Positions 1 through 64,000 of a DNA stretch of 64,000 bases are shown piece after piece. Source of the stretch: Cyanobium sp. Tous-M-B4 (GTDB taxonomy: Bacteria > Cyanobacteriota > Cyanobacteriia > PCC-6307 > Cyanobiaceae); NCBI RefSeq assembly GCF_024345395.1, contig NZ_JAGQBA010000004.1, forward strand, positions 248,001 to 312,000, given 5' to 3'. Position numbers and translations under genes: made by a program. Under the pieces are notes generated by a model. That model searched no databases. It was given only the letters and a program-made list of their open reading frames with translations, and was not told where the DNA came from. Within the stretch, counting starts at the first letter, position 1; each line of letters begins with the position of its first letter.

Positions 1-172
1 AATCTCCCTCCCGGTTGCGGCGCACCAGCTCCCGCAGCTTGAGCACCGTGCTGGCCAAGGCGGCACGCAGGTCCACTGCAAGACGGCCCCAAGGTTCTAC
101 GTAAGGGGCCGGATAGGGAGCTGGTGGCTCCGAACGGCCCGAACTATCGGGGGCGGAAGTGGGTGGCGTCAC
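1..172 (-). CDS. Partial CDS, N-terminus of an unidentified protein
   Basis: An open frame begins with GTG at 172 and runs off the left edge (57 codons seen). It starts ten bases after the glgA stop on the same strand, so it is probably the next gene of that operon. The visible part is a proline/serine-rich tail followed by a basic amphipathic stretch (around RLAVDLRAALAST, then LRELVRRNREGD). No family can be named from this fragment. The start is uncertain because only one GTG candidate was weighed and no strong ribosome-binding site was seen. Confidence 0.5.
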   Translation of the reverse strand, partial: MTPPTSAPDSSGRSEPPAPYPAPYVEPWGRLAVDLRAALASTVLKLRELVRRNREGD

Positions 173-182
173 CAAAAGGGGT

Positions 183-1655
183 TCAACGGCGCTTCAGCAG
201 GGAAGCCAGACCCCTCCGGCTGGGGTCAGCATCTTGACCTTGGGAGAAACGCTCAACGGCGGCCGCTTCAGGCGTTGGCTCCTTTACGCCGCAAACGTCG
301 CGGTACATGGCGTCGTATTCGAGCGCCGAGCGGGCCCAGCTGAAGTCCACGCCCATGCCCCGGCGCTGGAGTTCCTGCCAACTGGCCTGATTGCGGTAGG
401 CCTCCCAGGAGCGCACGATTGCCGTGTAGAAATCGATTGGCTCGTAGCGATCGAAGCCATAGCCATTGCCGCTGCCCGCCAGGGGGTCGTTGGGGGGCAC
501 GGTGTCCACCAGACCACCCACCATCCGCACCACCGGAATCGAGCCGTAGCGCATCGCCAGCATCTGGCTGATACCGCAGGGCTCAAAACGACTCGGCATC
601 AAGAAGGCGTCGCTGCCGGCATAAATCAGCCTTGAGAGGGCGTCGTCGTAGGTGAGGAAAACGGCGAAGCGGCCGGGATGGCGCGCTGCCATCTGCCATA
701 GCCCCGACTCATAGGTGCGATCCCCCGTGCCCAGAACAACAACCTGGCTGTCGGTATAGGCCAACACCCGATCAGCAACCTGCAGCAGCAGGTCGACACC
801 TTTTTGATCGACTAGCCGGCTCACCATTCCCATTAGGTAGGAGCGGGGATTCACAGCCAAGCCAAAGCGCTCCTGAAGGGCCTGCTTATTAATGGCACGG
901 GGGGCTAAATCCGCAGCCGAAAACTGGGCTGGCAGGCTGGCATCAGTGGCTGGATTCCAGTCTTCGGTATCAATGCCGTTGAGGATGCCGCGCAACTTGC
1001 CACTGATGAAATTCAGCAAGCCATCGAGATGCTCGCCGTATTGGGGCGTGCGGATCTCCATCGCATAGGTAGGGGACACCGCATTGACCCGATCTGCATA
1101 CAGCAAGGCCGCCGCCATCGTGTGGTCCCCTTGCATGTACCAGGGACACCAGGTAATGCGATCAAGCTTCCAGCGCCAAGGGCCCTGATACTTGAGATTG
1201 TGGATTGTGAATACGGTGCTGATCTCCGGGTCTTGATGCATCCACACCGGCAACATGCCGGTGTGCCAGTCGTGGCAGTGCAGCACCTGAGGCTTCCAGT
1301 GATGCCAGCAGAATTCCGCAGTGGCGCTGGCAAAGAAAGTAAAGCGCCAATCCTCGTCTTCGCCGCCGTAGATGCGCTCCGGATCAAACACCGGATGGCC
1401 CACTAAATAGAGAATCAGGCCGTTGGTGGGATGGCGGGCCTCAAAGACAGCGAAGTCATTGCCCATCGTGTGGCCGCGCCAGATGGGTTCGGGCGAAACC
1501 TTCAACTTCGACCACAACTTGCCGTAACCCGGCAAAATGATGCGTACGTCGTGGCCTAAGGCGGCTAGGGCCGGGGGCAAGGAACCCACCACATCTCCCA
1601 TGCCCCCGACCTTGATCATCGGCGCGCATTCGGCTGCCGCAAACAAGACCCGCAT
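183..1655 (-). CDS. glgA: Glycogen synthase (ADP-glucose type, GT5)
   Basis: The 490-residue protein is a full-length GT5 glycogen synthase, which extends alpha-1,4-glucan chains using ADP-glucose in the cytoplasm. Seen: the N-terminal ADP-glucose loop KVGGMGDV with Lys15, the catalytic-fold segment HCHDWHTG, and the C-terminal donor-site motif [10 protein letters not shown]. Length is normal for the family. It follows the L,D-transpeptidase gene on the same strand with a short gap of about 40 bases. The branching enzyme glgB lies separately at 42.8 kb, so glycogen genes are dispersed here. Confidence 0.96.
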
Positions 1656-1695
1656 CCCAGAGTTACCGGAGGTGGGCGCAACTCTACGGGCGTCG

Positions 1696-2259
1696 CTAAG
1701 GCAACACCGTCACGGGGGTGCCCATCTCCACCAGATCGAACAGTTCCCGCACATGCTCATCCAGTAGGCGCACGCAGCCGTGGGAAACGGCCTGGCCCAC
1801 GCTGTGCCTCTGGGGTGTGCCGTGGAAGCCAGCGCTGACGCAACCCTTCACCACAAGGTGCTCGCTGCCGTTGAAGCCGGCGCGGCCCTTGCAGTCGCGG
1901 TGGAAGCCAATCCAGCGGCTGCCGAGGGGGTTGGCAGGTCCAGGCGGGATGCGTTGGCCGGTGGCTGGGTGCTCCCAGGTGGGGTCTACCGCTAGCTCGA
2001 TAACCGAAAACTGACCCACCGGGGTCTCCCAGCCCGGCCGGCCGACACCCACTGGAAAGCGTTTGCGCTCCTGGTTGCCCTCTAGTACAAACAACTGGCG
2101 CTGGCGCCGGTCAAGGACGAGCCGACGCTGCTGAGATGGCTCCACAGCTGCAACGGCAAGGGGTGGCGCAATTAAGTGGGCTCCAACAAGCAAGAGCGGA
2201 AGCAAAGGCAGCAGCCCCAAACAACCCACTGCCCTGAGATGAAATCCGTCTGTTTTCAA
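1696..2259 (-). CDS. Exported L,D-transpeptidase (YkuD family)
   Basis: The 187-residue protein has an N-terminal hydrophobic segment (about residues 10-38) consistent with a signal peptide or membrane anchor, followed by a YkuD catalytic domain. The active-site signature SHGCVRL is present with Cys162 and an upstream GFHGT histidine. Family members form 3-3 cross-links in peptidoglycan or attach proteins to it, acting in the periplasm. The ATG overlaps the menB stop by four bases, so it is probably translated with the menaquinone/phylloquinone genes, with no obvious functional link. Confidence 0.9.
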
Positions 2260-3116
2260 GGTAACCAGGGAGCATCGGAGAAGTCTGGCGGTCGCTTCTC
2301 AAGGAAGGCATTGCGCCCCTCCTGGCCCTCCGCTGTTCGATAAAAGAGATGGGTGGCCTGGCCGGCCAGCTCCTGAATTCCTGCTAATCCGTCGGTTTCA
2401 GCGTTGAAGGCAGCCTTGAGACAGCGGATCGCCGTGGGGCTGTGCTGCAGCACCTCGCGCGCCCAGCTGATCCCCTCCTGCTCCAACTGATCAAGGGGCA
2501 CAACCCCATTCACCAAGCCCATGGCCAAAGCCTGGTCGGCCCCGTATTGACGGCAGAGAAACCAAATCTCCCGTGCCTTGCGCTGGCCCACCAGCCGGGC
2601 CAGGTAGCCGGCGCCAAAGCCCCCATCAAAACTGCCCACCCGTGGTCCAGTCTGGCCAAATACGGCGTTCTCAGCCGCCAGGCTCAGATCGCAAAGCAGG
2701 TGCAGCACCTGGCCACCACCGATCGCGTAACCGGCCACCAGGGCAATCACCACCTTCGGCAAGCTGCGGATCAGGCGTTGCAAGTCCAGAACATTGAGAC
2801 GGGGCAAACCCGACTCGTCGAGATAGCCCCCATCACCGCGCACGCTTTGATCGCCGCCAGCGCAAAAGGCCCAGCCACCATCAGCCGCTGGGCCGGCGCC
2901 GGTAAACAACACCACCCCAACCCGAGGGTTGTCGCGAACTCGGGAAAAGGCGTCGCAAAGCTCATGCACGGTGCGGGGCCGGAAGGCGTTGCGCTTGTGA
3001 GGTCGGTTGATCGTGATGCGAGCGATCCCCTCCTCGCACAGGTCAAAAAGGATGTCCTCGTAGGAGCCGGCGGGCTGCCATTGCACCGCTGACATGGTCG
3101 GGGAGGAAGGGCTCAA
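2256..3116 (-). CDS. menB: 1,4-dihydroxy-2-naphthoyl-CoA synthase
   Basis: The 286-residue crotonase-fold enzyme closes the second ring of the naphthoquinone by converting o-succinylbenzoyl-CoA to dihydroxynaphthoyl-CoA. In cyanobacteria this feeds phylloquinone for photosystem I. Seen: the oxyanion/active-site region [12 protein letters not shown] and the segment [17 protein letters not shown] typical of MenB. It starts in a four-base overlap with the menD stop, so menD-menB form one transcription unit. Confidence 0.96.
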
Positions 3117-4921
3117 GACTGCATCAGGGCTTGGGCGGCCATTCTGCGCAAGGTCTGGCGCTTGAGTGCATCGGCGCGGCGATCGCTCACCAGCTCAAGC
3201 AGCGCCAGCGGCTGCTGCAGCGCCCAGTCCAGCTGGGATGGCAAGCCAGCGAGCTGATCCACCCTGCGCCCCTGCACGCCATGGGCTGCAGCCAAAGCCA
3301 AGTGATCAAGCTGCTGGGGCATGGCAAACAGCCTCTCGAAATCCAGAGCCTGCTCAGGCGTTATGCGAATCGGCAACTGTTCAAAGATGCCGCCACCGCC
3401 GTTGTTGATCAGGATCACGGTGAGGCGCCCCTTTAGTTGGCGCTGCCAGAGCCAGCCATGGCTGTCATGGAGCAGGGCCAGATCTCCCGTGAGCAGCACC
3501 GCCTGGCCATGGGCCTCAGCGACCCCGCAGGCGATCGAGAGGGTGCCATCGATGCCGGATGCCCCTCGGAAGCCATAAACCGGTCGCCAGGGGGCAGCAG
3601 GGTTGGCGAAGCTCTCCCAATCGCGCACTGGACTGCTGTTGGCAAGCACCAGCGGCAAGCCGGCGGGCAGCAGGAGCCCCAGTTGGCGCGCCAAACAAAG
3701 CTCGTTAACACCAGTTTCTGCCCCATCACCACTGGCCAGCTGCTGATCTAGCCAGAGCTGCAATTGCTGCTCCCGCTGGCGCCAGCGAGCCCCAAACTGC
3801 AGGCCCTCGGCACTGGGGCCGCCGGCCCAAATAGTTGGAGGCAAGCTGGCGCTCCAGCCGGCCAAACCGGCGGCGCTCTGCTGACATCCGCTGCCGTGCC
3901 ATCCACTGCCGAGCGGATCAAGACATCTCGGCTCGCCCTCACTGACAAGCCACTGGCGAGACTCCTGGTCGACCAGCCAGCGCTGCAGACGGCGGCTGGC
4001 GGGCAAGGGGCCAAGGCGCAGCACCTGGGCTGAACTCAGCTTGAGTTCAGGAGCCTCGAGCAGTAGGTCGTAGCTGCTGATCAAATCGAGTTCGGCCAAC
4101 CCCCGCAGCCCGCTGAGGCCATCGGCCAGCACGGGCCAGCCCGTGCGCCGCTGCCAGCGCACCAGAGCCTCCACATAACCAGGCCAGTGCTGGGGCAGGC
4201 CGCGCCAGGGACCAGCAACCACCACCCCTGGCTGGTCTGGATCGGGAGCGGGGCTGAAGGGCGGTGCCTGGGTCCCTGATCCAGGGGCCCTCAGGCCGAG
4301 ATCGCCCAATGGAGGGGGAGTGGTCTCAAGGGAAGCGTGGGCCGTTGCCTCAAGCAGCGCCGTCCCGTCCGCATGAAGAGGTTCGGCAAAGGGAAGGTTG
4401 AGGTGCACTGGCCCCGGCGCAAGGCCATAGGGCCGGGTGGCAGACCATGCCTGGCGAGCCAGGGCGGCGATGGCAGTGTCCGTCATGGCAGCCAGTCCAG
4501 TGCCATCTCCCTGGCCAAACCAGCGCACACTGGCGGCCAGAAAGCTTTCCTGGTTCACGGTCTGGTTTGCCCCACAGCCTTTGAGCCGCGTGGGGCGATC
4601 AGCACTGATCAGTAATAGGGGGATGGCGCCATAGTCCGCTTCCACCGCGGCGGGCAGCAGGTTTGCCACAGCTGTGCCCGAGGTGGTGACAACTGCAACT
4701 GCTTTTCCAGTGGCCCTGGCCAATCCCAGGGCAAAAAAGGCGGCAGAGCGCTCGTCAATGGCGGTGTACAGCGCCAGCCCGCGCGGCTCAAGTACGCCCA
4801 GGGCCAGGGCCAGGGCACCGGAGCGACTGCCTGGACACAACACAGCCTGGCTGAGCCCCTCGCCCATCAGGGCCTTCAGCAGCAGCAGCGCCGCCTCAAG
4901 ATTGCGACGGGCCAACTCCAC
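3113..4921 (-). CDS. menD: SEPHCHC synthase
   Basis: A thiamine-diphosphate enzyme that condenses isochorismate with 2-oxoglutarate in phylloquinone synthesis. Seen: the N-terminal [14 protein letters not shown] region, a ThDP/Mg motif beginning GDLALLHD and ending in NNGGGGIF, and the EQLP segment. I place the start at GTG 4921 (VELARRNLE), where similarity to MenD proteins as I remember them begins, giving 602 residues. In-frame starts at 4963 (GTG) and 4993 (ATG) also exist; the latter would overlap the divergent lepB start at 4966. It heads the menD-menB-L,D-transpeptidase run. Confidence 0.93.
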
Positions 4922-4965
4922 GCCAGGGCGGTTCAGGATGGACTGGACCAGTCTCCCCTGCACCC

Positions 4966-5574
4966 TTGTCTTCCACGCCCCGCAGCAGCACACCCAGCCT
5001 GCTCGAAACCCTGCGCCGCCAGGTGGTGCCAGTGCTGGCCTGGGTGTTGCTGGCCCTGGTGCTGCGCTGGGCGGTGCTGGAGCCCCGCTGGATTCCCTCG
5101 GGATCGATGCTCCCGGCCCTGCAACTGCAGGATCGGGTGCTGGTGGAGAAGCTGCGCGCCCGGCTGCATCTCCCCGTACCGATCGGCACCGTGGTGGTAT
5201 TCCATCCCCCCACAGCCCTGGTAGCCGCTGGCTACGACCCCAAGGCAGCCCTGATCAAGCGGGTGGTGGCACAAGCGGGCGATGAAGTGGAGGTGCGCGA
5301 TGGAGTGCTTTGGCGCAACGGCATCAAGGCGGCGATCGATTGGTCAGCCGAACCGATGGACTACCAGCTGGAACCCCTCACGGTGCCCCCAGAGCATCTG
5401 CTGGTTTTGGGAGACAACCGCAATGCCAGCTTGGATTCCCACCTCTGGGGGCCCCTGCCTCAAAGGGCCTTGATCGGTACAGCGGTGCTTCGCTACTGGC
5501 CCCTCGATCGGTTCGGCTGGTTACGGATCTCCGCCATGGGCCACCCCCCTGGTAAGACGAATGAGCTGGGGTAG
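4966..5574 (+). CDS. lepB: Signal peptidase I
   Basis: The 202-residue protein is a type I signal peptidase, which removes signal peptides from exported proteins at the membrane. Seen: one N-terminal membrane helix (about residues 18-38), the box with nucleophile WIPSGSMLP (Ser47), the general-base region ALIKRVVAQAGDEV (Lys98), and the C-terminal box GDNRNASLDSHLWGPL. It is transcribed divergently from menD with only a few tens of bases between the starts. Confidence 0.95.
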   Translation: MSSTPRSSTPSLLETLRRQVVPVLAWVLLALVLRWAVLEPRWIPSGSMLPALQLQDRVLVEKLRARLHLPVPIGTVVVFHPPTALVAAGYDPKAALIKRVVAQAGDEVEVRDGVLWRNGIKAAIDWSAEPMDYQLEPLTVPPEHLLVLGDNRNASLDSHLWGPLPQRALIGTAVLRYWPLDRFGWLRISAMGHPPGKTNELG

Positions 5575-5586
5575 GGTGCAAAGCGG

Positions 5587-5964
5587 ATGCAGCGCACGCC
5601 GGCGATGTTCAACCCGGAGTTCCTGACCACCGATAACGAAGCGATCAGCGGTAACTCGTTGATTCAGTACCTGCAGGAGCAATCTCCTGATGTGCTGCAA
5701 AGGGTTGCTCGCTCAGCCAGTAGCGACATCCAAGACATCATTCGCCACAACGTCCAAGGGCTGTTGGGAATGCTTCCCGGAGAGCAGTTCGAGGTCAAGA
5801 TTCAGACCAACCGAGAAAACCTGGCTGGCCTGCTGGCTTCAGCGATGATGACCGGTTACTTCCTGCGCCAGATGGAACAGCGCATGGAACTGGACACGAG
5901 CCTGTTGGGCTGCGGAGATCTGGACAGCGACCTCGATGCCGACCCAGGCGAGCTCAGGCTCTGA
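5587..5964 (+). CDS. DUF760 family protein
   Basis: The 125-residue protein belongs to DUF760, a small family conserved in cyanobacteria and plastids. Seen: the core NSLIQYLQEQSPDVLQRVA, DIQDIIRHNVQGLLGMLP and the helix MMTGYFLRQMEQRMEL. It has no signal peptide and is probably cytosolic. Plastid relatives have been linked to protein turnover in plants; no function can be read from this sequence. It follows lepB by twelve bases. The gene could start at ATG 5587 or the second ATG at 5605 (MFNPEFLTT). Confidence 0.9.
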   Translation: MQRTPAMFNPEFLTTDNEAISGNSLIQYLQEQSPDVLQRVARSASSDIQDIIRHNVQGLLGMLPGEQFEVKIQTNRENLAGLLASAMMTGYFLRQMEQRMELDTSLLGCGDLDSDLDADPGELRL

Positions 5965-5980
5965 GTTAGCTCAAACTCAG
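5961..5980. terminator. Inverted repeat between convergent genes
   Basis: A perfect 7-bp stem, CTGAGTT / AACTCAG, with a six-base loop spans the DUF760 stop and the 12-base gap before the end of the DUF4336 gene. There is no T-run on either side, so it is at best a weak bidirectional terminator. Confidence 0.3.
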
Positions 5981-7200
5981 TAATCGCTTAGTCCGGAATC
6001 CCCTAGTCCAGGCTCCGCGGGCTGCTCCGGCACCACTCCAAGGCGCAGGAGGGTTTTGTCAATGCCGCTCAGGTAAGCCCAGCTGCCCCTATCTGGTGCC
6101 CAATCTCGCCCTTCCAGGCAGTCTGCAAGCTCCCCTAGTTGCTGAGGGCTGCATGCCACCGGAGCTTCGTAATGGGCCGGCACCAGCCAGCGGATCTCGG
6201 CTTGGCCAGCCAAAGTGCGGATCCAAGTCACCAGGGCGGCCCGGCAGCGGGGAAACACCAGCCGCTCCAAGACAGGCGCCACCAGCAGTGCAGCCTCAGG
6301 GCCGGGCACCAGCCGCCGAAATTCAGCCTGCCAACCCTCTTGCCAGCGGAAGGGATAGAGGCCGAAATAGGCCCGCGGCGAGCGCACCCCCGCGGCCAGC
6401 AGGCCGGAAAGCAGCTCCCTGATTCCAGGCACCTGCAGATGGTCTGGGCGGAGATAGGAGGCAAACAACACCAGTCGCTGCCAGCCCCGCCTGCGGCAAT
6501 CAGGAGTGTCGAGCAGGGGCGCATCACCGCGATCCCTGGCATGGAAAAGCAGCGGCGTCGGATCGGCATCAAATAGTTCTGGGGGCTGCTCACTGATGGC
6601 CACTAGGGCATCGGTGAGCAGCAGGCAGCCGCTAGCGCGGTGCAGGCAGGCCGCCTCCATGAAGGTGCCCAGGCCTAGATCTAGGGGACCGAGCGGTAGC
6701 CAGTGCAGCTCATCGGCATGGGGAAGCCCCTGCTCAAACAGCACCCGGGTGCGCTGGGCCGGGAACCCCAGCCAGGCCAGCGGCAGCGGCAAGGGAAAGC
6801 TCCACTGCCGTGGTGTCACCCACACCTGGGCAGCAGGGAACGCCCTTGCCATCGCCGGCACCGGCAGCTTGTGCTCGAGGCCAGAGCTGGTAGGCAGCAC
6901 GATCGTGCAAACGGCGCCGTAGCGGTGTTCCAGCTCGGCAAGAGCTGCCCGCACCTCTCCAGTGGGGGGCACGGGGGCATAGAGCAACAGACCAGCCCGC
7001 AAACGCACCACCGTCATCCGGATCGGCACTGCCACGTAAAACACCCCCTGGAGCTGCTCGAAACTCCAGACCTGGCCAGGGATCAATTCGCGCACCAAGG
7101 TGCGGCGGCGACCGTAGGGGTAGAGCGGCAAAAGCGGCCACCAGGGCCAGCTCTGATCTGCGCCAGGCGCCGCTGAATCTCTGCTGGGGAACTGGGTCAC
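5977..7200 (-). CDS. DUF4336 family protein
   Basis: A protein of about 407 residues matching DUF4336, a cyanobacterial and plant family of unknown function that I believe resembles metallo-beta-lactamase folds. Seen: WPLLPLYPYGRRRTLVREL near the N-terminus, the pair PTSSGLEHKLPVPA, and LLLTDALVAISE. I chose the GTG at 7200 because it sits one base past the stop of the ZIP gene. An in-frame ATG at 7227 would overlap that gene. It is last in a DUF697-ZIP-DUF4336 run. Confidence 0.8.
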   Translation of the reverse strand: MTQFPSRDSAAPGADQSWPWWPLLPLYPYGRRRTLVRELIPGQVWSFEQLQGVFYVAVPIRMTVVRLRAGLLLYAPVPPTGEVRAALAELEHRYGAVCTIVLPTSSGLEHKLPVPAMARAFPAAQVWVTPRQWSFPLPLPLAWLGFPAQRTRVLFEQGLPHADELHWLPLGPLDLGLGTFMEAACLHRASGCLLLTDALVAISEQPPELFDADPTPLLFHARDRGDAPLLDTPDCRRRGWQRLVLFASYLRPDHLQVPGIRELLSGLLAAGVRSPRAYFGLYPFRWQEGWQAEFRRLVPGPEAALLVAPVLERLVFPRCRAALVTWIRTLAGQAEIRWLVPAHYEAPVACSPQQLGELADCLEGRDWAPDRGSWAYLSGIDKTLLRLGVVPEQPAEPGLGDSGLSDY

Positions 7201-7201
7201 C

Positions 7202-8068
7202 TCAGGCCAGCAGCACCAAGCTGACACTCATCACCAGCATTCCTGCCGTGAGGCCAGCAATCATCACGTGATGATGGGCCCCGGTGCGCTGAGCGGCAGG
7301 CAGCAATTCGTCGAAGCAGATGTAAATCATCAAGCCGGCGACGCTGGCGAAAACCAATCCCATCACCGTGTCGCTGAGAAATGTTTTTAAAAAGACGTAG
7401 CCCACCACTGCACCGATGGGCTCGGCAAGCCCTGAGGCGAAAGACACCCAAAAAGCAGTGCGGCGGTTGCCAGTGGCGTAATACACCGGGGCTGAAATCG
7501 CCAGGCCCTCGGGAATGTTGTGGATGGCTATTGCAATAGCGATGCTGATGCCAAGCCTGGGACTTGAGAGGGCACCAACAAAGGTGGCCAAACCCTCTGG
7601 AAAATTGTGGATGGCAATCGCCAGGGCCGAAAACAACCCTGTGCGGAGCAAGGTCTGCGACTGGGCCCTGGGCAAGTTGGCCTCAGGAAGGGTCAGATCA
7701 TGGCTAGGTAGGGCGTTGTCGATCAAGGCAATCACCACCATGCCAGCAAAAAAAGCCAGCACAGTTACCGCATAGCCGGTAGTAGCTCCAAGCCCGAGGG
7801 CCAGCGCTTGCCTAGCCTTGGGAAATATCTCCACAAAGGAGACAAAAATCATCACGCCAGCCGAAAAGCTCAACGACAAACTGAGCAACTTGGGGCTAAA
7901 TCGCCTCGACACCAGGCCAAGCAAACTGCCAAGACCGGTGCAAAGGCCGGCTGCCAGGGTGAGCAGAAAGGCAAACAGCACCCGCTGATCGAGGGCAATC
8001 AAGGGGTTGGCTCCGCGGCCATCAGATCTGATCTGTCCATGCCGGCAGGGGGCAGGTTGCGAAGCCAC
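7202..8068 (-). CDS. ZIP-family metal transporter
   Basis: An inner-membrane divalent cation importer of the ZIP/ZupT type, probably for zinc or iron. Eight hydrophobic helices can be traced, and both metal-site motifs are present: HNFPEGLATFVG and HNIPEGLAISAPVYY, in neighbouring helices. Length (288 or fewer residues) is normal. The ATG at 8068 overlaps the upstream DUF697 gene by 70 bases. A TTG at 8002 that overlaps the upstream stop is an equally plausible start and would begin at LIALDQRVLFAF. Metal specificity cannot be told from sequence. Confidence 0.92.
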   Translation of the reverse strand: MASQPAPCRHGQIRSDGRGANPLIALDQRVLFAFLLTLAAGLCTGLGSLLGLVSRRFSPKLLSLSLSFSAGVMIFVSFVEIFPKARQALALGLGATTGYAVTVLAFFAGMVVIALIDNALPSHDLTLPEANLPRAQSQTLLRTGLFSALAIAIHNFPEGLATFVGALSSPRLGISIAIAIAIHNIPEGLAISAPVYYATGNRRTAFWVSFASGLAEPIGAVVGYVFLKTFLSDTVMGLVFASVAGLMIYICFDELLPAAQRTGAHHHVMIAGLTAGMLVMSVSLVLLA

Positions 8069-9426
8069 TGCCGGCCCTGCTCGAGAAAAGCAGGCCAGTC
8101 AAGTTTTTCCGCCGCCGCTGCCGTGGCCACCAATAGGGGTGCCTGGCGTTTGATCTCGGCGAGATCCGGCTCGCTCACCCCCGCCGAGAGGGCCAACATG
8201 TCAGCCATAGACCTGGCAACAACCCTGGTGAGATAGGCGGCGCTGAGCGCCTGCAACGCGCCCCCCACCAGCCAGGTGGCGCCATGCAACTTGACCAAGC
8301 CAGTAAGAAGCTGGCTGCTCCACTCCACTACCCCCTGGGCGAGGGCTGCTTTGGCGAGTTCGCTAGCGGCGGCCTGCAGCTGCTCGAAAGTCCAGGGGCA
8401 ATCCCAGAGTCGGGCCATTTCGCGCAACATCAAGCCATTAGCCACCGCAAGCACTAGCAGATCGAGGCTCGGCAGGGGCGCCGCCACCACCCCCGCCGCC
8501 ACCAGCCATTGGGTGCGCCGCTGCAGTGGCAGGAAGTGCTGCCGCCGCAGCTGCTCAAGATTGCACTGCCACAGGCCATGCAATTGCTGAAGACGACGCA
8601 GCTGGCGGCCGCGGCGCAACTCAGCTCCTGCACTGGCGAGGTGGCGGGCTAAGGGCGAAATGCTGGCCGCAAGCGTCGTGGGCAGGCCGTTCCAAAAGAG
8701 CAGACGCTGGGAAAGATCCTGTCCAAGCTGGGAACGCAATTCAGCGGTCAGAGCTTCGAGAGTCTGGTCACCGCTGCTGAATTCCACCAGCAGCCAGGCG
8801 GGCTGAGCGGCGGGTAGGGCCTCTAGCCAGCGCAGATCAGCAGCTGAGAGAGGAGTGCGCAGATGGTGGATCAGCAGGTCGCAGGCAGCAAATGCTTCAG
8901 GCCAAGACCAATCTTTGCTCCAAGCCGGTAAGGGGTGGGCCCAGTGAAGCTGAAGTGACTCGGGACCACGCAGGGCCTCGATCAGATCTGGCTGCAGAGC
9001 CACAGCCGGAGGAGAGGTACCCACTAAGGCCAACTGCAAGCCCTGCCGATCCAGCTCCTGGCGCAGGGCTGCCAGTTGGTCCTTGCGCATCCGGCTATCA
9101 AGCTCAGCCTGGGCTGGAGCTGGTTCCCCTACAAGCCGTAAAAACTGGCCCTCAAGCTGCTCCAGGCGCCCCAGCCAGCCGGGCACATCCGTAGGGGCTG
9201 GCCCCCGGGGTTGGCGGCGGCGCAGCAGCGAAGCACCCAGGCCCAGGCCCGCCAAGGTGAGACCAGAGCCGATGGGCAGGTGGCTCAACCGCAGTAGCCC
9301 ATCGAGGGCAAACCAGCCCGCAAGCCCGGTGCCGATAGCCGGCAGCCAAGGTTTGAGGGTCTTGGGCATGACCTGGCGGACCATGGCTAACCCGTCGAGC
9401 TGGGGGATGGTCACCGGCGGCGTCAA
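7999..9426 (-). CDS. DUF697 (YcjF-like) membrane protein
   Basis: The 475-residue protein has a hydrophobic pair near the N-terminus (about residues 28-70), a long middle domain resembling the fold of a degraded GTPase-associated region, and a C-terminal DUF697 block (DLLVLAVANGLMLREMARLW through GGALQALSAAYLTRVVARSM). DUF697 proteins are often found with GTPases; no P-loop is visible here. It starts divergently from the CDF transporter with a gap of about 120 bases and leads the run into the ZIP transporter gene. Confidence 0.75.
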   Translation of the reverse strand: MTPPVTIPQLDGLAMVRQVMPKTLKPWLPAIGTGLAGWFALDGLLRLSHLPIGSGLTLAGLGLGASLLRRRQPRGPAPTDVPGWLGRLEQLEGQFLRLVGEPAPAQAELDSRMRKDQLAALRQELDRQGLQLALVGTSPPAVALQPDLIEALRGPESLQLHWAHPLPAWSKDWSWPEAFAACDLLIHHLRTPLSAADLRWLEALPAAQPAWLLVEFSSGDQTLEALTAELRSQLGQDLSQRLLFWNGLPTTLAASISPLARHLASAGAELRRGRQLRRLQQLHGLWQCNLEQLRRQHFLPLQRRTQWLVAAGVVAAPLPSLDLLVLAVANGLMLREMARLWDCPWTFEQLQAAASELAKAALAQGVVEWSSQLLTGLVKLHGATWLVGGALQALSAAYLTRVVARSMADMLALSAGVSEPDLAEIKRQAPLLVATAAAAEKLDWPAFLEQGRQWLRNLPPAGMDRSDLMAAEPTP

Positions 9427-9549
9427 CGGCCCTGGACAAGCTGATGCATCTTTAGCTCAGCTTGAGACGCTGCGCAGGCGCCAAATGCCAATAGCTTGGG
9501 CGCGAGTCGGGGGTCTGCCTTGCCAGCTCCAGGAGTAAGGGACAACCCA

Positions 9550-10461
9550 ATGGAGGTTCGCCAGGACACCCGCGAACAAGTGAAGCGAGTGCTGCTGGTG
9601 GCCCTGGCCGTCAACATCAGCATGACGCTGTTGAAATTGCTGCTGGGGCTATTGAGTGGCTCGCTAGCAGTGCTGGCGGATGCCATGCACAGCGCCACTG
9701 ACGGATTTTCAAGTCTGTTGGGGCTGGTGACCAATGGACTTTCGGATCCCGAACCGGACCGGGACCATCCCTACGGGCACCACAAATACGAAGCGGTGGG
9801 TGCCCTGGCTATTGCAGCCTTCATCCTTTTCACTGCCTTCGAGATCCTGCAGGCCGCCCTTGAACGTCTTCGCAACGGACTACAGCCGTTGCGCATGGAC
9901 AGCCGGGAGCTACTGGTACTACTGCTCGTGCTTGGTATCAATATTCTGTTGGCTGGCTATGAGCGTGCCGAGGGGCGAAGGCTTGGCAGTCCCCTGCTCA
10001 AGGCCGATGCGGCCCACACCAGCAGCGACATCTGGACAACAGCAGTGGTGCTGGTGGGTCTGGCCGGAGCGGTATGGCTCAACCTCAGTTGGCTCGATGT
10101 CGCCCTAGCGATTCCACTCTGCTTGCTGCTGGTGCGGGTGTGCTGGTCAGTGTTGCGAACCAACTTGCCCCAGTTGGTTGATCAGATCGCCATTGCTCCG
10201 GAGGCCATTCACCAGGTCGCGATGGAGGTAGCAGGGGTGCTCAACTGTCACGACATCGCCAGCCGCGGGGTGCTCGGCCAGCAGGTCTTCATCGACATGC
10301 ACATGGTGGTGGACGCCAATGACCTGCCAACGGCTCACCGGATTACTGAATTGGTGGAGGAGCACCTAGAGGCCCGGTTTGGTCGGGTGCGCTGCACCAT
10401 CCACCTTGAACCGCGGGAATACGCCAGCGCCGCGATCACCTTTAAGGGCACCCATGGCTGA
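9550..10461 (+). CDS. Cation diffusion facilitator family transporter
   Basis: A 303-residue CDF antiporter, exporting divalent metals such as zinc, cobalt, iron or manganese. Seen: the first metal-site motif ADAMHSATD (His47, Asp51), the helix-III region DPEPDRDHPYGHHKYE, the second motif KADAAHTSSD, and a C-terminal cytosolic domain with HDIASRGVLG and HMVVD. I chose ATG 9550, preceded by AGGAG at 9531-9535; an upstream in-frame TTG at 9496 adds residues that do not look like CDF sequence. Confidence 0.92.
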   Translation: MEVRQDTREQVKRVLLVALAVNISMTLLKLLLGLLSGSLAVLADAMHSATDGFSSLLGLVTNGLSDPEPDRDHPYGHHKYEAVGALAIAAFILFTAFEILQAALERLRNGLQPLRMDSRELLVLLLVLGINILLAGYERAEGRRLGSPLLKADAAHTSSDIWTTAVVLVGLAGAVWLNLSWLDVALAIPLCLLLVRVCWSVLRTNLPQLVDQIAIAPEAIHQVAMEVAGVLNCHDIASRGVLGQQVFIDMHMVVDANDLPTAHRITELVEEHLEARFGRVRCTIHLEPREYASAAITFKGTHG

Positions 10462-11011
10462 GCAGCTGCCGCAATTGACACCGCCGCAATTGACACTCCC
10501 ACAATTGACACTTAGGCAGCAGGCCCAGCTGCTGGATTGGGCAGTGGAACTACAGGCTGCTCCCAGTTGGGTTGGCAGCCTGCCGGTGGCCCTGCTTGAG
10601 CGTTGCTGGCTGAGGCTGCGGCGCGTACCACTAGAGCAGCTTGCCCTGGTGCTGCCGCCAGATGCCAGCGCCGAAGCACCAGAACTGGTGCGCTATCGGG
10701 CCTGGATCTCCGCCGGACAGCCGGCCTGGTCAGCCCAGTTGCGCTGCTGGCAGGAATTCGGTCAACCGGCCTGCCAGGAGGCGCTGCGCCACTTCTGGGG
10801 CCACCAGGAGCGAGGCAACCACGGCTGGACATTTGCTGCCTATCTGGAGCTGCTGGAGACCTATCGAAACCAGTTTCAACCAGGGGCCGAGCGGGCCCTG
10901 CCCCTGATCGTGCTAGCTCGCAGCGGGCAGCGAGAGCCCCATCGACTGCACTGGCTCACCCCCCCCTTGGCCAGCCGATGCGGCACACTTGCCCCTGACT
11001 GCACAGGCTGA
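10454..11011 (+). CDS. Uncharacterised 185-residue protein
   Basis: I do not recognise this protein. Its ATG overlaps the end of the CDF transporter gene by eight bases, so it is probably co-translated. The N-terminus carries a short repeat, QLT(P/L)P three times, encoded by a perfect-period 15-bp repeat. The rest is rich in Trp, Leu, Gln and Ala (for example LLDWAVELQAAPSWVGSLP and HHFWGH-like RHFWGHQERGNHGWTF) and looks like a soluble helical domain. No signal peptide or membrane helix is seen. Confidence 0.7.
   Translation: MAEQLPQLTPPQLTLPQLTLRQQAQLLDWAVELQAAPSWVGSLPVALLERCWLRLRRVPLEQLALVLPPDASAEAPELVRYRAWISAGQPAWSAQLRCWQEFGQPACQEALRHFWGHQERGNHGWTFAAYLELLETYRNQFQPGAERALPLIVLARSGQREPHRLHWLTPPLASRCGTLAPDCTG
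10469..10513. repeat. Three tandem 15-bp repeats inside a coding sequence
   Basis: Copies at 10469-10483, 10484-10498 and 10499-10513 share CC(G/A)CAATTGACAC followed by two variable bases. The period is a multiple of three, so the repeats add the pentapeptide PQLT(P/L) and keep the frame. This is a likely site of slippage. Confidence 0.9.
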
Positions 11012-11015
11012 GGCG

Positions 11016-11546
11016 ATGGCCGACGAAACCACCCCCTCTCAAACTCGCGATGACCAGGGAGGGCGTTCCGGTGGCGGCCGCCCACCAGGCAACCGCGAAC
11101 CCGGCGGATTCCGCATCCGGCTCAGCGACAACGAGATGCGTGCCGCCCGAGCCATTCAGGAAGGCTTCGCGCTGCGCTCCACGGTGGCTGCCCTCGGCTT
11201 CGCCATTCGCACGGTGGCCCAGCTGCTCGAGGATGGAAAACTCGACGAACTGGTCGCTCAACAAAGGGCCCAGGCAGGTCCCCGTGGCGATTCCCCCCGC
11301 AGCGATTCCCCACGCTCCGAGCGCCGGCCAGGGGGTGGCGAGGGCCGGGTGATCCGCCAAGAGCGGGCACCTCGCATCGACCCGTTCGCTCGCCCCAGCA
11401 AGCCTCCTGCTCCCGTGGCAGAGCCCATCGTGCCCGTCTCTGAAGAGGCTGCCGCCGAAGAGCTGGCTGTAGAAGATCTGGCTGGAGAAGATCTTGCCCC
11501 CGAGAGCGCTGAGAGCACCGAAAACCCTGAGAGCACCGAGAGCTGA
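11016..11546 (+). CDS. Conserved cyanobacterial protein of unknown function
   Basis: A protein of about 176 residues with a charged Gly/Arg-rich N-terminus, a compact conserved-looking core (about residues 30-80: GGFRIRLSDNEMRAARAIQE, LRSTVAALGFAIRTVAQLLE, DGKLDELVAQQR), and an acidic low-complexity tail with repeats of LAGED and ESTENPEST type. The core looks helical and could bind nucleic acid or protein; this is a guess. It lies just before trpS, five bases apart. The ATG at 11016 is preferred over an upstream frame extension to 10989. Confidence 0.72.
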   Translation: MADETTPSQTRDDQGGRSGGGRPPGNREPGGFRIRLSDNEMRAARAIQEGFALRSTVAALGFAIRTVAQLLEDGKLDELVAQQRAQAGPRGDSPRSDSPRSERRPGGGEGRVIRQERAPRIDPFARPSKPPAPVAEPIVPVSEEAAAEELAVEDLAGEDLAPESAESTENPESTES

Positions 11547-11551
11547 GTCCC

Positions 11552-12580
11552 ATGGCACGGCCGAGGGTTCTGTCTGGGGTGCAACCCACCGGGGCTCTGC
11601 ACCTCGGCAACTGGCTGGGCGCGATCCGCAACTGGGTTGATCTCCAGAGCAGCCACGACACCTTTTTTTGTGTGGTCGATCTTCATGCGATCACTGTTCC
11701 CCATCAGCCAGCCCAGCTCGCCGAGGACACGCTCTCAACAGCAGCTCTCTATCTCGCCTGCGGCATAGATCCCGATCGCTCAACTGTGTTCGTGCAGAGC
11801 CATGTGAGCGCTCACTGCGAACTCGCCTGGCTGCTCAACTGCGTCACCCCGCTCAATTGGCTGGAGCGGATGATCCAGTTCAAGGAAAAGGCAATCAAAC
11901 AGGGAGACCAGGTATCTGTGGGCCTGTTGGACTACCCGGTGCTGATGGCTGCCGACATCCTTCTCTACGACGCTGATCTGGTGCCTGTGGGGGAGGACCA
12001 AAAGCAGCACCTTGAACTCGCCCGCGACATTGCCCAGCAGCGCATCAACGCCCGTTTTGGCAAGCGGAATCCAGATGGTGAGGTAATTCCAGTGCTCAAG
12101 GTGCCCGAGCCCTTGATCCTGCGGGAAGGGGCCCGGGTGATGAGCCTCACCGATGGCAGCTCAAAGATGAGCAAAAGCGACCCCAACGAGGGCTCACGAA
12201 TCAGCTTGCTGGATCCGCCTGAACTGGTGGTTAAAAAAATAAAACGGGCCAAAACCGACCCCACCATGGGACTGGAATTCGGTAATCCGGAGCGGCCTGA
12301 AGCAGACAACCTTCTAGGGCTTTACGCCCTGCTGGCCGGCAAAACCAGGCAGCAGGCAGCCGAGCAGTGCGGCGCCATGGGCTGGGGCACGTTTAAGCCC
12401 CTGCTGGCAGATGCTGCCGTGGAGGCCTTAAGACCAGTGCAGCAGCGTTATCAGGAGTGGCGTCAGCAGCCTGGAGCGGTGGCGGAGGTGCTGCGCAATG
12501 GCCAACACAAAGCTGCAGCGGTTGCCGATGAGACCCTCAAACGGGTGCGGGAAACACTGGGTTTCTTGCCGCCCGGCTAG
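11552..12580 (+). CDS. trpS: Tryptophanyl-tRNA synthetase
   Basis: The 342-residue class I synthetase charges tRNA-Trp. Seen: the HIGH-type motif PTGALHLGNWLGA near the N-terminus, the substrate region DLHAITVPHQP, and the KMSKS loop SKMSKSDPNEGSRISLLD. Length is normal for bacterial TrpS. It ends convergently with the DUF2752 gene, leaving a gap of sixteen bases. Confidence 0.97.
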   Translation: MARPRVLSGVQPTGALHLGNWLGAIRNWVDLQSSHDTFFCVVDLHAITVPHQPAQLAEDTLSTAALYLACGIDPDRSTVFVQSHVSAHCELAWLLNCVTPLNWLERMIQFKEKAIKQGDQVSVGLLDYPVLMAADILLYDADLVPVGEDQKQHLELARDIAQQRINARFGKRNPDGEVIPVLKVPEPLILREGARVMSLTDGSSKMSKSDPNEGSRISLLDPPELVVKKIKRAKTDPTMGLEFGNPERPEADNLLGLYALLAGKTRQQAAEQCGAMGWGTFKPLLADAAVEALRPVQQRYQEWRQQPGAVAEVLRNGQHKAAAVADETLKRVRETLGFLPPG

Positions 12581-12596
12581 GAACTTTCTGGGCAGT

Positions 12597-12950
12597 TCAG
12601 GCCGGCAAAGGCTGGCCCTGGCTCCAGCCCCAGAGCCGCAGCAGCCAGTAGCCAAATGCGAGCAGCGCGGCGGCACAGGCCAACTGCAGCAGCAGCCGAG
12701 AGGCCAGGCGGCCGCCAAAGAGAGTCCAGAGCCCCAGGGCCAGCGCAAGCCCCACCAGCACCGGGCCAAAAGCGTGCCACTCCAGGGCCTGGGCTAGGTC
12801 GCCATGCAGGGTCGCCAGCACGGAGCGCGTTAAGTAGCAGGTGGGGCAGGGAATCCCCGTGAGCTGACGCAGGGGACAACTCCACAACCCCATGGGCAGC
12901 GCCGCTCCAGCCGCCAGCCCCAGCAACAACAAAAAACGTCGCTGTCTCAA
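12597..12950 (-). CDS. DUF2752 small membrane protein
   Basis: The 117-residue protein has three hydrophobic helices and the DUF2752 signature CPLRQLTGIPCPTCYLTRS, with the closely spaced cysteines seen in that family. It is an integral inner-membrane protein of unknown function. Its ATG overlaps the stop of the TM2 gene by four bases, so the two are translationally coupled. Confidence 0.85.
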   Translation of the reverse strand: MRQRRFLLLLGLAAGAALPMGLWSCPLRQLTGIPCPTCYLTRSVLATLHGDLAQALEWHAFGPVLVGLALALGLWTLFGGRLASRLLLQLACAAALLAFGYWLLRLWGWSQGQPLPA

Positions 12951-13369
12951 GGCTCCTTGTAGATCACCCGGCCCCGATCGTCATTGCCGACATCTAAGAG
13001 CTCAGCGTGGAGCAACCTTTGAATCTCATCACGCACCTGGCGACTCTCCACCCCAGCCGGCAACTCCATCTCGACAAGGGCGTCATTAAGGGTGAAGCCC
13101 AGCTCGCCTCGGCGCCTCGCCAAATGGACTAGCTGCCGCTCAACCGAGAGGGTCGAGCCCTGCGACACCAAAGGTCGGTTCGCCTGGTCAACCAGTTCGG
13201 GCATCAACCAGAGATCAACCAATTGGCCCACGAAGCAGAGGCCAAAAGTGAGCAACCACAGGGTGCCGCTGAGGGGCTTGCGGTTGTAGAAGCGATGCAC
13301 GCCACACACTCCCACCAGGCCTAGGGCCCAGAGGACGTAGCCGAAAGCCAGGTTGCGGCGCTCGCCCAT
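12947..13369 (-). CDS. TM2 domain protein
   Basis: A protein of 140 residues. The N-terminal part is a TM2 domain: two membrane helices with the motif GVCGVHRFYNRKPLSGTLWL followed by DLWLMPELVDQAN. The C-terminal half (about residues 70-140) is soluble and contains VERQLVHLARRRGELGFTL and a winged-helix-like ending. I chose ATG 13369, which overlaps the stop of the upstream DUF2605 gene by one base; the longer reading to 13417 would run into that gene. Function is unknown. Confidence 0.85.
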   Translation of the reverse strand: MGERRNLAFGYVLWALGLVGVCGVHRFYNRKPLSGTLWLLTFGLCFVGQLVDLWLMPELVDQANRPLVSQGSTLSVERQLVHLARRRGELGFTLNDALVEMELPAGVESRQVRDEIQRLLHAELLDVGNDDRGRVIYKEP

Positions 13370-13707
13370 CACGGCAGGGTCACCCCATGGCGGCGCAGGG
13401 CCGCCGAAAGATTCCACACCGACAACACCAGTTGATGCCAGGGAGCCAGGGTCTCCATCTCGAGGGCCATTGGTATGGGAGCTGCCTGGCGCAAGCTTGT
13501 GGCAGCGCAGAGTTCCTTGCGGGCCTGCACCAGGTGATCGCGCAGGATCAGCTGCTGGTCTTGGGGCATCACCTCTTCTGGGCAGTGATCTAGCAGCAGC
13601 AGGCCCCGCTCAAACCAGGAACTGAAATCATCGAGCAGGGACCCGAGCAGCTGATCAAGCAGAACGCCGGGGGATTCAGGCTCGGGTGTTGGAGAAGAAA
13701 AACCCAT
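13369..13707 (-). CDS. DUF2605 family protein
   Basis: The 112-residue protein resembles DUF2605, a small cyanobacterial family. Seen: LLDQLLGSLLDDFSSWFERG, then a hydrophilic helix with LRDHLVQARKELCAATSL and LETLAPWHQLVLSVWNLSAAL-like spacing. No signal peptide. It leads the DUF2605-TM2-DUF2752 run, each member overlapping the next by one to four bases, and is divergent from thrS 59 bases away. Confidence 0.8.
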   Translation of the reverse strand: MGFSSPTPEPESPGVLLDQLLGSLLDDFSSWFERGLLLLDHCPEEVMPQDQQLILRDHLVQARKELCAATSLRQAAPIPMALEMETLAPWHQLVLSVWNLSAALRRHGVTLP

Positions 13708-13766
13708 GGGTCCAGCTTAAGAGCGCTGCGTAGGATCGCTCTTCGCCCTAATTAGACGCGCGATCA

Positions 13767-15590
13767 GTGCCCGTGAACCCAACCAGCTCCGAGCCAGCAC
13801 CGATCGCCCTGCCCAAAACCAGCGAAAGCAACCAGCTGCTGCGCATCCGCCACTCGATGAGCCATGTGCTGGCCATGGCTGTGCAGAAGCTCTTTCCCCA
13901 GGCTCAAGTCACCATCGGCCCTTGGACCGAGAGCGGCTTTTATTACGACTTCGACAATCCCGATCCCTTCACCGAGGCCGATCTCAAGGCAATCAAAAAG
14001 GAGATGGGCAAGATCATTGGCCGCCGTCTGCCCCTTGAGCGGATCGAAGTAAGCCGCACTGAAGCCGAGGCCAGGATCAAAGCCCAAAACGAGCCCTACA
14101 AGCTGGAGATCCTGGCGGGGATCAGCGAGCCGATCAGTCTTTACACCCTGGGCGAGGAGTGGTGGGACCTCTGCGCCGGGCCCCACGTAGCCAACACCAG
14201 CGAGCTCAACCCCAAGGCCTTCGAGCTCGAGAGCGTCGCCGGCGCCTATTGGCGTGGCGATGAAACCAAGGCCCAGCTGCAGCGCATCTACGGCACCGCC
14301 TGGGAAACCCCCGAGCAGCTGGCGGAACACAAGCGGCGCAAGGAAGAGGCCAAACGACGGGACCACAGGCGCTTGGGCACCGATCTGAATCTGTTCTCGA
14401 TCGAGGATGAGGCCGGGGCTGGGCTGGTGTTCTGGCATCCCCGCGGCGCTCGGATGCGCCTGTTGATTGAAGATTTTTGGCGTCAGGCCCATTTCGCAGC
14501 TGGATACGAACTGTTGTACACACCACACGTGGCCGACATCAGCCTGTGGAAAACCTCGGGCCACCTCGACTTCTATGCCGAGAGCATGTTTGGCCCCATG
14601 CAAGTCGATGAGCGGCAATACCAGCTCAAGCCGATGAACTGCCCCTTTCACGTGCTCACATACGCAAGCACCCTGCGCAGTTACCGGGAGCTGCCAATTC
14701 GCTGGGCCGAGTTGGGCACCGTTTATCGCTACGAGCGTCCGGGTGTGATGCACGGCCTAATGCGGGTGCGCGGCTTCACCCAGGACGACGCCCACGTGTT
14801 TTGCCTACCAGAGCAGATCAGCGATGAGATCCTGCGCATCCTTGATCTCACAGAGGAGATCCTTTCCGCCTTCGATTTCAAGACCTACGAAATAAATCTC
14901 TCCACCAGGCCGGAGAAGTCGATCGGCGCAGACGCCGTGTGGGAACTGGCAACCCAAGGCCTGATCGAGGCCCTCGATCGCAAGGGATGGGCCTACAAGA
15001 TCGATGAAGGCGGCGGCGCCTTCTACGGTCCCAAGATCGACCTAAAAATCGAAGATGCCATCGGGCGAATGTGGCAGTGCTCCACAATCCAGCTCGATTT
15101 CAACCTGCCAGAACGTTTCGAACTGGAGTACGTGGCCGCTGATGGCTCAAGAATGCGCCCGATCATGATCCACCGGGCGATCTTCGGTTCGCTGGAGCGG
15201 TTTTTCGGGATCATGACCGAGAACTACGCCGGCGATTTCCCCTTCTGGCTGGCACCCGAGCAGATCCGGCTGCTGCCCGTTACCGATGAGGTGATGCCCT
15301 ACGCCGAGCAGCTACTGGAGCAGCTCAAGGCCGCTGGCATCCGCGCCACCCTGGACCATTCCGGCGAGCGCCTCGGCAAGCTGATTCGCAACGGCGAACA
15401 GATGAAAATCCCCCTGCTGGCAGTGATCGGCGCCAAGGAGGCTGAAACAGGTGCGGTGAGCCTGCGCAGCAGACGCGAAGGCGACCTCGGCAACCTGAGC
15501 GTGGCCGACCTGCTGGCTGCAGCAGTTACGGCAAATGCCAAGCGGGCAGCTGGCCTGGGCCTGCCGGCGATCCCCACACCCGGCCAGTGA
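13767..15590 (+). CDS. thrS: Threonyl-tRNA synthetase lacking a TGS domain
   Basis: The 607-residue class II synthetase charges tRNA-Thr. The N-terminal editing domain is present with its HxxxH pair (HSMSH) and the CAGPH segment. The catalytic core shows KPMNCPFHV, ERPGVMHGLMRVRGFTQDD and the motif 3 region MIHRAIFGSLERF, followed by an anticodon-binding domain. The small N-terminal TGS domain found in E. coli ThrRS is absent, since the protein begins almost directly with the editing domain. The start is GTG 13767. Confidence 0.95.
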   Translation: MPVNPTSSEPAPIALPKTSESNQLLRIRHSMSHVLAMAVQKLFPQAQVTIGPWTESGFYYDFDNPDPFTEADLKAIKKEMGKIIGRRLPLERIEVSRTEAEARIKAQNEPYKLEILAGISEPISLYTLGEEWWDLCAGPHVANTSELNPKAFELESVAGAYWRGDETKAQLQRIYGTAWETPEQLAEHKRRKEEAKRRDHRRLGTDLNLFSIEDEAGAGLVFWHPRGARMRLLIEDFWRQAHFAAGYELLYTPHVADISLWKTSGHLDFYAESMFGPMQVDERQYQLKPMNCPFHVLTYASTLRSYRELPIRWAELGTVYRYERPGVMHGLMRVRGFTQDDAHVFCLPEQISDEILRILDLTEEILSAFDFKTYEINLSTRPEKSIGADAVWELATQGLIEALDRKGWAYKIDEGGGAFYGPKIDLKIEDAIGRMWQCSTIQLDFNLPERFELEYVAADGSRMRPIMIHRAIFGSLERFFGIMTENYAGDFPFWLAPEQIRLLPVTDEVMPYAEQLLEQLKAAGIRATLDHSGERLGKLIRNGEQMKIPLLAVIGAKEAETGAVSLRSRREGDLGNLSVADLLAAAVTANAKRAAGLGLPAIPTPGQ

Positions 15591-16579
15591 CCACCCTTCT
15601 AGCTGGAGACATCGGCGGCACCAAGACCCTTCTCGCCCTCTATCAGCTGCAGGCCGGGGGTGAATTGGAGCTGCTGCGCAGTGAGCGCTACCTATCCGCC
15701 GACTGGGACGACCTGGCCCCGTTGCTGGCCACCTTTCTGGGTGCTTCCCAGCCCCCTCCTGCGGCCGCCTGCCTGGCGGTGGCAGGACCGGTGGAGGCGG
15801 GTAAGGCCCAACTAACCAACCTCCACTGGCAGCTCGATGGCACCCAGCTGGCTGCCGCCACAGGTATTTGGCGGTTTGAGCTGGTCAATGATTTCGCCGT
15901 ATTGATCTACGGGCTGCCCCATCTCACCTCCCAGCAACAGGCGCCAATCCGCCCGGGGGTGGCGAGGCCGGAGGCGCCCCTGCTGGTGCTTGGTGCGGGA
16001 ACGGGTCTGGGGGTGGCCTACGGGGTACCAACCCCGTCGGGTTTGGTGGCGGTGGCCAGCGAGGCAGCCCACGCTGAATTCGCCCCCCGCAACCAGCAGG
16101 AATGGGAACTCAAACAGTGGCTCGCCCGCGAGCGGGGCCTAGAGCGAGTCTCAATCGAGCGGGTGGTAAGCGGCACTGGCCTGGGCGAAGTGGCGCGCTG
16201 GCTGCTTCACATCCGCCACCCCGGCGGAGACCATCCCCTCTTCCCGCTAGCCGATGGGTCGGAACTGCCCGCTGCCGTGGCTGCCAGCGCTGCCTTAGGG
16301 GAAAGCCTGGCCTGCGAAGCCTTGGAGATCTGGATCGGCTGCTACGGCAGTGTGTGTGGCGATCTGGCCCTGGCGGGCCTGAGCCGGGGGGGGATGTGGT
16401 TGGCCGGCGGTACCGCAGGAAAGCTGCTGGAAAGCCTGCGCTCGCCCACCTTTAACCGGGCATTTCTAAACAAGGGTCGGCTTGAGCCGGTGCTGGTAAG
16501 CATGCCGATCACGGCCGTGGTCGATCCGGCCATTGGCCAATTCAGCGCGGCCTGCCGGGCGCGCATGCTGCTGGCCTGA
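15587..16579 (+). CDS. glk: Glucokinase (Glk family)
   Basis: The 330-residue kinase phosphorylates glucose with ATP. Seen: the phosphate-binding loop LLAGDIGGTKTLLAL, the sugar-site segment ELVNDFAVL, and the second nucleotide segment VLGAGTGLGVAYG. It starts at GTG 15587 in a four-base overlap with the thrS stop. A second, ROK-type sugar kinase gene lies at 33.8 kb. Confidence 0.93.
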   Translation: MTTLLAGDIGGTKTLLALYQLQAGGELELLRSERYLSADWDDLAPLLATFLGASQPPPAAACLAVAGPVEAGKAQLTNLHWQLDGTQLAAATGIWRFELVNDFAVLIYGLPHLTSQQQAPIRPGVARPEAPLLVLGAGTGLGVAYGVPTPSGLVAVASEAAHAEFAPRNQQEWELKQWLARERGLERVSIERVVSGTGLGEVARWLLHIRHPGGDHPLFPLADGSELPAAVAASAALGESLACEALEIWIGCYGSVCGDLALAGLSRGGMWLAGGTAGKLLESLRSPTFNRAFLNKGRLEPVLVSMPITAVVDPAIGQFSAACRARMLLA

Positions 16580-16606
16580 GACACTGGGCGCAGCAGAAGT
16601 TGTCCC

Positions 16607-17572
16607 ATGGTGCGCCCCCGGGTCGGACAAGGGGTTGAGGTTCACGTTCCAGCTACCACAGCCAACGTCGGTCCTGGCTTTGACTGTCTGGGGGCTGCCC
16701 TGGATCTCGACAACGTCTTCCAGATGCGCTGCATCGAGGGCGGCAGCGAGCGCTTTGATCTGATTATCGAAGGCAGCGAAGGAGCCCACCTACGCGGAGG
16801 GCCCGACAACCTGGTGTATCGCTCGGCCCAACGGGTTTGGAAAGAAGCCGGCGAGGAGCCGGTGGCCCTTGAAGCAAGAGTGCGGCTAGCGGTGCCGCCG
16901 GCCCGGGGCCTGGGTAGCAGCGCCACGGCGATTGTGGCTGGCCTGATCGGCGCCAATGCGCTGGTGGGCGAGCCCCTCAGTCGCGAGAAGCTGCTGGAGT
17001 TGGCCATCGACATTGAAGGCCATCCCGACAACGTGGTGCCCTCCTTGGTGGGGGGATTGTGCATGACAGCCAAGGCGGCCTCGCACCGCTGGCGGGTGGT
17101 GCGCTGTGAATGGTCGCCTCTCGTTCAGGCAGTGGTCGCAATCCCCGCTATCCGGCTCACCACCAGCGAAGCAAGGCGGGCCCTGCCGAAATCAATTCCA
17201 GTGGGGGATGCGGTGATCAACCTGGGCTCCCTCACATTGCTGCTGCAGGGGCTGCGCACCGGCAATGGCGACTTGATCACCGATGGCATGCACGACCGTC
17301 TTCATGAGCCCTACCGCTGGGGCCTGATCCATGGCGGCAAGGCCGTAAGGGAGGCGGCCCTAGCGGCGGGAGCCTGGGGTTGCGTCATCAGTGGCGCCGG
17401 TCCAAGCCTGCTTGCCCTGTGCCCCAAACCAGCGGCCGAAGACGTGAGTAGAGCGATGGTGCGGGCCTGGCACCAAGCCGGGGTGGAGTCCCGCTCAGAG
17501 GTGCTGGCCATCCAGCAACTGGGCAGCCGCTGGGAGCACTTGCCAGACCAGAAGCCCGCCGCCAGTGAGTAG
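16607..17572 (+). CDS. thrB: Homoserine kinase
   Basis: The 321-residue GHMP kinase makes O-phosphohomoserine for threonine synthesis. Seen: the N-terminal VHVPATTANVGPGFDCLGAA, the ATP-binding motif PPARGLGSSATAIVAGL, and a C-terminal GAGPSLLAL segment. It follows glk by 27 bases. A 16-bp perfect palindrome spans its stop codon. Confidence 0.96.
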   Translation: MVRPRVGQGVEVHVPATTANVGPGFDCLGAALDLDNVFQMRCIEGGSERFDLIIEGSEGAHLRGGPDNLVYRSAQRVWKEAGEEPVALEARVRLAVPPARGLGSSATAIVAGLIGANALVGEPLSREKLLELAIDIEGHPDNVVPSLVGGLCMTAKAASHRWRVVRCEWSPLVQAVVAIPAIRLTTSEARRALPKSIPVGDAVINLGSLTLLLQGLRTGNGDLITDGMHDRLHEPYRWGLIHGGKAVREAALAAGAWGCVISGAGPSLLALCPKPAAEDVSRAMVRAWHQAGVESRSEVLAIQQLGSRWEHLPDQKPAASE

Positions 17573-17581
17573 ATCTACTCA
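17566..17581. promoter_or_regulatory. 16-bp perfect palindrome over the thrB stop
   Basis: TGAGTAGATCTACTCA is fully self-complementary and contains the thrB stop codon. It lies about 95 bases before the ndhD start. It does not match the NtcA or LexA site consensus I know. It could be an operator or only part of the structured spacer. Confidence 0.35.
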
Positions 17582-17608
17582 GTACAGCAACCAGGACTGA
17601 TAGGTTGG

Positions 17609-17666
17609 TTGCAGATTTGAACAGCGCCTGACCTCGGCCCTGTTCAGCGAATCACCAGATCTGCAA
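17609..17666 (+). promoter_or_regulatory. Two-tier hairpin in the ndhD leader
   Basis: An outer stem TTGCAGAT (17609-17616) / ATCTGCAA (17659-17666) encloses an inner stem TGAACAG (17618-17624) / CTGTTCA (17640-17646). It ends eight bases before the GTG and eleven before the ATG of ndhD. Its 3' arm therefore occupies the place of the ribosome-binding site, and no clear Shine-Dalgarno sequence is seen elsewhere. Regulation is inferred. Confidence 0.4.
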
Positions 17667-17673
17667 TCGGGCC

Positions 17674-19266
17674 GTGATGGACATCAACATGCCCCTGCTA
17701 GCCGCGTCCAGCCTGGGCGCTACAGCAGCGGAATCAGCCTTTCCCTGGCTGAGCCTGATCGTGCTGCTGCCGGCAGCAGTCGCCCTTGTAATGCCGCTGC
17801 TGCCAGGAGATGGCAGCGACCCCAAGTGGCCCCGCACCCTGGCCCTCGCCACCCTGGCAATTGACCTTGGTCTAATGGTGTTCTGCTTTAGCAGGCACTT
17901 CGATGGCTCCAGCAGTGATTTGCAACTGGTCGAAAGGGTCAGTTGGGTGCCGGCCATGGGCCTGGAGTGGTCCCTGGCGGCTGATGGCCTCTCAACACCA
18001 TTGGTACTGCTCTCAGGCCTGGTAACCCTGCTTTCGGTGGCGGCCAGCTGGAACATAAAGAGCAAAACCCGCCTTTATTTCGCCCTGATGCTGGTTCAGG
18101 CCTCAGCCCAGGGCCTTGTTTTTCTCTCCCAAGACTTTCTACTTTTCTTCCTTGCCTGGGAGCTTGAGCTAGTTCCTGTATATCTATTAATCGCGATCTG
18201 GGGTGGCAAGCAACGACAATACGCGGCCACCAAGTTTATTTTATATACCGCCACAGCCTCCCTGCTCATCTTGTTGAGCGGCCTTGCTCTTGCTTTCTCA
18301 GGCGACAGCTTCAGCTTCAACCTCTCAGAGCTAGCCAGCCGTTCCCCCGGTGGCACCTTTGGCCTGCTCTGCTATCTGGGCTTCCTGGTGGGTTTCGGGG
18401 TGAAATTGCCAATGTTCCCCCTCCACACCTGGTTACCCGACGCCCACGGTGAAGCAAATGCGCCCGTATCGATGCTGCTGGCAGGAGTGCTGCTGAAAAT
18501 GGGTGGCTACGCCCTTCTGCGCTTCAACGTGCAGATGCTTCCGGAGGTGCATCTGAGGCTGGCACCAGCCCTAATTGTGCTCGGCATCGTCAACATCGTC
18601 TACGGCGCCCTGAATGCTTTTGCCCAGGACAACGTCAAACGGCGCATTGCCTGCAGCTCCGTGAGCCACATGGGTTTTGTGCTGCTCGGTATTGGTGCAG
18701 TAGATGCCCTTGGCATCAGCGGCGCCATGCTGCAGATGATCAGTCATGGCCTGATCGCAGCTGCCATGTTCTTTGTTACCGGGGTGTTTTACGAACGCAC
18801 CGAAACCCTTTCAATCCCCAACATGGGCGGCCTCGCCAAAGCCCTGCCGATCACCTTCGCCTTTTTCCTTGCCAGCTCTCTTGCTTCCCTTGCCCTGCCA
18901 GGCATGAGTGGCTTTGTGAGCGAGATCACGGTGTTTCTCGGCATCACCGCAAACGACGGCTTCACCATCGGTTTCCGGGTGATCGCCATCGTGCTGGCGG
19001 CGATCGGACTAGTGCTAACCCCTGTTTATCTGCTCAGCCTCTGCCGCCGGGTGTTCTTCGGTCCGAGAATTCCGGCCCTAGCAGTGGTTGGAGACATGCG
19101 TCCGCGGGAGCTTTTTATTGGTCTCACGCTGCTGATACCAACCCTGGCGATTGGCTTTTGGCCGCGGCTAGCAATTGATGTCTATGAGGCCTCAACCAAC
19201 GCCCTGGCCCAGCAATTGAGTGCAACTGCCCTGGTTGCCATGGGCCGGGTCACCGCCCTGGGCTAG
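17674..19266 (+). CDS. ndhD: NDH-1 subunit 4 (NdhD)
   Basis: The 530-residue protein is a proton-pumping membrane subunit of the NDH-1 complex used for respiration and cyclic electron flow in thylakoids. About fourteen hydrophobic helices are visible, with the antiporter-family segments [36 protein letters not shown] and the loop [19 protein letters not shown]. It resembles the D1/D2 type rather than the CO2-uptake D3/D4 types, but this was judged by eye. Start is GTG 17674 or ATG 17677. Confidence 0.95.
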
Positions 19267-19318
19267 TTCACAAAAGCTTGTTGGATCGGCTGGAATAGGT
19301 GCACTAAATCCCCCATCC

Positions 19319-21403
19319 ATGACCCTGAGCGTACCCCTGCCCTTGCTGGTTGGTCAGGGGCTTCCGCCCTTCGATGCGATCACGCCGGAGCAGGTAGAGC
19401 AGGCGATCCCTGCCTTACTAAGCGAGCTAAACGAATCGCTCTCCGCCCTGGAAGCCACGCTGGAATTGCGCTTAGGCCAATCCGAGTCGCTCCGCTGGGA
19501 GGAGGTTATGGAGCCTCTGCACCAGCTAGGCGAGCGGTTGCGCTGGAGCTGGGGGGTGGTGAGCCATCTCAATGGCGTCTGCAACACACCAGCGCTGAGG
19601 GAAGCCCACCAACAGCAGCAGGGGGCCGTGGTGCAATTCGGCAACCGCGCTGGGCAATCGCGAGCGATATATCGGGCTCTCAAGGCACTGCAAGCCAATC
19701 CCAGCCAGCTCGATGCCACCCAAATGCGCATCCTGGGGGCGGAGCTACGGGACATGCAATTGCGGGGCGTGGGCCTGGAGGGGCAGGAGCAGCAAGCCTT
19801 CAACGCCGCCTGTGAGCGGCTCGCCGAACTCGCCACCGCCTTCGGCAACCACGTGCTCGATGCCACCAACGGCTGGAGCCTCACTTTGAACAGCGAAGAC
19901 GAACTGGCCGGCTTACCAGCCAGCCTGCGGCAGCTGCTGGCCCAAGCTGCGACAGATGCTGGTGAAAGCGGCTGGCGCCTGGGGCTAGACATGCCCAGGG
20001 TGGTGCCCTTTCTAAAATTCAGTGAGCGCCGGGACCTGCGCGAAAAGGTCTACCGCGCCCAGGTGGGCAGGGCAGCAAGCGGCGAACTGGATAACAATCC
20101 CCTGATTGCCCAAACCCTGGAGCTGAAGTTGAAACAAGCCCAGCTGCTGGGCTATGCCAACTGGGCCGAGGTAAGCCTGGCCTCGAAAATGGCCGGCTCG
20201 GTGCATGAGGTGGAAGGCCTACTTGAAGACCTGCGCGCTGCAGCCTTTCCAGTGGCCCAGCAAGAGCTCGCCGCCCTTGCTGCCTGCGCAAGCCGTCACG
20301 GAGCACCAGAGGCAGCTGAGTTGAAGCCCTGGGACGTGAGCTATTGGGCAGAGGTGCTGCGGCAAGAGAGTTTCGAGCTCAACAGCGAGGCGCTTAGACC
20401 CTGGTTTTCCCTGGAGCAGGTACTGCAAGGGCTATTTGTTCTTTGCCAGCGCCTATTCGATATACAAATAGTGGCAGCCGATGGGGAGGCGCCGATCTGG
20501 CATAGCGACGTGCGCTACTTCCGAGTGCTCGAAGCCTGTAACGGGGAGCCCCTAGCAGGCTTTTACCTTGATCCCTATAGCCGCCCTGGCAGCAAGCGCG
20601 GTGGAGCCTGGATGGATGAATGCCTCGGCCGCTCCCGCAGCGCCAGCGGCGAGCCTGTGTTGCCGGTGGCCTACTTGATCTGCAACCAGAGCCCACCGGT
20701 AGGGGACACCCCCAGCCTGATGACCTTCGACGAGGTGGAAACCCTCTTCCACGAATTTGGCCATGGCCTCCAGCACATGCTCACCACGGTGGAGCGGCCC
20801 CAGGCCGCCGGTATCAACAACGTGGAGTGGGACGCGGTAGAGCTACCCAGCCAATTCATGGAGAACTGGTGCTATGACCGGGCCACCTTGATGGGCATGG
20901 CACGCCACTGGCAGAGCGGCGAACTGCTACCGGAGGCCGAATACCAGAAGCTGCTGGCAGCCCGCACCTTCATGGCTGGCGGCGCCACCCTGCGCCAGGT
21001 GCACTTCGCCCTCACCGATCTACGCCTGCACAGCCAGTGGACCCCCGAAAGCGGTGAGAGTCCAGATCAACTGCGACGCCAGATCGCAGCCACCACAACG
21101 GTGCTGGAGCCCATTGCCGAGGATGCCTTCCTCTGCGCTTTCAGCCATATTTTTGCCGGCGGCTATGCGGCCGGCTACTACTCCTACAAGTGGGCCGAGG
21201 TGCTCAGCGCCGATGCCTTCAGTGCCTTCGAGGAGGTGGGCCTGGAGCAGGAGGAGGAGATCGTTGCTACCGGCCGCCGTTTCCGCGACACCGTGCTCAG
21301 CCTCGGCGGCAGCCGCTCCCCAGCGGAGGTGTTCGAAGCCTTCCGGGGGCGTCAGCCAAGCAGCGAGGCTCTGATCCGCCACTCCGGGCTGGTGGCCGCC
21401 TGA
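19319..21403 (+). CDS. M3-family oligopeptidase (oligopeptidase A-like)
   Basis: A zinc metallopeptidase of 694 residues that degrades short peptides in the cytoplasm. The zinc motif FHEFGHGLQHML is present, with a downstream NVEWDAVELPSQFMENW that supplies the third ligand. The N-terminal PPFDAITPEQVEQAI is typical for the OpdA/PrlC branch. I chose ATG 19319; an earlier in-frame start overlaps ndhD. The stop overlaps the next gene by one base (TGATG). Confidence 0.95.
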   Translation: MTLSVPLPLLVGQGLPPFDAITPEQVEQAIPALLSELNESLSALEATLELRLGQSESLRWEEVMEPLHQLGERLRWSWGVVSHLNGVCNTPALREAHQQQQGAVVQFGNRAGQSRAIYRALKALQANPSQLDATQMRILGAELRDMQLRGVGLEGQEQQAFNAACERLAELATAFGNHVLDATNGWSLTLNSEDELAGLPASLRQLLAQAATDAGESGWRLGLDMPRVVPFLKFSERRDLREKVYRAQVGRAASGELDNNPLIAQTLELKLKQAQLLGYANWAEVSLASKMAGSVHEVEGLLEDLRAAAFPVAQQELAALAACASRHGAPEAAELKPWDVSYWAEVLRQESFELNSEALRPWFSLEQVLQGLFVLCQRLFDIQIVAADGEAPIWHSDVRYFRVLEACNGEPLAGFYLDPYSRPGSKRGGAWMDECLGRSRSASGEPVLPVAYLICNQSPPVGDTPSLMTFDEVETLFHEFGHGLQHMLTTVERPQAAGINNVEWDAVELPSQFMENWCYDRATLMGMARHWQSGELLPEAEYQKLLAARTFMAGGATLRQVHFALTDLRLHSQWTPESGESPDQLRRQIAATTTVLEPIAEDAFLCAFSHIFAGGYAAGYYSYKWAEVLSADAFSAFEEVGLEQEEEIVATGRRFRDTVLSLGGSRSPAEVFEAFRGRQPSSEALIRHSGLVAA

Positions 21404-22512
21404 TGGGAGACTCCGCTCCAGATCTGAACGCCATCGCCAGTCGCTTTGACCTTCCCGCAGCGGTGACCACAATCACCCCTCTGGGCAACGGCAACGTCAA
21501 CGACACTTACCGGGTGGACACCGCCACCGGTACTTGCTTTGTGCTTCAGCGGCTAAACACGGCTGTGTTTCCCCAGCCAGAGCTGGTAATGGCCAATCTG
21601 CTGGCTCTGGCGCGCCACGTGAAGGCCAAGGGCGATCAAGCGGGCTGCCAGGTGCCCAGCCCCGTTCCCTTACTCAACGGCGGGGAATGCCTGCTGAGAC
21701 AACCGGATGGATCCGCGTGGCGCCTGCTCACCTTCATTGCTGGCACCCACAGCCTTGATGTGCTGGAAAACGGCGAACAGGCGGAGCAGGTTGGCCGAGG
21801 TCTGGGGCGCTTTCATGCTTTGGTGCACGATCTGCCCGGAAACCAGCTGCACGACACCCTGGAAGGGTTCCACGTCACACCCCGATACCTGGAGCGCTAC
21901 CAGGATGTTTTGACTAACAGTGCAGTGCCGCCGTGCCCAGAAAGCGAGGCCTGCCAGCTAATCGTGGAGCAGCGGCTCGACCTGGTGCCGGTGCTGGAGA
22001 ACGCGCGACAAGCAGGATGCCTGCAGCTCCGCCCAATTCACGGCGACCCAAAGGTGAACAACGTGATGCTCTGCCAAACCAGCGGCCGGGCAGTGGCTCT
22101 AGTCGACCTGGACACCGTGAAGCCGGGCCTGCTGCACTACGACATTGGCGACTGCCTGCGCTCGGCCTGCAACCCCGCCGGCGAGGAGTGCACAGATCTA
22201 GAGGCGGTGCACTTCAACCTGGAGCTAGCCGAGGCACTGCTGCGGGGATACCTGGCCGAAGCGGGCAGCTGCCTGAGCGCGGCCGACTTAGATCACCTCT
22301 ACGACGCTATCCGCTTGCTGCCCTTTGAACTGGGGCTGCGCTTTTTCACCGATCACCTGGCCGGCAACGTGTATTTCAAAGCCAGCCATGCCCGCCAGAA
22401 CCTAGTTCGCGCCCGAGTGCAGTTTCGGCTCACCGAAAGCATTGAGGACCAGGAGCCGGCGCTTCGCGCATTGATAGCACGACTGACTTCCAGCAATGAA
22501 CTGCTGCCATGA
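21403..22512 (+). CDS. APH-fold sugar kinase, NahK-like
   Basis: A protein of 369 residues with the aminoglycoside-phosphotransferase fold. The N-terminal part GNGNVNDTYRV and FVLQRLNTAVFPQPELVMANL, and the catalytic loop IHGDPKVNNVMLCQ with metal site VALVDLDTVKPGLLHYDIGD, resemble N-acetylhexosamine 1-kinases rather than antibiotic kinases. The likely reaction is anomeric phosphorylation of a hexosamine or hexose, but the substrate is not proven. ATG 21403 overlaps the peptidase stop, and the gene itself overlaps the DOMON-like gene by four bases. Confidence 0.8.
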   Translation: MGDSAPDLNAIASRFDLPAAVTTITPLGNGNVNDTYRVDTATGTCFVLQRLNTAVFPQPELVMANLLALARHVKAKGDQAGCQVPSPVPLLNGGECLLRQPDGSAWRLLTFIAGTHSLDVLENGEQAEQVGRGLGRFHALVHDLPGNQLHDTLEGFHVTPRYLERYQDVLTNSAVPPCPESEACQLIVEQRLDLVPVLENARQAGCLQLRPIHGDPKVNNVMLCQTSGRAVALVDLDTVKPGLLHYDIGDCLRSACNPAGEECTDLEAVHFNLELAEALLRGYLAEAGSCLSAADLDHLYDAIRLLPFELGLRFFTDHLAGNVYFKASHARQNLVRARVQFRLTESIEDQEPALRALIARLTSSNELLP

Positions 22513-23093
22513 CTGAATCCTCCGGTAAGGCTTACCAAAAGGTTTCCTTTGAGCTCACCCCTTTTAACAAGGAAACCAATCAAGACATCAGCATCACAGG
22601 CTCGGTTGTTTTGTTATCTGGAGAGTTGCACATCCAATACACCCTGCATCAAGCCTCCCACGACACCTTTAGCCCGGTGCTGTGGCCCCCAACTAAGACC
22701 AAAGCCAGCCGCCGCGATGGAATCTGGCAGAGCACCTGCATGGAGCTGTTCATCAGCACGCCATCGATGCAACGCTACTGGGAATACAACTTCTGCCCCT
22801 CAGGCGACTGGAACATCTACCAGCTCAATGGTTACCGCAGCGATCTCCAGGCCGAGCCCAGCTGCCACCAACCCTCAATCACCCAAGACTCACATGCAGG
22901 AGGCGATGAGCTGGCAATTATCACCCAACTGCCACCGGCGCTGATCGATCAGCGAGAGCTGATCTTGGCTATCACGGCCGTGCTGGAGCAGCGCAACGGA
23001 CAACTGAGCTATTTTGCCCTTCAGCATGGCGGTAGCGAAGCGGATTTCCATCGCCGCGATGGCTTTCAGCTGCGTCTGCAACAGCCGGCATGA
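22509..23093 (+). CDS. DOMON-like domain protein
   Basis: The 194-residue protein matches a family annotated as DOMON-like: a beta-rich domain with the core GIWQSTCMELFIS, YWEYNFCPSGDWNIYQLNGYR and FALQHGGSEADFHRRDGF. DOMON-type domains bind haem or sugars, but no ligand residues can be assigned here. There is no signal peptide, so it is probably cytosolic. It is the third gene of a peptidase-kinase-DOMON unit with one- to four-base overlaps. Confidence 0.8.
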   Translation: MTESSGKAYQKVSFELTPFNKETNQDISITGSVVLLSGELHIQYTLHQASHDTFSPVLWPPTKTKASRRDGIWQSTCMELFISTPSMQRYWEYNFCPSGDWNIYQLNGYRSDLQAEPSCHQPSITQDSHAGGDELAIITQLPPALIDQRELILAITAVLEQRNGQLSYFALQHGGSEADFHRRDGFQLRLQQPA

Positions 23094-23100
23094 TTGGCGG

Positions 23101-23115
23101 CGCGACGAAGTCGCG
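23101..23115. terminator. Short GC-rich hairpin between convergent genes
   Basis: CGCGAC-GAA-GTCGCG forms a perfect 6-bp stem in the 24-base gap between two converging operons. No T-run follows on either strand, so termination activity is doubtful. Confidence 0.35.
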
Positions 23116-23117
23116 AA

Positions 23118-23567
23118 TCAATTAAATACGCTTGGATTCATGAAATCCCCTTGCAGCAGGGGAGCTAGGGCTGGCGCATCAAGGGGTTCAGCCGCACTGG
23201 GAAGCCGCGGTGACTCGATCATAGGCGCAGATGGTGGGTCCTCCCCTGCGCACACAAGCGAACCATCACCTGCTGGTACACAGCGAGGGCCAGCTGAACG
23301 GCCATTGCCGCTGGGCGGATTAGTACAAGAGATCACACCACCAAGGGACTGAATACAGGTGAAACTGCGGCCGGAAGGGGTCGAGCAGGTGTTGGTGCTG
23401 CCAAGGCTACGAATGCAGGTGAGCGTTTCGCCCCCCTCCCAGCCCGCGCAGGTTTGGGTGCCATCGGAATTGTCGGTGCAAAACACATCAAAACTCGATG
23501 CTCTGGCACTGAGGGGCAGGGCCAGAAGAGTAGGCAGCAAAAGCAACCTGAAGCCAATACGCATCAC
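23118..23567 (-). CDS. Exported cysteine-repeat protein, unknown function
   Basis: The 149-residue protein has a clear signal peptide (LLLLPTLLALPLSARA, cleavage near residue 24). The mature part contains eight cysteines in four pairs, each pair eight to nine residues apart. The middle two units are near-repeats: TCIRSLGSTNTCSTPSG and TCIQSLGGVISCTNPPSG. The C-terminus is proline/serine-rich and lacks cysteine. I do not recognise the family. It is third in an operon of exported proteins, with a four-base overlap to the gene before it. Confidence 0.8.
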   Translation of the reverse strand: MMRIGFRLLLLPTLLALPLSARASSFDVFCTDNSDGTQTCAGWEGGETLTCIRSLGSTNTCSTPSGRSFTCIQSLGGVISCTNPPSGNGRSAGPRCVPAGDGSLVCAGEDPPSAPMIESPRLPSAAEPLDAPALAPLLQGDFMNPSVFN

Positions 23568-24181
23568 AAACCAACCGCCAGCGCGAGGGAAGCACCTGGG
23601 CTACGACGCAAAGGCAGCAAGGGAATGCCCAGCGCCTGCAGCTCAGCTTGACGCAGACGGAAGGCGCGCAAGCCTTTCGGTGTTTCGCGGTAGACGCCGA
23701 CTCTCACACCGTCGGCATCGGCATGCAGGGTGGGTTGCTGGAGGTAGGAGGCCAATTTGGCCGCCTGATCGGTGGTCTGGGGGTCGGCGTAGAGATAAAT
23801 CAGGGTTTCTGCCACGGTGGGCTCTGCCAAAACCACCGGCTCGAGGGGTCGTGAGGCGGGCAGTGGAGGAGACCAGGCCAAATTTGCCTGAGGATGGAGA
23901 GGGTCGTACACCAGCTCAAAGGGAAGGCGCAGCCGGCGCTGTAGGGCGCGCCCGAGAGCATGACCCTGGCGTGCATCGTCGAACTCCCCCACCACCACAA
24001 ATGCCTCGCCGTCCATAGCGGTCAAGCGGCCGTCATGCACCAGAGCCATCACCTGCTCATAGGCATCGGCCGTTGGCACAGCCAGCATCAGCCGAACCCG
24101 TGGCCCAGCGAGCGCGGGGGCTGCCAGCAAAAGCACCCCAACCCAGATAAACGCGTGGATTGGTTGAAGGAAAACTCTCAA
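23564..24181 (-). CDS. Exported protein of unknown function (205 aa)
   Basis: The protein has an N-terminal signal peptide (FIWVGVLLLAAPALA, cleavage near residue 25). The mature domain starts with PRVRLMLAVPTADAYEQVMALV and contains a block reminiscent of SPOR-like alternation (DDARQGHALGRALQRRLRLP; TDQAAKLASYLQQPTLHADA), but I would not assign the SPOR family without a profile search. It is the middle gene of the three-gene operon, overlapping both neighbours by four bases. Confidence 0.78.
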   Translation of the reverse strand: MRVFLQPIHAFIWVGVLLLAAPALAGPRVRLMLAVPTADAYEQVMALVHDGRLTAMDGEAFVVVGEFDDARQGHALGRALQRRLRLPFELVYDPLHPQANLAWSPPLPASRPLEPVVLAEPTVAETLIYLYADPQTTDQAAKLASYLQQPTLHADADGVRVGVYRETPKGLRAFRLRQAELQALGIPLLPLRRSPGASLALAVGL

Positions 24182-24804
24182 GGGTTAAACCGCTGCCGCA
24201 CTGGGGGTTGGGCTTCGCCTTGGGCTGCCATGCCCCGTGGCATCACGCCCTGGCAGAGCTGGGCAAACTGACCAGTGAGGCTGGCCACGCGCATGATCTC
24301 AACGCACTTGATCGCGGTGACCAGATTGATATCGGCCTGGGTTTTGCGTGCCTCGGTATTTGCTCGTACCACCTGGCTCTGGAGCGCTTGCACTTGAGCC
24401 TTGCCGATTTCCTTGCAGATTTCGGCATTAGCACCACCTATAGGAAATGTCATGCTCACAATGCCGCCGTAATTATCACTATCCACCTGGGCACCGATCA
24501 CATCACCGTTGCTGTTTCCCGAACCGCTGCCGCCAAATCCAGCGACTGAAAAAGTGGGGGTGGGGCAGTTGATACCGGGCCCGAAGCCGTAAAAAGAGTT
24601 GGTATTGATCTGGGAATTGTTCTGGTTATTGACCGTAGTGCCAGCAGCAGTTGCAGCCGACGAAGCACTTGCCGTGGGTACCTGTTGCGCCACCACGATT
24701 CTGGTGTTGCCAGAGGAAACAAGAGCTAGCAAGGCACAAGCACGAAGCGCTTGCTGGCGTAGCCGGCCAGCAGGCCAAAGGCCGAACATCCCCAAAAAAC
24801 GCAA
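24178..24804 (-). CDS. Exported protein of unknown function (Asn/Gly-rich)
   Basis: A protein of up to 208 residues. The longest frame starts at TTG 24804; ATG 24789 (MFGLWPAGRL) is equally possible. A hydrophobic segment ALRACALLALVSS precedes a likely cleavage near VVAQQ. The mature part has an Asn/Thr-rich stretch (TTVNNQNNSQINTN), the segment YGFGPGINCPTPTFSV, a Gly/Ser-rich loop, then a probable coiled coil (KAQVQALQSQVVRANTEARK) with four cysteines in total. First gene of the operon. Family not recognised. Confidence 0.75.
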   Translation of the reverse strand: MRFLGMFGLWPAGRLRQQALRACALLALVSSGNTRIVVAQQVPTASASSAATAAGTTVNNQNNSQINTNSFYGFGPGINCPTPTFSVAGFGGSGSGNSNGDVIGAQVDSDNYGGIVSMTFPIGGANAEICKEIGKAQVQALQSQVVRANTEARKTQADINLVTAIKCVEIMRVASLTGQFAQLCQGVMPRGMAAQGEAQPPVRQRFNP

Positions 24805-25016
24805 AAATTTACGTTTGCATTATGGGGCATTAATTGGATATCAAGCCCATAAAAGCGAACCCAAAAGACCAATTTGGCCAGCGGCAGGAAAAATTGGTAT
24901 CAGAGGATACATAAAAAGAAACAGGGGCTTCATGATGCCTTAAGGTTTCACAATCCCTTAACAAGTCCGAAGGCCGCATTAAGCGGGCTTGGGGGGCAAA
25001 TTCCTGCATTGCTTCC

Positions 25017-25640
25017 ATGAATCCCAAACTCAACCTCATCCTCACCGCTGCCGGCGCCGGCATCGCCTTGCTTGGCCAAGGCTTGATGCTGAGCCCTGCA
25101 CAAGCTGGCCCCAGCCTCAACGCCATAAGCGGCCAGTCCTTCAACGCTGGTGCCAATTTCAACCTTCAGCAGGCTCAATCTTTCTCTGCTACAGGCAACT
25201 ACTCGGGCACTGTTAATCCATTCGCAGTAACAGAACAAAGTACTGCTTCTGCGTCTTCTACCAATTTTCCGGGTATTGCAGGCAACCTAAGCGCAGGGAC
25301 CTCGACACTCACCGCCGCATTCGACAAGGATGGCTTCCAGAACACCAGCGATACCACTTCTTTTGCCGTACAGGCTGGTGTCGTCGGCCTTGGTGGTAAC
25401 GCTCCAACCGCTGGGGTAACTACAAGCGACGCAGGTCCAATCGTAACGGCACGTCTTGCACTAGGTATTGTATTTAATCAAGATGCCACATCTGGTATAC
25501 CAAGCATCGCCATCACAGGTGCCGGAAGCGATAGTGGCATTATTAGCGCATCCATTACCTCCCAGGCAATCGGTGCCAGTGCTGCGAGTGGAAACTTCAC
25601 AGAAAGCCTGAGCGTGCTTAACAGCCTCTCGGCATTCTGA
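25017..25640 (+). CDS. Exported beta-rich protein, paralogue of the 31.4-kb gene
   Basis: The 207-residue protein has a signal peptide (LILTAAGAGIALLGQGLML, cleavage after SPAQA). The mature part is low in charge and rich in Ser, Thr, Ala, Gly and Asn, as in secreted fibre or surface proteins. It contains AQSFSATGNYSG and ends SLSVLNSLSAF. The protein at 31363-31938 shares the spacing AQTFEAKG ... TDSSVIGASI ... TSVINNLTAF, so the two are diverged paralogues. It is divergent from the three-gene exported-protein operon and is followed by a good terminator. Confidence 0.85.
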   Translation: MNPKLNLILTAAGAGIALLGQGLMLSPAQAGPSLNAISGQSFNAGANFNLQQAQSFSATGNYSGTVNPFAVTEQSTASASSTNFPGIAGNLSAGTSTLTAAFDKDGFQNTSDTTSFAVQAGVVGLGGNAPTAGVTTSDAGPIVTARLALGIVFNQDATSGIPSIAITGAGSDSGIISASITSQAIGASAASGNFTESLSVLNSLSAF

Positions 25641-25664
25641 CCTGAAGGCACGGTCAAATTATAG

Positions 25665-25689
25665 GCACGGCGAAAGTCGTGCTTTTTTT
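25665..25689 (+). terminator. Rho-independent terminator
   Basis: GCACGGC and GTCGTGC pair through seven positions (one G-T) around a GAAA tetraloop at 25665-25682, followed by seven T. It lies 25 bases past the stop of the exported-protein gene at 25017-25640. Confidence 0.85.
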
Positions 25690-25715
25690 GTCCTCTGCTA
25701 AAAGAAGTACATAGT

Positions 25716-28700
25716 TCAGCTGCTGCCACCAGCACACTGCTCAAGCATTTGCATAAAAGCCTGTTCGAGCGCACCGCAGAGAGAAGCTCCATCCCAGAGC
25801 TCAGAAGCACGCACCTGCCGGTGCAACTGGAGTTTTAGTAGGTTGGGCTGGCTCAGGCTAGCGGCGGCTAGCTCAGCGGCCTTAGCTGCAAACGCCGAGG
25901 GGTCACGGCTGATCCATCCTTCGCGACCCAAGGCTGTGAGAGCAGAAGAGCTCATGCGACCACCCATCCAGTCGCTTTGGATCGCCAACAGCGGCACACC
26001 CATACAGAGCGCCTCGAAGCCGGTAGTTGCACTGGTCATCGGCGTGGTGTCGAAAGCAATGTCCACCTCGTTGTAATGGTCCATATGGTCATGCCAGTCA
26101 GCCAATCGATCAATGAAAGTGATCCTATCGAGATCCACTCCTAGATCAGCAAGCGCCTGCGAGATGCGATCCCGCACGGAAGAGTTAGCTGAACTCTTAT
26201 CTTTCAACAGGAGCTTTGCAGAGGGCACCGATTGCAGCGCCGCTGCCCAAAACTCTAGGCAGCGTTCTCCCACCTTAAGTAAATTGTTGAATGAGCCAAA
26301 AGTGATCGGTGCGCCTTCCCGCCGATCTCTTAGGGGCGGCGGTGCAAAAGTGGGTGCATAAGTCGACCAGCAGCGCGGCAGCGTCCAGATCTTTTCACTG
26401 AACTGGTTCTGGAGCTCAGGCGGTGTCAGCACCGCATCACCAATTATGTAATCCATGTTGGTTAGGCCGGTGGTGCCGCAGAAACCGACGTAATGGCACT
26501 GAACCGGTGCAACTCGATGACGCAATAGACGCAGCGGGTTGTATTCGGTCCAGCCACTCGTGTCGATCGCAACGGCGCAGCTCCTTTGACGCAAGACCGC
26601 AACCGCCTCCGCTTCATCTAGGCCGGTGAGATCCACCAGCTCGTCAGCCAGTTGCTCCAGCTCTTTGGCACGGGCTTCGCGCCGGCGGTGGGTGAGGGCT
26701 AGAACCACCTTAAAGCTCAGACGATCGATGCCCCGCAACACCGGCTCAAGGAAGCAACTAACAGAATGGTTGCCAATATCCCCCGAGATCAAAAGCAGGC
26801 GGATTGGTGCTGCGTCGGCCAAGACCTGGGCTGCAATTGGCTCGCGTGGCGGGAAGGGGTCGACCAGGAGGGTTGGGTATTGCCTCCAGAACTGTTCCGC
26901 TTCCATGCGGATACGCACACCATCCTCACCATGGCAGAACAGATCGAGATAAAAGCGTGAGCTGTACCCTTGGTAGAAGGATGGAGTAACAGCCACAGCT
27001 TGTTTTAGAGCAGCTATCGCATCCTTGAATTTACCAGCCGACGCCAACAAAGAACTGCGGCAATAGTGAGCTGCGTAGAGACTGGGATCAATTGCTAACG
27101 CTTGATCGAGAGAGAGATGGCACTCTTGATCGCGATAGGTCTCTTGAAGCAGGCAGGCCTTGGCGAGGTGGCTCATTCCGCAGCTTGGTTGGTTGGTCAG
27201 CATGGCCTCGATCGCTTCACTTGCGGCCTCGGGCATGCCGATCATCTTCAAGACCTTAATTTTTATCCAATGGATCGGCAGCCAGTCGGGATCGATTTTC
27301 AGCCCTTGTTCAGTAATCAGAAGGGCCTGCTCGAAATCATCGAGCAATTGATGGGCCCTGGCCAGGCCGAGGTAAGCCTTGAGCTCATCTGGATTGAGCT
27401 GAATGGCCGTGCGAAAGGCAACAATTGCCTCCGGTAGGCGATTGAGTTCGAGCAGCCCGTCGCCCAGATTCAGATGGAACTGCGGATGGTTGGGATTGAT
27501 CGCGATCGCCTGGCGCTGGCTGGCAATGCCCGTCTCACTCTGGCCATCCGTCAGCAGGGCGAGGCCGAGATTGGAGAGGGCTTCGGGGTACTCGGGCTTA
27601 AGCCGCAGTGCCTCGCGAAATGCGGCGATAGCCTCCTGCAGGCAATCACCCCTGCTTCTCAGGGCAAACCCCAAATTCGACCAGGCAGCGGGGTAGGCGG
27701 GCCTGAGCTCCAGTGCTTCGCGGTGGTGCTCAATAGCCTCCTCGAGCTGGCCCTGTGCCTGCAGGGCAACTCCCAGCCCGGTATGGGCTTCCGGCAGAGC
27801 GGGGTTAAAAGCAATCGCTTTGCGAAATGCCTTGATCGCATCCTCGGAGCGTCCGGCTGTCTGGAGCGCATTGCCAAGGTTGAGCAGGGCCTCGGGATAG
27901 GCCGGCTGCAAGGCGATTGCCTGCTCCAGCAGCGGAATCGATTCAGCGGCGCGACCAGCAATCTGGTGGAGGGCAGCCAAGTTCGCGCACACCTGGGCGT
28001 CGGCCTGGCCGGAGGCCAGCAGCCACTCATAGATCTGCTGGGCTTCGTCGTAGCGCTCGGCCCCAATCAACTCCATCGCCTGCTGCTTGGACTGCTGCAG
28101 GGAGACTGAAGCCAGGCCTGGGCCTATGGAACCCTCGGAACGTTGCGGGGTCTGGCAAAACTGGAGGGGTAAAGGCAAGCAGTTGATTGGGCCCTGATAG
28201 CGCTGCTGAACCAGCTGCATACGACGGTAGATCGGATCCGGAATAAAACCGAGACTATAAATTCTCTCCAACCTTGGAATTGCATCTTGACCTGTGTAGA
28301 AGCCTGAAAAGCTACTGAGTTGTTCAATGGCAGATAAGGCTGCTGCTTCCAGCCAGGTTTCAGCTAGTTCTGCAGGAGTGAGTGAATCAAATGTCGGTTC
28401 TGGACTGAGGAATGGTTCATAAAGATCCAGCCGACTACCACACTGGAGTTCCCCCACCAATGCATTAAGCGCATCAACGGCCTGAACTCGTTCACCACAA
28501 GCCCGTGCCACCCTTGCAAGGCTCGCCAAGCGGCCAGGGTTACATCCGGGCTGGTAAACCTGCTGCAATAGGACAAGGCTTTGTGACAGCGCGACAGATC
28601 TACTTGCGGTCGGTTGCTCATGATCTTGAGCGAAACACCACGCTGCCATGGCACTGCAAACTGCGGCCCTGTCGGTTTGCTGTGGATCAAGTTCCCAGCT

Positions 28701-29621
28701 CACTGCCAGCCTACTTGCATAGGGTTTCTCTTTCAGTGCTTTTAGGCAAGGATCCATGAAGACGGCGTCTTCTGAATCAGTTGCAATGGCATGGGGTCCA
28801 TCTACAAGCAAGCCATCAGCGGCCAATGTCGCGATACGGTCAGGCTTTGCTGCGAACAGGTTCAGCAGGTAACCATCCACTTGGTAATCTACAGCAAAGG
28901 GAACCAGAGCGTTTAATCCTGGAATCAGCTGGAAGCTTTGATAGCCCAGTTCCTGAAAACGCAGCACCAGATCGAGGTTCAGTTTGGTGCCAGCTTTCAC
29001 TTCAAACATCACCAGAGGCGAGAGCTCCTGGAAAAACCTCTGGCCACCACTGAGAATCCGATCTTCCTCTCCTTCAGCGTCGAGCTTCAAGAGGTCAACC
29101 CTGTTCCAGGCATGGATGTCCAGGCAGCGATCTAACGTTGTGATCGCTACCGAAGCACCGCAACCTTGCTGGCCCGCTAATTCCAGCGAGGAGGGATGAA
29201 CGAGGCTGTTGAGCTCAGAATGGCCAGGCATCTTTAGCCAGGCTGTGCCCTCTCGATCAGACAATGCCTGTTGCACGACTTGCAGCCAGGGCGTGTGGTT
29301 CGCTGAAGCACTCTTACGCAACAGCATGGCGGTTTCCGATGCCGGCTCGAAGGCCCAAACCTGTCCACTCGCTCCCACTTTCCGCGCTAACGACAGTGCA
29401 TACACTCCGTAGTTCGCACCAATATCCACGACCACATCGCCTGATTGCACCAGTTCCCTTAGGAACTTGATTTCATCCTCAAACCAGTCTCCCTGTTCCT
29501 GCAGTACGTAGGAGGTGATTAACTCCAGCGAATCCGGCACAACCACCTTGGTGCCATCCACCAGCTCAACGATGATTGGGTCGGTGGAGCTGGCCATGGG
29601 CTGATGCATTCTCTTTGTCAC
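25716..29621 (-). CDS. FkbM methyltransferase-TPR-SPINDLY (GT41) fusion
   Basis: A 1301-residue multidomain protein. Residues about 55-250 form an FkbM-type SAM methyltransferase (VVVDIGANYG at 63-72, ITTLDRCLD, VDLLKLDAEGEE). Residues 260-500 are an unassigned helical linker. Residues about 510-880 hold roughly ten TPR units (for example YPEALLNLGNALQTAGRSED). Residues about 935-1290 match the SPINDLY/O-GlcNAc-transferase catalytic region: LLLISGDIGNHSVS, APVQCHYVGFCGTTGLTNMDYIIGD (split here by Cys), ITFGSFNNLLKV and FDTTPMTSATTGFEAL. Probable role: glycosylation of protein Ser/Thr plus methylation of the sugar; target unknown. It stands between two sets of exported-protein genes. Confidence 0.9.
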   Translation of the reverse strand: MTKRMHQPMASSTDPIIVELVDGTKVVVPDSLELITSYVLQEQGDWFEDEIKFLRELVQSGDVVVDIGANYGVYALSLARKVGASGQVWAFEPASETAMLLRKSASANHTPWLQVVQQALSDREGTAWLKMPGHSELNSLVHPSSLELAGQQGCGASVAITTLDRCLDIHAWNRVDLLKLDAEGEEDRILSGGQRFFQELSPLVMFEVKAGTKLNLDLVLRFQELGYQSFQLIPGLNALVPFAVDYQVDGYLLNLFAAKPDRIATLAADGLLVDGPHAIATDSEDAVFMDPCLKALKEKPYASRLAVSWELDPQQTDRAAVCSAMAAWCFAQDHEQPTASRSVALSQSLVLLQQVYQPGCNPGRLASLARVARACGERVQAVDALNALVGELQCGSRLDLYEPFLSPEPTFDSLTPAELAETWLEAAALSAIEQLSSFSGFYTGQDAIPRLERIYSLGFIPDPIYRRMQLVQQRYQGPINCLPLPLQFCQTPQRSEGSIGPGLASVSLQQSKQQAMELIGAERYDEAQQIYEWLLASGQADAQVCANLAALHQIAGRAAESIPLLEQAIALQPAYPEALLNLGNALQTAGRSEDAIKAFRKAIAFNPALPEAHTGLGVALQAQGQLEEAIEHHREALELRPAYPAAWSNLGFALRSRGDCLQEAIAAFREALRLKPEYPEALSNLGLALLTDGQSETGIASQRQAIAINPNHPQFHLNLGDGLLELNRLPEAIVAFRTAIQLNPDELKAYLGLARAHQLLDDFEQALLITEQGLKIDPDWLPIHWIKIKVLKMIGMPEAASEAIEAMLTNQPSCGMSHLAKACLLQETYRDQECHLSLDQALAIDPSLYAAHYCRSSLLASAGKFKDAIAALKQAVAVTPSFYQGYSSRFYLDLFCHGEDGVRIRMEAEQFWRQYPTLLVDPFPPREPIAAQVLADAAPIRLLLISGDIGNHSVSCFLEPVLRGIDRLSFKVVLALTHRRREARAKELEQLADELVDLTGLDEAEAVAVLRQRSCAVAIDTSGWTEYNPLRLLRHRVAPVQCHYVGFCGTTGLTNMDYIIGDAVLTPPELQNQFSEKIWTLPRCWSTYAPTFAPPPLRDRREGAPITFGSFNNLLKVGERCLEFWAAALQSVPSAKLLLKDKSSANSSVRDRISQALADLGVDLDRITFIDRLADWHDHMDHYNEVDIAFDTTPMTSATTGFEALCMGVPLLAIQSDWMGGRMSSSALTALGREGWISRDPSAFAAKAAELAAASLSQPNLLKLQLHRQVRASELWDGASLCGALEQAFMQMLEQCAGGSS

Positions 29622-30027
29622 TGTAAGGGTTTTGGATCAGCGGGGCATAACAAGTGCATGAGGTCGAGCTTTTGTGTGTTTCTTGTTATTTTCTAGATAG
29701 TGCTGGTCGTGAGGCCAGGCCTGAGTCTCAGCCTTCGTGGAAAACAGCTCGATATTGAGGAACTAGTCCCTGAATGAGTTCTCCGCCGATGGCGCCAGTT
29801 GGTTGGCCTACGTAGAGGTGCTTCCGAAGAAAGTGAATTGAATATTCTGCCGCGAAGGCTCTATGCAATAGTCATTCACAATTCCGAACAACGAAACCAC
29901 TGGCCCGCGCGCTACCTCAGGATCCAAAATCCACTAAGGAAGTGATCGGCCCTCGGCTAGCGCTCAACTCAGCATCGGCTCAATTAGATGGTCTATTGAT
30001 GAAAATGGTGCGACAAGCATCTAGCGA
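29622..30027. other. 406-bp spacer without a recognisable gene
   Basis: No frame of convincing length or codon character is present on either strand. The stretch is more AT-rich than its neighbours and should hold the promoter of the minus-strand fusion gene that starts at 29621. An 8-bp inverted repeat CTATTGAT (29993-30000) / ATCAATAG (30027-30034) surrounds the end of the gene at 30028, with a 26-base loop and no T-run. Confidence 0.6.
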
Positions 30028-30387
30028 TCAATAGGTAAACACCGAATAACCCCAATCACTAAGGGTGAACAGACTCAGCCCCTGGAAGCGGCTGCGCTCA
30101 TCCGAGCTTGTGGATTGGGAGAAAGAGCCAAATTTCTCGGAAGGATCCAGGATCCGGTAGGCCGTCGTGCCATCGGACCGTTTGATCAGCTCAACATTGC
30201 CCGACTCGATCGCCACCTGCTGGCCGCTGCTGTCGCTGCGGCTGCTCACCGCTGTGCGGTTCTGGGTGCCCATGCCATTTGAGCGGCTGTAGCTCCAGCC
30301 AGTCACTTGCGGGATGCGCTGGCTACGGACCGGCAAGCCTCCGGCCAAGCCCAACAGCAAACAAGAAACGGCAAACCAGCGGGTCAT
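30028..30387 (-). CDS. Exported protein of unknown function (119 aa)
   Basis: A small protein with a signal peptide (WFAVSCLLLGLAGGLPVRS, cleavage near residue 22). The mature part is Ser/Arg/Gly-rich, has no cysteine, and ends in aromatic residues (LSDWGYSVFTY). The segments VTGWSYSRSNGMGTQNRT and VELIKRSDGTTAYRILD suggest beta structure. Last of a four-gene operon, overlapping the previous gene by four bases. Family not recognised. Confidence 0.75.
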   Translation of the reverse strand: MTRWFAVSCLLLGLAGGLPVRSQRIPQVTGWSYSRSNGMGTQNRTAVSSRSDSSGQQVAIESGNVELIKRSDGTTAYRILDPSEKFGSFSQSTSSDERSRFQGLSLFTLSDWGYSVFTY

Positions 30388-30845
30388 GGTGCAAACACAC
30401 TGATGCTGGTGCTGGGCAGGGCCGGACCATCCGGCAACGTAAGGCCATCGAGAAAAACCGAGCGCAGGGACTCAGCCGCCGGACCGGACACCTGCACGTA
30501 CACACGCTCCGTGCGACCCACCTGGGCCGAACGCGTGATGACATCACTGTTGCGGATCTCCAGCTGGGGACTGTTTTCAACCACCGTGAGTGAAAAGGGA
30601 CGATCCGGTTGGTCAATTTTCCAGATCGTGTTTTCGTCGTAGATCAAGCTGCCATCAGCTGGCACCACATTCACGCCCGCAACACCAAACTGCACCGTTT
30701 CGCGCACACCGCGCCGCTCCTCCACGCCCACAAACGCTGAGGTGAAGATCGGGTTGCTATACCCCACGGTGACCTGGGCGGCAGCAGGCAACATGGCCAG
30801 CAACAGCGACTGGATCGTGAATGCCAACGGCAGCAGCTGCTTCAT
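30384..30845 (-). CDS. Exported protein of unknown function (153 aa)
   Basis: Signal peptide at residues 1-22 (FTIQSLLLAMLPAAA). The mature region is beta-rich and moderately charged: VGYSNPIFTSAFVGVEERRG, then VQFGVAGVNVVPADG and VYVQVSGPAAESLRSVFLDG. There is no cysteine. It overlaps both neighbours in the operon by four bases, implying that the products are made together. Family not recognised. Confidence 0.77.
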   Translation of the reverse strand: MKQLLPLAFTIQSLLLAMLPAAAQVTVGYSNPIFTSAFVGVEERRGVRETVQFGVAGVNVVPADGSLIYDENTIWKIDQPDRPFSLTVVENSPQLEIRNSDVITRSAQVGRTERVYVQVSGPAAESLRSVFLDGLTLPDGPALPSTSISVFAP

Positions 30846-31351
30846 CGCTTCACCAGGCTGCTGGAATTGAACACGCTGGGAAACAGGCCTGGGAAGACGC
30901 TCATGCTCTGGCCGTCCACCTGCTCGCTGCGAAGAGATTGGACACTACCGCCGATCGCGATTGGCATCGGCAAGCGACCACCGATACCCAGCAACACGGT
31001 ATCGGCAGCCGTCACATTGATCCGGGCCCCCACTAGCTCAGGACTGAGGCTGTTGATGCGGGCACGGCCGCTATCGACCAATGCCTGCACCTCAGCGGGC
31101 ACCCCGTCGAGCAACACCTGATCGTTAATCACGATCCGCACGCCGATGGCCGAATCCAGCGGCGTGATCGCATTGAGGGCGCCATTATAGCTGAGACCCC
31201 CATCGCTCACGATCGAAAAGCCGCCGCCATTCACGGAGGTCACATTGGTGCTGATGGCCTGGATGTCGGTCACCCGGGCCGATTGGGCCCACGCGCTCGA
31301 AGCGCCAGCCAGCACCAACGTCAACAGCAAGCCTGCGCGAACCAGCATCAC
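30842..31351 (-). CDS. Exported protein of unknown function (169 aa)
   Basis: Signal peptide LLLTLVLAGASSAWA, cleavage near residue 22. The mature part alternates short beta-like stretches (FSIVSDGGLSYNGALN, IGVRIVINDQVLLDGVP, ARINVTAADTVLLGIGG) and ends with a region that becomes Ser/Phe-rich. No cysteine and no membrane helix. Second gene of the operon, eleven bases after the 191-residue gene and overlapping the next by four bases. Family not recognised. Confidence 0.77.
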   Translation of the reverse strand: MMLVRAGLLLTLVLAGASSAWAQSARVTDIQAISTNVTSVNGGGFSIVSDGGLSYNGALNAITPLDSAIGVRIVINDQVLLDGVPAEVQALVDSGRARINSLSPELVGARINVTAADTVLLGIGGRLPMPIAIGGSVQSLRSEQVDGQSMSVFPGLFPSVFNSSSLVKR

Positions 31352-31362
31352 AACGGGTTGGA

Positions 31363-31938
31363 TCAGAACGCAGTGAGGTTGTTGATCACCGAAGTGTTCA
31401 GTGAACCAGTCACCTGCAGGCTGGCGGTGCCGATATTGGTGCCGATGATGCTGGCGCCGATCACGGAGCTATCGGTTGTGCCAGGTGTGATTTGGAGGGC
31501 TGGCAATCCGTTAGTCGTGCTTGTGTTCAACACCACACTGTTGGGGTTAATAGGATTGCCATTAACCGTCGCCTCAGGATTGACAAAGGAGGAGGCATCA
31601 AGCGTTCCGCCGTCCACAGTCATGTTGGAAACGGTGGCCGTAAGTGACGCCAACCCTGAATTCGGCAACAGCGCAGGCGTGGTTGTCAGTTGCTCAAACG
31701 GAAGTAGAACCCCATCTCCAGCGATATCAATGCTCATCGCCCCCTTTGCTTCGAAGGTCTGGGCCCAATTGTTGTTGAAGGTGGCCTGGGCACCGATCGC
31801 CGAGTTTTCAGTGGTTTCCAAGGTGGGGCCAGCCTGCACGGACTGCGCACCACAAACTCCGGCTGAGATCAGGCAAATCGCCAGCAGAGACTGAACTCTG
31901 TGGCTGGATGTAAAACCGGTGATCATGAAAGATCCCAA
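31363..31938 (-). CDS. Exported beta-rich protein, paralogue of the 25.0-kb gene
   Basis: A 191-residue protein with a signal peptide (VQSLLAICLISAGVCGAQS, cleavage near VQAG). The mature part is low in charge, Thr/Asn/Ser/Ala-rich, and shares AQTFEAKG, a central LTATVSN block, TDSSVIGASI and the ending TSVINNLTAF with the 25.0-kb protein. The start is probably TTG 31938: AAGGAG at 31947-31952 lies eight bases from it, while the ATG at 31926 is too far from that site. First of a four-gene operon. Confidence 0.85.
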   Translation of the reverse strand: MGSFMITGFTSSHRVQSLLAICLISAGVCGAQSVQAGPTLETTENSAIGAQATFNNNWAQTFEAKGAMSIDIAGDGVLLPFEQLTTTPALLPNSGLASLTATVSNMTVDGGTLDASSFVNPEATVNGNPINPNSVVLNTSTTNGLPALQITPGTTDSSVIGASIIGTNIGTASLQVTGSLNTSVINNLTAF

Positions 31939-31946
31939 GAGGGGTG

Positions 31947-31952
31947 CTCCTT
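31947..31952 (-). promoter_or_regulatory. Ribosome-binding site that decides a TTG start
   Basis: AAGGAG on the minus strand sits eight bases before TTG 31938. It also lies in one arm of a small hairpin (GCTCCT / AGGAGC, 31946-31962), which could limit access to it. Confidence 0.6.
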
Positions 31953-32064
31953 AGTTAGGAGCGCCTAAACAAAAACTGCCAACTACCAGTGATTTCTTCG
32001 GGATCGATGCTTGTACCCGTTTAATGACATTTTGAAGCCTTACTAAATTCGGAAGAAATTCATT

Positions 32065-32442
32065 TTATTTGAGGCTGTTAGTTCTTTGCCGGCGGCTGCG
32101 CCGCACCGCCACAACCCCGTCAAAGCCCGGCACCGGAGCCGCACACTTGCGCAGTTCAAGGCGGATCGGCACCGGGCCATAGAGCTCTTCGATCCGATCG
32201 AGAATCCTTTCGCTGTAGTGCTCCAGGGTTTGGCAGATCAGGCTGCGGGCCTGCTGTTGCAAGGCGGTGATCAACTGGCTGTAGTCGAGGGTGTCGCCTA
32301 GGGCATCACTGCGGCCAGCAGCACTGAGATCCACGCCCAATTCCAGATCCAGCTCAAACCACTGGCCTTCCATGCGCTCAAAATCGAGCACCCCCACATG
32401 GGCCCAAAGCCGCAGGCCGCGCACCTGAATCGCATCGCTCAC
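32065..32442 (-). CDS. folB: Dihydroneopterin aldolase
   Basis: A 125-residue enzyme of folate synthesis that splits dihydroneopterin to hydroxymethyl-dihydropterin and glycolaldehyde. Seen: VRGLRLWAHVGVLDFERMEGQ near the N-terminus, the conserved LDYSQLI and the helix LEHYSERILDRI. I chose GTG 32442, ten bases after the proA stop; a longer frame to 32523 overlaps proA and adds a proline-rich tail not seen in the family. Confidence 0.9.
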   Translation of the reverse strand: MSDAIQVRGLRLWAHVGVLDFERMEGQWFELDLELGVDLSAAGRSDALGDTLDYSQLITALQQQARSLICQTLEHYSERILDRIEELYGPVPIRLELRKCAAPVPGFDGVVAVRRSRRQRTNSLK

Positions 32443-32452
32443 GGCAGGAAAT

Positions 32453-33757
32453 TCAAAGGGGCAGGGGGCGATGGCTGAAATGGCGCAAGCCGCTGGCGTA
32501 ATCGGCGGCGATATGGCCCTCACCGCGCAGCCGGTAGCGATAGGTCACCAAACCCTCCAGCCCAACTGGGCCGCGGGGGGGCATGGTTTGGGTGGAGATG
32601 CCCACCTCGGCGCCAAAGCCGTAGCGGAAGCCATCGGCGAAGCGGGTGGAGCAATTGAGATACACCCCGGCGCTGTTTACCGCAGCCAGGAAGCGGTCGG
32701 CCGTGGCGGCTTCTCCGGTACAGATCGCATCGGTGTGACGGGAGCCGTAACGGGCAATGTGCTGGAGCGCGTCCTCCAGATCGGCCACCACCTTCACGCT
32801 CAGAATCAGGTCGGAGTATTCGGTGCTCCAATCGTCGTCTGTGGCTGCATGGCTCACGCCCAGCTCAATGGCGGCGGCATCGCCGCGCAATTCAACCCCG
32901 GCGGCCCCGAAGGCCAGCACGGCCCTAGGCAGAAAATCAGCAGCTATCGCCGCATCAACCAGCAGGGTCTCGATCGCGTTGCAGGCTGCCGGATACTGGG
33001 TTTTGGAATCCAACGACACCTTCAGAGCCAGCTCAAGGTCGGCGGCCCGATCCACAAACAGATGGCAGATGCCATCGGCGTGACCCAGCACAGGAATCCG
33101 AGTGTTGTCCTGGATGAAGCGCACCAGGGCATTGGAGCCCCGGGGAATGATCAGGTCCACCAGCCCGTCGAGCTTCAGCAGCCCCAAGCTCTCCTCCCGG
33201 CTGGTGAGCAGCTCCAGGGCATCGGGTTGCACCGCACTGGCGGCAAGGCCACGGCGCAGCGCTGCATGGATGGCCTCACAGCTGCGGCTGGCTTCGCGGC
33301 CACCCTTGAGCAGGGCGCCGTTGCCGGAGCGAATTGCCAAGGAGGCGATCTGCATCACCGCATCTGGCCGCGCCTCAAAGATCACGCCCAGCACCCCCAG
33401 GGGCACCGTCAGCCGCTCCAGCACCAACCCCTCATCTAGCTCGGTGTGGAGCTGACGGCGGCCAACCGGATCGGCAAGCTCTGCCACCTGGCGCACTCCC
33501 GCGGTCGCCCCTGCCAATTTGGAACCATCAAGCTTGAGCCGTGCCACCAGCGCCGGCGCCAGCTCCTCGGCGGCAGCGGCCTCAAGATCGGCCTGGTTGG
33601 CGGCCAAAATGGCTTCACTGCTCTGCTCTAGGGCTTCTGCCATGGCCAGCACGGCCTGACGGCGCTGGCCATCGTCGAGTTGGCCCAGGGCCATGGCGCA
33701 GCGGCGCACTTGGGCGGCCCGGGCCAGCAGGTCTGGGGAGGGATCAGCAATCATCAA
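32453..33757 (-). CDS. proA: Gamma-glutamyl phosphate reductase
   Basis: A 434-residue NADPH-dependent enzyme of proline synthesis. Seen: [19 protein letters not shown], the catalytic cysteine segment [26 protein letters not shown], and the C-terminal [22 protein letters not shown]. Full length. It follows the ROK kinase gene by a few bases and is followed by folB. Confidence 0.97.
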
Positions 33758-33761
33758 GCCA

Positions 33762-34658
33762 TCATCCCAAGCTGGGCGCCAAACGTTGCAGCGCCAGGCG
33801 GGCCGCCCCCAGCCGGCCGGCTCCGTTGCCGAGGCTGCAGCGACGAATCGTCAGGCCCTCACGGCTGGCCGCCTGCACCCGCTGCTCCACCTCTTGCCAC
33901 ACCGCTGGCAGAAAGTGATCGCTGGCGCCGCTGAGGCCACCACCAATCAGCACTAGTTCCGGAGTAAGCACATAGAGCAGGGAGCTCAACCCTTGCCCCA
34001 GCAGCTGGCCGTAGGCCCGCCACACCGCCAGGGCTTCGCCATCGCCGCCAGTGGCCCGGCGGCAGAGTTCAGCCGGATCCACGCTGGAGAGGCGATCGAA
34101 GCCGCGGCGACTGCAGAAGGATTCCAGGGAGCCGTTGTTACCGCTGTTGCAGGGCGGACCAGCGGGATCGAGGCCTATCAACCCGGGCTCGGCGGCCGCC
34201 CCCCGATGACCCGTAAACAAATGGCCATCAAGCAACACCGCTCCGCCCACTCCCGTGCCCAAGGTGAGCAGCAACACATCGCCAACTCCTCGGGCCGCCC
34301 CGAGCCAGTGCTCACCGATCAGGGCGCAGTTGGCGTCATTGGCCAGGGTCACAGGGCGCTCCAGCAGGGGCTCGAGCCAGTTGGCCAAGGGCACATCCAG
34401 CCAACCCGGCAGGTTTATGGCGATGCGCGCCACCCGGCCGGCCTGGTCGCTCGGCCCCGGATGGCCCACCCCAACCCGATCGGCCAACCGCTCAGGATCA
34501 AGTTGCTGGACCGCCGCCACGATCGCCGTTGTCACTGCACCAGGCATTGCTGGCTGGGGCGTAGGCACCTGCAGCTCCGCCAGCAGGTCGCCGGCTTCGC
34601 TGAAGCGCCCCAACTTGATGGCACTACCACCGAGATCCACCCCGATCAACTGGTTCAT
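33762..34658 (-). CDS. ROK-family sugar kinase without the zinc motif
   Basis: A 298-residue ROK protein; the likely reaction is ATP-dependent phosphorylation of glucose or a similar sugar. Seen: the N-terminal phosphate loop [34 protein letters not shown] and [16 protein letters not shown]. The usual ROK zinc cluster CxCGxxGCxE reads [10 protein letters not shown] here, and the GHM/GHL histidine of the upstream GExGH motif reads AAEPGLI. The zinc site therefore appears lost as a whole. I chose ATG 34658 ([11 protein letters not shown]). Confidence 0.85.
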
Positions 34659-34686
34659 CGGAATCACTGCATCGAAATAAACAAGC

Positions 34687-37600
34687 TCAGAAGCGGAAAA
34701 ACAGCTGCAACTGGGTCTGCCAGGCACCCTGGGAGTCGATGGCCCCCTGCAGGTTGAGCAATTCTGAGGCCTTGAAATTCAGATTTAATTGGGGGGGGAC
34801 GTCGGAGCGGTTGGGGGCAGCCAACACAGATGCATTGAAGCGTTCCGTGAGATCAAGACCTAACTCAGCTCCCAGCACCAGCTGGGGCGGCACCCGACCT
34901 GAGCGACGTTCGGCGCCACTGGCCACACCTTGGTTCACGTAGGTGGGATAAAGGGCAAAGCTGAGTCGCTGGCCGAAGGCATCGCCGAGGGTGCCGAGCA
35001 GGGGAGAGAGCAGGGTTTGTCCTAGTGCGGTGGCAAGAGCAGTGCCGCCTGCCGATCCCGCCAGGCCGGCAAGGGTATTGCCACCGATCAGGGCCAGGAG
35101 ACGATCCTCTGAGAGCGGCGGCGAACTGCGCAGCACCAGGTTGTCGGCAAGTCGGTCAGCCGGGCCGCTCACACTCAGAAAAACCCGCACCAAGTTGAGC
35201 TGGTCGAGGGAGTTGGTGGCGCCAACCGCCTGAAAGTCCTGCACCGAAAGGCTGCCGGCTGTTCCAACACCACTGGTGGTAGGCAGGTTGTCGGAGACCC
35301 TGGTACGCAGCGAGATGTCAAGAAAAGGAATCAATCCCATCGAGGGAGTGAACACCGCAACGTTTGGAGAGTCGGGGTCGAGTCCAAACGTGGTGGTGAA
35401 CAGATTCAGTCGCCCGTTCAGCAACCGCACCACGCCCTGCAAGCGCAGGCTCGGATCCAGCCGCCCGTTAAGTCGCAGCAACCCACTGGTGCCAAAGCTG
35501 GCCAAGTTGGGGATGCCCACCTTCAGATCGGGGCCCAGCTTCAGCTTCAGGTCATCGAAACCCACAAAGCTGGCATTAGGCACGGCGGCCCGCAGGGTCT
35601 CACTGGCGTTGCTCTCCACATCGGGACCGAGCAGCACCATGGGCTGGTCGTAATCCCAGCGGGATTCGAGTAATTCAGCGGCGCTGACTACTGGAGCCGC
35701 CAGATTGGCTTCACTGGCTAGTCGGGCCGGCTGGACGTTGACGCTGCCCCGGGCTACAGCCAGCTCCCCGCCAATATCAAGGGCAGCAAGGCTGCCACCG
35801 ATTTGAAGGGACCCATCAGCCACGGCCTTGATCCGGGGCATGGCAAAGGGCACCTTTTCGAGCACCACCATCAGGTTGGCGTCTTTGCCATCGGCGGTGG
35901 CCTCAGGCCGAAACAGCCCCAGGCTGCCACTGCCACGCACCACTCCCTTATCTCCCACCTTGGCGTTGAACTCCTGAAGCAGGAGCTGCTCAAAGTCGAA
36001 CAGCAAGGTGGCATCGACATCACGAACCTTTTGGCCGATGAACTGCAACTGAGCACCCCGGAAACGCAAAAATCCGTTAGCGATCGGCTCTCTGACGCTG
36101 CCGCGCACCAGCAGCTGCAGGTCGCCGCTGCCTTGGTTCCACTGCAGGGCAGGCTGGGCAAGCCCCGCCAGGAAACGCAGGCCGTCGTCGCGGCTGGCCA
36201 GGCGCAGTTCAAGGCCCTGCTTGCCTGAATCCAAGGGCACAACCCCCGCCAATTCGACGCTGCTTGAAGCTCCGGCCGCCCGCAAAGAAAGATCAAGGAG
36301 CAGCCTGGCCTGCTCCAGCTGAATGGTGCCCCGCTCCAGCACCAAAGCCGTTTCCCTTAGGTAGCCATCAACCAGGCTGATGTTGAGGGCAAGCTCAGGC
36401 TGGGGAGTGCCGAGGCGGTAGCGCCCCTGCAGAGATAGGCGGCCCCGCAAACCTGCAGGAACAGGAGTGAGCAGCGCCAACAGTTCAAGGGGCAGGTCGG
36501 CCAGGCTGAAATTGCCAGCCCCCCGCCGCAGGGGCCCGGTGAACTTCACCTGCACCGGCACAGAAGTAAGGGGCTGGTCCTGGTTTGCTTCAGGCAACCA
36601 AAGGTGGGCGCGGGCCTGGAGGTCGGCGCTGGCTTCCAGCAGGCTGGCTCCGTCAAGGCGCAAATCTGCGTCGATGTGACCTGCCAGCCGCTGCAGTCGC
36701 TCCTTGGGGCTGCTTTGCCGGTCACGCTCCAGCCGGGCAGCGCTCAGCCGAGCTCTAGCTAGCTCCAGGGCCCGCAGCTGGTCCTGCACGCTGCCGCTAA
36801 AGGTGTCGATCAGCAAAGTGCCGATGTCGCTGGCCCGGCCCAGGATCGGCGCGCTCTCGCCGCGCCACAGGGGCCAAGCCCTGACCAACTGCTGCAAAAA
36901 CAGCGGCGGTAATCGCTCACCCTGAAGGCGGGCTCGGAAGGCGCCATGCCACACGCCACTCCAATCGATGGCAAGGTTGCCCCCAGCAAGAGGAGAGAAA
37001 GCTCCTTGGACTGAGTAGCGACGCTTGGCATAGCGGAAATTCGCCTGTGCCGATTTCCCCCAAACGCCTAAAAACACTGGCCGATCGAGCTGGGCGCTGC
37101 CGCTGAAGGCCAGGGGTTGGAGTTCAAGCAGGCCCTGACCGCTCAGCCGGGCTTGCAGGGGCTGACGCCTCGAATTTGGTCCCAGGGCAAGCTGCAATCC
37201 ATCGATGGGCAATTGGGATGCCTGCCAGCGATAGCCCTGAGGGCGGCCATTGAGTTCGAGCTCCCCGCCGGCCCGTTCAAGGCGCACCTGTAGGGGGACC
37301 CAACGGGAATCGAGGCGGGCTTCCAGCACCCCCACCGGAGCTGGGGCTAGGGCTTCCATGCGAAGGCGCCCACCACCAGCCGGATCACCAAACCACTGTC
37401 CCTGCCAGTTTTCCCGCAAGCTGAGGGGGCCGGCACCGGGCTGGTCGATCCGGAGATCCAGGTCTGGCTTCAAGGCATTGAGTGGGCCCCGCACCCGGCC
37501 GGAGGCTTGCAAAGTTCCCTGCAATTGGGCGCCCACAAGCAGATCGAGCCGCTCGAGTGGGTAGCGATCTAGCTCCAGGCTGAGATCGAGCTGGCCCGGC

Positions 37601-38967
37601 ACCAGCCCCTCACCGGCCCGCAAGCCCAGGGGCAACACCCCCTGGGCCGAGAGGTGGGCACTGGTGAACCTTTGCAGCACTAGGCGCTGATCACGCCAAT
37701 CCAGAACCGCATCCCAGCGCCCCAGCAACGGGTTGCTGGGCTGGCCAAAGCGGGCCTGGAGCTGGGGCAGGCCCCACGGACCCCTGGCCGTCAGTGAACC
37801 GCCCATTTGTTGGTTCAACACCCAGGCGGGGGTTCCGGCTTGCAGGGGAAGGTCACCGGGCCGGAGCTGCCATTGCCCCGTCAGATCAAAACGCCTGGCC
37901 AAGCTCCCCTTGAGCTTTAGCCAGGAACGGCCGCGGGCCAGCTCAAACTGGCGCAACTGAAGCTGGTTTCGCTGCCACAACCCCTTAAGCCACAGCGTGC
38001 CCTGCAGGCCCTTGCTCCCCGGTACTCCCCAGCGCCAAGCAGAGCGGTTCAACTCAAGCGCCTGGCCGCTGCAGCGCAATTGGCTGAATGGCAACTCCAG
38101 TCGGGCTGCGCCAGTAGCCGGCCGCCAGCGCAATTGGTGCAGCTGGGCTCCACCTCGACAGAAGGGCTGGCGATCCCTCCAGGCCAAGGCGAACTTGCCA
38201 TCTGCGCGACCAGCAAGCTGACCAGGCACGCCTAACAGGCGCTGCAGCGGGGCTAGCTGCAAGGCTTGTGCCCGCAGGGTTCCATCCCAGTGCTGACTCT
38301 GCCAATTGCCCTGGAGCTCCATGGCCAGCTCGCCAGCGGCCGCCTCCGAGCGCAGCCAAGCCGCCAGTTCCAGCTCGCGCCTATGGGGCCGCACTGCGCC
38401 GCGGCCCGTGAGGCGGAGGCTGGTACCGGAAGGCAGCAGGTTGAGCACGGCTGGATCAACCAGGCGCAACCTGAGATCCAGGTGTGGTGGCTTTGTCCCT
38501 GGGTCAAGCCGCCCTGGCACCCAAAACTGACCTTGGGAGTTGCGGCGCAAGTCAGCTCGCACTCCCGCCAAGCCCACATGCAGCACTGGCAAACGCTGGC
38601 TCAAGCTGGCTAGTGGGTCCAGGCTCACCAAAGCCGAACGCACCAAGACTGAGGAGCTATCGAGCCGCCCAGGGGCGATGCGACTGGGACCAATGCGCAG
38701 ACCACCCCAGCCCAGACCCTGATAGTCGCCAAGCTCAACGGGATGGCCAGCAAGCTGGCTGAGCGGCTGCTCAAGCCGAGGTCTCCAGTGCTCGTAGAGC
38801 TTTCTCAGGGCCTGATCCCCGCCCCAAACCAGCAGAATCAGACCACCGCAGCCGCCAGTAAACGCCGCAAGCAAGCGGAAGCTGCCGGGGCCGCGAGGCC
38901 AGGGTGGGGGTGAAAGTGACGGCGAAGCAGGGACTGGCCCAGGGTTCTGTTCTGGCAACTCCGCCAT
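34687..38967 (-). CDS. tamB: TamB-type translocation and assembly protein
   Basis: A 1426-residue protein of the TamB/DUF490 family. It has an N-terminal cytosolic Pro-rich tail, one membrane helix (FRLLAAFTGGCGGLILLVWGG), a very long beta-repeat body expected to bridge inner and outer membranes, and a C-terminal DUF490 domain (around LKLGPDLKVGIPNLASFGTS and PPLSEDRLLALIGG), ending in aromatic residues LFFRF. Known family members move lipids or assist outer-membrane protein assembly. I chose ATG 38967 (MAELPEQ); a longer frame to 39066 would overlap the divergent Ycf51 gene. Confidence 0.92.
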   Translation of the reverse strand: MAELPEQNPGPVPASPSLSPPPWPRGPGSFRLLAAFTGGCGGLILLVWGGDQALRKLYEHWRPRLEQPLSQLAGHPVELGDYQGLGWGGLRIGPSRIAPGRLDSSSVLVRSALVSLDPLASLSQRLPVLHVGLAGVRADLRRNSQGQFWVPGRLDPGTKPPHLDLRLRLVDPAVLNLLPSGTSLRLTGRGAVRPHRRELELAAWLRSEAAAGELAMELQGNWQSQHWDGTLRAQALQLAPLQRLLGVPGQLAGRADGKFALAWRDRQPFCRGGAQLHQLRWRPATGAARLELPFSQLRCSGQALELNRSAWRWGVPGSKGLQGTLWLKGLWQRNQLQLRQFELARGRSWLKLKGSLARRFDLTGQWQLRPGDLPLQAGTPAWVLNQQMGGSLTARGPWGLPQLQARFGQPSNPLLGRWDAVLDWRDQRLVLQRFTSAHLSAQGVLPLGLRAGEGLVPGQLDLSLELDRYPLERLDLLVGAQLQGTLQASGRVRGPLNALKPDLDLRIDQPGAGPLSLRENWQGQWFGDPAGGGRLRMEALAPAPVGVLEARLDSRWVPLQVRLERAGGELELNGRPQGYRWQASQLPIDGLQLALGPNSRRQPLQARLSGQGLLELQPLAFSGSAQLDRPVFLGVWGKSAQANFRYAKRRYSVQGAFSPLAGGNLAIDWSGVWHGAFRARLQGERLPPLFLQQLVRAWPLWRGESAPILGRASDIGTLLIDTFSGSVQDQLRALELARARLSAARLERDRQSSPKERLQRLAGHIDADLRLDGASLLEASADLQARAHLWLPEANQDQPLTSVPVQVKFTGPLRRGAGNFSLADLPLELLALLTPVPAGLRGRLSLQGRYRLGTPQPELALNISLVDGYLRETALVLERGTIQLEQARLLLDLSLRAAGASSSVELAGVVPLDSGKQGLELRLASRDDGLRFLAGLAQPALQWNQGSGDLQLLVRGSVREPIANGFLRFRGAQLQFIGQKVRDVDATLLFDFEQLLLQEFNAKVGDKGVVRGSGSLGLFRPEATADGKDANLMVVLEKVPFAMPRIKAVADGSLQIGGSLAALDIGGELAVARGSVNVQPARLASEANLAAPVVSAAELLESRWDYDQPMVLLGPDVESNASETLRAAVPNASFVGFDDLKLKLGPDLKVGIPNLASFGTSGLLRLNGRLDPSLRLQGVVRLLNGRLNLFTTTFGLDPDSPNVAVFTPSMGLIPFLDISLRTRVSDNLPTTSGVGTAGSLSVQDFQAVGATNSLDQLNLVRVFLSVSGPADRLADNLVLRSSPPLSEDRLLALIGGNTLAGLAGSAGGTALATALGQTLLSPLLGTLGDAFGQRLSFALYPTYVNQGVASGAERRSGRVPPQLVLGAELGLDLTERFNASVLAAPNRSDVPPQLNLNFKASELLNLQGAIDSQGAWQTQLQLFFRF

Positions 38968-39031
38968 TCCCGTGGGCTGCCACCCCTGCGACCGGCGCAA
39001 TATAAAGGCACTAACCCAAACTTCCAGCCCT

Positions 39032-39499
39032 ATGGCCGCTGATCCAATCCTGCTAACAGCGGGCAAATGGCTGGGGGCCGCCAGTGGGGTCCTGGCTTTG
39101 ACAACAATTATTGGTTATCTGAGCCGCTGGGGAATTCGCTTTCGACTGGTTGGTGTCACCAGCTTCACGGCCCTGCTCGCCGTTTCCTGCCTGGCCTTTG
39201 CGGTGAGCTACACCCCTCGGGTGCAGCTAGCTGGGGCCGTGAGCGTGCCCGTGGTGTTTGACAACGGCATCGACCTGGTGGTGGCAGCAGCGCCAGACGG
39301 CCTAGCGGATGGGGCCGCGGCACCCACCGTTCAGCAAGTAGCCCAAAACCTCAGGGGTGGCGGCCGCAGCAGCGCCGACAACCTGGTTCATGTGCGACTG
39401 CGTCGGGTGGAGACGGTCGCCCCGGGGCTGAGCAAGCCGGTGGTGCTGGCGGAAGCCACCCGCAGCCTGACAACTGGTGATGTTGAGCTAGGTCCCTAA
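39032..39499 (+). CDS. Ycf51 (DUF2518) family membrane protein
   Basis: A 155-residue protein with two N-terminal membrane helices (GVLALTTIIGYLSRWGIRF and SFTALLAVSCLAFAV) joined by the conserved GIRFRLVGVTSF, followed by a soluble domain with VVFDNGIDLVV and LSKPVVLAEATRSL. It matches Ycf51/DUF2518, a cyanobacterial and red-algal plastid family of unknown function. ATG 39032 is preferred over the upstream frame start. Divergent from tamB. Confidence 0.88.
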   Translation: MAADPILLTAGKWLGAASGVLALTTIIGYLSRWGIRFRLVGVTSFTALLAVSCLAFAVSYTPRVQLAGAVSVPVVFDNGIDLVVAAAPDGLADGAAAPTVQQVAQNLRGGGRSSADNLVHVRLRRVETVAPGLSKPVVLAEATRSLTTGDVELGP

Positions 39500-39501
39500 C
39501 C

Positions 39502-39885
39502 ATGTGGCAATTGCCGATTCACTTCAAGCGGGAACAACGCCAATTGGAGCTGGCCGGCATCGATAACTGGCCCCAACTCGCCGGTCTCCAAGACCAGGAC
39601 CTGCGCCGGCTTGGCCGCAGCGGCGGCGCCAGCGAGGCCCGGCTGATCAAGCTTCGGGGCCAGGCCCGGCTAGTGGTGGAGGTTGGCCTCGAGCCGGCAG
39701 AAGCCGCCCTGCTGCTCTACGCCGGCATCGCTAGCAGGGCTGGATTGGCGGCCAGTGACCCTCACCAACTCTTGGTACAGATGGGCCGACTGCAGCGAAG
39801 CCTCACCGGCATGGCCTCCCCGCTGCTCGATCTAGCCACCTTGAACAAGTGGATCCAGCGCGCCCAACGCCGCCCCACAAACTGA
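39502..39885 (+). CDS. DUF4332 helix-hairpin-helix protein
   Basis: A 127-residue soluble protein with paired helix-hairpin-helix-like units (GIDNWPQLAGLQDQDLRRLG and LEPAEAALLLYAGIASRAGL, then LAASDPHQLLVQMGRLQ). It matches DUF4332, a family often linked with DNA- or protein-binding, whose role is unknown. It starts two bases after the Ycf51 stop. Confidence 0.82.
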   Translation: MWQLPIHFKREQRQLELAGIDNWPQLAGLQDQDLRRLGRSGGASEARLIKLRGQARLVVEVGLEPAEAALLLYAGIASRAGLAASDPHQLLVQMGRLQRSLTGMASPLLDLATLNKWIQRAQRRPTN

Positions 39886-39907
39886 TCCAGAGCAGGCTCC
39901 AGCCGCC

Positions 39908-40267
39908 GTGCCTTATGGCTCAAATGGATTTGCAATGGGGCTTCATACGTTGTCTGATCGCCAGTCCCCCAAAATTCACTCGGCCTACGGCCGGGCCCTA
40001 GCCAGACTGCTGCCGGTGTTGCTAATCAACTTGGCAGCCGTATGGACACCCGTCCTGGCCCAATCCCAGTTGCTGGAGTCCGTGAAGCAAAACCCGGCCA
40101 AGGCGAAGGCGCTTTGCAGCCAGTTTCAAAGCTTCAATGCCCAGGGGCTCTCCGCTACATCCCGTGCGGCCGTCGGCCAGATCGCTCGCCAACAAAACCT
40201 CAGCCCTATGGATTCTGAGGTACTAATAACCTATGTAATTGGGCTTTATTGCCCCGATGTGCGCTGA
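39908..40267 (+). CDS. Small exported protein of unknown function
   Basis: A protein of up to 119 residues. A hydrophobic signal segment (LARLLPVLLINLAAVWTPVLA) is followed by a mature part of about 68 residues with two cysteines (ALCSQFQSFNA and GLYCPDV). The start may be GTG 39908 or ATG 39935. It ends directly before the CocE-type hydrolase gene (TGA at 40265-40267, GTG start at 40268). Family not recognised, though the two-cysteine helical form is common in small periplasmic proteins of cyanobacteria. Confidence 0.72.
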   Translation: MPYGSNGFAMGLHTLSDRQSPKIHSAYGRALARLLPVLLINLAAVWTPVLAQSQLLESVKQNPAKAKALCSQFQSFNAQGLSATSRAAVGQIARQQNLSPMDSEVLITYVIGLYCPDVR

Positions 40268-41893
40268 GTGAGCAGCCCGGCGCCAAACCTTTTGCAGGTT
40301 CAATGGCGAGACGAGGCCATGGCCTGCCGGGATGGCACCCAGTTGGTCAGCCGAGTTTGGCAACCAGCAGGCCAAGGTCCATGGCCGGTGCTGCTGATGC
40401 GCCAGCCCTACGGCCGAGCGATCGCCTCAACTGTTACCTATGCCCATCCCAGCTGGTACGCAGCCCATGGCTTTCTGGTAGTTGTTCAGGATGTGCGCGG
40501 TCAAGGTGCATCCCAGGGAACTTTCCAAGGATTCGAGCAGGAGTTATCCGATGGGGCAGACACAATCCGCTGGGTTCGCCAACTTGATGGCAGTAACGGA
40601 CGAGTCGGTTGCTATGGATTTTCTTACCAAGGCCTAACCCAACTACTAAGCGACGATCCAGCGGCTATTCCAGACTGCCTTGTACCGGCTATGGCTGGCT
40701 TGGACGAGCGCGGCGACTGGGCCTGCGAGGGAGGAGCCCACTGGTGGGCCCTAGGCCTCGGCTGGGGACTGCAATTGGCAGCCCTGCGCTGCCAAAAACT
40801 TGGGGACGATGCCGGCTGGCAAGCGATTCGCCGCAGCCTCGACTCGGGCGCCTTTCTGGCTGAAGGCTTAGAGCTGCTCAAGCGCCATGACCCCCAAGGC
40901 ATGGCCTGCCGCTGGCTGCAGCTACCGGCAAGCGAGGCCCCTAGATGGGTTTGCCACCAACCAAGCGCAGCTCTATTGCAGCGCCCGATGCTACTGATCG
41001 GTGGCTGGTACGACCCCCATCTGCGCGGCATCTTGAACCTCTTTGCAAGTGCTAAGGCTGCAGGTGGCTCGCCGCTGCTGCGCATTGGCGCCTATACCCA
41101 CCTCGACTGGAAGGGCGGCCTTGATCGATTGCAACTAGCCTTTTTTCAGCACCATCTTCAGGATCAAGCCGCTACAGAAGAACTGAGCGCTGCAGTTCTT
41201 GTAGAAAAAGACCTGCGTACAGACGGCAAGCACTCAAGCCGCCATTGGCGGGCACCCAAATCAGACAGCAGACCCCTGAGCTGGGGGCTAAGCAGTGGTG
41301 GCCTGGCCACAATCGACGCTGAGGAGGGCGAACTGCTGCTCGATCAATCTGGCAGCGGCGAAGTCGCCCTAGTGCACGATCCCTGGCGACCAGTTCCAGG
41401 TCGGGGCGGCCACCTTGGCCTCGATCCAGGCCCGTGTGAACGCGGCGACCTCGACCGCCGCAGTGATGTGATCTGTTTCAGCAGTTCACCACTCAGCACG
41501 CCCCTGGAGCTGGAAGGACGGCCCCTATTGACTATTGCTGTGCGGGCCGACCAACCCAGCTTTGACCTTTGTGCAGCGCTCTCAGTGCTGGATCGCCAGG
41601 GAAGGGTGCTCCAACTGTGCACGGGCGTGGTCAGGACCCAGCAGCTAGCAGGCGAAAAGTCGTTGCTGCAAGTTCAATTGCAGCCCCTGCTAGCTGAGCT
41701 CGGCCCTGGGGAACGGTTGCGACTCTCATTAGCAGGAGCGGCCTGGCCGCAGATTGCCGTAAACCCGGGCGATGGCCACGAGCCCCTAGGCCCTGCCGGC
41801 CCGCACCATCGAGTGATCACGCTGGAGCTTGAACTAGCTGATTCCCAATTGCAGCTGCTGCCCCTCTTAGGCGGCAAATTTGGGGCACACTGA
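40268..41893 (+). CDS. CocE/NonD-family serine hydrolase
   Basis: A 541-residue alpha/beta hydrolase of the X-Pro dipeptidyl-peptidase (S15)/CocE type, expected to hydrolyse an ester, amide or proline peptide. Seen: VVVQDVRGQGASQGTF (oxyanion region), the nucleophile elbow GCYGFSYQGLTQ, LIGGWYDPHLRGILNLF (acid), GAYTHLDW (histidine), and a C-terminal jelly-roll domain. No signal peptide. Substrate unknown. Confidence 0.88.
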   Translation: MSSPAPNLLQVQWRDEAMACRDGTQLVSRVWQPAGQGPWPVLLMRQPYGRAIASTVTYAHPSWYAAHGFLVVVQDVRGQGASQGTFQGFEQELSDGADTIRWVRQLDGSNGRVGCYGFSYQGLTQLLSDDPAAIPDCLVPAMAGLDERGDWACEGGAHWWALGLGWGLQLAALRCQKLGDDAGWQAIRRSLDSGAFLAEGLELLKRHDPQGMACRWLQLPASEAPRWVCHQPSAALLQRPMLLIGGWYDPHLRGILNLFASAKAAGGSPLLRIGAYTHLDWKGGLDRLQLAFFQHHLQDQAATEELSAAVLVEKDLRTDGKHSSRHWRAPKSDSRPLSWGLSSGGLATIDAEEGELLLDQSGSGEVALVHDPWRPVPGRGGHLGLDPGPCERGDLDRRSDVICFSSSPLSTPLELEGRPLLTIAVRADQPSFDLCAALSVLDRQGRVLQLCTGVVRTQQLAGEKSLLQVQLQPLLAELGPGERLRLSLAGAAWPQIAVNPGDGHEPLGPAGPHHRVITLELELADSQLQLLPLLGGKFGAH

Positions 41894-41898
41894 GCCAA

Positions 41899-42720
41899 AT
41901 GTTTGTTTTTGCGATGTCGCTGCGCCGCCTGCGCCCTGCTCAACAGCCCCAAGCCCTCAGCCGCATGGCTCTCGGCATGCTTTCTCTGGCCACCGGCCTG
42001 AGCATCACCATGGCGGCACTGCCAGGAACATCAGGCAGTGCAGCTTTGGCCCAGAGCCAGAGCGGTGGCGTAGATCGTCCAGCCCTCAGCGTCGAAGCCG
42101 CCCGCGCTGCCGCCAATCGCATTTTGGCAGCAGTTAAAAGCCGCGATCCAAACCTCCGCTACAGCCAATTCTCAGAGGAACTCAAGGCGGTTAGCAGCCC
42201 TTCAATGGTGGCGGAGACAATGCGCACCCAGCCGAAGCTGTTGAGCTGGACCCTGCTCAGCGTGCAAGGGGGTTTGCGCAACACCACCGTTGAGGCCAGC
42301 ATCACCACAAGCATGGGCAAGCGAGACCTGTTCATCGTGCTCAACCCCGAGGGCAAACTCGCTGGCTATCACCTTGATGTCACCGATGAGGCACCCAGCG
42401 TGGTTGCCAAAAGATTCGTCACCGCCCTAAGCAGTGGCCAGTTCATCTCAGCGCGCAGCTATTTGAGCCTGCCACTGCAGAAGGAAATCTCAGCGAGCAG
42501 CCTTCAGGTGCGTTGGCAGCAGCTGCAACGTCAAACCGGCGAATTTGTACGAATCCGCAAGGTTGTGGTGGCCGAGGGGGGCGGCGACCAGCGTCTTGTA
42601 CTGGTAAACACCGATTTCAATCGGCTTAGCGATTCCCTCTTCGTGATCCTCAATGCCAACAACGACATAATCGGTATCGACTTTCCAAGCGATCCAATCG
42701 TCCCCAAGCAGGTGCGCTGA
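41899..42720 (+). CDS. Exported protein with two DUF3887-like domains
   Basis: A 273-residue protein with an N-terminal hydrophobic signal (MALGMLSLATGLSITMAALP, cleavage near ALAQS). The mature part shows two similar alpha/beta units, each with a helix, a SxxFxxxL-like stretch and a strand pair (YSQFSEELKAVSSPSMVAE ... LFIVLNPEGKLAGYHL; and FISARSYLSLPLQKEISASS ... LFVILNANNDIIGIDF). This fits DUF3887. Role unknown. It sits six bases after the hydrolase gene and before glgB. Confidence 0.8.
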   Translation: MFVFAMSLRRLRPAQQPQALSRMALGMLSLATGLSITMAALPGTSGSAALAQSQSGGVDRPALSVEAARAAANRILAAVKSRDPNLRYSQFSEELKAVSSPSMVAETMRTQPKLLSWTLLSVQGGLRNTTVEASITTSMGKRDLFIVLNPEGKLAGYHLDVTDEAPSVVAKRFVTALSSGQFISARSYLSLPLQKEISASSLQVRWQQLQRQTGEFVRIRKVVVAEGGGDQRLVLVNTDFNRLSDSLFVILNANNDIIGIDFPSDPIVPKQVR

Positions 42721-42762
42721 GCCCTAAGCCGCCTAAGCTCGCCTTCCGATCGCTGCTGGTAC

Positions 42763-45087
42763 ATGTCCTTGCTCACCCTTAACTGGATGGCGGAGGATTG
42801 CCAGCGGCTGGCTGAATGCCGGCACGACCACCCGTTTGCGGTGCTGGGGCCCCAGCCTCTCGAATCGGGCGGTTGGGTGCTGCGCGTCTGGATGCCTGAG
42901 GCAGAGCGTGTTGAGCTGCTGATCGACGGCCAAGCGCTGCCGATGGCCACCCCGAATCACCCTTGGATATTCGAGGCCCCCTGGGGTAGTGATCCTGGTA
43001 CCTCTTATCAGGTGCGGGTCAACCGCGGTGGCATAGAACACGTGCAGCCCGATCCCTGGTCCTTTCGCCATGAGTGGATGGGCGAATTGGATCGCCTGTT
43101 GTTTGCGGAGGGCAACCACCACCACATCTGGCGCCGTATGGGTGCCCACGTGGTGGAGCACAGCGGCGTCAAGGGCGTTCAGTTTTGCCTCTGGGCCCCC
43201 AATGCCCGCAGCGTGGCGGTGCTGGGCAATTTCAACGGCTGGGATGGCCGCCACCATCCGATGCAGGCAAGGGTGGGTGGATCCTGGGAGCTATTCATTC
43301 CCGGGCTTAAGCCAGGTGAGATCTACAAATACGAGGTAAGAGCTCAAAACGGGCACTGCTACCAAAAAGCAGACCCCTATGGCTTCCGCCATGAGATTCG
43401 TCCTAACAATGGCTCGATCGTTGAGTCCCTTGCGGGGCACCAATGGCAGGACATGGGCTGGATGGAGGAGCGGGACAGCCGCAACCCCCTAGATCAGCCG
43501 GTGTCTGTGTATGAAATGCATCTGGGCAGCTGGATGCACGGCTCTGCCGACCAGCCCTACATCGAGCCTGACGGCACACCGCGCCCGCCGGTGCCTGCAG
43601 CCGATCTCAAGCCCGGCGCTCGCCTGCTCACCTATCCGGAGCTAGCTGATCGGGTCATCCCCTATGTGAAAGCCCGCGGCTTTACCCACATCGAGCTGAT
43701 GCCCATCTCGGAGCATCCCTTCGATGGTTCCTGGGGTTACCAAGTCACGGGCTGGTACGCCCCCACCAGCCGCTTTGGCACACCGGATGAATTCCGCGCC
43801 TTTGTAGACCGTTGCCACGCCGAAGGCATCGGCGTGATCCTCGACTGGGTGCCAGGCCACTTCCCCAAAGATGCCCACGGCCTGGCCTTCTTTGATGGCG
43901 CCCATCTTTATGAGCATGCCGATCCGCGCATCGGCGAGCACAAGGAGTGGGGCACCCTCATCTTCAACTACAGCCGCAATGAAGTGCGCAACTTCCTTGT
44001 AGCCAACCTGGTTTATTGGTTTGAGGAGTTCCATATCGACGGCATCCGCGTAGATGCGGTGGCCTCCATGCTTTATCGCGACTACCTGCGCCCAGATGGT
44101 GAGTGGTTGCCAAATGACCATGGCGGCCGTGAAAACACTGAGGCCGTCACTTTCCTTCAACAGGCCAACCACGTGCTGTTCGAGCACTTCCCTGGAGCAC
44201 TCTCGATCGCCGAGGAATCCACCACCTGGCCCATGGTTACCCAGCCCACCAATATTGGCGGCCTTGGGTTCAACCTCAAATGGAACATGGGCTGGATGCA
44301 CGACATGCTCGATTACTTCGAGCTTGATCCCTGGTTCCGCCAGTTCCACCAGAACAACGTCACCTTCTCAATCTGGTACGCCTTCACCGAGAACTTCATG
44401 TTGGCCTTAAGCCACGATGAAGTGGTGCATGGCAAGAGCAACCTCTTGCACAAAATGCCAGGTGACGACTGGCAAAAATTTGCCAACGTGCGGGCATTGC
44501 TGGCATACATGTGGACCCATCCCGGCAAGAAAACCATCTTTATGGGGATGGAATTTGGCCAGAGAGCTGAGTGGAACGTATGGGGAGATCTGCAATGGGA
44601 TCTGCTGCAGCACGACTCCCACCAGGGGCTGCAGCGTCTCGTCGACGATCTCAACGTCTTCTACAAATCGGAGCGAGCTCTCTGGGGCGACGACTTCAGT
44701 GAATTCGGCTTCCAGTGGATCGATTGCAACGACAATCGCCACTCGATCATCAGCTTCATGCGGCGTGAGAGTGCCACGGGCAAGTGGCTAGTGGTGGTGG
44801 CCAACTTCACTCCCCAGAGCCATTCCCACTACCGAGTGGGTGTACCGCTGGAGGGCTTCTATGAGGAGGCCTTTAACACCGATGCTGAGCGCTACGGCGG
44901 CAGCAACCTGGGCAACCTAGGCGGCAAATTCACCGACCAGTGGGGGATTCATGGCTATGAACAATCCCTGGATCTCTGCCTGCCACCCCTCGCGGTGCTC
45001 GTCTTCCGTCGGGACGAAATCCGCAGCCAGCAGTTGGATGAAGACACCTGTGACGAAGCAGTCGATTCCGGGGCCCTGCTCGGGTAA
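42763..45087 (+). CDS. glgB: 1,4-alpha-glucan branching enzyme
   Basis: A 774-residue GH13 enzyme that introduces alpha-1,6 branches into glycogen. Seen: an N-terminal carbohydrate-binding pair ([20 protein letters not shown]), the catalytic-domain motifs [25 protein letters not shown] (nucleophile Asp), [11 protein letters not shown] (acid Glu) and [10 protein letters not shown]. The N1 domain is present, so it is of the long form. It lies two genes after the hydrolase and 26 bases before hemE. Confidence 0.97.
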
Positions 45088-45113
45088 GTTCTCGCTTCGC
45101 TCTGCTTGCACCC

Positions 45114-46172
45114 ATGACCGAAACCGCCCCCCTGCTGCTGCGCGCCGCCCGAGGTGAGCAGGTGGAGCGGCCCCCGGTCTGGATGATGCGCCAAGCCGGG
45201 CGCTACATGAAGGTGTATCGGGACCTGCGCGACCGCCATCCCGGTTTCCGCGAGCGCTCGGAAAACCCTGATCTCTCCTACGAGATCTCCATGCAGCCCT
45301 TCCACGCCTTCAAACCCGACGGCGTGATCCTCTTTTCAGACATCCTCACGCCCCTACCGGGTATGGGGATCAACTTCGACATCATTGAGAGCCAGGGGCC
45401 CCTGATCCAAGACCCAATCCGCAACCTTGCCCAAGTAGGGGCTTTGCGAGCCTTGGAGCCGGCCGAAAGCATGCCTTTTGTGGGTGAGGTGCTCACCCGC
45501 TTGCGTCAATCGGTTGGCAATGAAGCTGCAGTGCTCGGCTTTGTGGGTGCCCCCTGGACCCTGGCCGCCTATGTGGTGGAGGGCAAAAGCAGCAAGAACT
45601 ACGCCGTGATTAAGGCGATGGCCTTCCAAGAGCCGGAGCTGCTGCACAAGCTCCTAGACCACTTCGCCGAGTCAATTGCCACCTACCTGCGCTATCAGAT
45701 CGATTCCGGCGCTCAGGTGGTGCAGATGTTCGATTCCTGGGCCGGCCAGCTCAGCCCGATGGATTACGACAGCTTCGCGGCGCCTTACCAAAAGAAGGTG
45801 GTGGACCTGGTTAAGCAAACCCATCCCGATACCCCCTTCATCCTCTACATCTCCGGCAGCGCCGGCGTGCTTGAGCGCATGGCACGCACAGGGGTAGACA
45901 TCATTTCGCTCGACTGGACCGTGGACATGGCGGAGGGCCTGGCCCGCCTACCCGAGCACATTGGCGTCCAGGGCAACGTGGATCCCGGATTGCTATTCGG
46001 CACCCCAGCAGCCATCCAGGCCCGCATCGACGACACCGTGCGTAAAGCCCGCGGCCGTAAGCACATTCTCAACCTGGGCCACGGCATCCTGCCGGGCACT
46101 CCAGAAGAAAACGGCCGCGCCTTCTTTGAAGCCGGCAAGAGTGTGATGGAGCGCATCGGAGCGGCGGCTTGA
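45114..46172 (+). CDS. hemE: Uroporphyrinogen decarboxylase
   Basis: A 352-residue enzyme that removes four carboxyl groups from uroporphyrinogen III in haem and chlorophyll synthesis. Seen: the N-terminal substrate site [44 protein letters not shown] and [15 protein letters not shown]. Full length. Its stop overlaps the next gene's TTG start by four bases. Confidence 0.97.
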
Positions 46173-47179
46173 GCAGCCCCGCGGCAGGATCCCGGCCCCA
46201 ACGGATCCTGATCACAGGGGCTAGTGGCTGCGTTGGCCAATACATCACCGAGCAGCTTTATCGCCACAGCGATGCAGAGTTGCTGCTCCTGCTCCGTGAT
46301 CCAGCCAAGCTCACGGTTGTTTCAGCAGATGATCCCCGGGTCACGTTGCTGGTCGGTGACCTGCGGGAGCTGACCCCCCATGCCGGTGCAATCGCCACCG
46401 CTACTCGCATCATCCACACGGCCACCGCCTGGGGCGATCCCTTAAGAGCCCAGCAGGTGAACGTGGACGCGGTCAAGCAGCTGCTGGCTTTCACCAGCCC
46501 TGTATGGCTGGAGCAGGTGATCTACTTCTCCACCGCCTCAATTCTGGATCGCCAATTGCAGCTGCTTCCCGAGGCAGCGGAATTTGGCACTGAATACATC
46601 CAAACCAAGGCACTCTGTCTGCAACAACTGGAGGCCCACCCCCTGGCCGCCAAAATTGTGGCCGTATTTCCCACCCTGGTATTTGGCGGGCAGGTGGGTC
46701 CAGGCGACCGCCACCCCACCAGCTATCTCACAGCCGGGCTTAGGGAGGCAACCCGCTGGTTGTGGCTTGCCAAGTGGCTGCGCGCCGAAGCCAGCTTCCA
46801 CTTCATCCACGCCGCCGACATAGCCCTGGTGTGCGCCCATTTGGCCACCCAGCCCCATCAGCCCAATCCTGAGCCAAACCAGGGAGCTCTTCGGCGCCTA
46901 GTGCTCGGCCAGGCACCTATCAGCGTCAATGCCACCGTGGCCCAGCTCTGCCGTTGGCGCCGCAGCTGGCAGCCACCCTTTGGGATCGACCTGCAAGGCT
47001 GGCTCATCGAAGCCCTGATCAAACTGCTACGGATTGAAGTCAATGCTTGGGATCGCTTCTCAATTCGCCAGCGCCACTTTGTGCACGAGCCCGTAAGCCC
47101 ACCCGAACGGTTTGGCTTGGTCAGCTACGCACCCACGCTCCAAGCGGTGTTCGAAACCGCTGGCCTGCCCCACAGGTGA
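46169..47179 (+). CDS. NAD-dependent epimerase/dehydratase family protein
   Basis: A 336-residue extended SDR protein. Seen: the Rossmann motif [34 protein letters not shown] (Ser of the triad) and a [12 protein letters not shown] segment carrying the YxxxK. Substrate unknown; related picocyanobacterial genes sit at the same place between hemE and petE. Start is TTG 46169 in the hemE stop. Confidence 0.85.
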
Positions 47180-47559
47180 ATAACCCCAGGCTGGTTTGGC
47201 TGGTCGGGAGGCTGCTGCTGAGCTGCCTCATGTTGGTGATGCTGCTTAGCGGCGGCCCAAAGGCAGCCCTGGCGGCCACGGTTTCGATGGGGCTGGGCAA
47301 CGACGAAGGCTTTCTGGTGTTCCAACCCGAGCATCTGACGATCAACGCAGGCGACACGGTGAGCTTTGAAGTGCGCGGGCTCGGCCCCCACAACTTGATC
47401 GTCGCAGGCCATCCCGAATGGAGCCATGAACCCCTCAGCTTCGCTGTGGGCGAAAGCTGGGAGCAAAAATTTGATATGCCCGGCCGTTATGCCATTTGGT
47501 GCGAGCCCCATCGGGCAGCAGGTATGACCGCTGAAATCAACGTCTTGGCACCTGGCTGA
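47176..47559 (+). CDS. petE: Plastocyanin
   Basis: A 127-residue precursor of the copper protein that carries electrons from cytochrome b6f to photosystem I. The signal peptide is about residues 1-33 (cleavage after AALA). Copper ligands are visible: His in GLGPHNLIV, and Cys, His and Met in YAIWCEPHRAAGM. The segment GHPEWSHEPLSFAVGESWE is typical of picocyanobacterial plastocyanin. The GTG at 47176 overlaps the epimerase stop by four bases; a longer frame to 47047 lies inside the epimerase gene and lacks support. Confidence 0.93.
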   Translation: MNNPRLVWLVGRLLLSCLMLVMLLSGGPKAALAATVSMGLGNDEGFLVFQPEHLTINAGDTVSFEVRGLGPHNLIVAGHPEWSHEPLSFAVGESWEQKFDMPGRYAIWCEPHRAAGMTAEINVLAPG

Positions 47560-47674
47560 TCCCACCTCACAGCCAACTTTGTGGCAATTGTTTCGAACCT
47601 GGTTACCAGAGGTCACAGGAGCCCGGTTGGCGCCTTAATTTTGGCGAGTTGCCCATGCTTTTAAGCGCCCCCCC

Positions 47675-48016
47675 ATGCGCCGTCTCTTCTCTCTGATCGC
47701 TCTCTGCCTGGCGCTCGTGCTGGGTGCTGCACCGAGTTTCGCTGCCGATGTGGCCCATGGCGGCCAAATCTTTTCCGCCAACTGCGCCGCTTGCCACATG
47801 GGTGGCGGCAACGTTGTTAATGCCGAGCGCACCCTTAAGCAGGATGCACTGACTGCCTACCTGGCCAACTACAGCGAAGGCCACGAAGCTGCCATTGCAT
47901 ACCAGGTAACCAACGGCAAGAACGCCATGCCTGCCTTTGGTGGCAAGCTCAGCGAAGGTGACATCGCCGATGTCGCTGCCTACGTCGAAGACATGTCCTC
48001 TAAGGGCTGGGCCTGA
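47675..48016 (+). CDS. petJ: Cytochrome c6
   Basis: A 113-residue precursor of the haem protein that can replace plastocyanin. Signal peptide ([20 protein letters not shown]), haem c motif CAACH, and the distal Met in [18 protein letters not shown]. It lies 115 bases after petE in the same direction and ends in a strong terminator. The gap between the two contains a small hairpin (CTGG TTA CCAG) without a T-run. Confidence 0.96.
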
Positions 48017-48060
48017 TCTAAGCCTGGTCTCCCGGACTGATGTCCAATTAGTTCATCAGC

Positions 48061-48088
48061 AAACCCCGGCCAAGGCCGGGGTTTTTTT
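48061..48088 (+). terminator. Rho-independent terminator after petJ
   Basis: AAACCCCGGCC (48061-48071) pairs perfectly with GGCCGGGGTTT (48074-48084), only AA being left between the arms, and the T-run extends to 48088. It is the strongest terminator seen in the window. Confidence 0.93.
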
Positions 48089-48136
48089 GTTGGCCACCGA
48101 AGCCGAGCGAACATCCGGGAAAATTCAGCACTGATC

Positions 48137-48343
48137 TCAGCTCTGGTGCCGGCGCACAGCCAGCACGGCCAGGTAGAGCTCCTCAGGAACCTCACGTATG
48201 TCGTATTCGCTGGGAAGCACACCGTGCACATACCGATGCACGGCCATCCAGCAGTTGCGCTCCGGATCCCGACCCGTTCCATCAAACTCCCGGGACTCAG
48301 CAGCCAGTTGCTCAATCAACGAGTCGTTCCAGTTGTCGTTCAC
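48137..48343 (-). CDS. Small conserved protein, 68 aa
   Basis: A short soluble acidic protein with the core RNCWMAVHRYVHGVLPSEYD and a helix EELYLAVLAVRRHQ. No signal peptide. I recall similar small proteins in picocyanobacteria, but cannot name a family. Both flanks are intergenic, and it is divergent from the exported-protein gene at 48403. Confidence 0.7.
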   Translation of the reverse strand: MNDNWNDSLIEQLAAESREFDGTGRDPERNCWMAVHRYVHGVLPSEYDIREVPEELYLAVLAVRRHQS

Positions 48344-48402
48344 GGCAGCGATCCCCGATGCGGTGGGGCCAGAGTGGGCTCAGTCTGAACTAGTGCATCG
48401 GC

Positions 48403-48705
48403 ATGGCAGCCCATACCCTCTCGCCCCCAACCCGACTGCTGCTGGGACTCGCCATCGCAGGGGGTGGGCTGCTGGAGAGCTTCCAAGGCCATGCCCAGGC
48501 TCAGGCCTTACCTAAGCCCCCCTGTCCACTGGTGGTGCCCGCCAGCCAGAAACTGCTCCAGCCCCGGCGCATCCAACCCAATCAGGTGCAGGCCAAGAAC
48601 GCGATGGGCTGCCTATCTCCCGCCGACGCGGTTTACGGAGCGGATGGCTGTCCGCTCCGCATGTGCGGCGCCGAGGCAGGAGTGATTCAGCTGCCGGAGC
48701 CGTAG
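48403..48705 (+). CDS. Small exported protein with conserved cysteines
   Basis: A 100-residue protein with a signal peptide (LLLGLAIAGGGLLESFQGHA, cleavage near AQA). The mature part has four cysteines (PPCPLVV, GCLSPADAVYGADGC, LRMCGAE). It ends 19 bases inside the convergent glycine-rich gene. Family not recognised. Confidence 0.72.
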   Translation: MAAHTLSPPTRLLLGLAIAGGGLLESFQGHAQAQALPKPPCPLVVPASQKLLQPRRIQPNQVQAKNAMGCLSPADAVYGADGCPLRMCGAEAGVIQLPEP

Positions 48706-49409
48706 GCCACCTGGCAGACCGCATTAAGCAGTTGGGCTTGGTCGGCAGTGCCAGGCTGCTGACCATTGAGCAGACCCTGCTGACAGTTGACGGCACCAAA
48801 CAACTGGCTGCCATCGACGTTGTAGTTGAAGCTTGCGCCGTAGCTACCAACCGCTTCTACCGAACCGTAGTTGAGCTCGTAGCTGGTGTTCGGCACCACA
48901 ATCACGGGTGAACTGTTGTTGGCCGCCCCATCCACCAGGCCAGTGATCACGGCACCTGTGGCAAGGCCAGCCAGACCCCAGCCCACTGAGCTGGCACCCC
49001 ACCAGCCCCACCCACCCCAGCCGCCGTACCAGCCGGCGTTCCAGGGGCGATTGCCCCAGTAGCCACCATTGCGCCAATTGTTGTTCCAACCGTTGTAATC
49101 ACGGTTGTAGAAGTTGTTGTTGACGTTGATCCGATTGCCACCCCCCCAGCTGTTGCGGGCACCGTCTCCGTACATCGGGTGATAGCCCTGGTAGCCCCGC
49201 TGCCAGTTGTTGTTCTGAAAGTGGTAGCTGCCGCCGCCCCAGCTGCGGCCACCGGCTCCTGCACCGCCCCAGCCACCAGCCCGCTCACCGCCACCACCGA
49301 AGCCGCCCCCGCCGCCACCACCACGGGCCTCAGCCGATTGGGGGATAGCAATCGTGGTGAGCAGCAATCCAGCACTGAGGGTGGCCGACAGGAAACGTCT
49401 CAGGGTCAT
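48687..49409 (-). CDS. Exported Gly/Trp/Asn-rich protein
   Basis: A 240-residue protein with a signal peptide (cleavage near SAEA), then a poly-Gly tract, a Gly/Asn/Trp/Tyr-rich middle (NNNFYNRDYNGWNNNWRNGG and GWGGWGWWG), a hydrophobic stretch (WGLAGLATGAVITGLVDGA) and a compact C-terminal domain with two cysteines (AVNCQQGLLNGQQ and LNAVCQVAYGSGS). The C-terminal domain is shared with the gene at 49485. Second gene of a tandem pair. Confidence 0.82.
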   Translation of the reverse strand: MTLRRFLSATLSAGLLLTTIAIPQSAEARGGGGGGGFGGGGERAGGWGGAGAGGRSWGGGSYHFQNNNWQRGYQGYHPMYGDGARNSWGGGNRINVNNNFYNRDYNGWNNNWRNGGYWGNRPWNAGWYGGWGGWGWWGASSVGWGLAGLATGAVITGLVDGAANNSSPVIVVPNTSYELNYGSVEAVGSYGASFNYNVDGSQLFGAVNCQQGLLNGQQPGTADQAQLLNAVCQVAYGSGS

Positions 49410-49484
49410 GGCAACAGGAAAGAGGGGAAGGGAAGGGAAAAGGAAAGGTAAGTAGAGCTGAAGGAGAAATCGGCTTGGCCAACT

Positions 49485-50561
49485 TCAGCCGCTGGTGACA
49501 AGCGCATGGTGCTCGCCACCCTTAGAAGAAGGGGGACGCCGACAGCGAAGCAGCCTCCATGCCGCAACTGCGATGCCGACCCCGAGGGCCAACAGGAGCA
49601 GGTCGCGGGACCAGCCCGGCAGCCGGCCAGCCAGGCTCTCCGGCAGGGGGGTGCCCTTCGGATCAGGTCCGTAAGCCACCTGGCAAGCGGCATTGAGCAA
49701 TTGCGCCTGGGCTGCAGTGCTAGGCACCTGGCCACCCAGCAAGCCTTGCTGGCAGTTGGCGGCCCCCTTCAGCGGGGCACTGCCGGCTACCGCGTAGCTG
49801 AAGTCGGCGCCACCTGAGCCCACCGAATCAACACTGGCGTAGTTGAGTTGATAGTCGCTGTCGGGCACATCAATGACCGAGGACTGTTGTTCAGAGGCGT
49901 TATTCACCAGATTCGTGATCACCTCAGCACCGGCAAGAGCTGCCACCCCCCAGCCAAGGGAGGATCCACCCCACCAGCCCCAGGTGTCTGAATTCCAGTT
50001 GTACCAGCCGTAACCCCAGGGGCGGCTTCCCCAGTAGCCACCATTGGCCCAGTTGTCGTTCCAGCCGCCATAGTTTCGGCTGTAGAAATTATTTTCCTGG
50101 TTGAACTGGCGATTAAAGCGGTCGTTATCGAAACCTCTGTTTATCCCATCATTGGACCAGCCGCTTTGGTTGTAGCGCCGAAACTGATCAGCCGAAACGT
50201 TGTGACCGGTCCATGGGGTACGGCTACCAGCGCCATAGAGGGGATGGCTGCCGCGATAGCCCTGATCCAGACTGCGCTCAGCGGGACGATCGGCCGCGCT
50301 TCCGCCACCACCACTGGCTTCCCGTTCAATTGGTGCAGTATCCATCCGGGGGGCTGCTTCAGCTGGAGGAGAACTGAAGCGGTAAGCCCCGCCGCCGCCA
50401 GAAAAATCACCACCACCACGAAAACCTTCACCACCACCACCGCCACCCCGAAAACCGCCACCGCCGCCGCCGCCACCACCACCTCGGGCTTCCACCACGG
50501 CAGGGGTTGCAATTACCCCCAACAACAACACCGAAACCCCGAGAGCGCACCAATTTTTCAT
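49485..50561 (-). CDS. Membrane-anchored paralogue of the Gly-rich protein
   Basis: A 358-residue protein with the same plan as the preceding entry: signal peptide, a long poly-Gly/Arg tract, an Asn/Gly/Trp/Tyr-rich middle (NNFYSRNYGGWNDNWANGG), a hydrophobic stretch, and a domain with ANCQQGLLGGQVP and LNAACQVAYG. It differs by an added C-terminal tail with a membrane helix (LLLLALGVGIAVAAWRLL) followed by basic residues. One copy may be soluble and the other anchored. Function unknown. Confidence 0.82.
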   Translation of the reverse strand: MKNWCALGVSVLLLGVIATPAVVEARGGGGGGGGGGFRGGGGGGEGFRGGGDFSGGGGAYRFSSPPAEAAPRMDTAPIEREASGGGGSAADRPAERSLDQGYRGSHPLYGAGSRTPWTGHNVSADQFRRYNQSGWSNDGINRGFDNDRFNRQFNQENNFYSRNYGGWNDNWANGGYWGSRPWGYGWYNWNSDTWGWWGGSSLGWGVAALAGAEVITNLVNNASEQQSSVIDVPDSDYQLNYASVDSVGSGGADFSYAVAGSAPLKGAANCQQGLLGGQVPSTAAQAQLLNAACQVAYGPDPKGTPLPESLAGRLPGWSRDLLLLALGVGIAVAAWRLLRCRRPPSSKGGEHHALVTSG

Positions 50562-50851
50562 CAGCTGGCTGGATCATCCAGCTATTGAATTTGACTCCTT
50601 ACTAATCAGTAGCTCTGCAAGCACCAGTAACTGCAGGGATCCGTTACAGAGAAATGCTGGATGCTTGTGATGGCAAATCCTGAACGCTGCAGATGGGCGC
50701 GAAGTGTTGAAACTAATTACAACGGCAGGCCGCGTTGGAGGTTTCCCGCCAGCTCTGCGGAGGACCGAATCAATCCGTTCGGTTCTCCGCGCAGCTGAAT
50801 TGTGACAACGGGCATACGGTTGATCCAGCAGCTCAAACGAGGCAAGTGGCC
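50562..50851. other. Divergent intergenic region before clpB
   Basis: The 290-bp gap holds the leaders of the Gly-rich gene (minus) and clpB (plus). It contains an odd palindrome GCTGGAT-C-ATCCAGC at 50568-50582 directly upstream of the minus-strand ATG and a long hairpin at 50751-50796. No CIRCE element (the HrcA operator) was found, and no convincing promoter hexamers were assigned. Confidence 0.6.
50751..50796 (+). promoter_or_regulatory. Long hairpin in the clpB 5' leader
   Basis: The arms 50751-50769 and 50778-50796 pair over 19 positions with one G-T and two adjacent mismatches, leaving an eight-base loop. No T-run follows. It ends 55 bases before the clpB ATG, so it may be a transcript-leader structure, possibly temperature-sensitive; this is inferred only. 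Confidence 0.5.
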
Positions 50852-53482
50852 ATGCATCCCACCGCCGAACTTTTCACCGAAAAAGCCTGGGCCTCCGTGG
50901 TGGCGGCCCAGCAATTGGCTCAGCAGCGGCGCCAGCAGCAGATGGAAAGTGAGCATCTGCTCGCCGCCCTGCTAAGCCAGCAGGGCTTGGCCGGCCGCAT
51001 CCTGGAAAAGGCCGGCGTCGATGTGGGCACCCTCAGCCAAAAGGTTGAGGCCTGGATCCTCGCTCAGCCAAGCCTTAGTGCGCCGCCCGACAACGTCTAT
51101 CTGGGCAAGGGGCTCAATACCGTTCTTGACCAGGCCGAGGAGCTCAAACAGTCCTACGGCGACAGCTACATCGCGATTGAGCACCTACTTCTGGCGCTGG
51201 CGATCGACGACCGCTGCGGCAAGCAATTGCTATCTCAAGCGGGCACAAGCACCAACAAACTCAAAGAAGCCGTACAAGCCATCCGCGGATCCCAAAACGT
51301 GACCGATCAGAACCCCGAAGGCACCTACGAATCCCTGGAGAAATACGGCAGGGATCTCACGGCCGCAGCCCGCGAGGGCAAGCTCGATCCGGTGATTGGG
51401 CGCGATGAAGAGATCCGCCGCACGATCCAGATCCTCAGCCGCCGCACCAAGAACAACCCAGTGCTGATCGGTGAGCCCGGCGTTGGCAAAACCGCCATCG
51501 TCGAGGGCCTAGCCCAGCGCATCGTCAATGGCGACGTGCCGCAGGCCCTGCAGAACCGCCAACTCGTGTCGCTGGACATGGGCGCCCTGATCGCCGGCGC
51601 CAAGTATCGCGGTGAGTTTGAGGAGCGGCTCAAGGCCGTGCTCAAGGAGGTCACCGCCTCCGAGGGCCAGATCGTGCTGTTCATCGACGAGATCCACACG
51701 GTGGTGGGGGCCGGTGCCAGCGGCGGCGCCATGGATGCCAGCAACCTGCTCAAGCCCATGCTGGCCAGGGGCGAACTGCGCTGCATCGGCGCCACCACCC
51801 TCGATGAGCACCGCCAGCACATCGAGAAGGATCCAGCCCTAGAGCGCCGCTTCCAGCAGGTGTTCGTGGATCAACCCACGGTGGAGGACACAATCTCAAT
51901 CCTTCGCGGTTTGAAAGAGCGATATGAGGTGCACCACGGCGTGCGCATCGCCGACAACGCCCTGGTAGCAGCAGCCGTGCTCTCCAGCCGCTACATCGCC
52001 GATCGCTTCCTGCCAGACAAGGCCATCGATCTGATGGATGAATCGGCCGCCCGCCTAAAGATGGAGATCACCTCCAAGCCGGAGCAGATCGACGAGCTCG
52101 ATCGCCGCATCCTGCAACTGGAGATGGAAAAGCTGTCTCTGGGGCGCGAATCGGACCCTGCCAGCAAGGATCGGCTCGAGCGGCTGGAGAAGGAGCTGGC
52201 CGATCTAAGCGAACAGCAGAGCACCCTTAATGCCCAATGGCAGGCAGAAAAGAGCTCGATCGATGAGCTGGGCGCCATCAAAGAAGAGATCGAGCAGGTG
52301 CAGCTGCAGGTGGAGCAAGCCAAGCGCAACTACGACCTCAACAAGGCCGCCGAACTGGAATACGGCACCCTGGCCGAGCTGCACAAGAAACTGGCAGCCA
52401 AAGAAGAAGCGCTTAATGCCAGCGGTAGCGATAAAACCATGCTGCGCGAAGAGGTCACCGAAGACGACATCGCCGAGGTGATTGCCAAATGGACCGGCAT
52501 CCCCGTGGCCAAGTTGGTCCAAAGCGAGATGGCGAAGCTGCTGCACCTGGAGGAGGAGCTACACACCCGGGTTATCGGCCAGCAGCAAGCTGTTACCGCC
52601 GTAGCTGATGCGATTCAGCGCTCGCGCGCCGGACTCAGCGATCCCAACCGCCCCATTGCCAGCTTCCTATTCCTTGGCCCCACCGGCGTGGGCAAAACGG
52701 AGCTCTCCAAGGCCCTGGCCTCGCAGCTGTTCGATTCAGAGGAGTCGATGGTGCGCATCGACATGAGCGAATACATGGAGAAGCACGCCGTAAGCCGGCT
52801 AATCGGAGCGCCTCCTGGCTACGTGGGCTACGAGGAAGGCGGCCAGCTCACCGAAGCAGTGCGACGCCGGCCCTATGCGGTGATCCTGTTCGATGAGGTG
52901 GAGAAGGCCCACCCCGATGTGTTCAACGTGATGCTGCAGATCCTCGATGACGGCCGCGTCACCGATGGCCAGGGCCGCACGGTGGACTTCACCAACACGG
53001 TGCTGATCCTCACTAGCAACATCGGCAGCGCCTCAATCCTGGATCTGGCCGGTGATCCAGCCCGCCACGGTGAGATGGAAGCCCGGGTGAATGAGGCTCT
53101 GCGGGGTCACTTCCGGCCTGAATTCCTCAATCGACTGGATGAATCGATCATCTTCCACAGCCTCAGGCAGGAGGAACTGCGCGAGATCGTGGAGCTGCAG
53201 GTGCAGCGGCTGGCCAAGCGGCTGGAGGACAAAAAACTAGGCCTGCAACTCAACGCTGATGCCCTCGACTGGCTTGCCGGTGTGGGCTACGACCCGGTGT
53301 ATGGCGCCCGTCCACTCAAGCGGGCCATCCAAAGGGAGCTGGAAACCCCAATCGCCAAGGGAATCCTCGCTGGTGTATTCACCGGCGGCCACACGATCGC
53401 GATTGATGTTGAAACTGAAGGCGAAGTGCGCAAGCTGCGCTTCCAGCAAAGCGAGCCAGCCAAGTTACCTGTGCTGGTGTAG
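50852..53482 (+). CDS. clpB: ATP-dependent disaggregase ClpB
   Basis: An 876-residue Hsp100 chaperone that resolves protein aggregates with DnaK. Seen: N-terminal repeat domain ([18 protein letters not shown]), first AAA domain with [10 protein letters not shown] and [13 protein letters not shown], a middle coiled-coil domain (about residues 400-530) that distinguishes ClpB from ClpC, and the second AAA domain with [10 protein letters not shown] and [12 protein letters not shown] chose ATG 50852; a frame extension upstream to 50735 contains the leader hairpin. ClpB1/ClpB2 type cannot be decided here. Confidence 0.96.
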
Positions 53483-53483
53483 C

Positions 53484-53960
53484 TCACTCCAAAAGTTGGT
53501 GCGAAAAGCTGCTGCGGGCCCGATTTACCAGGTCCGTCAGCTGCTCGGGAGGAGCGGGCTGCAGCTCTGCAGCTGCTACTGCTCGGTAATGATCTGCCAC
53601 CAACCAGGCGCTGGTGCGGGGATCGCCAATAAAGCGGGGAATTAGGTGGAGGTGCAAATGGGGCGCACCCTCACCAAAAGCAATCGCATAAACCCTGTCG
53701 CAGCCGGTCTGCTCTTTAAGCAAAGAGCTGGCATAGCGCACGGCAAGCCCCCAGGAGGCTGCCTCCTGGTCATTGAAATCAGCCGGTCCCGCTACATGGC
53801 GGAGACTATCTAGGAGCATCCAGCCAACTAGGGGGGCGGGGTCGGGATGGTGGCGCAACAGCCAATGCGTACTGCGACCGATTTCATAGGCCCCCCGCGC
53901 GGCTTGATCGTCATGAAGTTTGCAGATAGGACAAGGGGTAATGCTCATGGATCGAATCAA
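53484..53960 (-). CDS. HIT-family protein
   Basis: A protein of up to 158 residues (start ATG 53960 or ATG 53948). The HIT motif HLHLHLIPRF is present. The N-terminal CPICKL followed by spaced residues could bind zinc. Family members are nucleotide hydrolases or transferases; the substrate is unknown. It ends two bases from the convergent clpB stop. Confidence 0.88.
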   Translation of the reverse strand: MIRSMSITPCPICKLHDDQAARGAYEIGRSTHWLLRHHPDPAPLVGWMLLDSLRHVAGPADFNDQEAASWGLAVRYASSLLKEQTGCDRVYAIAFGEGAPHLHLHLIPRFIGDPRTSAWLVADHYRAVAAAELQPAPPEQLTDLVNRARSSFSHQLLE

Positions 53961-53972
53961 ACGACTAGAGCC

Positions 53973-54425
53973 CTAGGAACCCAATAGGTGCAGCGTCAGC
54001 AACCGCTCACTGCCGCGACGGCGGTGCTCCCACAGATAAACAGCCTGCCAGGTGCCTAGCAACAGACGACCAGCCTCAAAGGAAAGGCTTAGCTGACTGG
54101 TGGTGAGAGCCGTACGGATATGGGCCGGCATATCGTCGGAGCCTTCATCAGCGTGTACGTAAGGGCGCAGTTCCCCTTGACCGCTGACAGGACGGATGCC
54201 CTCCTCGGGCACGAGAGCTCGCAGGTAGCCGGAAAGGTCGCGCAGTACGCGCGGGTCGGCGTTTTCGTTGATAGTTAGGCTGCAAGAGGTATGCAGACAT
54301 ACCAAGTTGAGCAGCCCCTGCTCCATGCCGCTAGAGGCCAAGGCGGCATTAAGTCGGATGGTGAGATCGGTAAAGCCCTCACCTAGGGTCACCACCCGCA
54401 GGGTCTCGAGGGTTTGGCGAAGCAT
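53973..54425 (-). CDS. YjbQ family (UPF0047) protein
   Basis: A 150-residue protein of the YjbQ/UPF0047 family, annotated as secondary thiamine-phosphate synthase. Seen: VCLHTSCSLTINENADPRVL, the histidine segment RPYVHADEGSDDMPAHIR and LLLGTWQAVYLWEHRRRGSER. The physiological role is unsettled. Twelve bases upstream of the HIT gene on the same strand. Confidence 0.9.
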   Translation of the reverse strand: MLRQTLETLRVVTLGEGFTDLTIRLNAALASSGMEQGLLNLVCLHTSCSLTINENADPRVLRDLSGYLRALVPEEGIRPVSGQGELRPYVHADEGSDDMPAHIRTALTTSQLSLSFEAGRLLLGTWQAVYLWEHRRRGSERLLTLHLLGS

Positions 54426-54508
54426 ACAGATTGAATATGTATCAGATCATGCCTAGCATTCTGCCTAGGATTGGTTTAAAACCATCCAAGGTCCTGAGGT
54501 GCTCTGCC

Positions 54509-54748
54509 ATGCGCATATTACTTTCTTTATTGATCGTGTTACCGGGCCTGGCAGTAGTTGCCCCAGCCGCCCAAGCCCAGCGCCAGGTCCCCAAACTAGG
54601 CGACATCTGCCCCCTGGGGTACGTAGACATGCTGAATGGCAAGTGCAGCACCCTGGGGCTGATGACATACACGGTGCAGCCCACCAATGGCAAGGCCTGC
54701 GCTGAAGGCTGGATGAACGTAGGCGGAAACTACTGCCGTAAAAAGTGA
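54509..54748 (+). CDS. Small exported cysteine-containing protein
   Basis: A 79-residue protein with a signal peptide (LLSLLIVLPGLAVVAPAAQA). The mature part has four cysteines (GDICPLGYVDMLNGKC, GKACAEGWMNVGGNYC), suggesting two disulfides. I chose ATG 54509, preceded by GAGGTG at a fair distance; an upstream ATG at 54431 lies in the probable promoter. The stop overlaps the GTG start of the DCC-family gene, which encodes a thiol-redox-like protein. Confidence 0.75.
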   Translation: MRILLSLLIVLPGLAVVAPAAQAQRQVPKLGDICPLGYVDMLNGKCSTLGLMTYTVQPTNGKACAEGWMNVGGNYCRKK

Positions 54749-55200
54749 ACTCTTCTAGCCACAAACATTTCAAGGCAGCCGATTGCCCAGCTCTTACCGT
54801 CCTCTACGACGGGGGTTGCCCCCTGTGCCTGCGGGAGGTGGAGCTATTGGGCCGCAAAGACAGGCAGCGCCACGGGGAGCAGCTGAAACTCGCTTTCGTG
54901 GACATCGATCAGGCCGACTACAACCCAGATAGCTACTCCGGCATCAGCTACAGAGAAGCTATGGGGCGCATCCACGCAATTGATGCCAGTGGTGCAGTGC
55001 TGCGAGACGTCGAGGTGTTTAGACGGGCCTACGACCTAATCGGCTTGGGCTGGCTTTATGCACCAACTCAGTGGCCCCTGCTCCGCCCCTTGACAAACCT
55101 TGCCTACGGCATTTGGGCAGATATGAGGCTGCGGATCACTGGACGACCAAGCTTGGAAAGCCTCTGCCAAGAGCGCAATGGCTCATGTCGTATAGACTAA
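54745..55200 (+). CDS. DCC-family (DUF393) thiol-disulfide protein
   Basis: A 151-residue protein with the DCC signature LYDGGCPLCLREVELL, a thioredoxin-like CxxC (CPLC). Later segments MGRIHAIDASGAVLRDVEVF and LLRPLTNLAYGIWADMRL fit DUF393. The start is GTG 54745 in the previous gene's stop. Confidence 0.86.
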   Translation: MNSSSHKHFKAADCPALTVLYDGGCPLCLREVELLGRKDRQRHGEQLKLAFVDIDQADYNPDSYSGISYREAMGRIHAIDASGAVLRDVEVFRRAYDLIGLGWLYAPTQWPLLRPLTNLAYGIWADMRLRITGRPSLESLCQERNGSCRID

Positions 55201-55202
55201 TG

Positions 55203-55241
55203 AGTCGTGGACCAAGCAGAGTATCTGCTCACTCAACGACT
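55203..55241. terminator. Symmetric two-tier hairpin between convergent genes
   Basis: AGTCGT (55203-55208) pairs with ACGACT (55236-55241) around an inner stem GCAGA (55216-55220) / TCTGC (55224-55228), with seven bases unpaired on each side. No T-run; it may end transcription from either side or be a base of the acquired segment. Confidence 0.35.
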
Positions 55242-55246
55242 AACAA

Positions 55247-57001
55247 CTAAAAAGGATTTAGCAAAAAGCGAAGCAAACGATCCCTAAACCGCAAAGGTGG
55301 TGGATCTAACTCAACTGCAATAGCAGAACTGCGCAGTCGCAAACTCTCGAGATAGCTCATCGCATCCCCTAAGGACATAGGAGGCGCGAAAAGGAATCCC
55401 TGAGCAAGACGAAAACCTCGGTCTATCAACCAAGTCCTCTGACGCTGGGTCTCAACCCCTTCAGCGGTGGTACTCAGACCAAGATCATCAGCCAAAGCCC
55501 CCATAGTTGATACAAGCTTATTACTTGGCCTCACTGGGTCGTCAAGAAGTTGCACAAAACTCAGGTCAATCTTAAATCCATTTATGGGCATACTTGTTAA
55601 CCGGGACAAGGAGGAGTAACCAGTACCAAAGTCGTCAATAGTAATACGAATTTGGCGCTCGGATAAATGGCGAAGGAATTCATCAAATCCCGAGGTGGCA
55701 TCCTGCAGAGACTCCTCTAAAATCTCAGCTTGCAAATACCATCCCATCGGGAGCTGATGATCGTCGATCAACTGCAAAAACCGACGGCGCATCAACAAAT
55801 CATCAAGCAGATTAGCTGATAAGTTAACGCTTAGCACCATGGAGCGCCATGGCACAACACGAGAGAGAGTTCCCACATGCTCCAGAGCTTTTTCAATTAT
55901 TTGCAAATCAAGCTCGGCTGTTAGTCCAACCGAGCGAGCGACAGGAACGAATACAGAGGGAGATACAAAGTTGCCATCAGCTCTGGGCCAACGTGCTAAA
56001 ACCTCAAAACCCATTGGTTCACAAGAGTTGAGATCAACAATCGGCTGGAAAAAAGGGATCATTTCCTTTTGCTGAATAGCTAAGCGCACATCAGCCTCGA
56101 GGGCATAACTTTCACGCGCTAGACGTCTCGTCTCTAGATCAAAGAAACGATATTGGCTATGAATATGTCGACTGGCAATACGCAAAGCCATATTTGCGTC
56201 GGCGAGCATATCCTCAGGATCAGAATATGAACCCTGCTGCAGGGTGATGCCAATGGCTACAGACAACGGAACGCGATGCTCAGCAATCCTAAAGGGTTCA
56301 ACGAAAAGGTCAATTATGCGCGTGACGATTGGAACAACAGAATTTTCATCACTTAGATCAGATATCAGGAAAATGAACTGCGAATCAGAAAAGCGAGCAA
56401 GATAAGCCGTCTTAGGCACAGCATTAATTAAGCGACGCGCCGCCTCATTCACTAAGGCCTCCGCGGGTCGGCCTCCTAGGGTGGCGCTAATACTCCCATA
56501 GCCCTTGAGCTGGCAACGTACTAAAGCGAAAGGAGGGTGCAACTCAAGCTCCAATAAGCGATCGAGTTGACGCAACAATTGACCTCTACTAATGAGAAGA
56601 TCAAGAGCCCGTTGCTCTTCCGATGATTGCGGTTTGGCTAGAGCTGGAGCTAAATCAGCCTCAATGATTGAAACAGTTTGAGTAGCTAGCCATAGCATTG
56701 CTGCATGACTGCGGGGATCTAGGGTACGAGAGGCGCTATCGTAAAGGCATAGTGAACCAAGAGCAAAGCCTGTCCGACTAATTAAGGGAAAGCGTGCATA
56801 AAAATTTACAGGCTTATCACTATCTGGCATCAAAAGAGAATCGAGTCGTGAATCACGAGCCGTTCCATCAATCACCAAAACTTCGCTGGATGGCAGAGGT
56901 TGGCTAGCAAGAAGAACCCGTGCCGCTTCTGAGCCAGTGATGGCCTCAGCGAGGTCACAAACAACATCGAAGCGATCAGAAGCCTGGTATTTACTACTCA
57001 T
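55247..57001 (-). CDS. GAF-degenerate GGDEF-EAL cyclic-di-GMP phosphodiesterase
   Basis: A 584-residue cytosolic protein. Residues about 1-125 look like a GAF sensor domain. Residues about 150-295 form a GGDEF domain whose signature reads RFSDSQF (205-209 SDSQF), so cyclase activity is not expected. Residues about 300-560 form an EAL domain with the catalytic residues kept: FEVLARW (Glu333), VNLSANLL, EILEES, DDFGTGYSSL (456-465), FKIDLSFVQ and TTAEGVETQRQ. It is expected to hydrolyse cyclic-di-GMP. Its ATG overlaps the cyclase gene's stop by four bases. The DNA is AT-rich. Confidence 0.88.
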   Translation of the reverse strand: MSSKYQASDRFDVVCDLAEAITGSEAARVLLASQPLPSSEVLVIDGTARDSRLDSLLMPDSDKPVNFYARFPLISRTGFALGSLCLYDSASRTLDPRSHAAMLWLATQTVSIIEADLAPALAKPQSSEEQRALDLLISRGQLLRQLDRLLELELHPPFALVRCQLKGYGSISATLGGRPAEALVNEAARRLINAVPKTAYLARFSDSQFIFLISDLSDENSVVPIVTRIIDLFVEPFRIAEHRVPLSVAIGITLQQGSYSDPEDMLADANMALRIASRHIHSQYRFFDLETRRLARESYALEADVRLAIQQKEMIPFFQPIVDLNSCEPMGFEVLARWPRADGNFVSPSVFVPVARSVGLTAELDLQIIEKALEHVGTLSRVVPWRSMVLSVNLSANLLDDLLMRRRFLQLIDDHQLPMGWYLQAEILEESLQDATSGFDEFLRHLSERQIRITIDDFGTGYSSLSRLTSMPINGFKIDLSFVQLLDDPVRPSNKLVSTMGALADDLGLSTTAEGVETQRQRTWLIDRGFRLAQGFLFAPPMSLGDAMSYLESLRLRSSAIAVELDPPPLRFRDRLLRFLLNPF

Positions 57002-58302
57002 GAATCTGATTCTGAACCTGGCTCAAAATGGTGGCTAAAGGAGTCGGCCCATGCTTTGCCTGGCGACCATGGATCATATAATACGTTGTCTTGTACTGAT
57101 GATGAGCTGCATACCCTATTGCGCCCCATTTCCTTGGCGCGATAAAGAGCAGCATCAGCCTGAGCATATAAGTGGTTCAAATTATACCCAAAATGCTCTG
57201 AGCCAACCACACCAATACTTACTGTCAACTTGATCTGTCTACCTTGCCATTGGATCAATTGCTGTTCAACAGCCACTCGCAATCTATCCATCATTATCAA
57301 GCCATGAGCAGAAGAACATTGAGCAATAACAAAAAATTCTTCGCCACCCAAGCGTGCCAACAAATCATCATTTCCATACAGAGATTTTCTCAAGATTGCC
57401 GCAGCCTCCTGAAGCGCGAAATCACCACACTGATGTCCATAGGCATCATTTATTGCTTTAAAATTATCCAAATCGAGAATGCCCAAAACATAGGGAACTT
57501 GATCTGCTTCTCCATGGGACAAAAGGCGCATGCCCATATCCATGCATGCACGACGATTCAACAATCCGGTGAGATTATCAATATCAATAAATCTACGCAA
57601 TACTGGGGTAAGACGAGAATACAGGGCAAGAGCCAATACAAAAAAAACCAATCCTAAAAACACAAAGCTAAACAAAGCAATTAATAATAAGTCTGTTGCA
57701 AATCCAGAAGAGGTAATTGACGGGTCAAAGTTTATTACGACCAAATGATTATCTTGTCGCAAGCCCCGATCGTTAAGAATAAATTTTACAGGCAACGCTA
57801 GGGTAAAACTACCGGCGAATGGTAGGTAAAAGCCAATATAGTTTTTGAAACAGATGGCAGAGTTTGAAGTATTTTCAATAAAACAATTACGGATCGCTCG
57901 AAACTGAGAATCGTCAGATTCAGATCTTGCCAGCATTGGATCTGCAATTAAAAGACGGTTCCAGGCAGGTCGACTACTCTTTACAATACGTCCTTCGGAA
58001 TCAAGTACTAAAATATAGTTGATTCCCTCCTTGAGATCGTCGTTGTGCTGAAGTCTGTACCGAGACAATAAGGCAGCGTCTCCAGAGAACGAAGGCTTAT
58101 CAAGACGCAAAAAGGTAGATACAATAGATCTTATCTCGTAAGCATGGCTGATCACCTCTCTGTTTGACTCAAGCAGGAGATGAGATGCCAAACCTGCTGA
58201 CATTAAAAGCGATGATGCAACTCCAACCCGCAAGAAAACAAAAAAAGCGCGAGATTTTATGCTCGAAAGAAAATTAGAGGCCGGAAGAAGTTCGCCGATC
58301 AC
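56998..58302 (-). CDS. Membrane-bound GGDEF diguanylate cyclase
   Basis: A 434-residue protein with two membrane helices (about residues 20-43 and 203-228) flanking an extracytoplasmic domain of about 155 residues, followed by a GGDEF domain. The active-site sequence is RLGGEEFF (319-323 GGEEF), with LTGLLNRRA and ILDLDNFKAIND upstream. The RxxD inhibitory site is not visible. It should make cyclic-di-GMP in response to an unknown periplasmic or membrane signal. It starts two bases after the sensor gene's stop. Confidence 0.9.
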   Translation of the reverse strand: MIGELLPASNFLSSIKSRAFFVFLRVGVASSLLMSAGLASHLLLESNREVISHAYEIRSIVSTFLRLDKPSFSGDAALLSRYRLQHNDDLKEGINYILVLDSEGRIVKSSRPAWNRLLIADPMLARSESDDSQFRAIRNCFIENTSNSAICFKNYIGFYLPFAGSFTLALPVKFILNDRGLRQDNHLVVINFDPSITSSGFATDLLLIALFSFVFLGLVFFVLALALYSRLTPVLRRFIDIDNLTGLLNRRACMDMGMRLLSHGEADQVPYVLGILDLDNFKAINDAYGHQCGDFALQEAAAILRKSLYGNDDLLARLGGEEFFVIAQCSSAHGLIMMDRLRVAVEQQLIQWQGRQIKLTVSIGVVGSEHFGYNLNHLYAQADAALYRAKEMGRNRVCSSSSVQDNVLYDPWSPGKAWADSFSHHFEPGSESDS

Positions 58303-58304
58303 TG

Positions 58305-59741
58305 TTAAATTTCCGCGGTATCCGATAAATCTTGTTCGCTTGCAATGAGGGTTAGCGCTTCAAGTTCTGCCTTAACCTGAGCCAATAAACCATTTTCAAC
58401 TTTTAAGAATTTCTCAAGGTCAAGTTGGTTTAAATTTATATCATTGTCGCAAAACTGCATATCTTGCATCATTGACAAGGCATGATTGACTTGCTGAGAT
58501 GCATTATCAAGAGGTGTTTTTAGTGAAGCTAATCTATCAACAGCAGCTTGTCCAAGCGTTCTAATATTCGTGATATCGACCTGATTGCCAACATAGAAAT
58601 CAGGCTTACCAGGCTTTCCACCGAATGGATAAATTGTTAATCTATTCCAGAATCGTTCACCATTTAATCTATAGTTTACTAACTCACATGTAAAAGAACG
58701 GCCTTCTTGAATAGCCCTGGCAATCTCAGCAGTGGTATTGGGGTCTGTGTCTGGTCCACGCAGAAACCTGCAGTTGAAACCAGCCGCTTTATCCTTAGGA
58801 TAGCCTGTTATTTTAGAGAAGGCTTCGTTAACGTAGATCAAAGGATAATCATCTCGTCTCATGTCAGCAATAGAAACTCCAAAAGTTGCATTCTCTACAA
58901 CAGAACCAAGAAGTGATAGCTCTTGGACTTGTTGGCGCAACTTATCAGACAAGCCAACCTCTCTTTGACTACCTTCTTTAAGTCGTAGGTTATTAACTGA
59001 AAGCATTTTATTTTGCCGCTGAAAGGTTGCCGCTGCTCCAACAGAAACAACCCCAAGCAAGGCTACATAGCCAACTAAATATCCAATCTGGCCGAATCCA
59101 TCAACTTGAATGCCACGCACAGTTACCTCCTGAATGCCACGAACGTCACCAACCTTCCAATCTCGCTTGGGTGAATCAGGATGCTGATTGTGGCAAGTTA
59201 CACAGGCTGGCCTCATAAATACTGGCGTAGCAAGTCTATATGTAGCAGATCCAAAAAGTGGGCGCTCAAGACTAACTATACGAGGCTGGTTAGGATCCTT
59301 GCGTAGGCTCTGTAAAGCCATTTCTTCGAAACTATCAAGTGGTGGGACATCTCTCTTCGCAAACGGATAGTCAGACAGAAAAGCGTAATTTATACGACCA
59401 TCACTATGGGCACTATCAAACAATGCCCCCAATTCAATGGACAATGTTGCAGGTATTGGAATGCCCCCATGGACTTCACGGTAATTTTCAGTAAATACAG
59501 CTTGGCCGTCAGCTTGTTGCAAGCGTGCAACTACATTATCGGCATAGTAACTGCGAATACCAGTAGCCAAAGTGGAAATCTCATCGGCTTGCAGCTCCAT
59601 CTGTTTTACAGTCGCCGAAGCAAGACTGTTAACCATCACAAAAGGAAGGCCGACAAGGCTAAGAATTAGCAACACCAAAACGAAGCCTGGCCTGCCAACA
59701 AACCTTATCAGTTTTGATAACAACCTAGACGGCCAGCTCAT
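58305..59741 (-). CDS. Membrane sensor: Tll0287-like haem domain plus LOV domain
   Basis: A 478-residue protein. A membrane helix (about 19-40) leads into an extracytoplasmic domain with the DUF3365/Tll0287-like haem motif CVTCH (Cys180, Cys183, His184), then a second helix (about 220-240), a short coiled region (241-275), and a PAS domain of the LOV type. The LOV flavin motif GFNCRFLRG is present with Cys324. The last 85 residues are helical and match no output domain I know. Expected ligands are c-type haem outside and flavin inside. The partner may be the adjacent cyclase. First gene of the operon. Confidence 0.85.
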   Translation of the reverse strand: MSWPSRLLSKLIRFVGRPGFVLVLLILSLVGLPFVMVNSLASATVKQMELQADEISTLATGIRSYYADNVVARLQQADGQAVFTENYREVHGGIPIPATLSIELGALFDSAHSDGRINYAFLSDYPFAKRDVPPLDSFEEMALQSLRKDPNQPRIVSLERPLFGSATYRLATPVFMRPACVTCHNQHPDSPKRDWKVGDVRGIQEVTVRGIQVDGFGQIGYLVGYVALLGVVSVGAAATFQRQNKMLSVNNLRLKEGSQREVGLSDKLRQQVQELSLLGSVVENATFGVSIADMRRDDYPLIYVNEAFSKITGYPKDKAAGFNCRFLRGPDTDPNTTAEIARAIQEGRSFTCELVNYRLNGERFWNRLTIYPFGGKPGKPDFYVGNQVDITNIRTLGQAAVDRLASLKTPLDNASQQVNHALSMMQDMQFCDNDINLNQLDLEKFLKVENGLLAQVKAELEALTLIASEQDLSDTAEI

Positions 59742-59902
59742 CGCACTGCCATTGCTGATCTGTTCCTTGCCTTGACGGTGCCTAAATCCTAGTTGGGGGA
59801 GGGGATAATCGCATCCCTCGGCAAGGGGGCAGCCTCCATATCAACGGTCTCAGGAGGGGAGGGACCACCGCTGCTGGAAAACATCGGTTCGCATGCGTGC
59901 CT

Positions 59903-61429
59903 TCAGCCCGGCAGATCCAAGCTGAGCTGCCCAGAGGTTTCTTTGCTCAGCCTTCTGCGGCTAGAGCGCAGACCGGAACGCCGTGAACCGTGGCGCTGCT
60001 GGATCTCATCAGCAGTAGCCGCAAAGCCATGCTGCTGCCGTAGGGCCCAGACTCGATCGCGTGCGACTGCAGCCGCATTATTCCAATCGATCAGCGGCAG
60101 CGGATAGGAGCGACCGATCTCGATGCCAAGCCGGGCCTGGGTGCGGCCATCCATGGTCCAGGGAGTGTGCAGGTACACCGGCGGAACAGCCGCCAGCTCG
60201 GGCAGCCAGCGGCGGATGAAGACCCCTTCAGGATCGTGGTCTAGACCCTGCTTTAGCGGGTTATATATTCGGATTGTATTGATGCCGGTGGTGCCAGATT
60301 GCATTTGACACTGGCTCCAGTGGATACCAGGTTCATAGTCGACGAATTGACGAGCGAGATGTACGCCGCTCTCCCGCCATGGAATCCACAGCTGATAGCT
60401 GGCTACGGAAAGCAGCATCGCCCGCATACGGAAATTCAGCCAACCGGTTGCGTTCAGAGAGCGCATGCAAGCATCCACAAAAGGAAGGCCCGTGCGCCCC
60501 TCTGCCCAGGCTGCCAAACGCTCCTGATTACTTTCACGCAGTCCAGCAGTGAGGGGATGGAGCTCGCTGTATTCGAGGCTTGGCTGACATTCCAACTTCT
60601 GGATAAAATGGCAATGCCAGTGCAAGCGTTCATCAAAGCGCTGCAGGGAGCGCCGCCAGGGGACTACCGCGAGAGCTTGGCGTCGCAGGCGGCTTTTTTG
60701 CACTACCTCCCGCATCGACAAGCTGCCCCAACTGAGATGGGGCGAAAGGCGCGAGCAGCTGACGTCTGCCGTATTGGGACTAGACAACCCAGCTTGGTAG
60801 GAGCGGCTGCGCTGATCCAAGAAGGAAGCGAGGGTTGTCAAGCCTTGGGATCGCCCCCCCTTTTGCCGCCCAGGGCAGGAATCGGGCTCAAGTCCTAGCT
60901 CTGCCGCCATGGGCAAGTGACCGGGGTCGAGCCGGGGCAGCGGGGTGAGACGGGGTGGCGCGGCGCTTAGCTCCTCGGCCATGCGCTGCTCCCAGCGCTT
61001 TGCCCAACCCGTTCGCTTGCTGAGCCTCCGGGTGACGCCAAATTGCGGAATCTCCTGCCATTTAATGCCGTGCAGGCGGGCCCATTCGGCAACGCGCCGG
61101 TCGCGGGCGTAGGTCCAGCCGTTGCCAGTTTCCTCGTGACTCCACAAGCCAGCTACTCCAAACTGGCGATGGGCCCGATCCAGCACCTGCTCAATCGCAC
61201 CGATGCGCACCACGAGTGGTTGGCCAAGACCGGCAAGGACCTCTCGCAGCTCTACAAGGCATTCGCGGCAAAACTCCCACTGCCTGGCGGAGCTGTCTGG
61301 CTCGCTCCACAGGTCTGGCTCCACCACGTAGAGCGGCAGGACTGGTCCCCGCAGCGACGCCTCCAACAAGGGCCTGTGATCGAAGCTGCGTAGATCGCGC
61401 TTGAACCAAACGATTTGCAGCGGCCCCAT
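59903..61429 (-). CDS. Photolyase/cryptochrome family protein
   Basis: A 508-residue FAD flavoprotein. The N-terminal antenna domain (IVWFKRDLRSFDHRPLLEA) and the FAD-binding domain (LSPHLSWGSLSMREV, GRTGLPFVDACMRSLNATGW, NFRMRAMLLSV, GIHWSQCQMQSGTTGINTIR) are intact. It may repair cyclobutane dimers with light or act as a photoreceptor; sequence alone does not decide. A gap of about 160 bases separates it from the LOV sensor gene. Confidence 0.9.
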   Translation of the reverse strand: MGPLQIVWFKRDLRSFDHRPLLEASLRGPVLPLYVVEPDLWSEPDSSARQWEFCRECLVELREVLAGLGQPLVVRIGAIEQVLDRAHRQFGVAGLWSHEETGNGWTYARDRRVAEWARLHGIKWQEIPQFGVTRRLSKRTGWAKRWEQRMAEELSAAPPRLTPLPRLDPGHLPMAAELGLEPDSCPGRQKGGRSQGLTTLASFLDQRSRSYQAGLSSPNTADVSCSRLSPHLSWGSLSMREVVQKSRLRRQALAVVPWRRSLQRFDERLHWHCHFIQKLECQPSLEYSELHPLTAGLRESNQERLAAWAEGRTGLPFVDACMRSLNATGWLNFRMRAMLLSVASYQLWIPWRESGVHLARQFVDYEPGIHWSQCQMQSGTTGINTIRIYNPLKQGLDHDPEGVFIRRWLPELAAVPPVYLHTPWTMDGRTQARLGIEIGRSYPLPLIDWNNAAAVARDRVWALRQQHGFAATADEIQQRHGSRRSGLRSSRRRLSKETSGQLSLDLPG

Positions 61430-61536
61430 GGCATCAAAGAGGAAAACCGCTCCGAAATTTTAATCAATCTGGAGTCAGCCAGACGAGCCAACCTGGTTAC
61501 GGTGGCACCTACCCATCTCCCCCACCTGAGCCCGCG

Positions 61537-61971
61537 ATGATCTATCTGCTGCAGCATCTGGCCGTAGTGCTGAGCCTGGCCCTGTTTCACATCGTTGGTC
61601 CGATACCAATCGAACTGGGCGTGCACGACGGCGCCCTAGCCCCTTGTCCAACGCCAGCACACTGCGCAAGGGCGGATTGGCCTATCGAGCAGAGAAGCGG
61701 AGATACTCCCCAAAGCGCCCTCGAAAGCCTGGTTCCCGTGATTGAAGCTATGGCCGGTACCGAGGTTGTGGAGCGAGCTGAGGGCTATCTGCACGCAACC
61801 GCAACAAGCTCCCTGTTTGGCTTCGTCGACGATCTGGAACTATACGCCGACACTGAGGATGGAATTCTCCAGGCTCGATCAGTCTCGCGGCTTGGCGATT
61901 CAGATCTGGGGGTCAACAGCAAACGCCTAGAAATTCTGCGACAAGCACTCAATCCAGCCCCACAGGTATGA
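61537..61971 (+). CDS. DUF1499 family protein
   Basis: A 144-residue protein with an N-terminal hydrophobic segment (LLQHLAVVLSLALFHIVG), a CPTPAHCARAD cysteine pair, and the DUF1499 ending FVDDLELYADTEDGILQARS followed by SDLGVNSKRLEILRQAL. Probably membrane-linked or exported; role unknown. Divergent from the photolyase gene, 107 bases apart. Confidence 0.87.
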   Translation: MIYLLQHLAVVLSLALFHIVGPIPIELGVHDGALAPCPTPAHCARADWPIEQRSGDTPQSALESLVPVIEAMAGTEVVERAEGYLHATATSSLFGFVDDLELYADTEDGILQARSVSRLGDSDLGVNSKRLEILRQALNPAPQV

Positions 61972-61973
61972 AA

Positions 61974-62183
61974 TCAGCTGGCCCGGCGTCCCCAGCGCTG
62001 CTGGACACCTAGTAGCAGCGATTGTTGAACCTGCCAAAGGAAGTTATGAAGGCGTTGCTGTCTGGCGGCAGAGCGAGGCAGATGGTCCGAAAAAGCTCCA
62101 GCGTGGCAAAGATCAACCAGTAGGCCAACCTCCTCGGAACTGAGGCAGATCAGATGGTGATCGCCGTGGTGAGAAACCTTCAT
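61974..62183 (-). CDS. Tiny protein, paralogue of the adjacent 75-aa gene
   Basis: A 69-residue soluble protein. The first half, MKVSHHGDHHLICLSSEEVG LLVDLCHAG read in two parts, matches the pattern of the next gene (MRITQCNGEHLVALTALEAS SLVDACALL): start, acidic-His turn, then LVD-x-C helix. It is followed by a helical segment (RLHNFLWQVQQSLLLG). Family not recognised. Confidence 0.72.
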   Translation of the reverse strand: MKVSHHGDHHLICLSSEEVGLLVDLCHAGAFSDHLPRSAARQQRLHNFLWQVQQSLLLGVQQRWGRRAS

Positions 62184-62205
62184 CGCAAGCCGACTCCGAT
62201 TTTGT

Positions 62206-62433
62206 TCAACAGGGAGGCGTTGAGGGATGCTTTTGGTCGGGCTTTGCTGGTTCAGCGGCTGACTTCAAGCCGTCAAACAACTGACCAAGCAGAGTTGCCA
62301 AGACAGGGGGTAAGGCCTCCGGGGGAGCAGCCTCAGAAGCCAATACCAACAGGGCACAGGCATCTACCAAACTAGATGCCTCTAGTGCCGTTAGGGCAAC
62401 CAGGTGCTCACCGTTGCACTGCGTAATTCGCAT
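62206..62433 (-). CDS. Tiny protein, paralogue of the adjacent 69-aa gene
   Basis: A 75-residue soluble protein with the pattern described for its neighbour: an N-terminal strand, GEHLVALTALEASSLVDA with Cys, and a helix ATLLGQLFDGLKS, then a Pro/Lys-rich tail. It begins 22 bases before the paralogue on the same strand, so the pair are co-transcribed. Function unknown. Confidence 0.72.
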   Translation of the reverse strand: MRITQCNGEHLVALTALEASSLVDACALLVLASEAAPPEALPPVLATLLGQLFDGLKSAAEPAKPDQKHPSTPPC

Positions 62434-62442
62434 ACAGCTGCG

Positions 62443-62493
62443 CTTTTACCAAGTAAAAGGTACTCCGTAAAGGAGCTGGGTGTGATGGATCAC
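62443..62493. other. Three short perfect hairpins in a 75-bp spacer
   Basis: CTTTTAC-CAA-GTAAAAG (62443-62459), CTCC-GTAAA-GGAG (62463-62475) and GTGAT-GG-ATCAC (62482-62493) follow each other between the PPOX gene and the 75-residue gene. None has a T-run. On the minus strand they would form the leader of the tiny gene pair. Confidence 0.5.
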
Positions 62494-62508
62494 TCCCAAA
62501 TGGCCGAA

Positions 62509-63072
62509 TCAAGGGTTCAGCAGCTCTTCAGACCAGGAGCCAGAGGCGCACCAGCGCCTGCGCCGGTGTGGTTGCCCGCCAAGTTCCAGTAACTCAACCT
62601 GATGCACCTCAAAGCTCAGCAGTTCAAAGTGACTCGGCATCGGTGTGGTGTCGCCAAGTTCCTGGGGAAAGGCTGCCTCCAGCTCAAGGGGAATTCCTGG
62701 CTCAGGCCAGCCCCATAAGGCCCTCGCGGAAGGGGTGAGGCTTTGCCAATGGTGCTGCCGCTGGATCAGCAGCTCCGCTGCAGGAAGCTGGCAGCGCCTT
62801 GAGCGCAATCGAAACTGGCTGCGTGCCCGAGGCAAAAGCCAGCAGATTTCCGCGTCTGGCAAATTTCGCAGCTCGCTGGCCTTCTCACTGCGACCATCAG
62901 TGAACAAATCCAAAACCGCTGGAGCTGACCAGCCCCTAAACACCAAGGTGCGCACCCTGGGGGTGCCATCGCAGGCGACAGTTGCAAGTTGCAGCCAGCG
63001 GCCATTAGGTGATTTGCCCTCCCTCCGCAGGGCAGCTCGCAAGAGGGGGCGCCATGGGGGCAGGCTATCCAT
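62509..63072 (-). CDS. PPOX-type FMN-binding flavoprotein
   Basis: A 187-residue protein of the pyridoxamine-phosphate-oxidase fold: FMN-site segments WLQLATVACDGTPRVRTLVFRG and LFTDGRSEKASELRNLPDAEICW, then a family-typical W-rich middle (HHWQSLTPSARALWGWPEPG). It is close to cyanobacterial PPOX-class proteins of unknown substrate rather than PdxH itself. Gap of 27 bases to the DoxX gene. Confidence 0.86.
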   Translation of the reverse strand: MDSLPPWRPLLRAALRREGKSPNGRWLQLATVACDGTPRVRTLVFRGWSAPAVLDLFTDGRSEKASELRNLPDAEICWLLPRARSQFRLRSRRCQLPAAELLIQRQHHWQSLTPSARALWGWPEPGIPLELEAAFPQELGDTTPMPSHFELLSFEVHQVELLELGGQPHRRRRWCASGSWSEELLNP

Positions 63073-63099
63073 TAAGCCGAGGCAAAACAGCCAGCAGAT

Positions 63100-63789
63100 T
63101 CAGCGATTTGAGTTGCTGGCTTTGATTGGCACGTAAGCAGGTGCCAATCCTGAAATGCCAGCTGAGGGAGCAGAAGTTTCTGGCTTAATACGAACAGCTG
63201 GCTTAACGAGCAGACCTGGAAGCATGCCGGCATCAAATGAAAAACGGCCAGGACCAACAAGCAACAGGGCAAGGCTGCCGCCCAAATAGAGGACTACCAG
63301 CTCGAGTACATAAATGTTGAGCCCTGCGGTAAGGATGTGTTGGTAGGCAGCAACTGTCATTGTGCCGGTGAGGGCAAGAGCTCCAACGGGAGTCAGCAAG
63401 CCGAGAATCACCAGCCAACTGCCGATCAGCTCTGAGAAGCCAGCTGCATAGGCAAAAAACAAGGGGAATGGCAGGTGCAGAGATGCCACATAGGTATTGG
63501 CAAATTGCTGTGGATCAGCCAGTTTTTCATGGCCATGGTGAATCATCATCACGCCGATAGCCAAGCGAAGCAGCAGCAGGCCAAGCGACGCAACCCCACC
63601 TGGCTTCAACACATAGGCCTCTAGAAAGGAACGGATCCGTTGGACTTGGCCAGTAGTGATCCATAGATCATTCTCAGGGCTCTGGGCTGCAGCCGGTTGA
63701 TCTGCAGGGCGGCTGAGGGCCACAAACCAAAGGGCCATACAGGCAGCCAAGAAGCCTCCAAACAGTTCAAGAAGCAGGGGCGTGGACAT
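63100..63789 (-). CDS. DoxX family membrane protein
   Basis: A 229-residue protein with a membrane helix at the N-terminus, a hydrophilic loop, and a DoxX domain of four helices: LGLLLLRLAIGVMMIHHGHEKL, FAYAAGFSELIGSWLVILG, LALTGTMTVAAYQHILTAG and YVLELVVLYLGGSLALLLVG. Known DoxX proteins are quinone-linked or redox-linked; role here unknown. Confidence 0.9.
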   Translation of the reverse strand: MSTPLLLELFGGFLAACMALWFVALSRPADQPAAAQSPENDLWITTGQVQRIRSFLEAYVLKPGGVASLGLLLLRLAIGVMMIHHGHEKLADPQQFANTYVASLHLPFPLFFAYAAGFSELIGSWLVILGLLTPVGALALTGTMTVAAYQHILTAGLNIYVLELVVLYLGGSLALLLVGPGRFSFDAGMLPGLLVKPAVRIKPETSAPSAGISGLAPAYVPIKASNSNR

Positions 63790-63865
63790 GGTGAATTGAT
63801 TTCTTCTCCAATCTTGGCAAGCTTGATGAAGAAACGTGAAGCACCAAGTCGCGTTTGCCTAGGCC

Positions 63866-64000
63866 CTATCCCAGGGCAATGACGATCATGCGGGCACTGG
63901 AGCGGTAGGCCAGTGTTTCAACTCCAAGAGCTAAAGGCGCATCGGGATGGCCGGAACCTATGCCGTGAAGCAGGGCAAGGTTCTGGAGGCCGCTTTCTAA
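63866..64000 (-). CDS. Partial CDS, C-terminus of an unidentified protein
   Basis: An open frame enters from the right edge and ends at TAG 63868-63866 (about 44 codons seen). It includes SGLQNLALLHGIGSGHPDAP and ends RSSARMIVIALG. The frame is a guess from coding character; no family can be given. About 75 bases separate it from the DoxX gene start. Confidence 0.4.
   Translation of the reverse strand, partial: LESGLQNLALLHGIGSGHPDAPLALGVETLAYRSSARMIVIALG

Follow-up and report, generated by a model that had tools for sequence, protein, structure and literature searches.

How could a predicted membrane sensor with two input domains and no recognised output domain bear on cyclic di-GMP (c-di-GMP)? 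This question is raised by a locus of Cyanobium sp. Tous-M-B4 that lies in the window (here, the whole stretch of 64,000 nucleotides that was analysed) and in which the genes for such a sensor, a diguanylate cyclase (DGC) and a GGDEF-EAL phosphodiesterase follow one another. In many known c-di-GMP enzymes, the sensor is part of the enzyme's own polypeptide. The features concerned are:

58305..59741, minus strand: sensor gene, 478 aa (ORF list, sequence, Pfam/NCBIfam)
56998..58302, minus strand: diguanylate cyclase gene, 434 aa, GTG start (ORF list, Pfam)
55247..57001, minus strand: GGDEF-EAL phosphodiesterase gene, 584 aa (ORF list, Pfam)
59742..59902, minus strand: upstream gap of 161 bases from the photolyase stop to the sensor start, presumed promoter site of the operon
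55179..59954, no strand: stretch absent from the relatives G126 and G045 (locus alignment)

All three genes lie on the minus strand in the transcription order sensor, DGC, GGDEF-EAL, with gaps of +2 and then -4 bases (a 4-base overlap), and the three-gene operon that the sequence-only reading had placed at 55247-59741 is correct to the base according to both ORFs and sequence. A scan for the sigma-70 consensus gave no match on the sensor's strand in the 161-base gap upstream of the sensor. The further claim that synthesis, breakdown and a two-domain sensor are encoded together is borne out by the Pfam domains and by the intact catalytic motifs of both enzymes.

The sensor was searched for at E <= 1e-40 in 400 sampled genomes of the window's family (the sample being drawn from a larger group and including many genomes of an earlier 151-genome sample), which gave 18 copies in 15 of the 400 genomes, from 4 of 59 genera; L050 and L051, with contigs as long as those of L010 and L011, duplicate these and were counted once. 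The search of the 151 genomes at E <= 1e-20 additionally gave G127 and G144, both with the haem half only. All 18 neighbourhoods were read, and both enzymes lie downstream in the same order and on the same strand in 15 of them, including L054, the cyclase frame of which is short at the N-terminus. The exceptions are L055 (sensor and cyclase) and L056 (sensor only), each stopping at a contig edge, and L031, in which the gene after sensor and cyclase is convergent and encodes a different kind of GGDEF-EAL protein. Wherever the contig reaches far enough, the cyclase adjoins the sensor (17/17 copies). The three-gene arrangement is thus not a matter of chance, as its order is conserved among relatives. 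Measured in 14 triads, that of the window among them, the intergenic gaps range from -31 to +13 bases (start codons chosen by the analyst), and the three proteins are encoded by separate ORFs throughout.

Alignments covered 16 of the 18 cyclases (without L054, for its short N-terminus, and L056, for its contig end) and 15 of 18 EAL proteins, whereas distances were compared over 14 triads. Protein distances are correlated between sensor and cyclase (r = 0.93), sensor and EAL protein (0.86), and cyclase and EAL protein (0.94; Mantel p 0.0001), a pattern that does not separate co-evolution from shared descent, since shared descent alone would give it. G150 and G214 harbor two complete triads each, which belong to different clades; each triad groups with the same neighbours whichever of the three proteins the tree is built from, so that it moves as one unit. 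Agreement is incomplete at one point: in the EAL tree G150b and G285 are the neighbours of the window's clade, which lies nearer G140 in the sensor and cyclase trees.

From N- to C-terminus, the sensor is laid out as a transmembrane (TM) helix, a periplasmic c-haem Cache domain, a second TM helix, a cytosolic LOV domain and an 86-aa tail. Its predicted hydrophobic segments (residues 11-45 and 216-241) flank the Tll0287-like domain and hence predict an extracytoplasmic placement; Pfam assigns the Tll0287-like domain (PF11845) with 69.2 bits (cut-off 24.1) and PAS_9 with 58.9 bits (cut-off 27). No output domain (enzyme, kinase or methyl-accepting) was recognised in the sensor with Pfam and NCBIfam, and no HNOB (H-NOX) match was listed by Pfam at E up to 1. 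Structure prediction of the sensor (three sequences) reached a pLDDT of 37.8, too poor for a fold search. By a modest degree, we lean towards a three-protein c-di-GMP switch, in which an output-less haem/LOV membrane sensor steers the co-made cyclase and phosphodiesterase in trans. Such a sensor would span the membrane, exposing its c-type haem domain to the periplasm and its LOV photoreceptor to the cytosol, and, as it has no recognised output domain, would most likely pass its signal by contact with the two co-made enzymes.

The PAS domain of the sensor is a LOV domain by its best PDB matches, which comprise histidine kinases, two of them unnamed and the next activated by blue light, as well as LOV proteins and phototropins. 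It carries the motif GFNCRFL, with NCRFLR at residues 323-328, and the residues N323, C324, R325, N356, N366 and Q387 are identical in the alignment of all 18 copies; we take C324 to be the adduct cysteine and the Asn/Asn/Gln positions to be flavin contacts. When the window genome was searched with this domain (E <= 1e-6), the sensor itself was the sole match. The blue-light input domain that had been proposed for the sensor is therefore present as a light domain by sequence, with a canonical LOV motif, and it probably acts as a blue-light flavin photoreceptor, presumably loaded with flavin.

On the periplasmic side, the haem motif CVTCH occupies residues 180-184; CxxCH is present in 18/18 copies, and the only Tll0287-like match in the window genome is the sensor domain. 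A 2026 preprint, as far as drawn on here, renames the DUF3365/Tll0287 family sCache_heme and describes redox-type behaviour for a stand-alone member with His/Cys ligation, Tll0287 itself being a redox-type c-haem protein, and slow NO release with no stable oxygen complex for a membrane signalling member lacking the axial Cys, a result from one signalling-type protein tested, from Pseudomonas (PMC12889525). In 17/18 copies, the window's included, the cysteines of the haem domain are limited to the CxxCH pair (G297 has three); among the histidines considered for the sixth haem ligand, H187 is kept in 18/18 copies, and H91 and H112 are not found in all 18. The redox-type Tll0287 form with His/Cys haem ligation is excluded for the window sensor, because CVTCH provides the only cysteines of the domain and the axial third Cys is absent. 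By the rule of the preprint, a sensor without axial Cys would have an NO-type haem domain (PMC12889525). The haem-domain profile matched only Tll0287 in the PDB (5b82, E 0.82), too weakly for a residue-level comparison of axial ligands, so that the argument on haem type rests on the Cys count.

The sequence-only reading had described a light/redox sensor; its light half stands with the intact LOV motif, while redox is doubtful for a haem domain without a third Cys. The haem input is thus probably a gas (NO) and not redox, and the module would be better labelled "light and probably NO". That the haem instead reports the redox state and the LOV domain light, both steering the two enzymes, appears unlikely to us. 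Tll0287 itself and the stand-alone haem domains among the relatives scanned (L013, L015 and, in a cyanobacterium, L019), which fall into the redox-like class of the preprint, would fit such a role, but the third Cys for His/Cys ligation is missing from nearly all sensor copies and the signalling-type relative described there behaved as an NO sensor (PMC12889525). It further speaks against a redox haem that 7 of the 8 larger haem-domain relatives scanned (>480 aa; the eighth is L064) carry a class III nucleotide cyclase on the same chain. Of these seven, two belong to the window's family and five to different cyanobacterial families, and in all seven an HNOBA match lies between haem domain and cyclase (over the cut-off in 5/7).

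The DGC consists of a TM helix, a periplasmic region, a second TM helix and a GGDEF domain (two hydrophobic segments; GGDEF with 129.9 bits in Pfam). The active site GGEEF is kept in all 16 cyclases aligned, and by this GG[DE]EF motif the protein is predicted to be an active cyclase. The I-site RxxD, which we assume to be the site of product inhibition, is kept in 13/16 cyclases and lost in the window (GNDD) and in the Cyanobium copies G158 and G214a. With Pfam, nothing besides GGDEF was found below E 0.01 in the 16 cyclases, one CHASE4 match standing at 0.19. The structure model of the DGC is weak (55.6), and nothing was matched by Foldseek at E <= 0.001; with VIA-align, most matches of the weak model were periplasmic domains of sensor kinases and chemoreceptors (span about 20-220, Z up to 10.7), which may hint at a periplasmic fold that we call Cache-like, presumably the fitting name for the class matched. 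Having its own periplasmic part, the cyclase may have its own signal. Cys 140 and Cys 151, located before the second TM helix, are invariant in 16/16 cyclases and offer an alternative redox site, if redox matters; a phosphodiesterase under disulfide control is known in PdeC (PMC8846402).

The GGDEF-EAL protein is matched by EAL with 184.1 bits and more weakly by GGDEF with 56.9 bits, the latter domain being degenerate (SDSQF), and has no hydrophobic segment. Its EAL catalytic set (E, N, E, DD, K, E, Q; positions as we assign them) is complete and identical in 15/15 phosphodiesterases, which suggests an active phosphodiesterase. A GAF domain was matched in 11/15 phosphodiesterases (Pfam, E up to 1), with none at the N-terminus of the window protein; four relatives were rescanned, and only G158 gave a match, weak and below the cut-off, so that GAF is missing or weak in G158, G214a, G150a and G189 as well. 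The invariant Cys pair in the periplasmic part of the cyclase, Cache-like at low confidence, and the GAF domains of most phosphodiesterases would suit three proteins that are co-expressed but functionally separate, with the cyclase responding through its periplasmic part and Cys pair, the phosphodiesterase through GAF in the copies that have one, and the sensor addressing another partner. We regard this as rather improbable, because the cyclase adjoins the sensor in every copy with enough contig and the window phosphodiesterase lacks a GAF match.

In the three-protein switch, the haem would most likely respond to a gas (NO) and the flavin to blue light. According to the parts of PMC8846402 used here, H-NOX proteins act on separate cyclases, with NO inhibiting the cyclase or tipping SwDGC towards phosphodiesterase activity; blue light activates the LOV-GGDEF-EAL protein SL2; and PapB, whose only domain is BLUF, controls the EAL protein PapA by way of its C-terminal helices (PMC8846402). 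Since cyclases are inhibited when H-NOX binds NO, and phosphodiesterases are activated when LOV or BLUF senses blue light, either input is predicted by analogy to lower c-di-GMP, with the cyclase off and the phosphodiesterase on. The C-terminal tail of the sensor would be a candidate contact with the phosphodiesterase, as it spans 77-97 aa in 15 triads and 20 aa in L031, the one copy without this kind of downstream EAL gene; the tail-EAL link is a candidate resting on this single contrast, with the contig-edge copies L055 and L056 having tails of 81 aa and 51 aa, respectively. The sequences themselves establish gene structure, domain content, intact motifs, accessory status and the conservation of the triad, whereas its cofactor loading, NO as ligand, trans-action, response direction and physiological output are parts of this proposal that we infer. 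A tentative and more specific form of it, which we hold to be possible, is a two-input gate in which a periplasmic NO-binding c-haem and a LOV domain would switch the cyclase off and the phosphodiesterase on, with the tail plugging into the phosphodiesterase.

That sensors without an output domain act in trans is already established for PapB-PapA and for H-NOX with SwDGC, Dgc1 or Lpg1057 (PMC8846402). PapB-PapA of Rhodopseudomonas palustris would resemble the proposed switch in joining an output-less flavin blue-light sensor, which exerts its control in trans, to an EAL protein; by its genes, the triad has a sensor without matched output domain co-encoded with an EAL protein. PapB differs, however, in being a short, single-domain BLUF and not a LOV protein, and in the text of PMC8846402 used here no dedicated cyclase is described for it. 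The H-NOX systems similarly combine a separate haem sensor with a c-di-GMP enzyme partner, but through an HNOB fold and with no light domain, whereas the haem of the triad is c-type and periplasmic. In SL2 of Synechococcus elongatus, LOV is tied to EAL activity in a cyanobacterium, though in one protein without a haem domain, while the triad is split over three proteins. The E. coli dgcO-pdeO operon also co-encodes cyclase and phosphodiesterase, the products of which form a complex under haem control, yet each enzyme has its own haem sensor and light input is lacking (all PMC8846402). As in the sCache_heme family, a periplasmic CxxCH Cache domain that lacks the axial Cys is part of a signalling protein of the membrane, but in the triad a LOV domain follows, and "LOV" has 0 occurrences in the main text of the preprint (PMC12889525). 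In the literature searched, no description of this architecture (haem Cache and LOV sensor with cyclase and EAL partners) and no paper pairing DUF3365 with LOV was found.

The same combination is narrowly distributed. A search of 388 genomes of the class (E <= 1e-40) gave 22 matches in 20 genomes of other families, each to the haem or the LOV half and none to both (with up to four candidates per genome scored), and 386 genomes of the phylum (E <= 1e-30) gave four other-family matches, of which only G479 spans both halves. Considered as a fused or wider ancestor, G479 was rejected: it has a haem domain and a PAS domain without NCRFL, its match is interrupted by one stop, and within 12 kb neither the cyclase nor the EAL protein has a relative. 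Among the sampled genomes, a haem-Cache and a LOV domain on one chain occur only in the window's family. When six short peptide patterns were run against a collection of 84,980 species genomes, two Cyanobium genomes were the only ones to yield the sensor in full length, which says little on absence because none of the known carriers outside Cyanobium was listed.

Within the genus, the sensor is present in 3/16 genomes (5 of the 16 being under 90% complete). The matching locus was read in 7 of the 13 non-carriers, none of which has the triad (in L087, the sequence stops 2.5 kb beyond the DCC1-like gene); in the nearest of them, G126 and G045, with flanking proteins 86-98% identical, the DCC1-like gene adjoins the photolyase gene with about 150 unaligned bases between. 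The Cyanobium genomes L010 and L011 carry the triad in the same neighbourhood, between a pyridoxamine-oxidase-like gene (a label from sequence) and the DCC1-like gene, where an extra 547-aa ORF (amine-oxidase-like in L010) adjoins it and no photolyase match was found in the stretch. The G+C content of the triad is 42-48% versus 60% in the window, and in 1-kb blocks taken at steps of 500, each of the nine lowest values falls in a block that overlaps the triad. A search for mobile-element ends at 55150-60000 revealed no long flanking direct repeat, the longest being 21 bases at 76% with both copies within genes. The triad is an accessory cassette at one chromosomal place, for which gain here and loss in relatives are both possible. 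Its low G+C content and patchy occurrence in the genus, together with the unmatched GAF and lost RxxD of the window copy, might suggest decaying or silent foreign DNA, which is nevertheless very unlikely, given that none of the three frames is interrupted, the active-site residues checked are intact, and the I-site loss and the missing or weak GAF are shared with the relatives named above, so that the losses date back some time and the frames have nevertheless stayed open.

The three-protein switch acting in trans is the reading we modestly favour for the cassette. With 18 GGDEF matches in the window genome, the triad is one c-di-GMP module among many. Attachment or motility, which the sequence-only reading had proposed as output, would be a candidate, and possible targets of the messenger in this genome comprise one MshEN match (23.2 bits versus a cut-off of 23.1) and four PilZ matches, three of them over the cut-off. 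The locus brings a light domain and a periplasmic haem domain together in one conserved, output-less protein, beside one enzyme of each sign, which makes signal integration in trans directly testable and could give a two-input optogenetic part. The window genome and G126/G045 form a natural with/without contrast for effects of light and NO on c-di-GMP. If true, the two-input gate would represent a new receptor architecture, held as an accessory cassette in one cyanobacterial family.

The triad (55247-59741) has a G+C content of 42-48%, as against 60%, and forms the lowest-G+C part of the window; in two close relatives (G126 and G045), no triad lies between the matching flanking genes, a DCC1-like gene and a photolyase gene. 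Two Cyanobium loci with the triad, L010 and L011, carry an additional open reading frame of 547 amino acids, which separates the triad from the DCC1-like gene:

L010, 12607-14250: 547-amino-acid frame
L011, 12580-14223: 547-amino-acid frame

The L010 frame is amine-oxidase-like, and a mere 46 bases occupy the corresponding place in the window.

The periplasmic part of the cyclase (window 56998-58302) contains two cysteines that are invariant in 16/16 copies, and this pair may possibly act as a disulfide switch. At L054 (G203:C23), an N-terminally short cyclase frame (5844-7060) is found about 200 bases from the stop of the sensor, which could reflect a frameshift, another start, or an assembly error.

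Relatives of the haem domain also occur in other architectures. Fusion proteins that combine a Tll0287-like haem domain and an HNOBA-like segment with a guanylate/adenylate cyclase of class III are present in other cyanobacteria (L062, L063, L065, L101, and L104, also L032 and L033) and are candidate periplasmic NO-responsive cyclases. Furthermore, L064 (G479) encodes a haem-Cache and PAS protein (5467-6933) with no recognised output, in which the NCRFL motif was not found; relatives of the triad's enzymes were absent within 12 kb, and one TAG stop was counted within the genome match.

Some genomes carry several copies of the sensor module, which come from different clades: three in G150 (C45, C12, and C20) and two in G214 (C41 and C68). 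The G150:C20 locus (L031, 8050-10559) comprises sensor and cyclase only, the phosphodiesterase being missing, and its sensor stops shortly past the LOV domain with a 20-amino-acid tail. This short-tailed pair represents a natural test for the role of the sensor tail.
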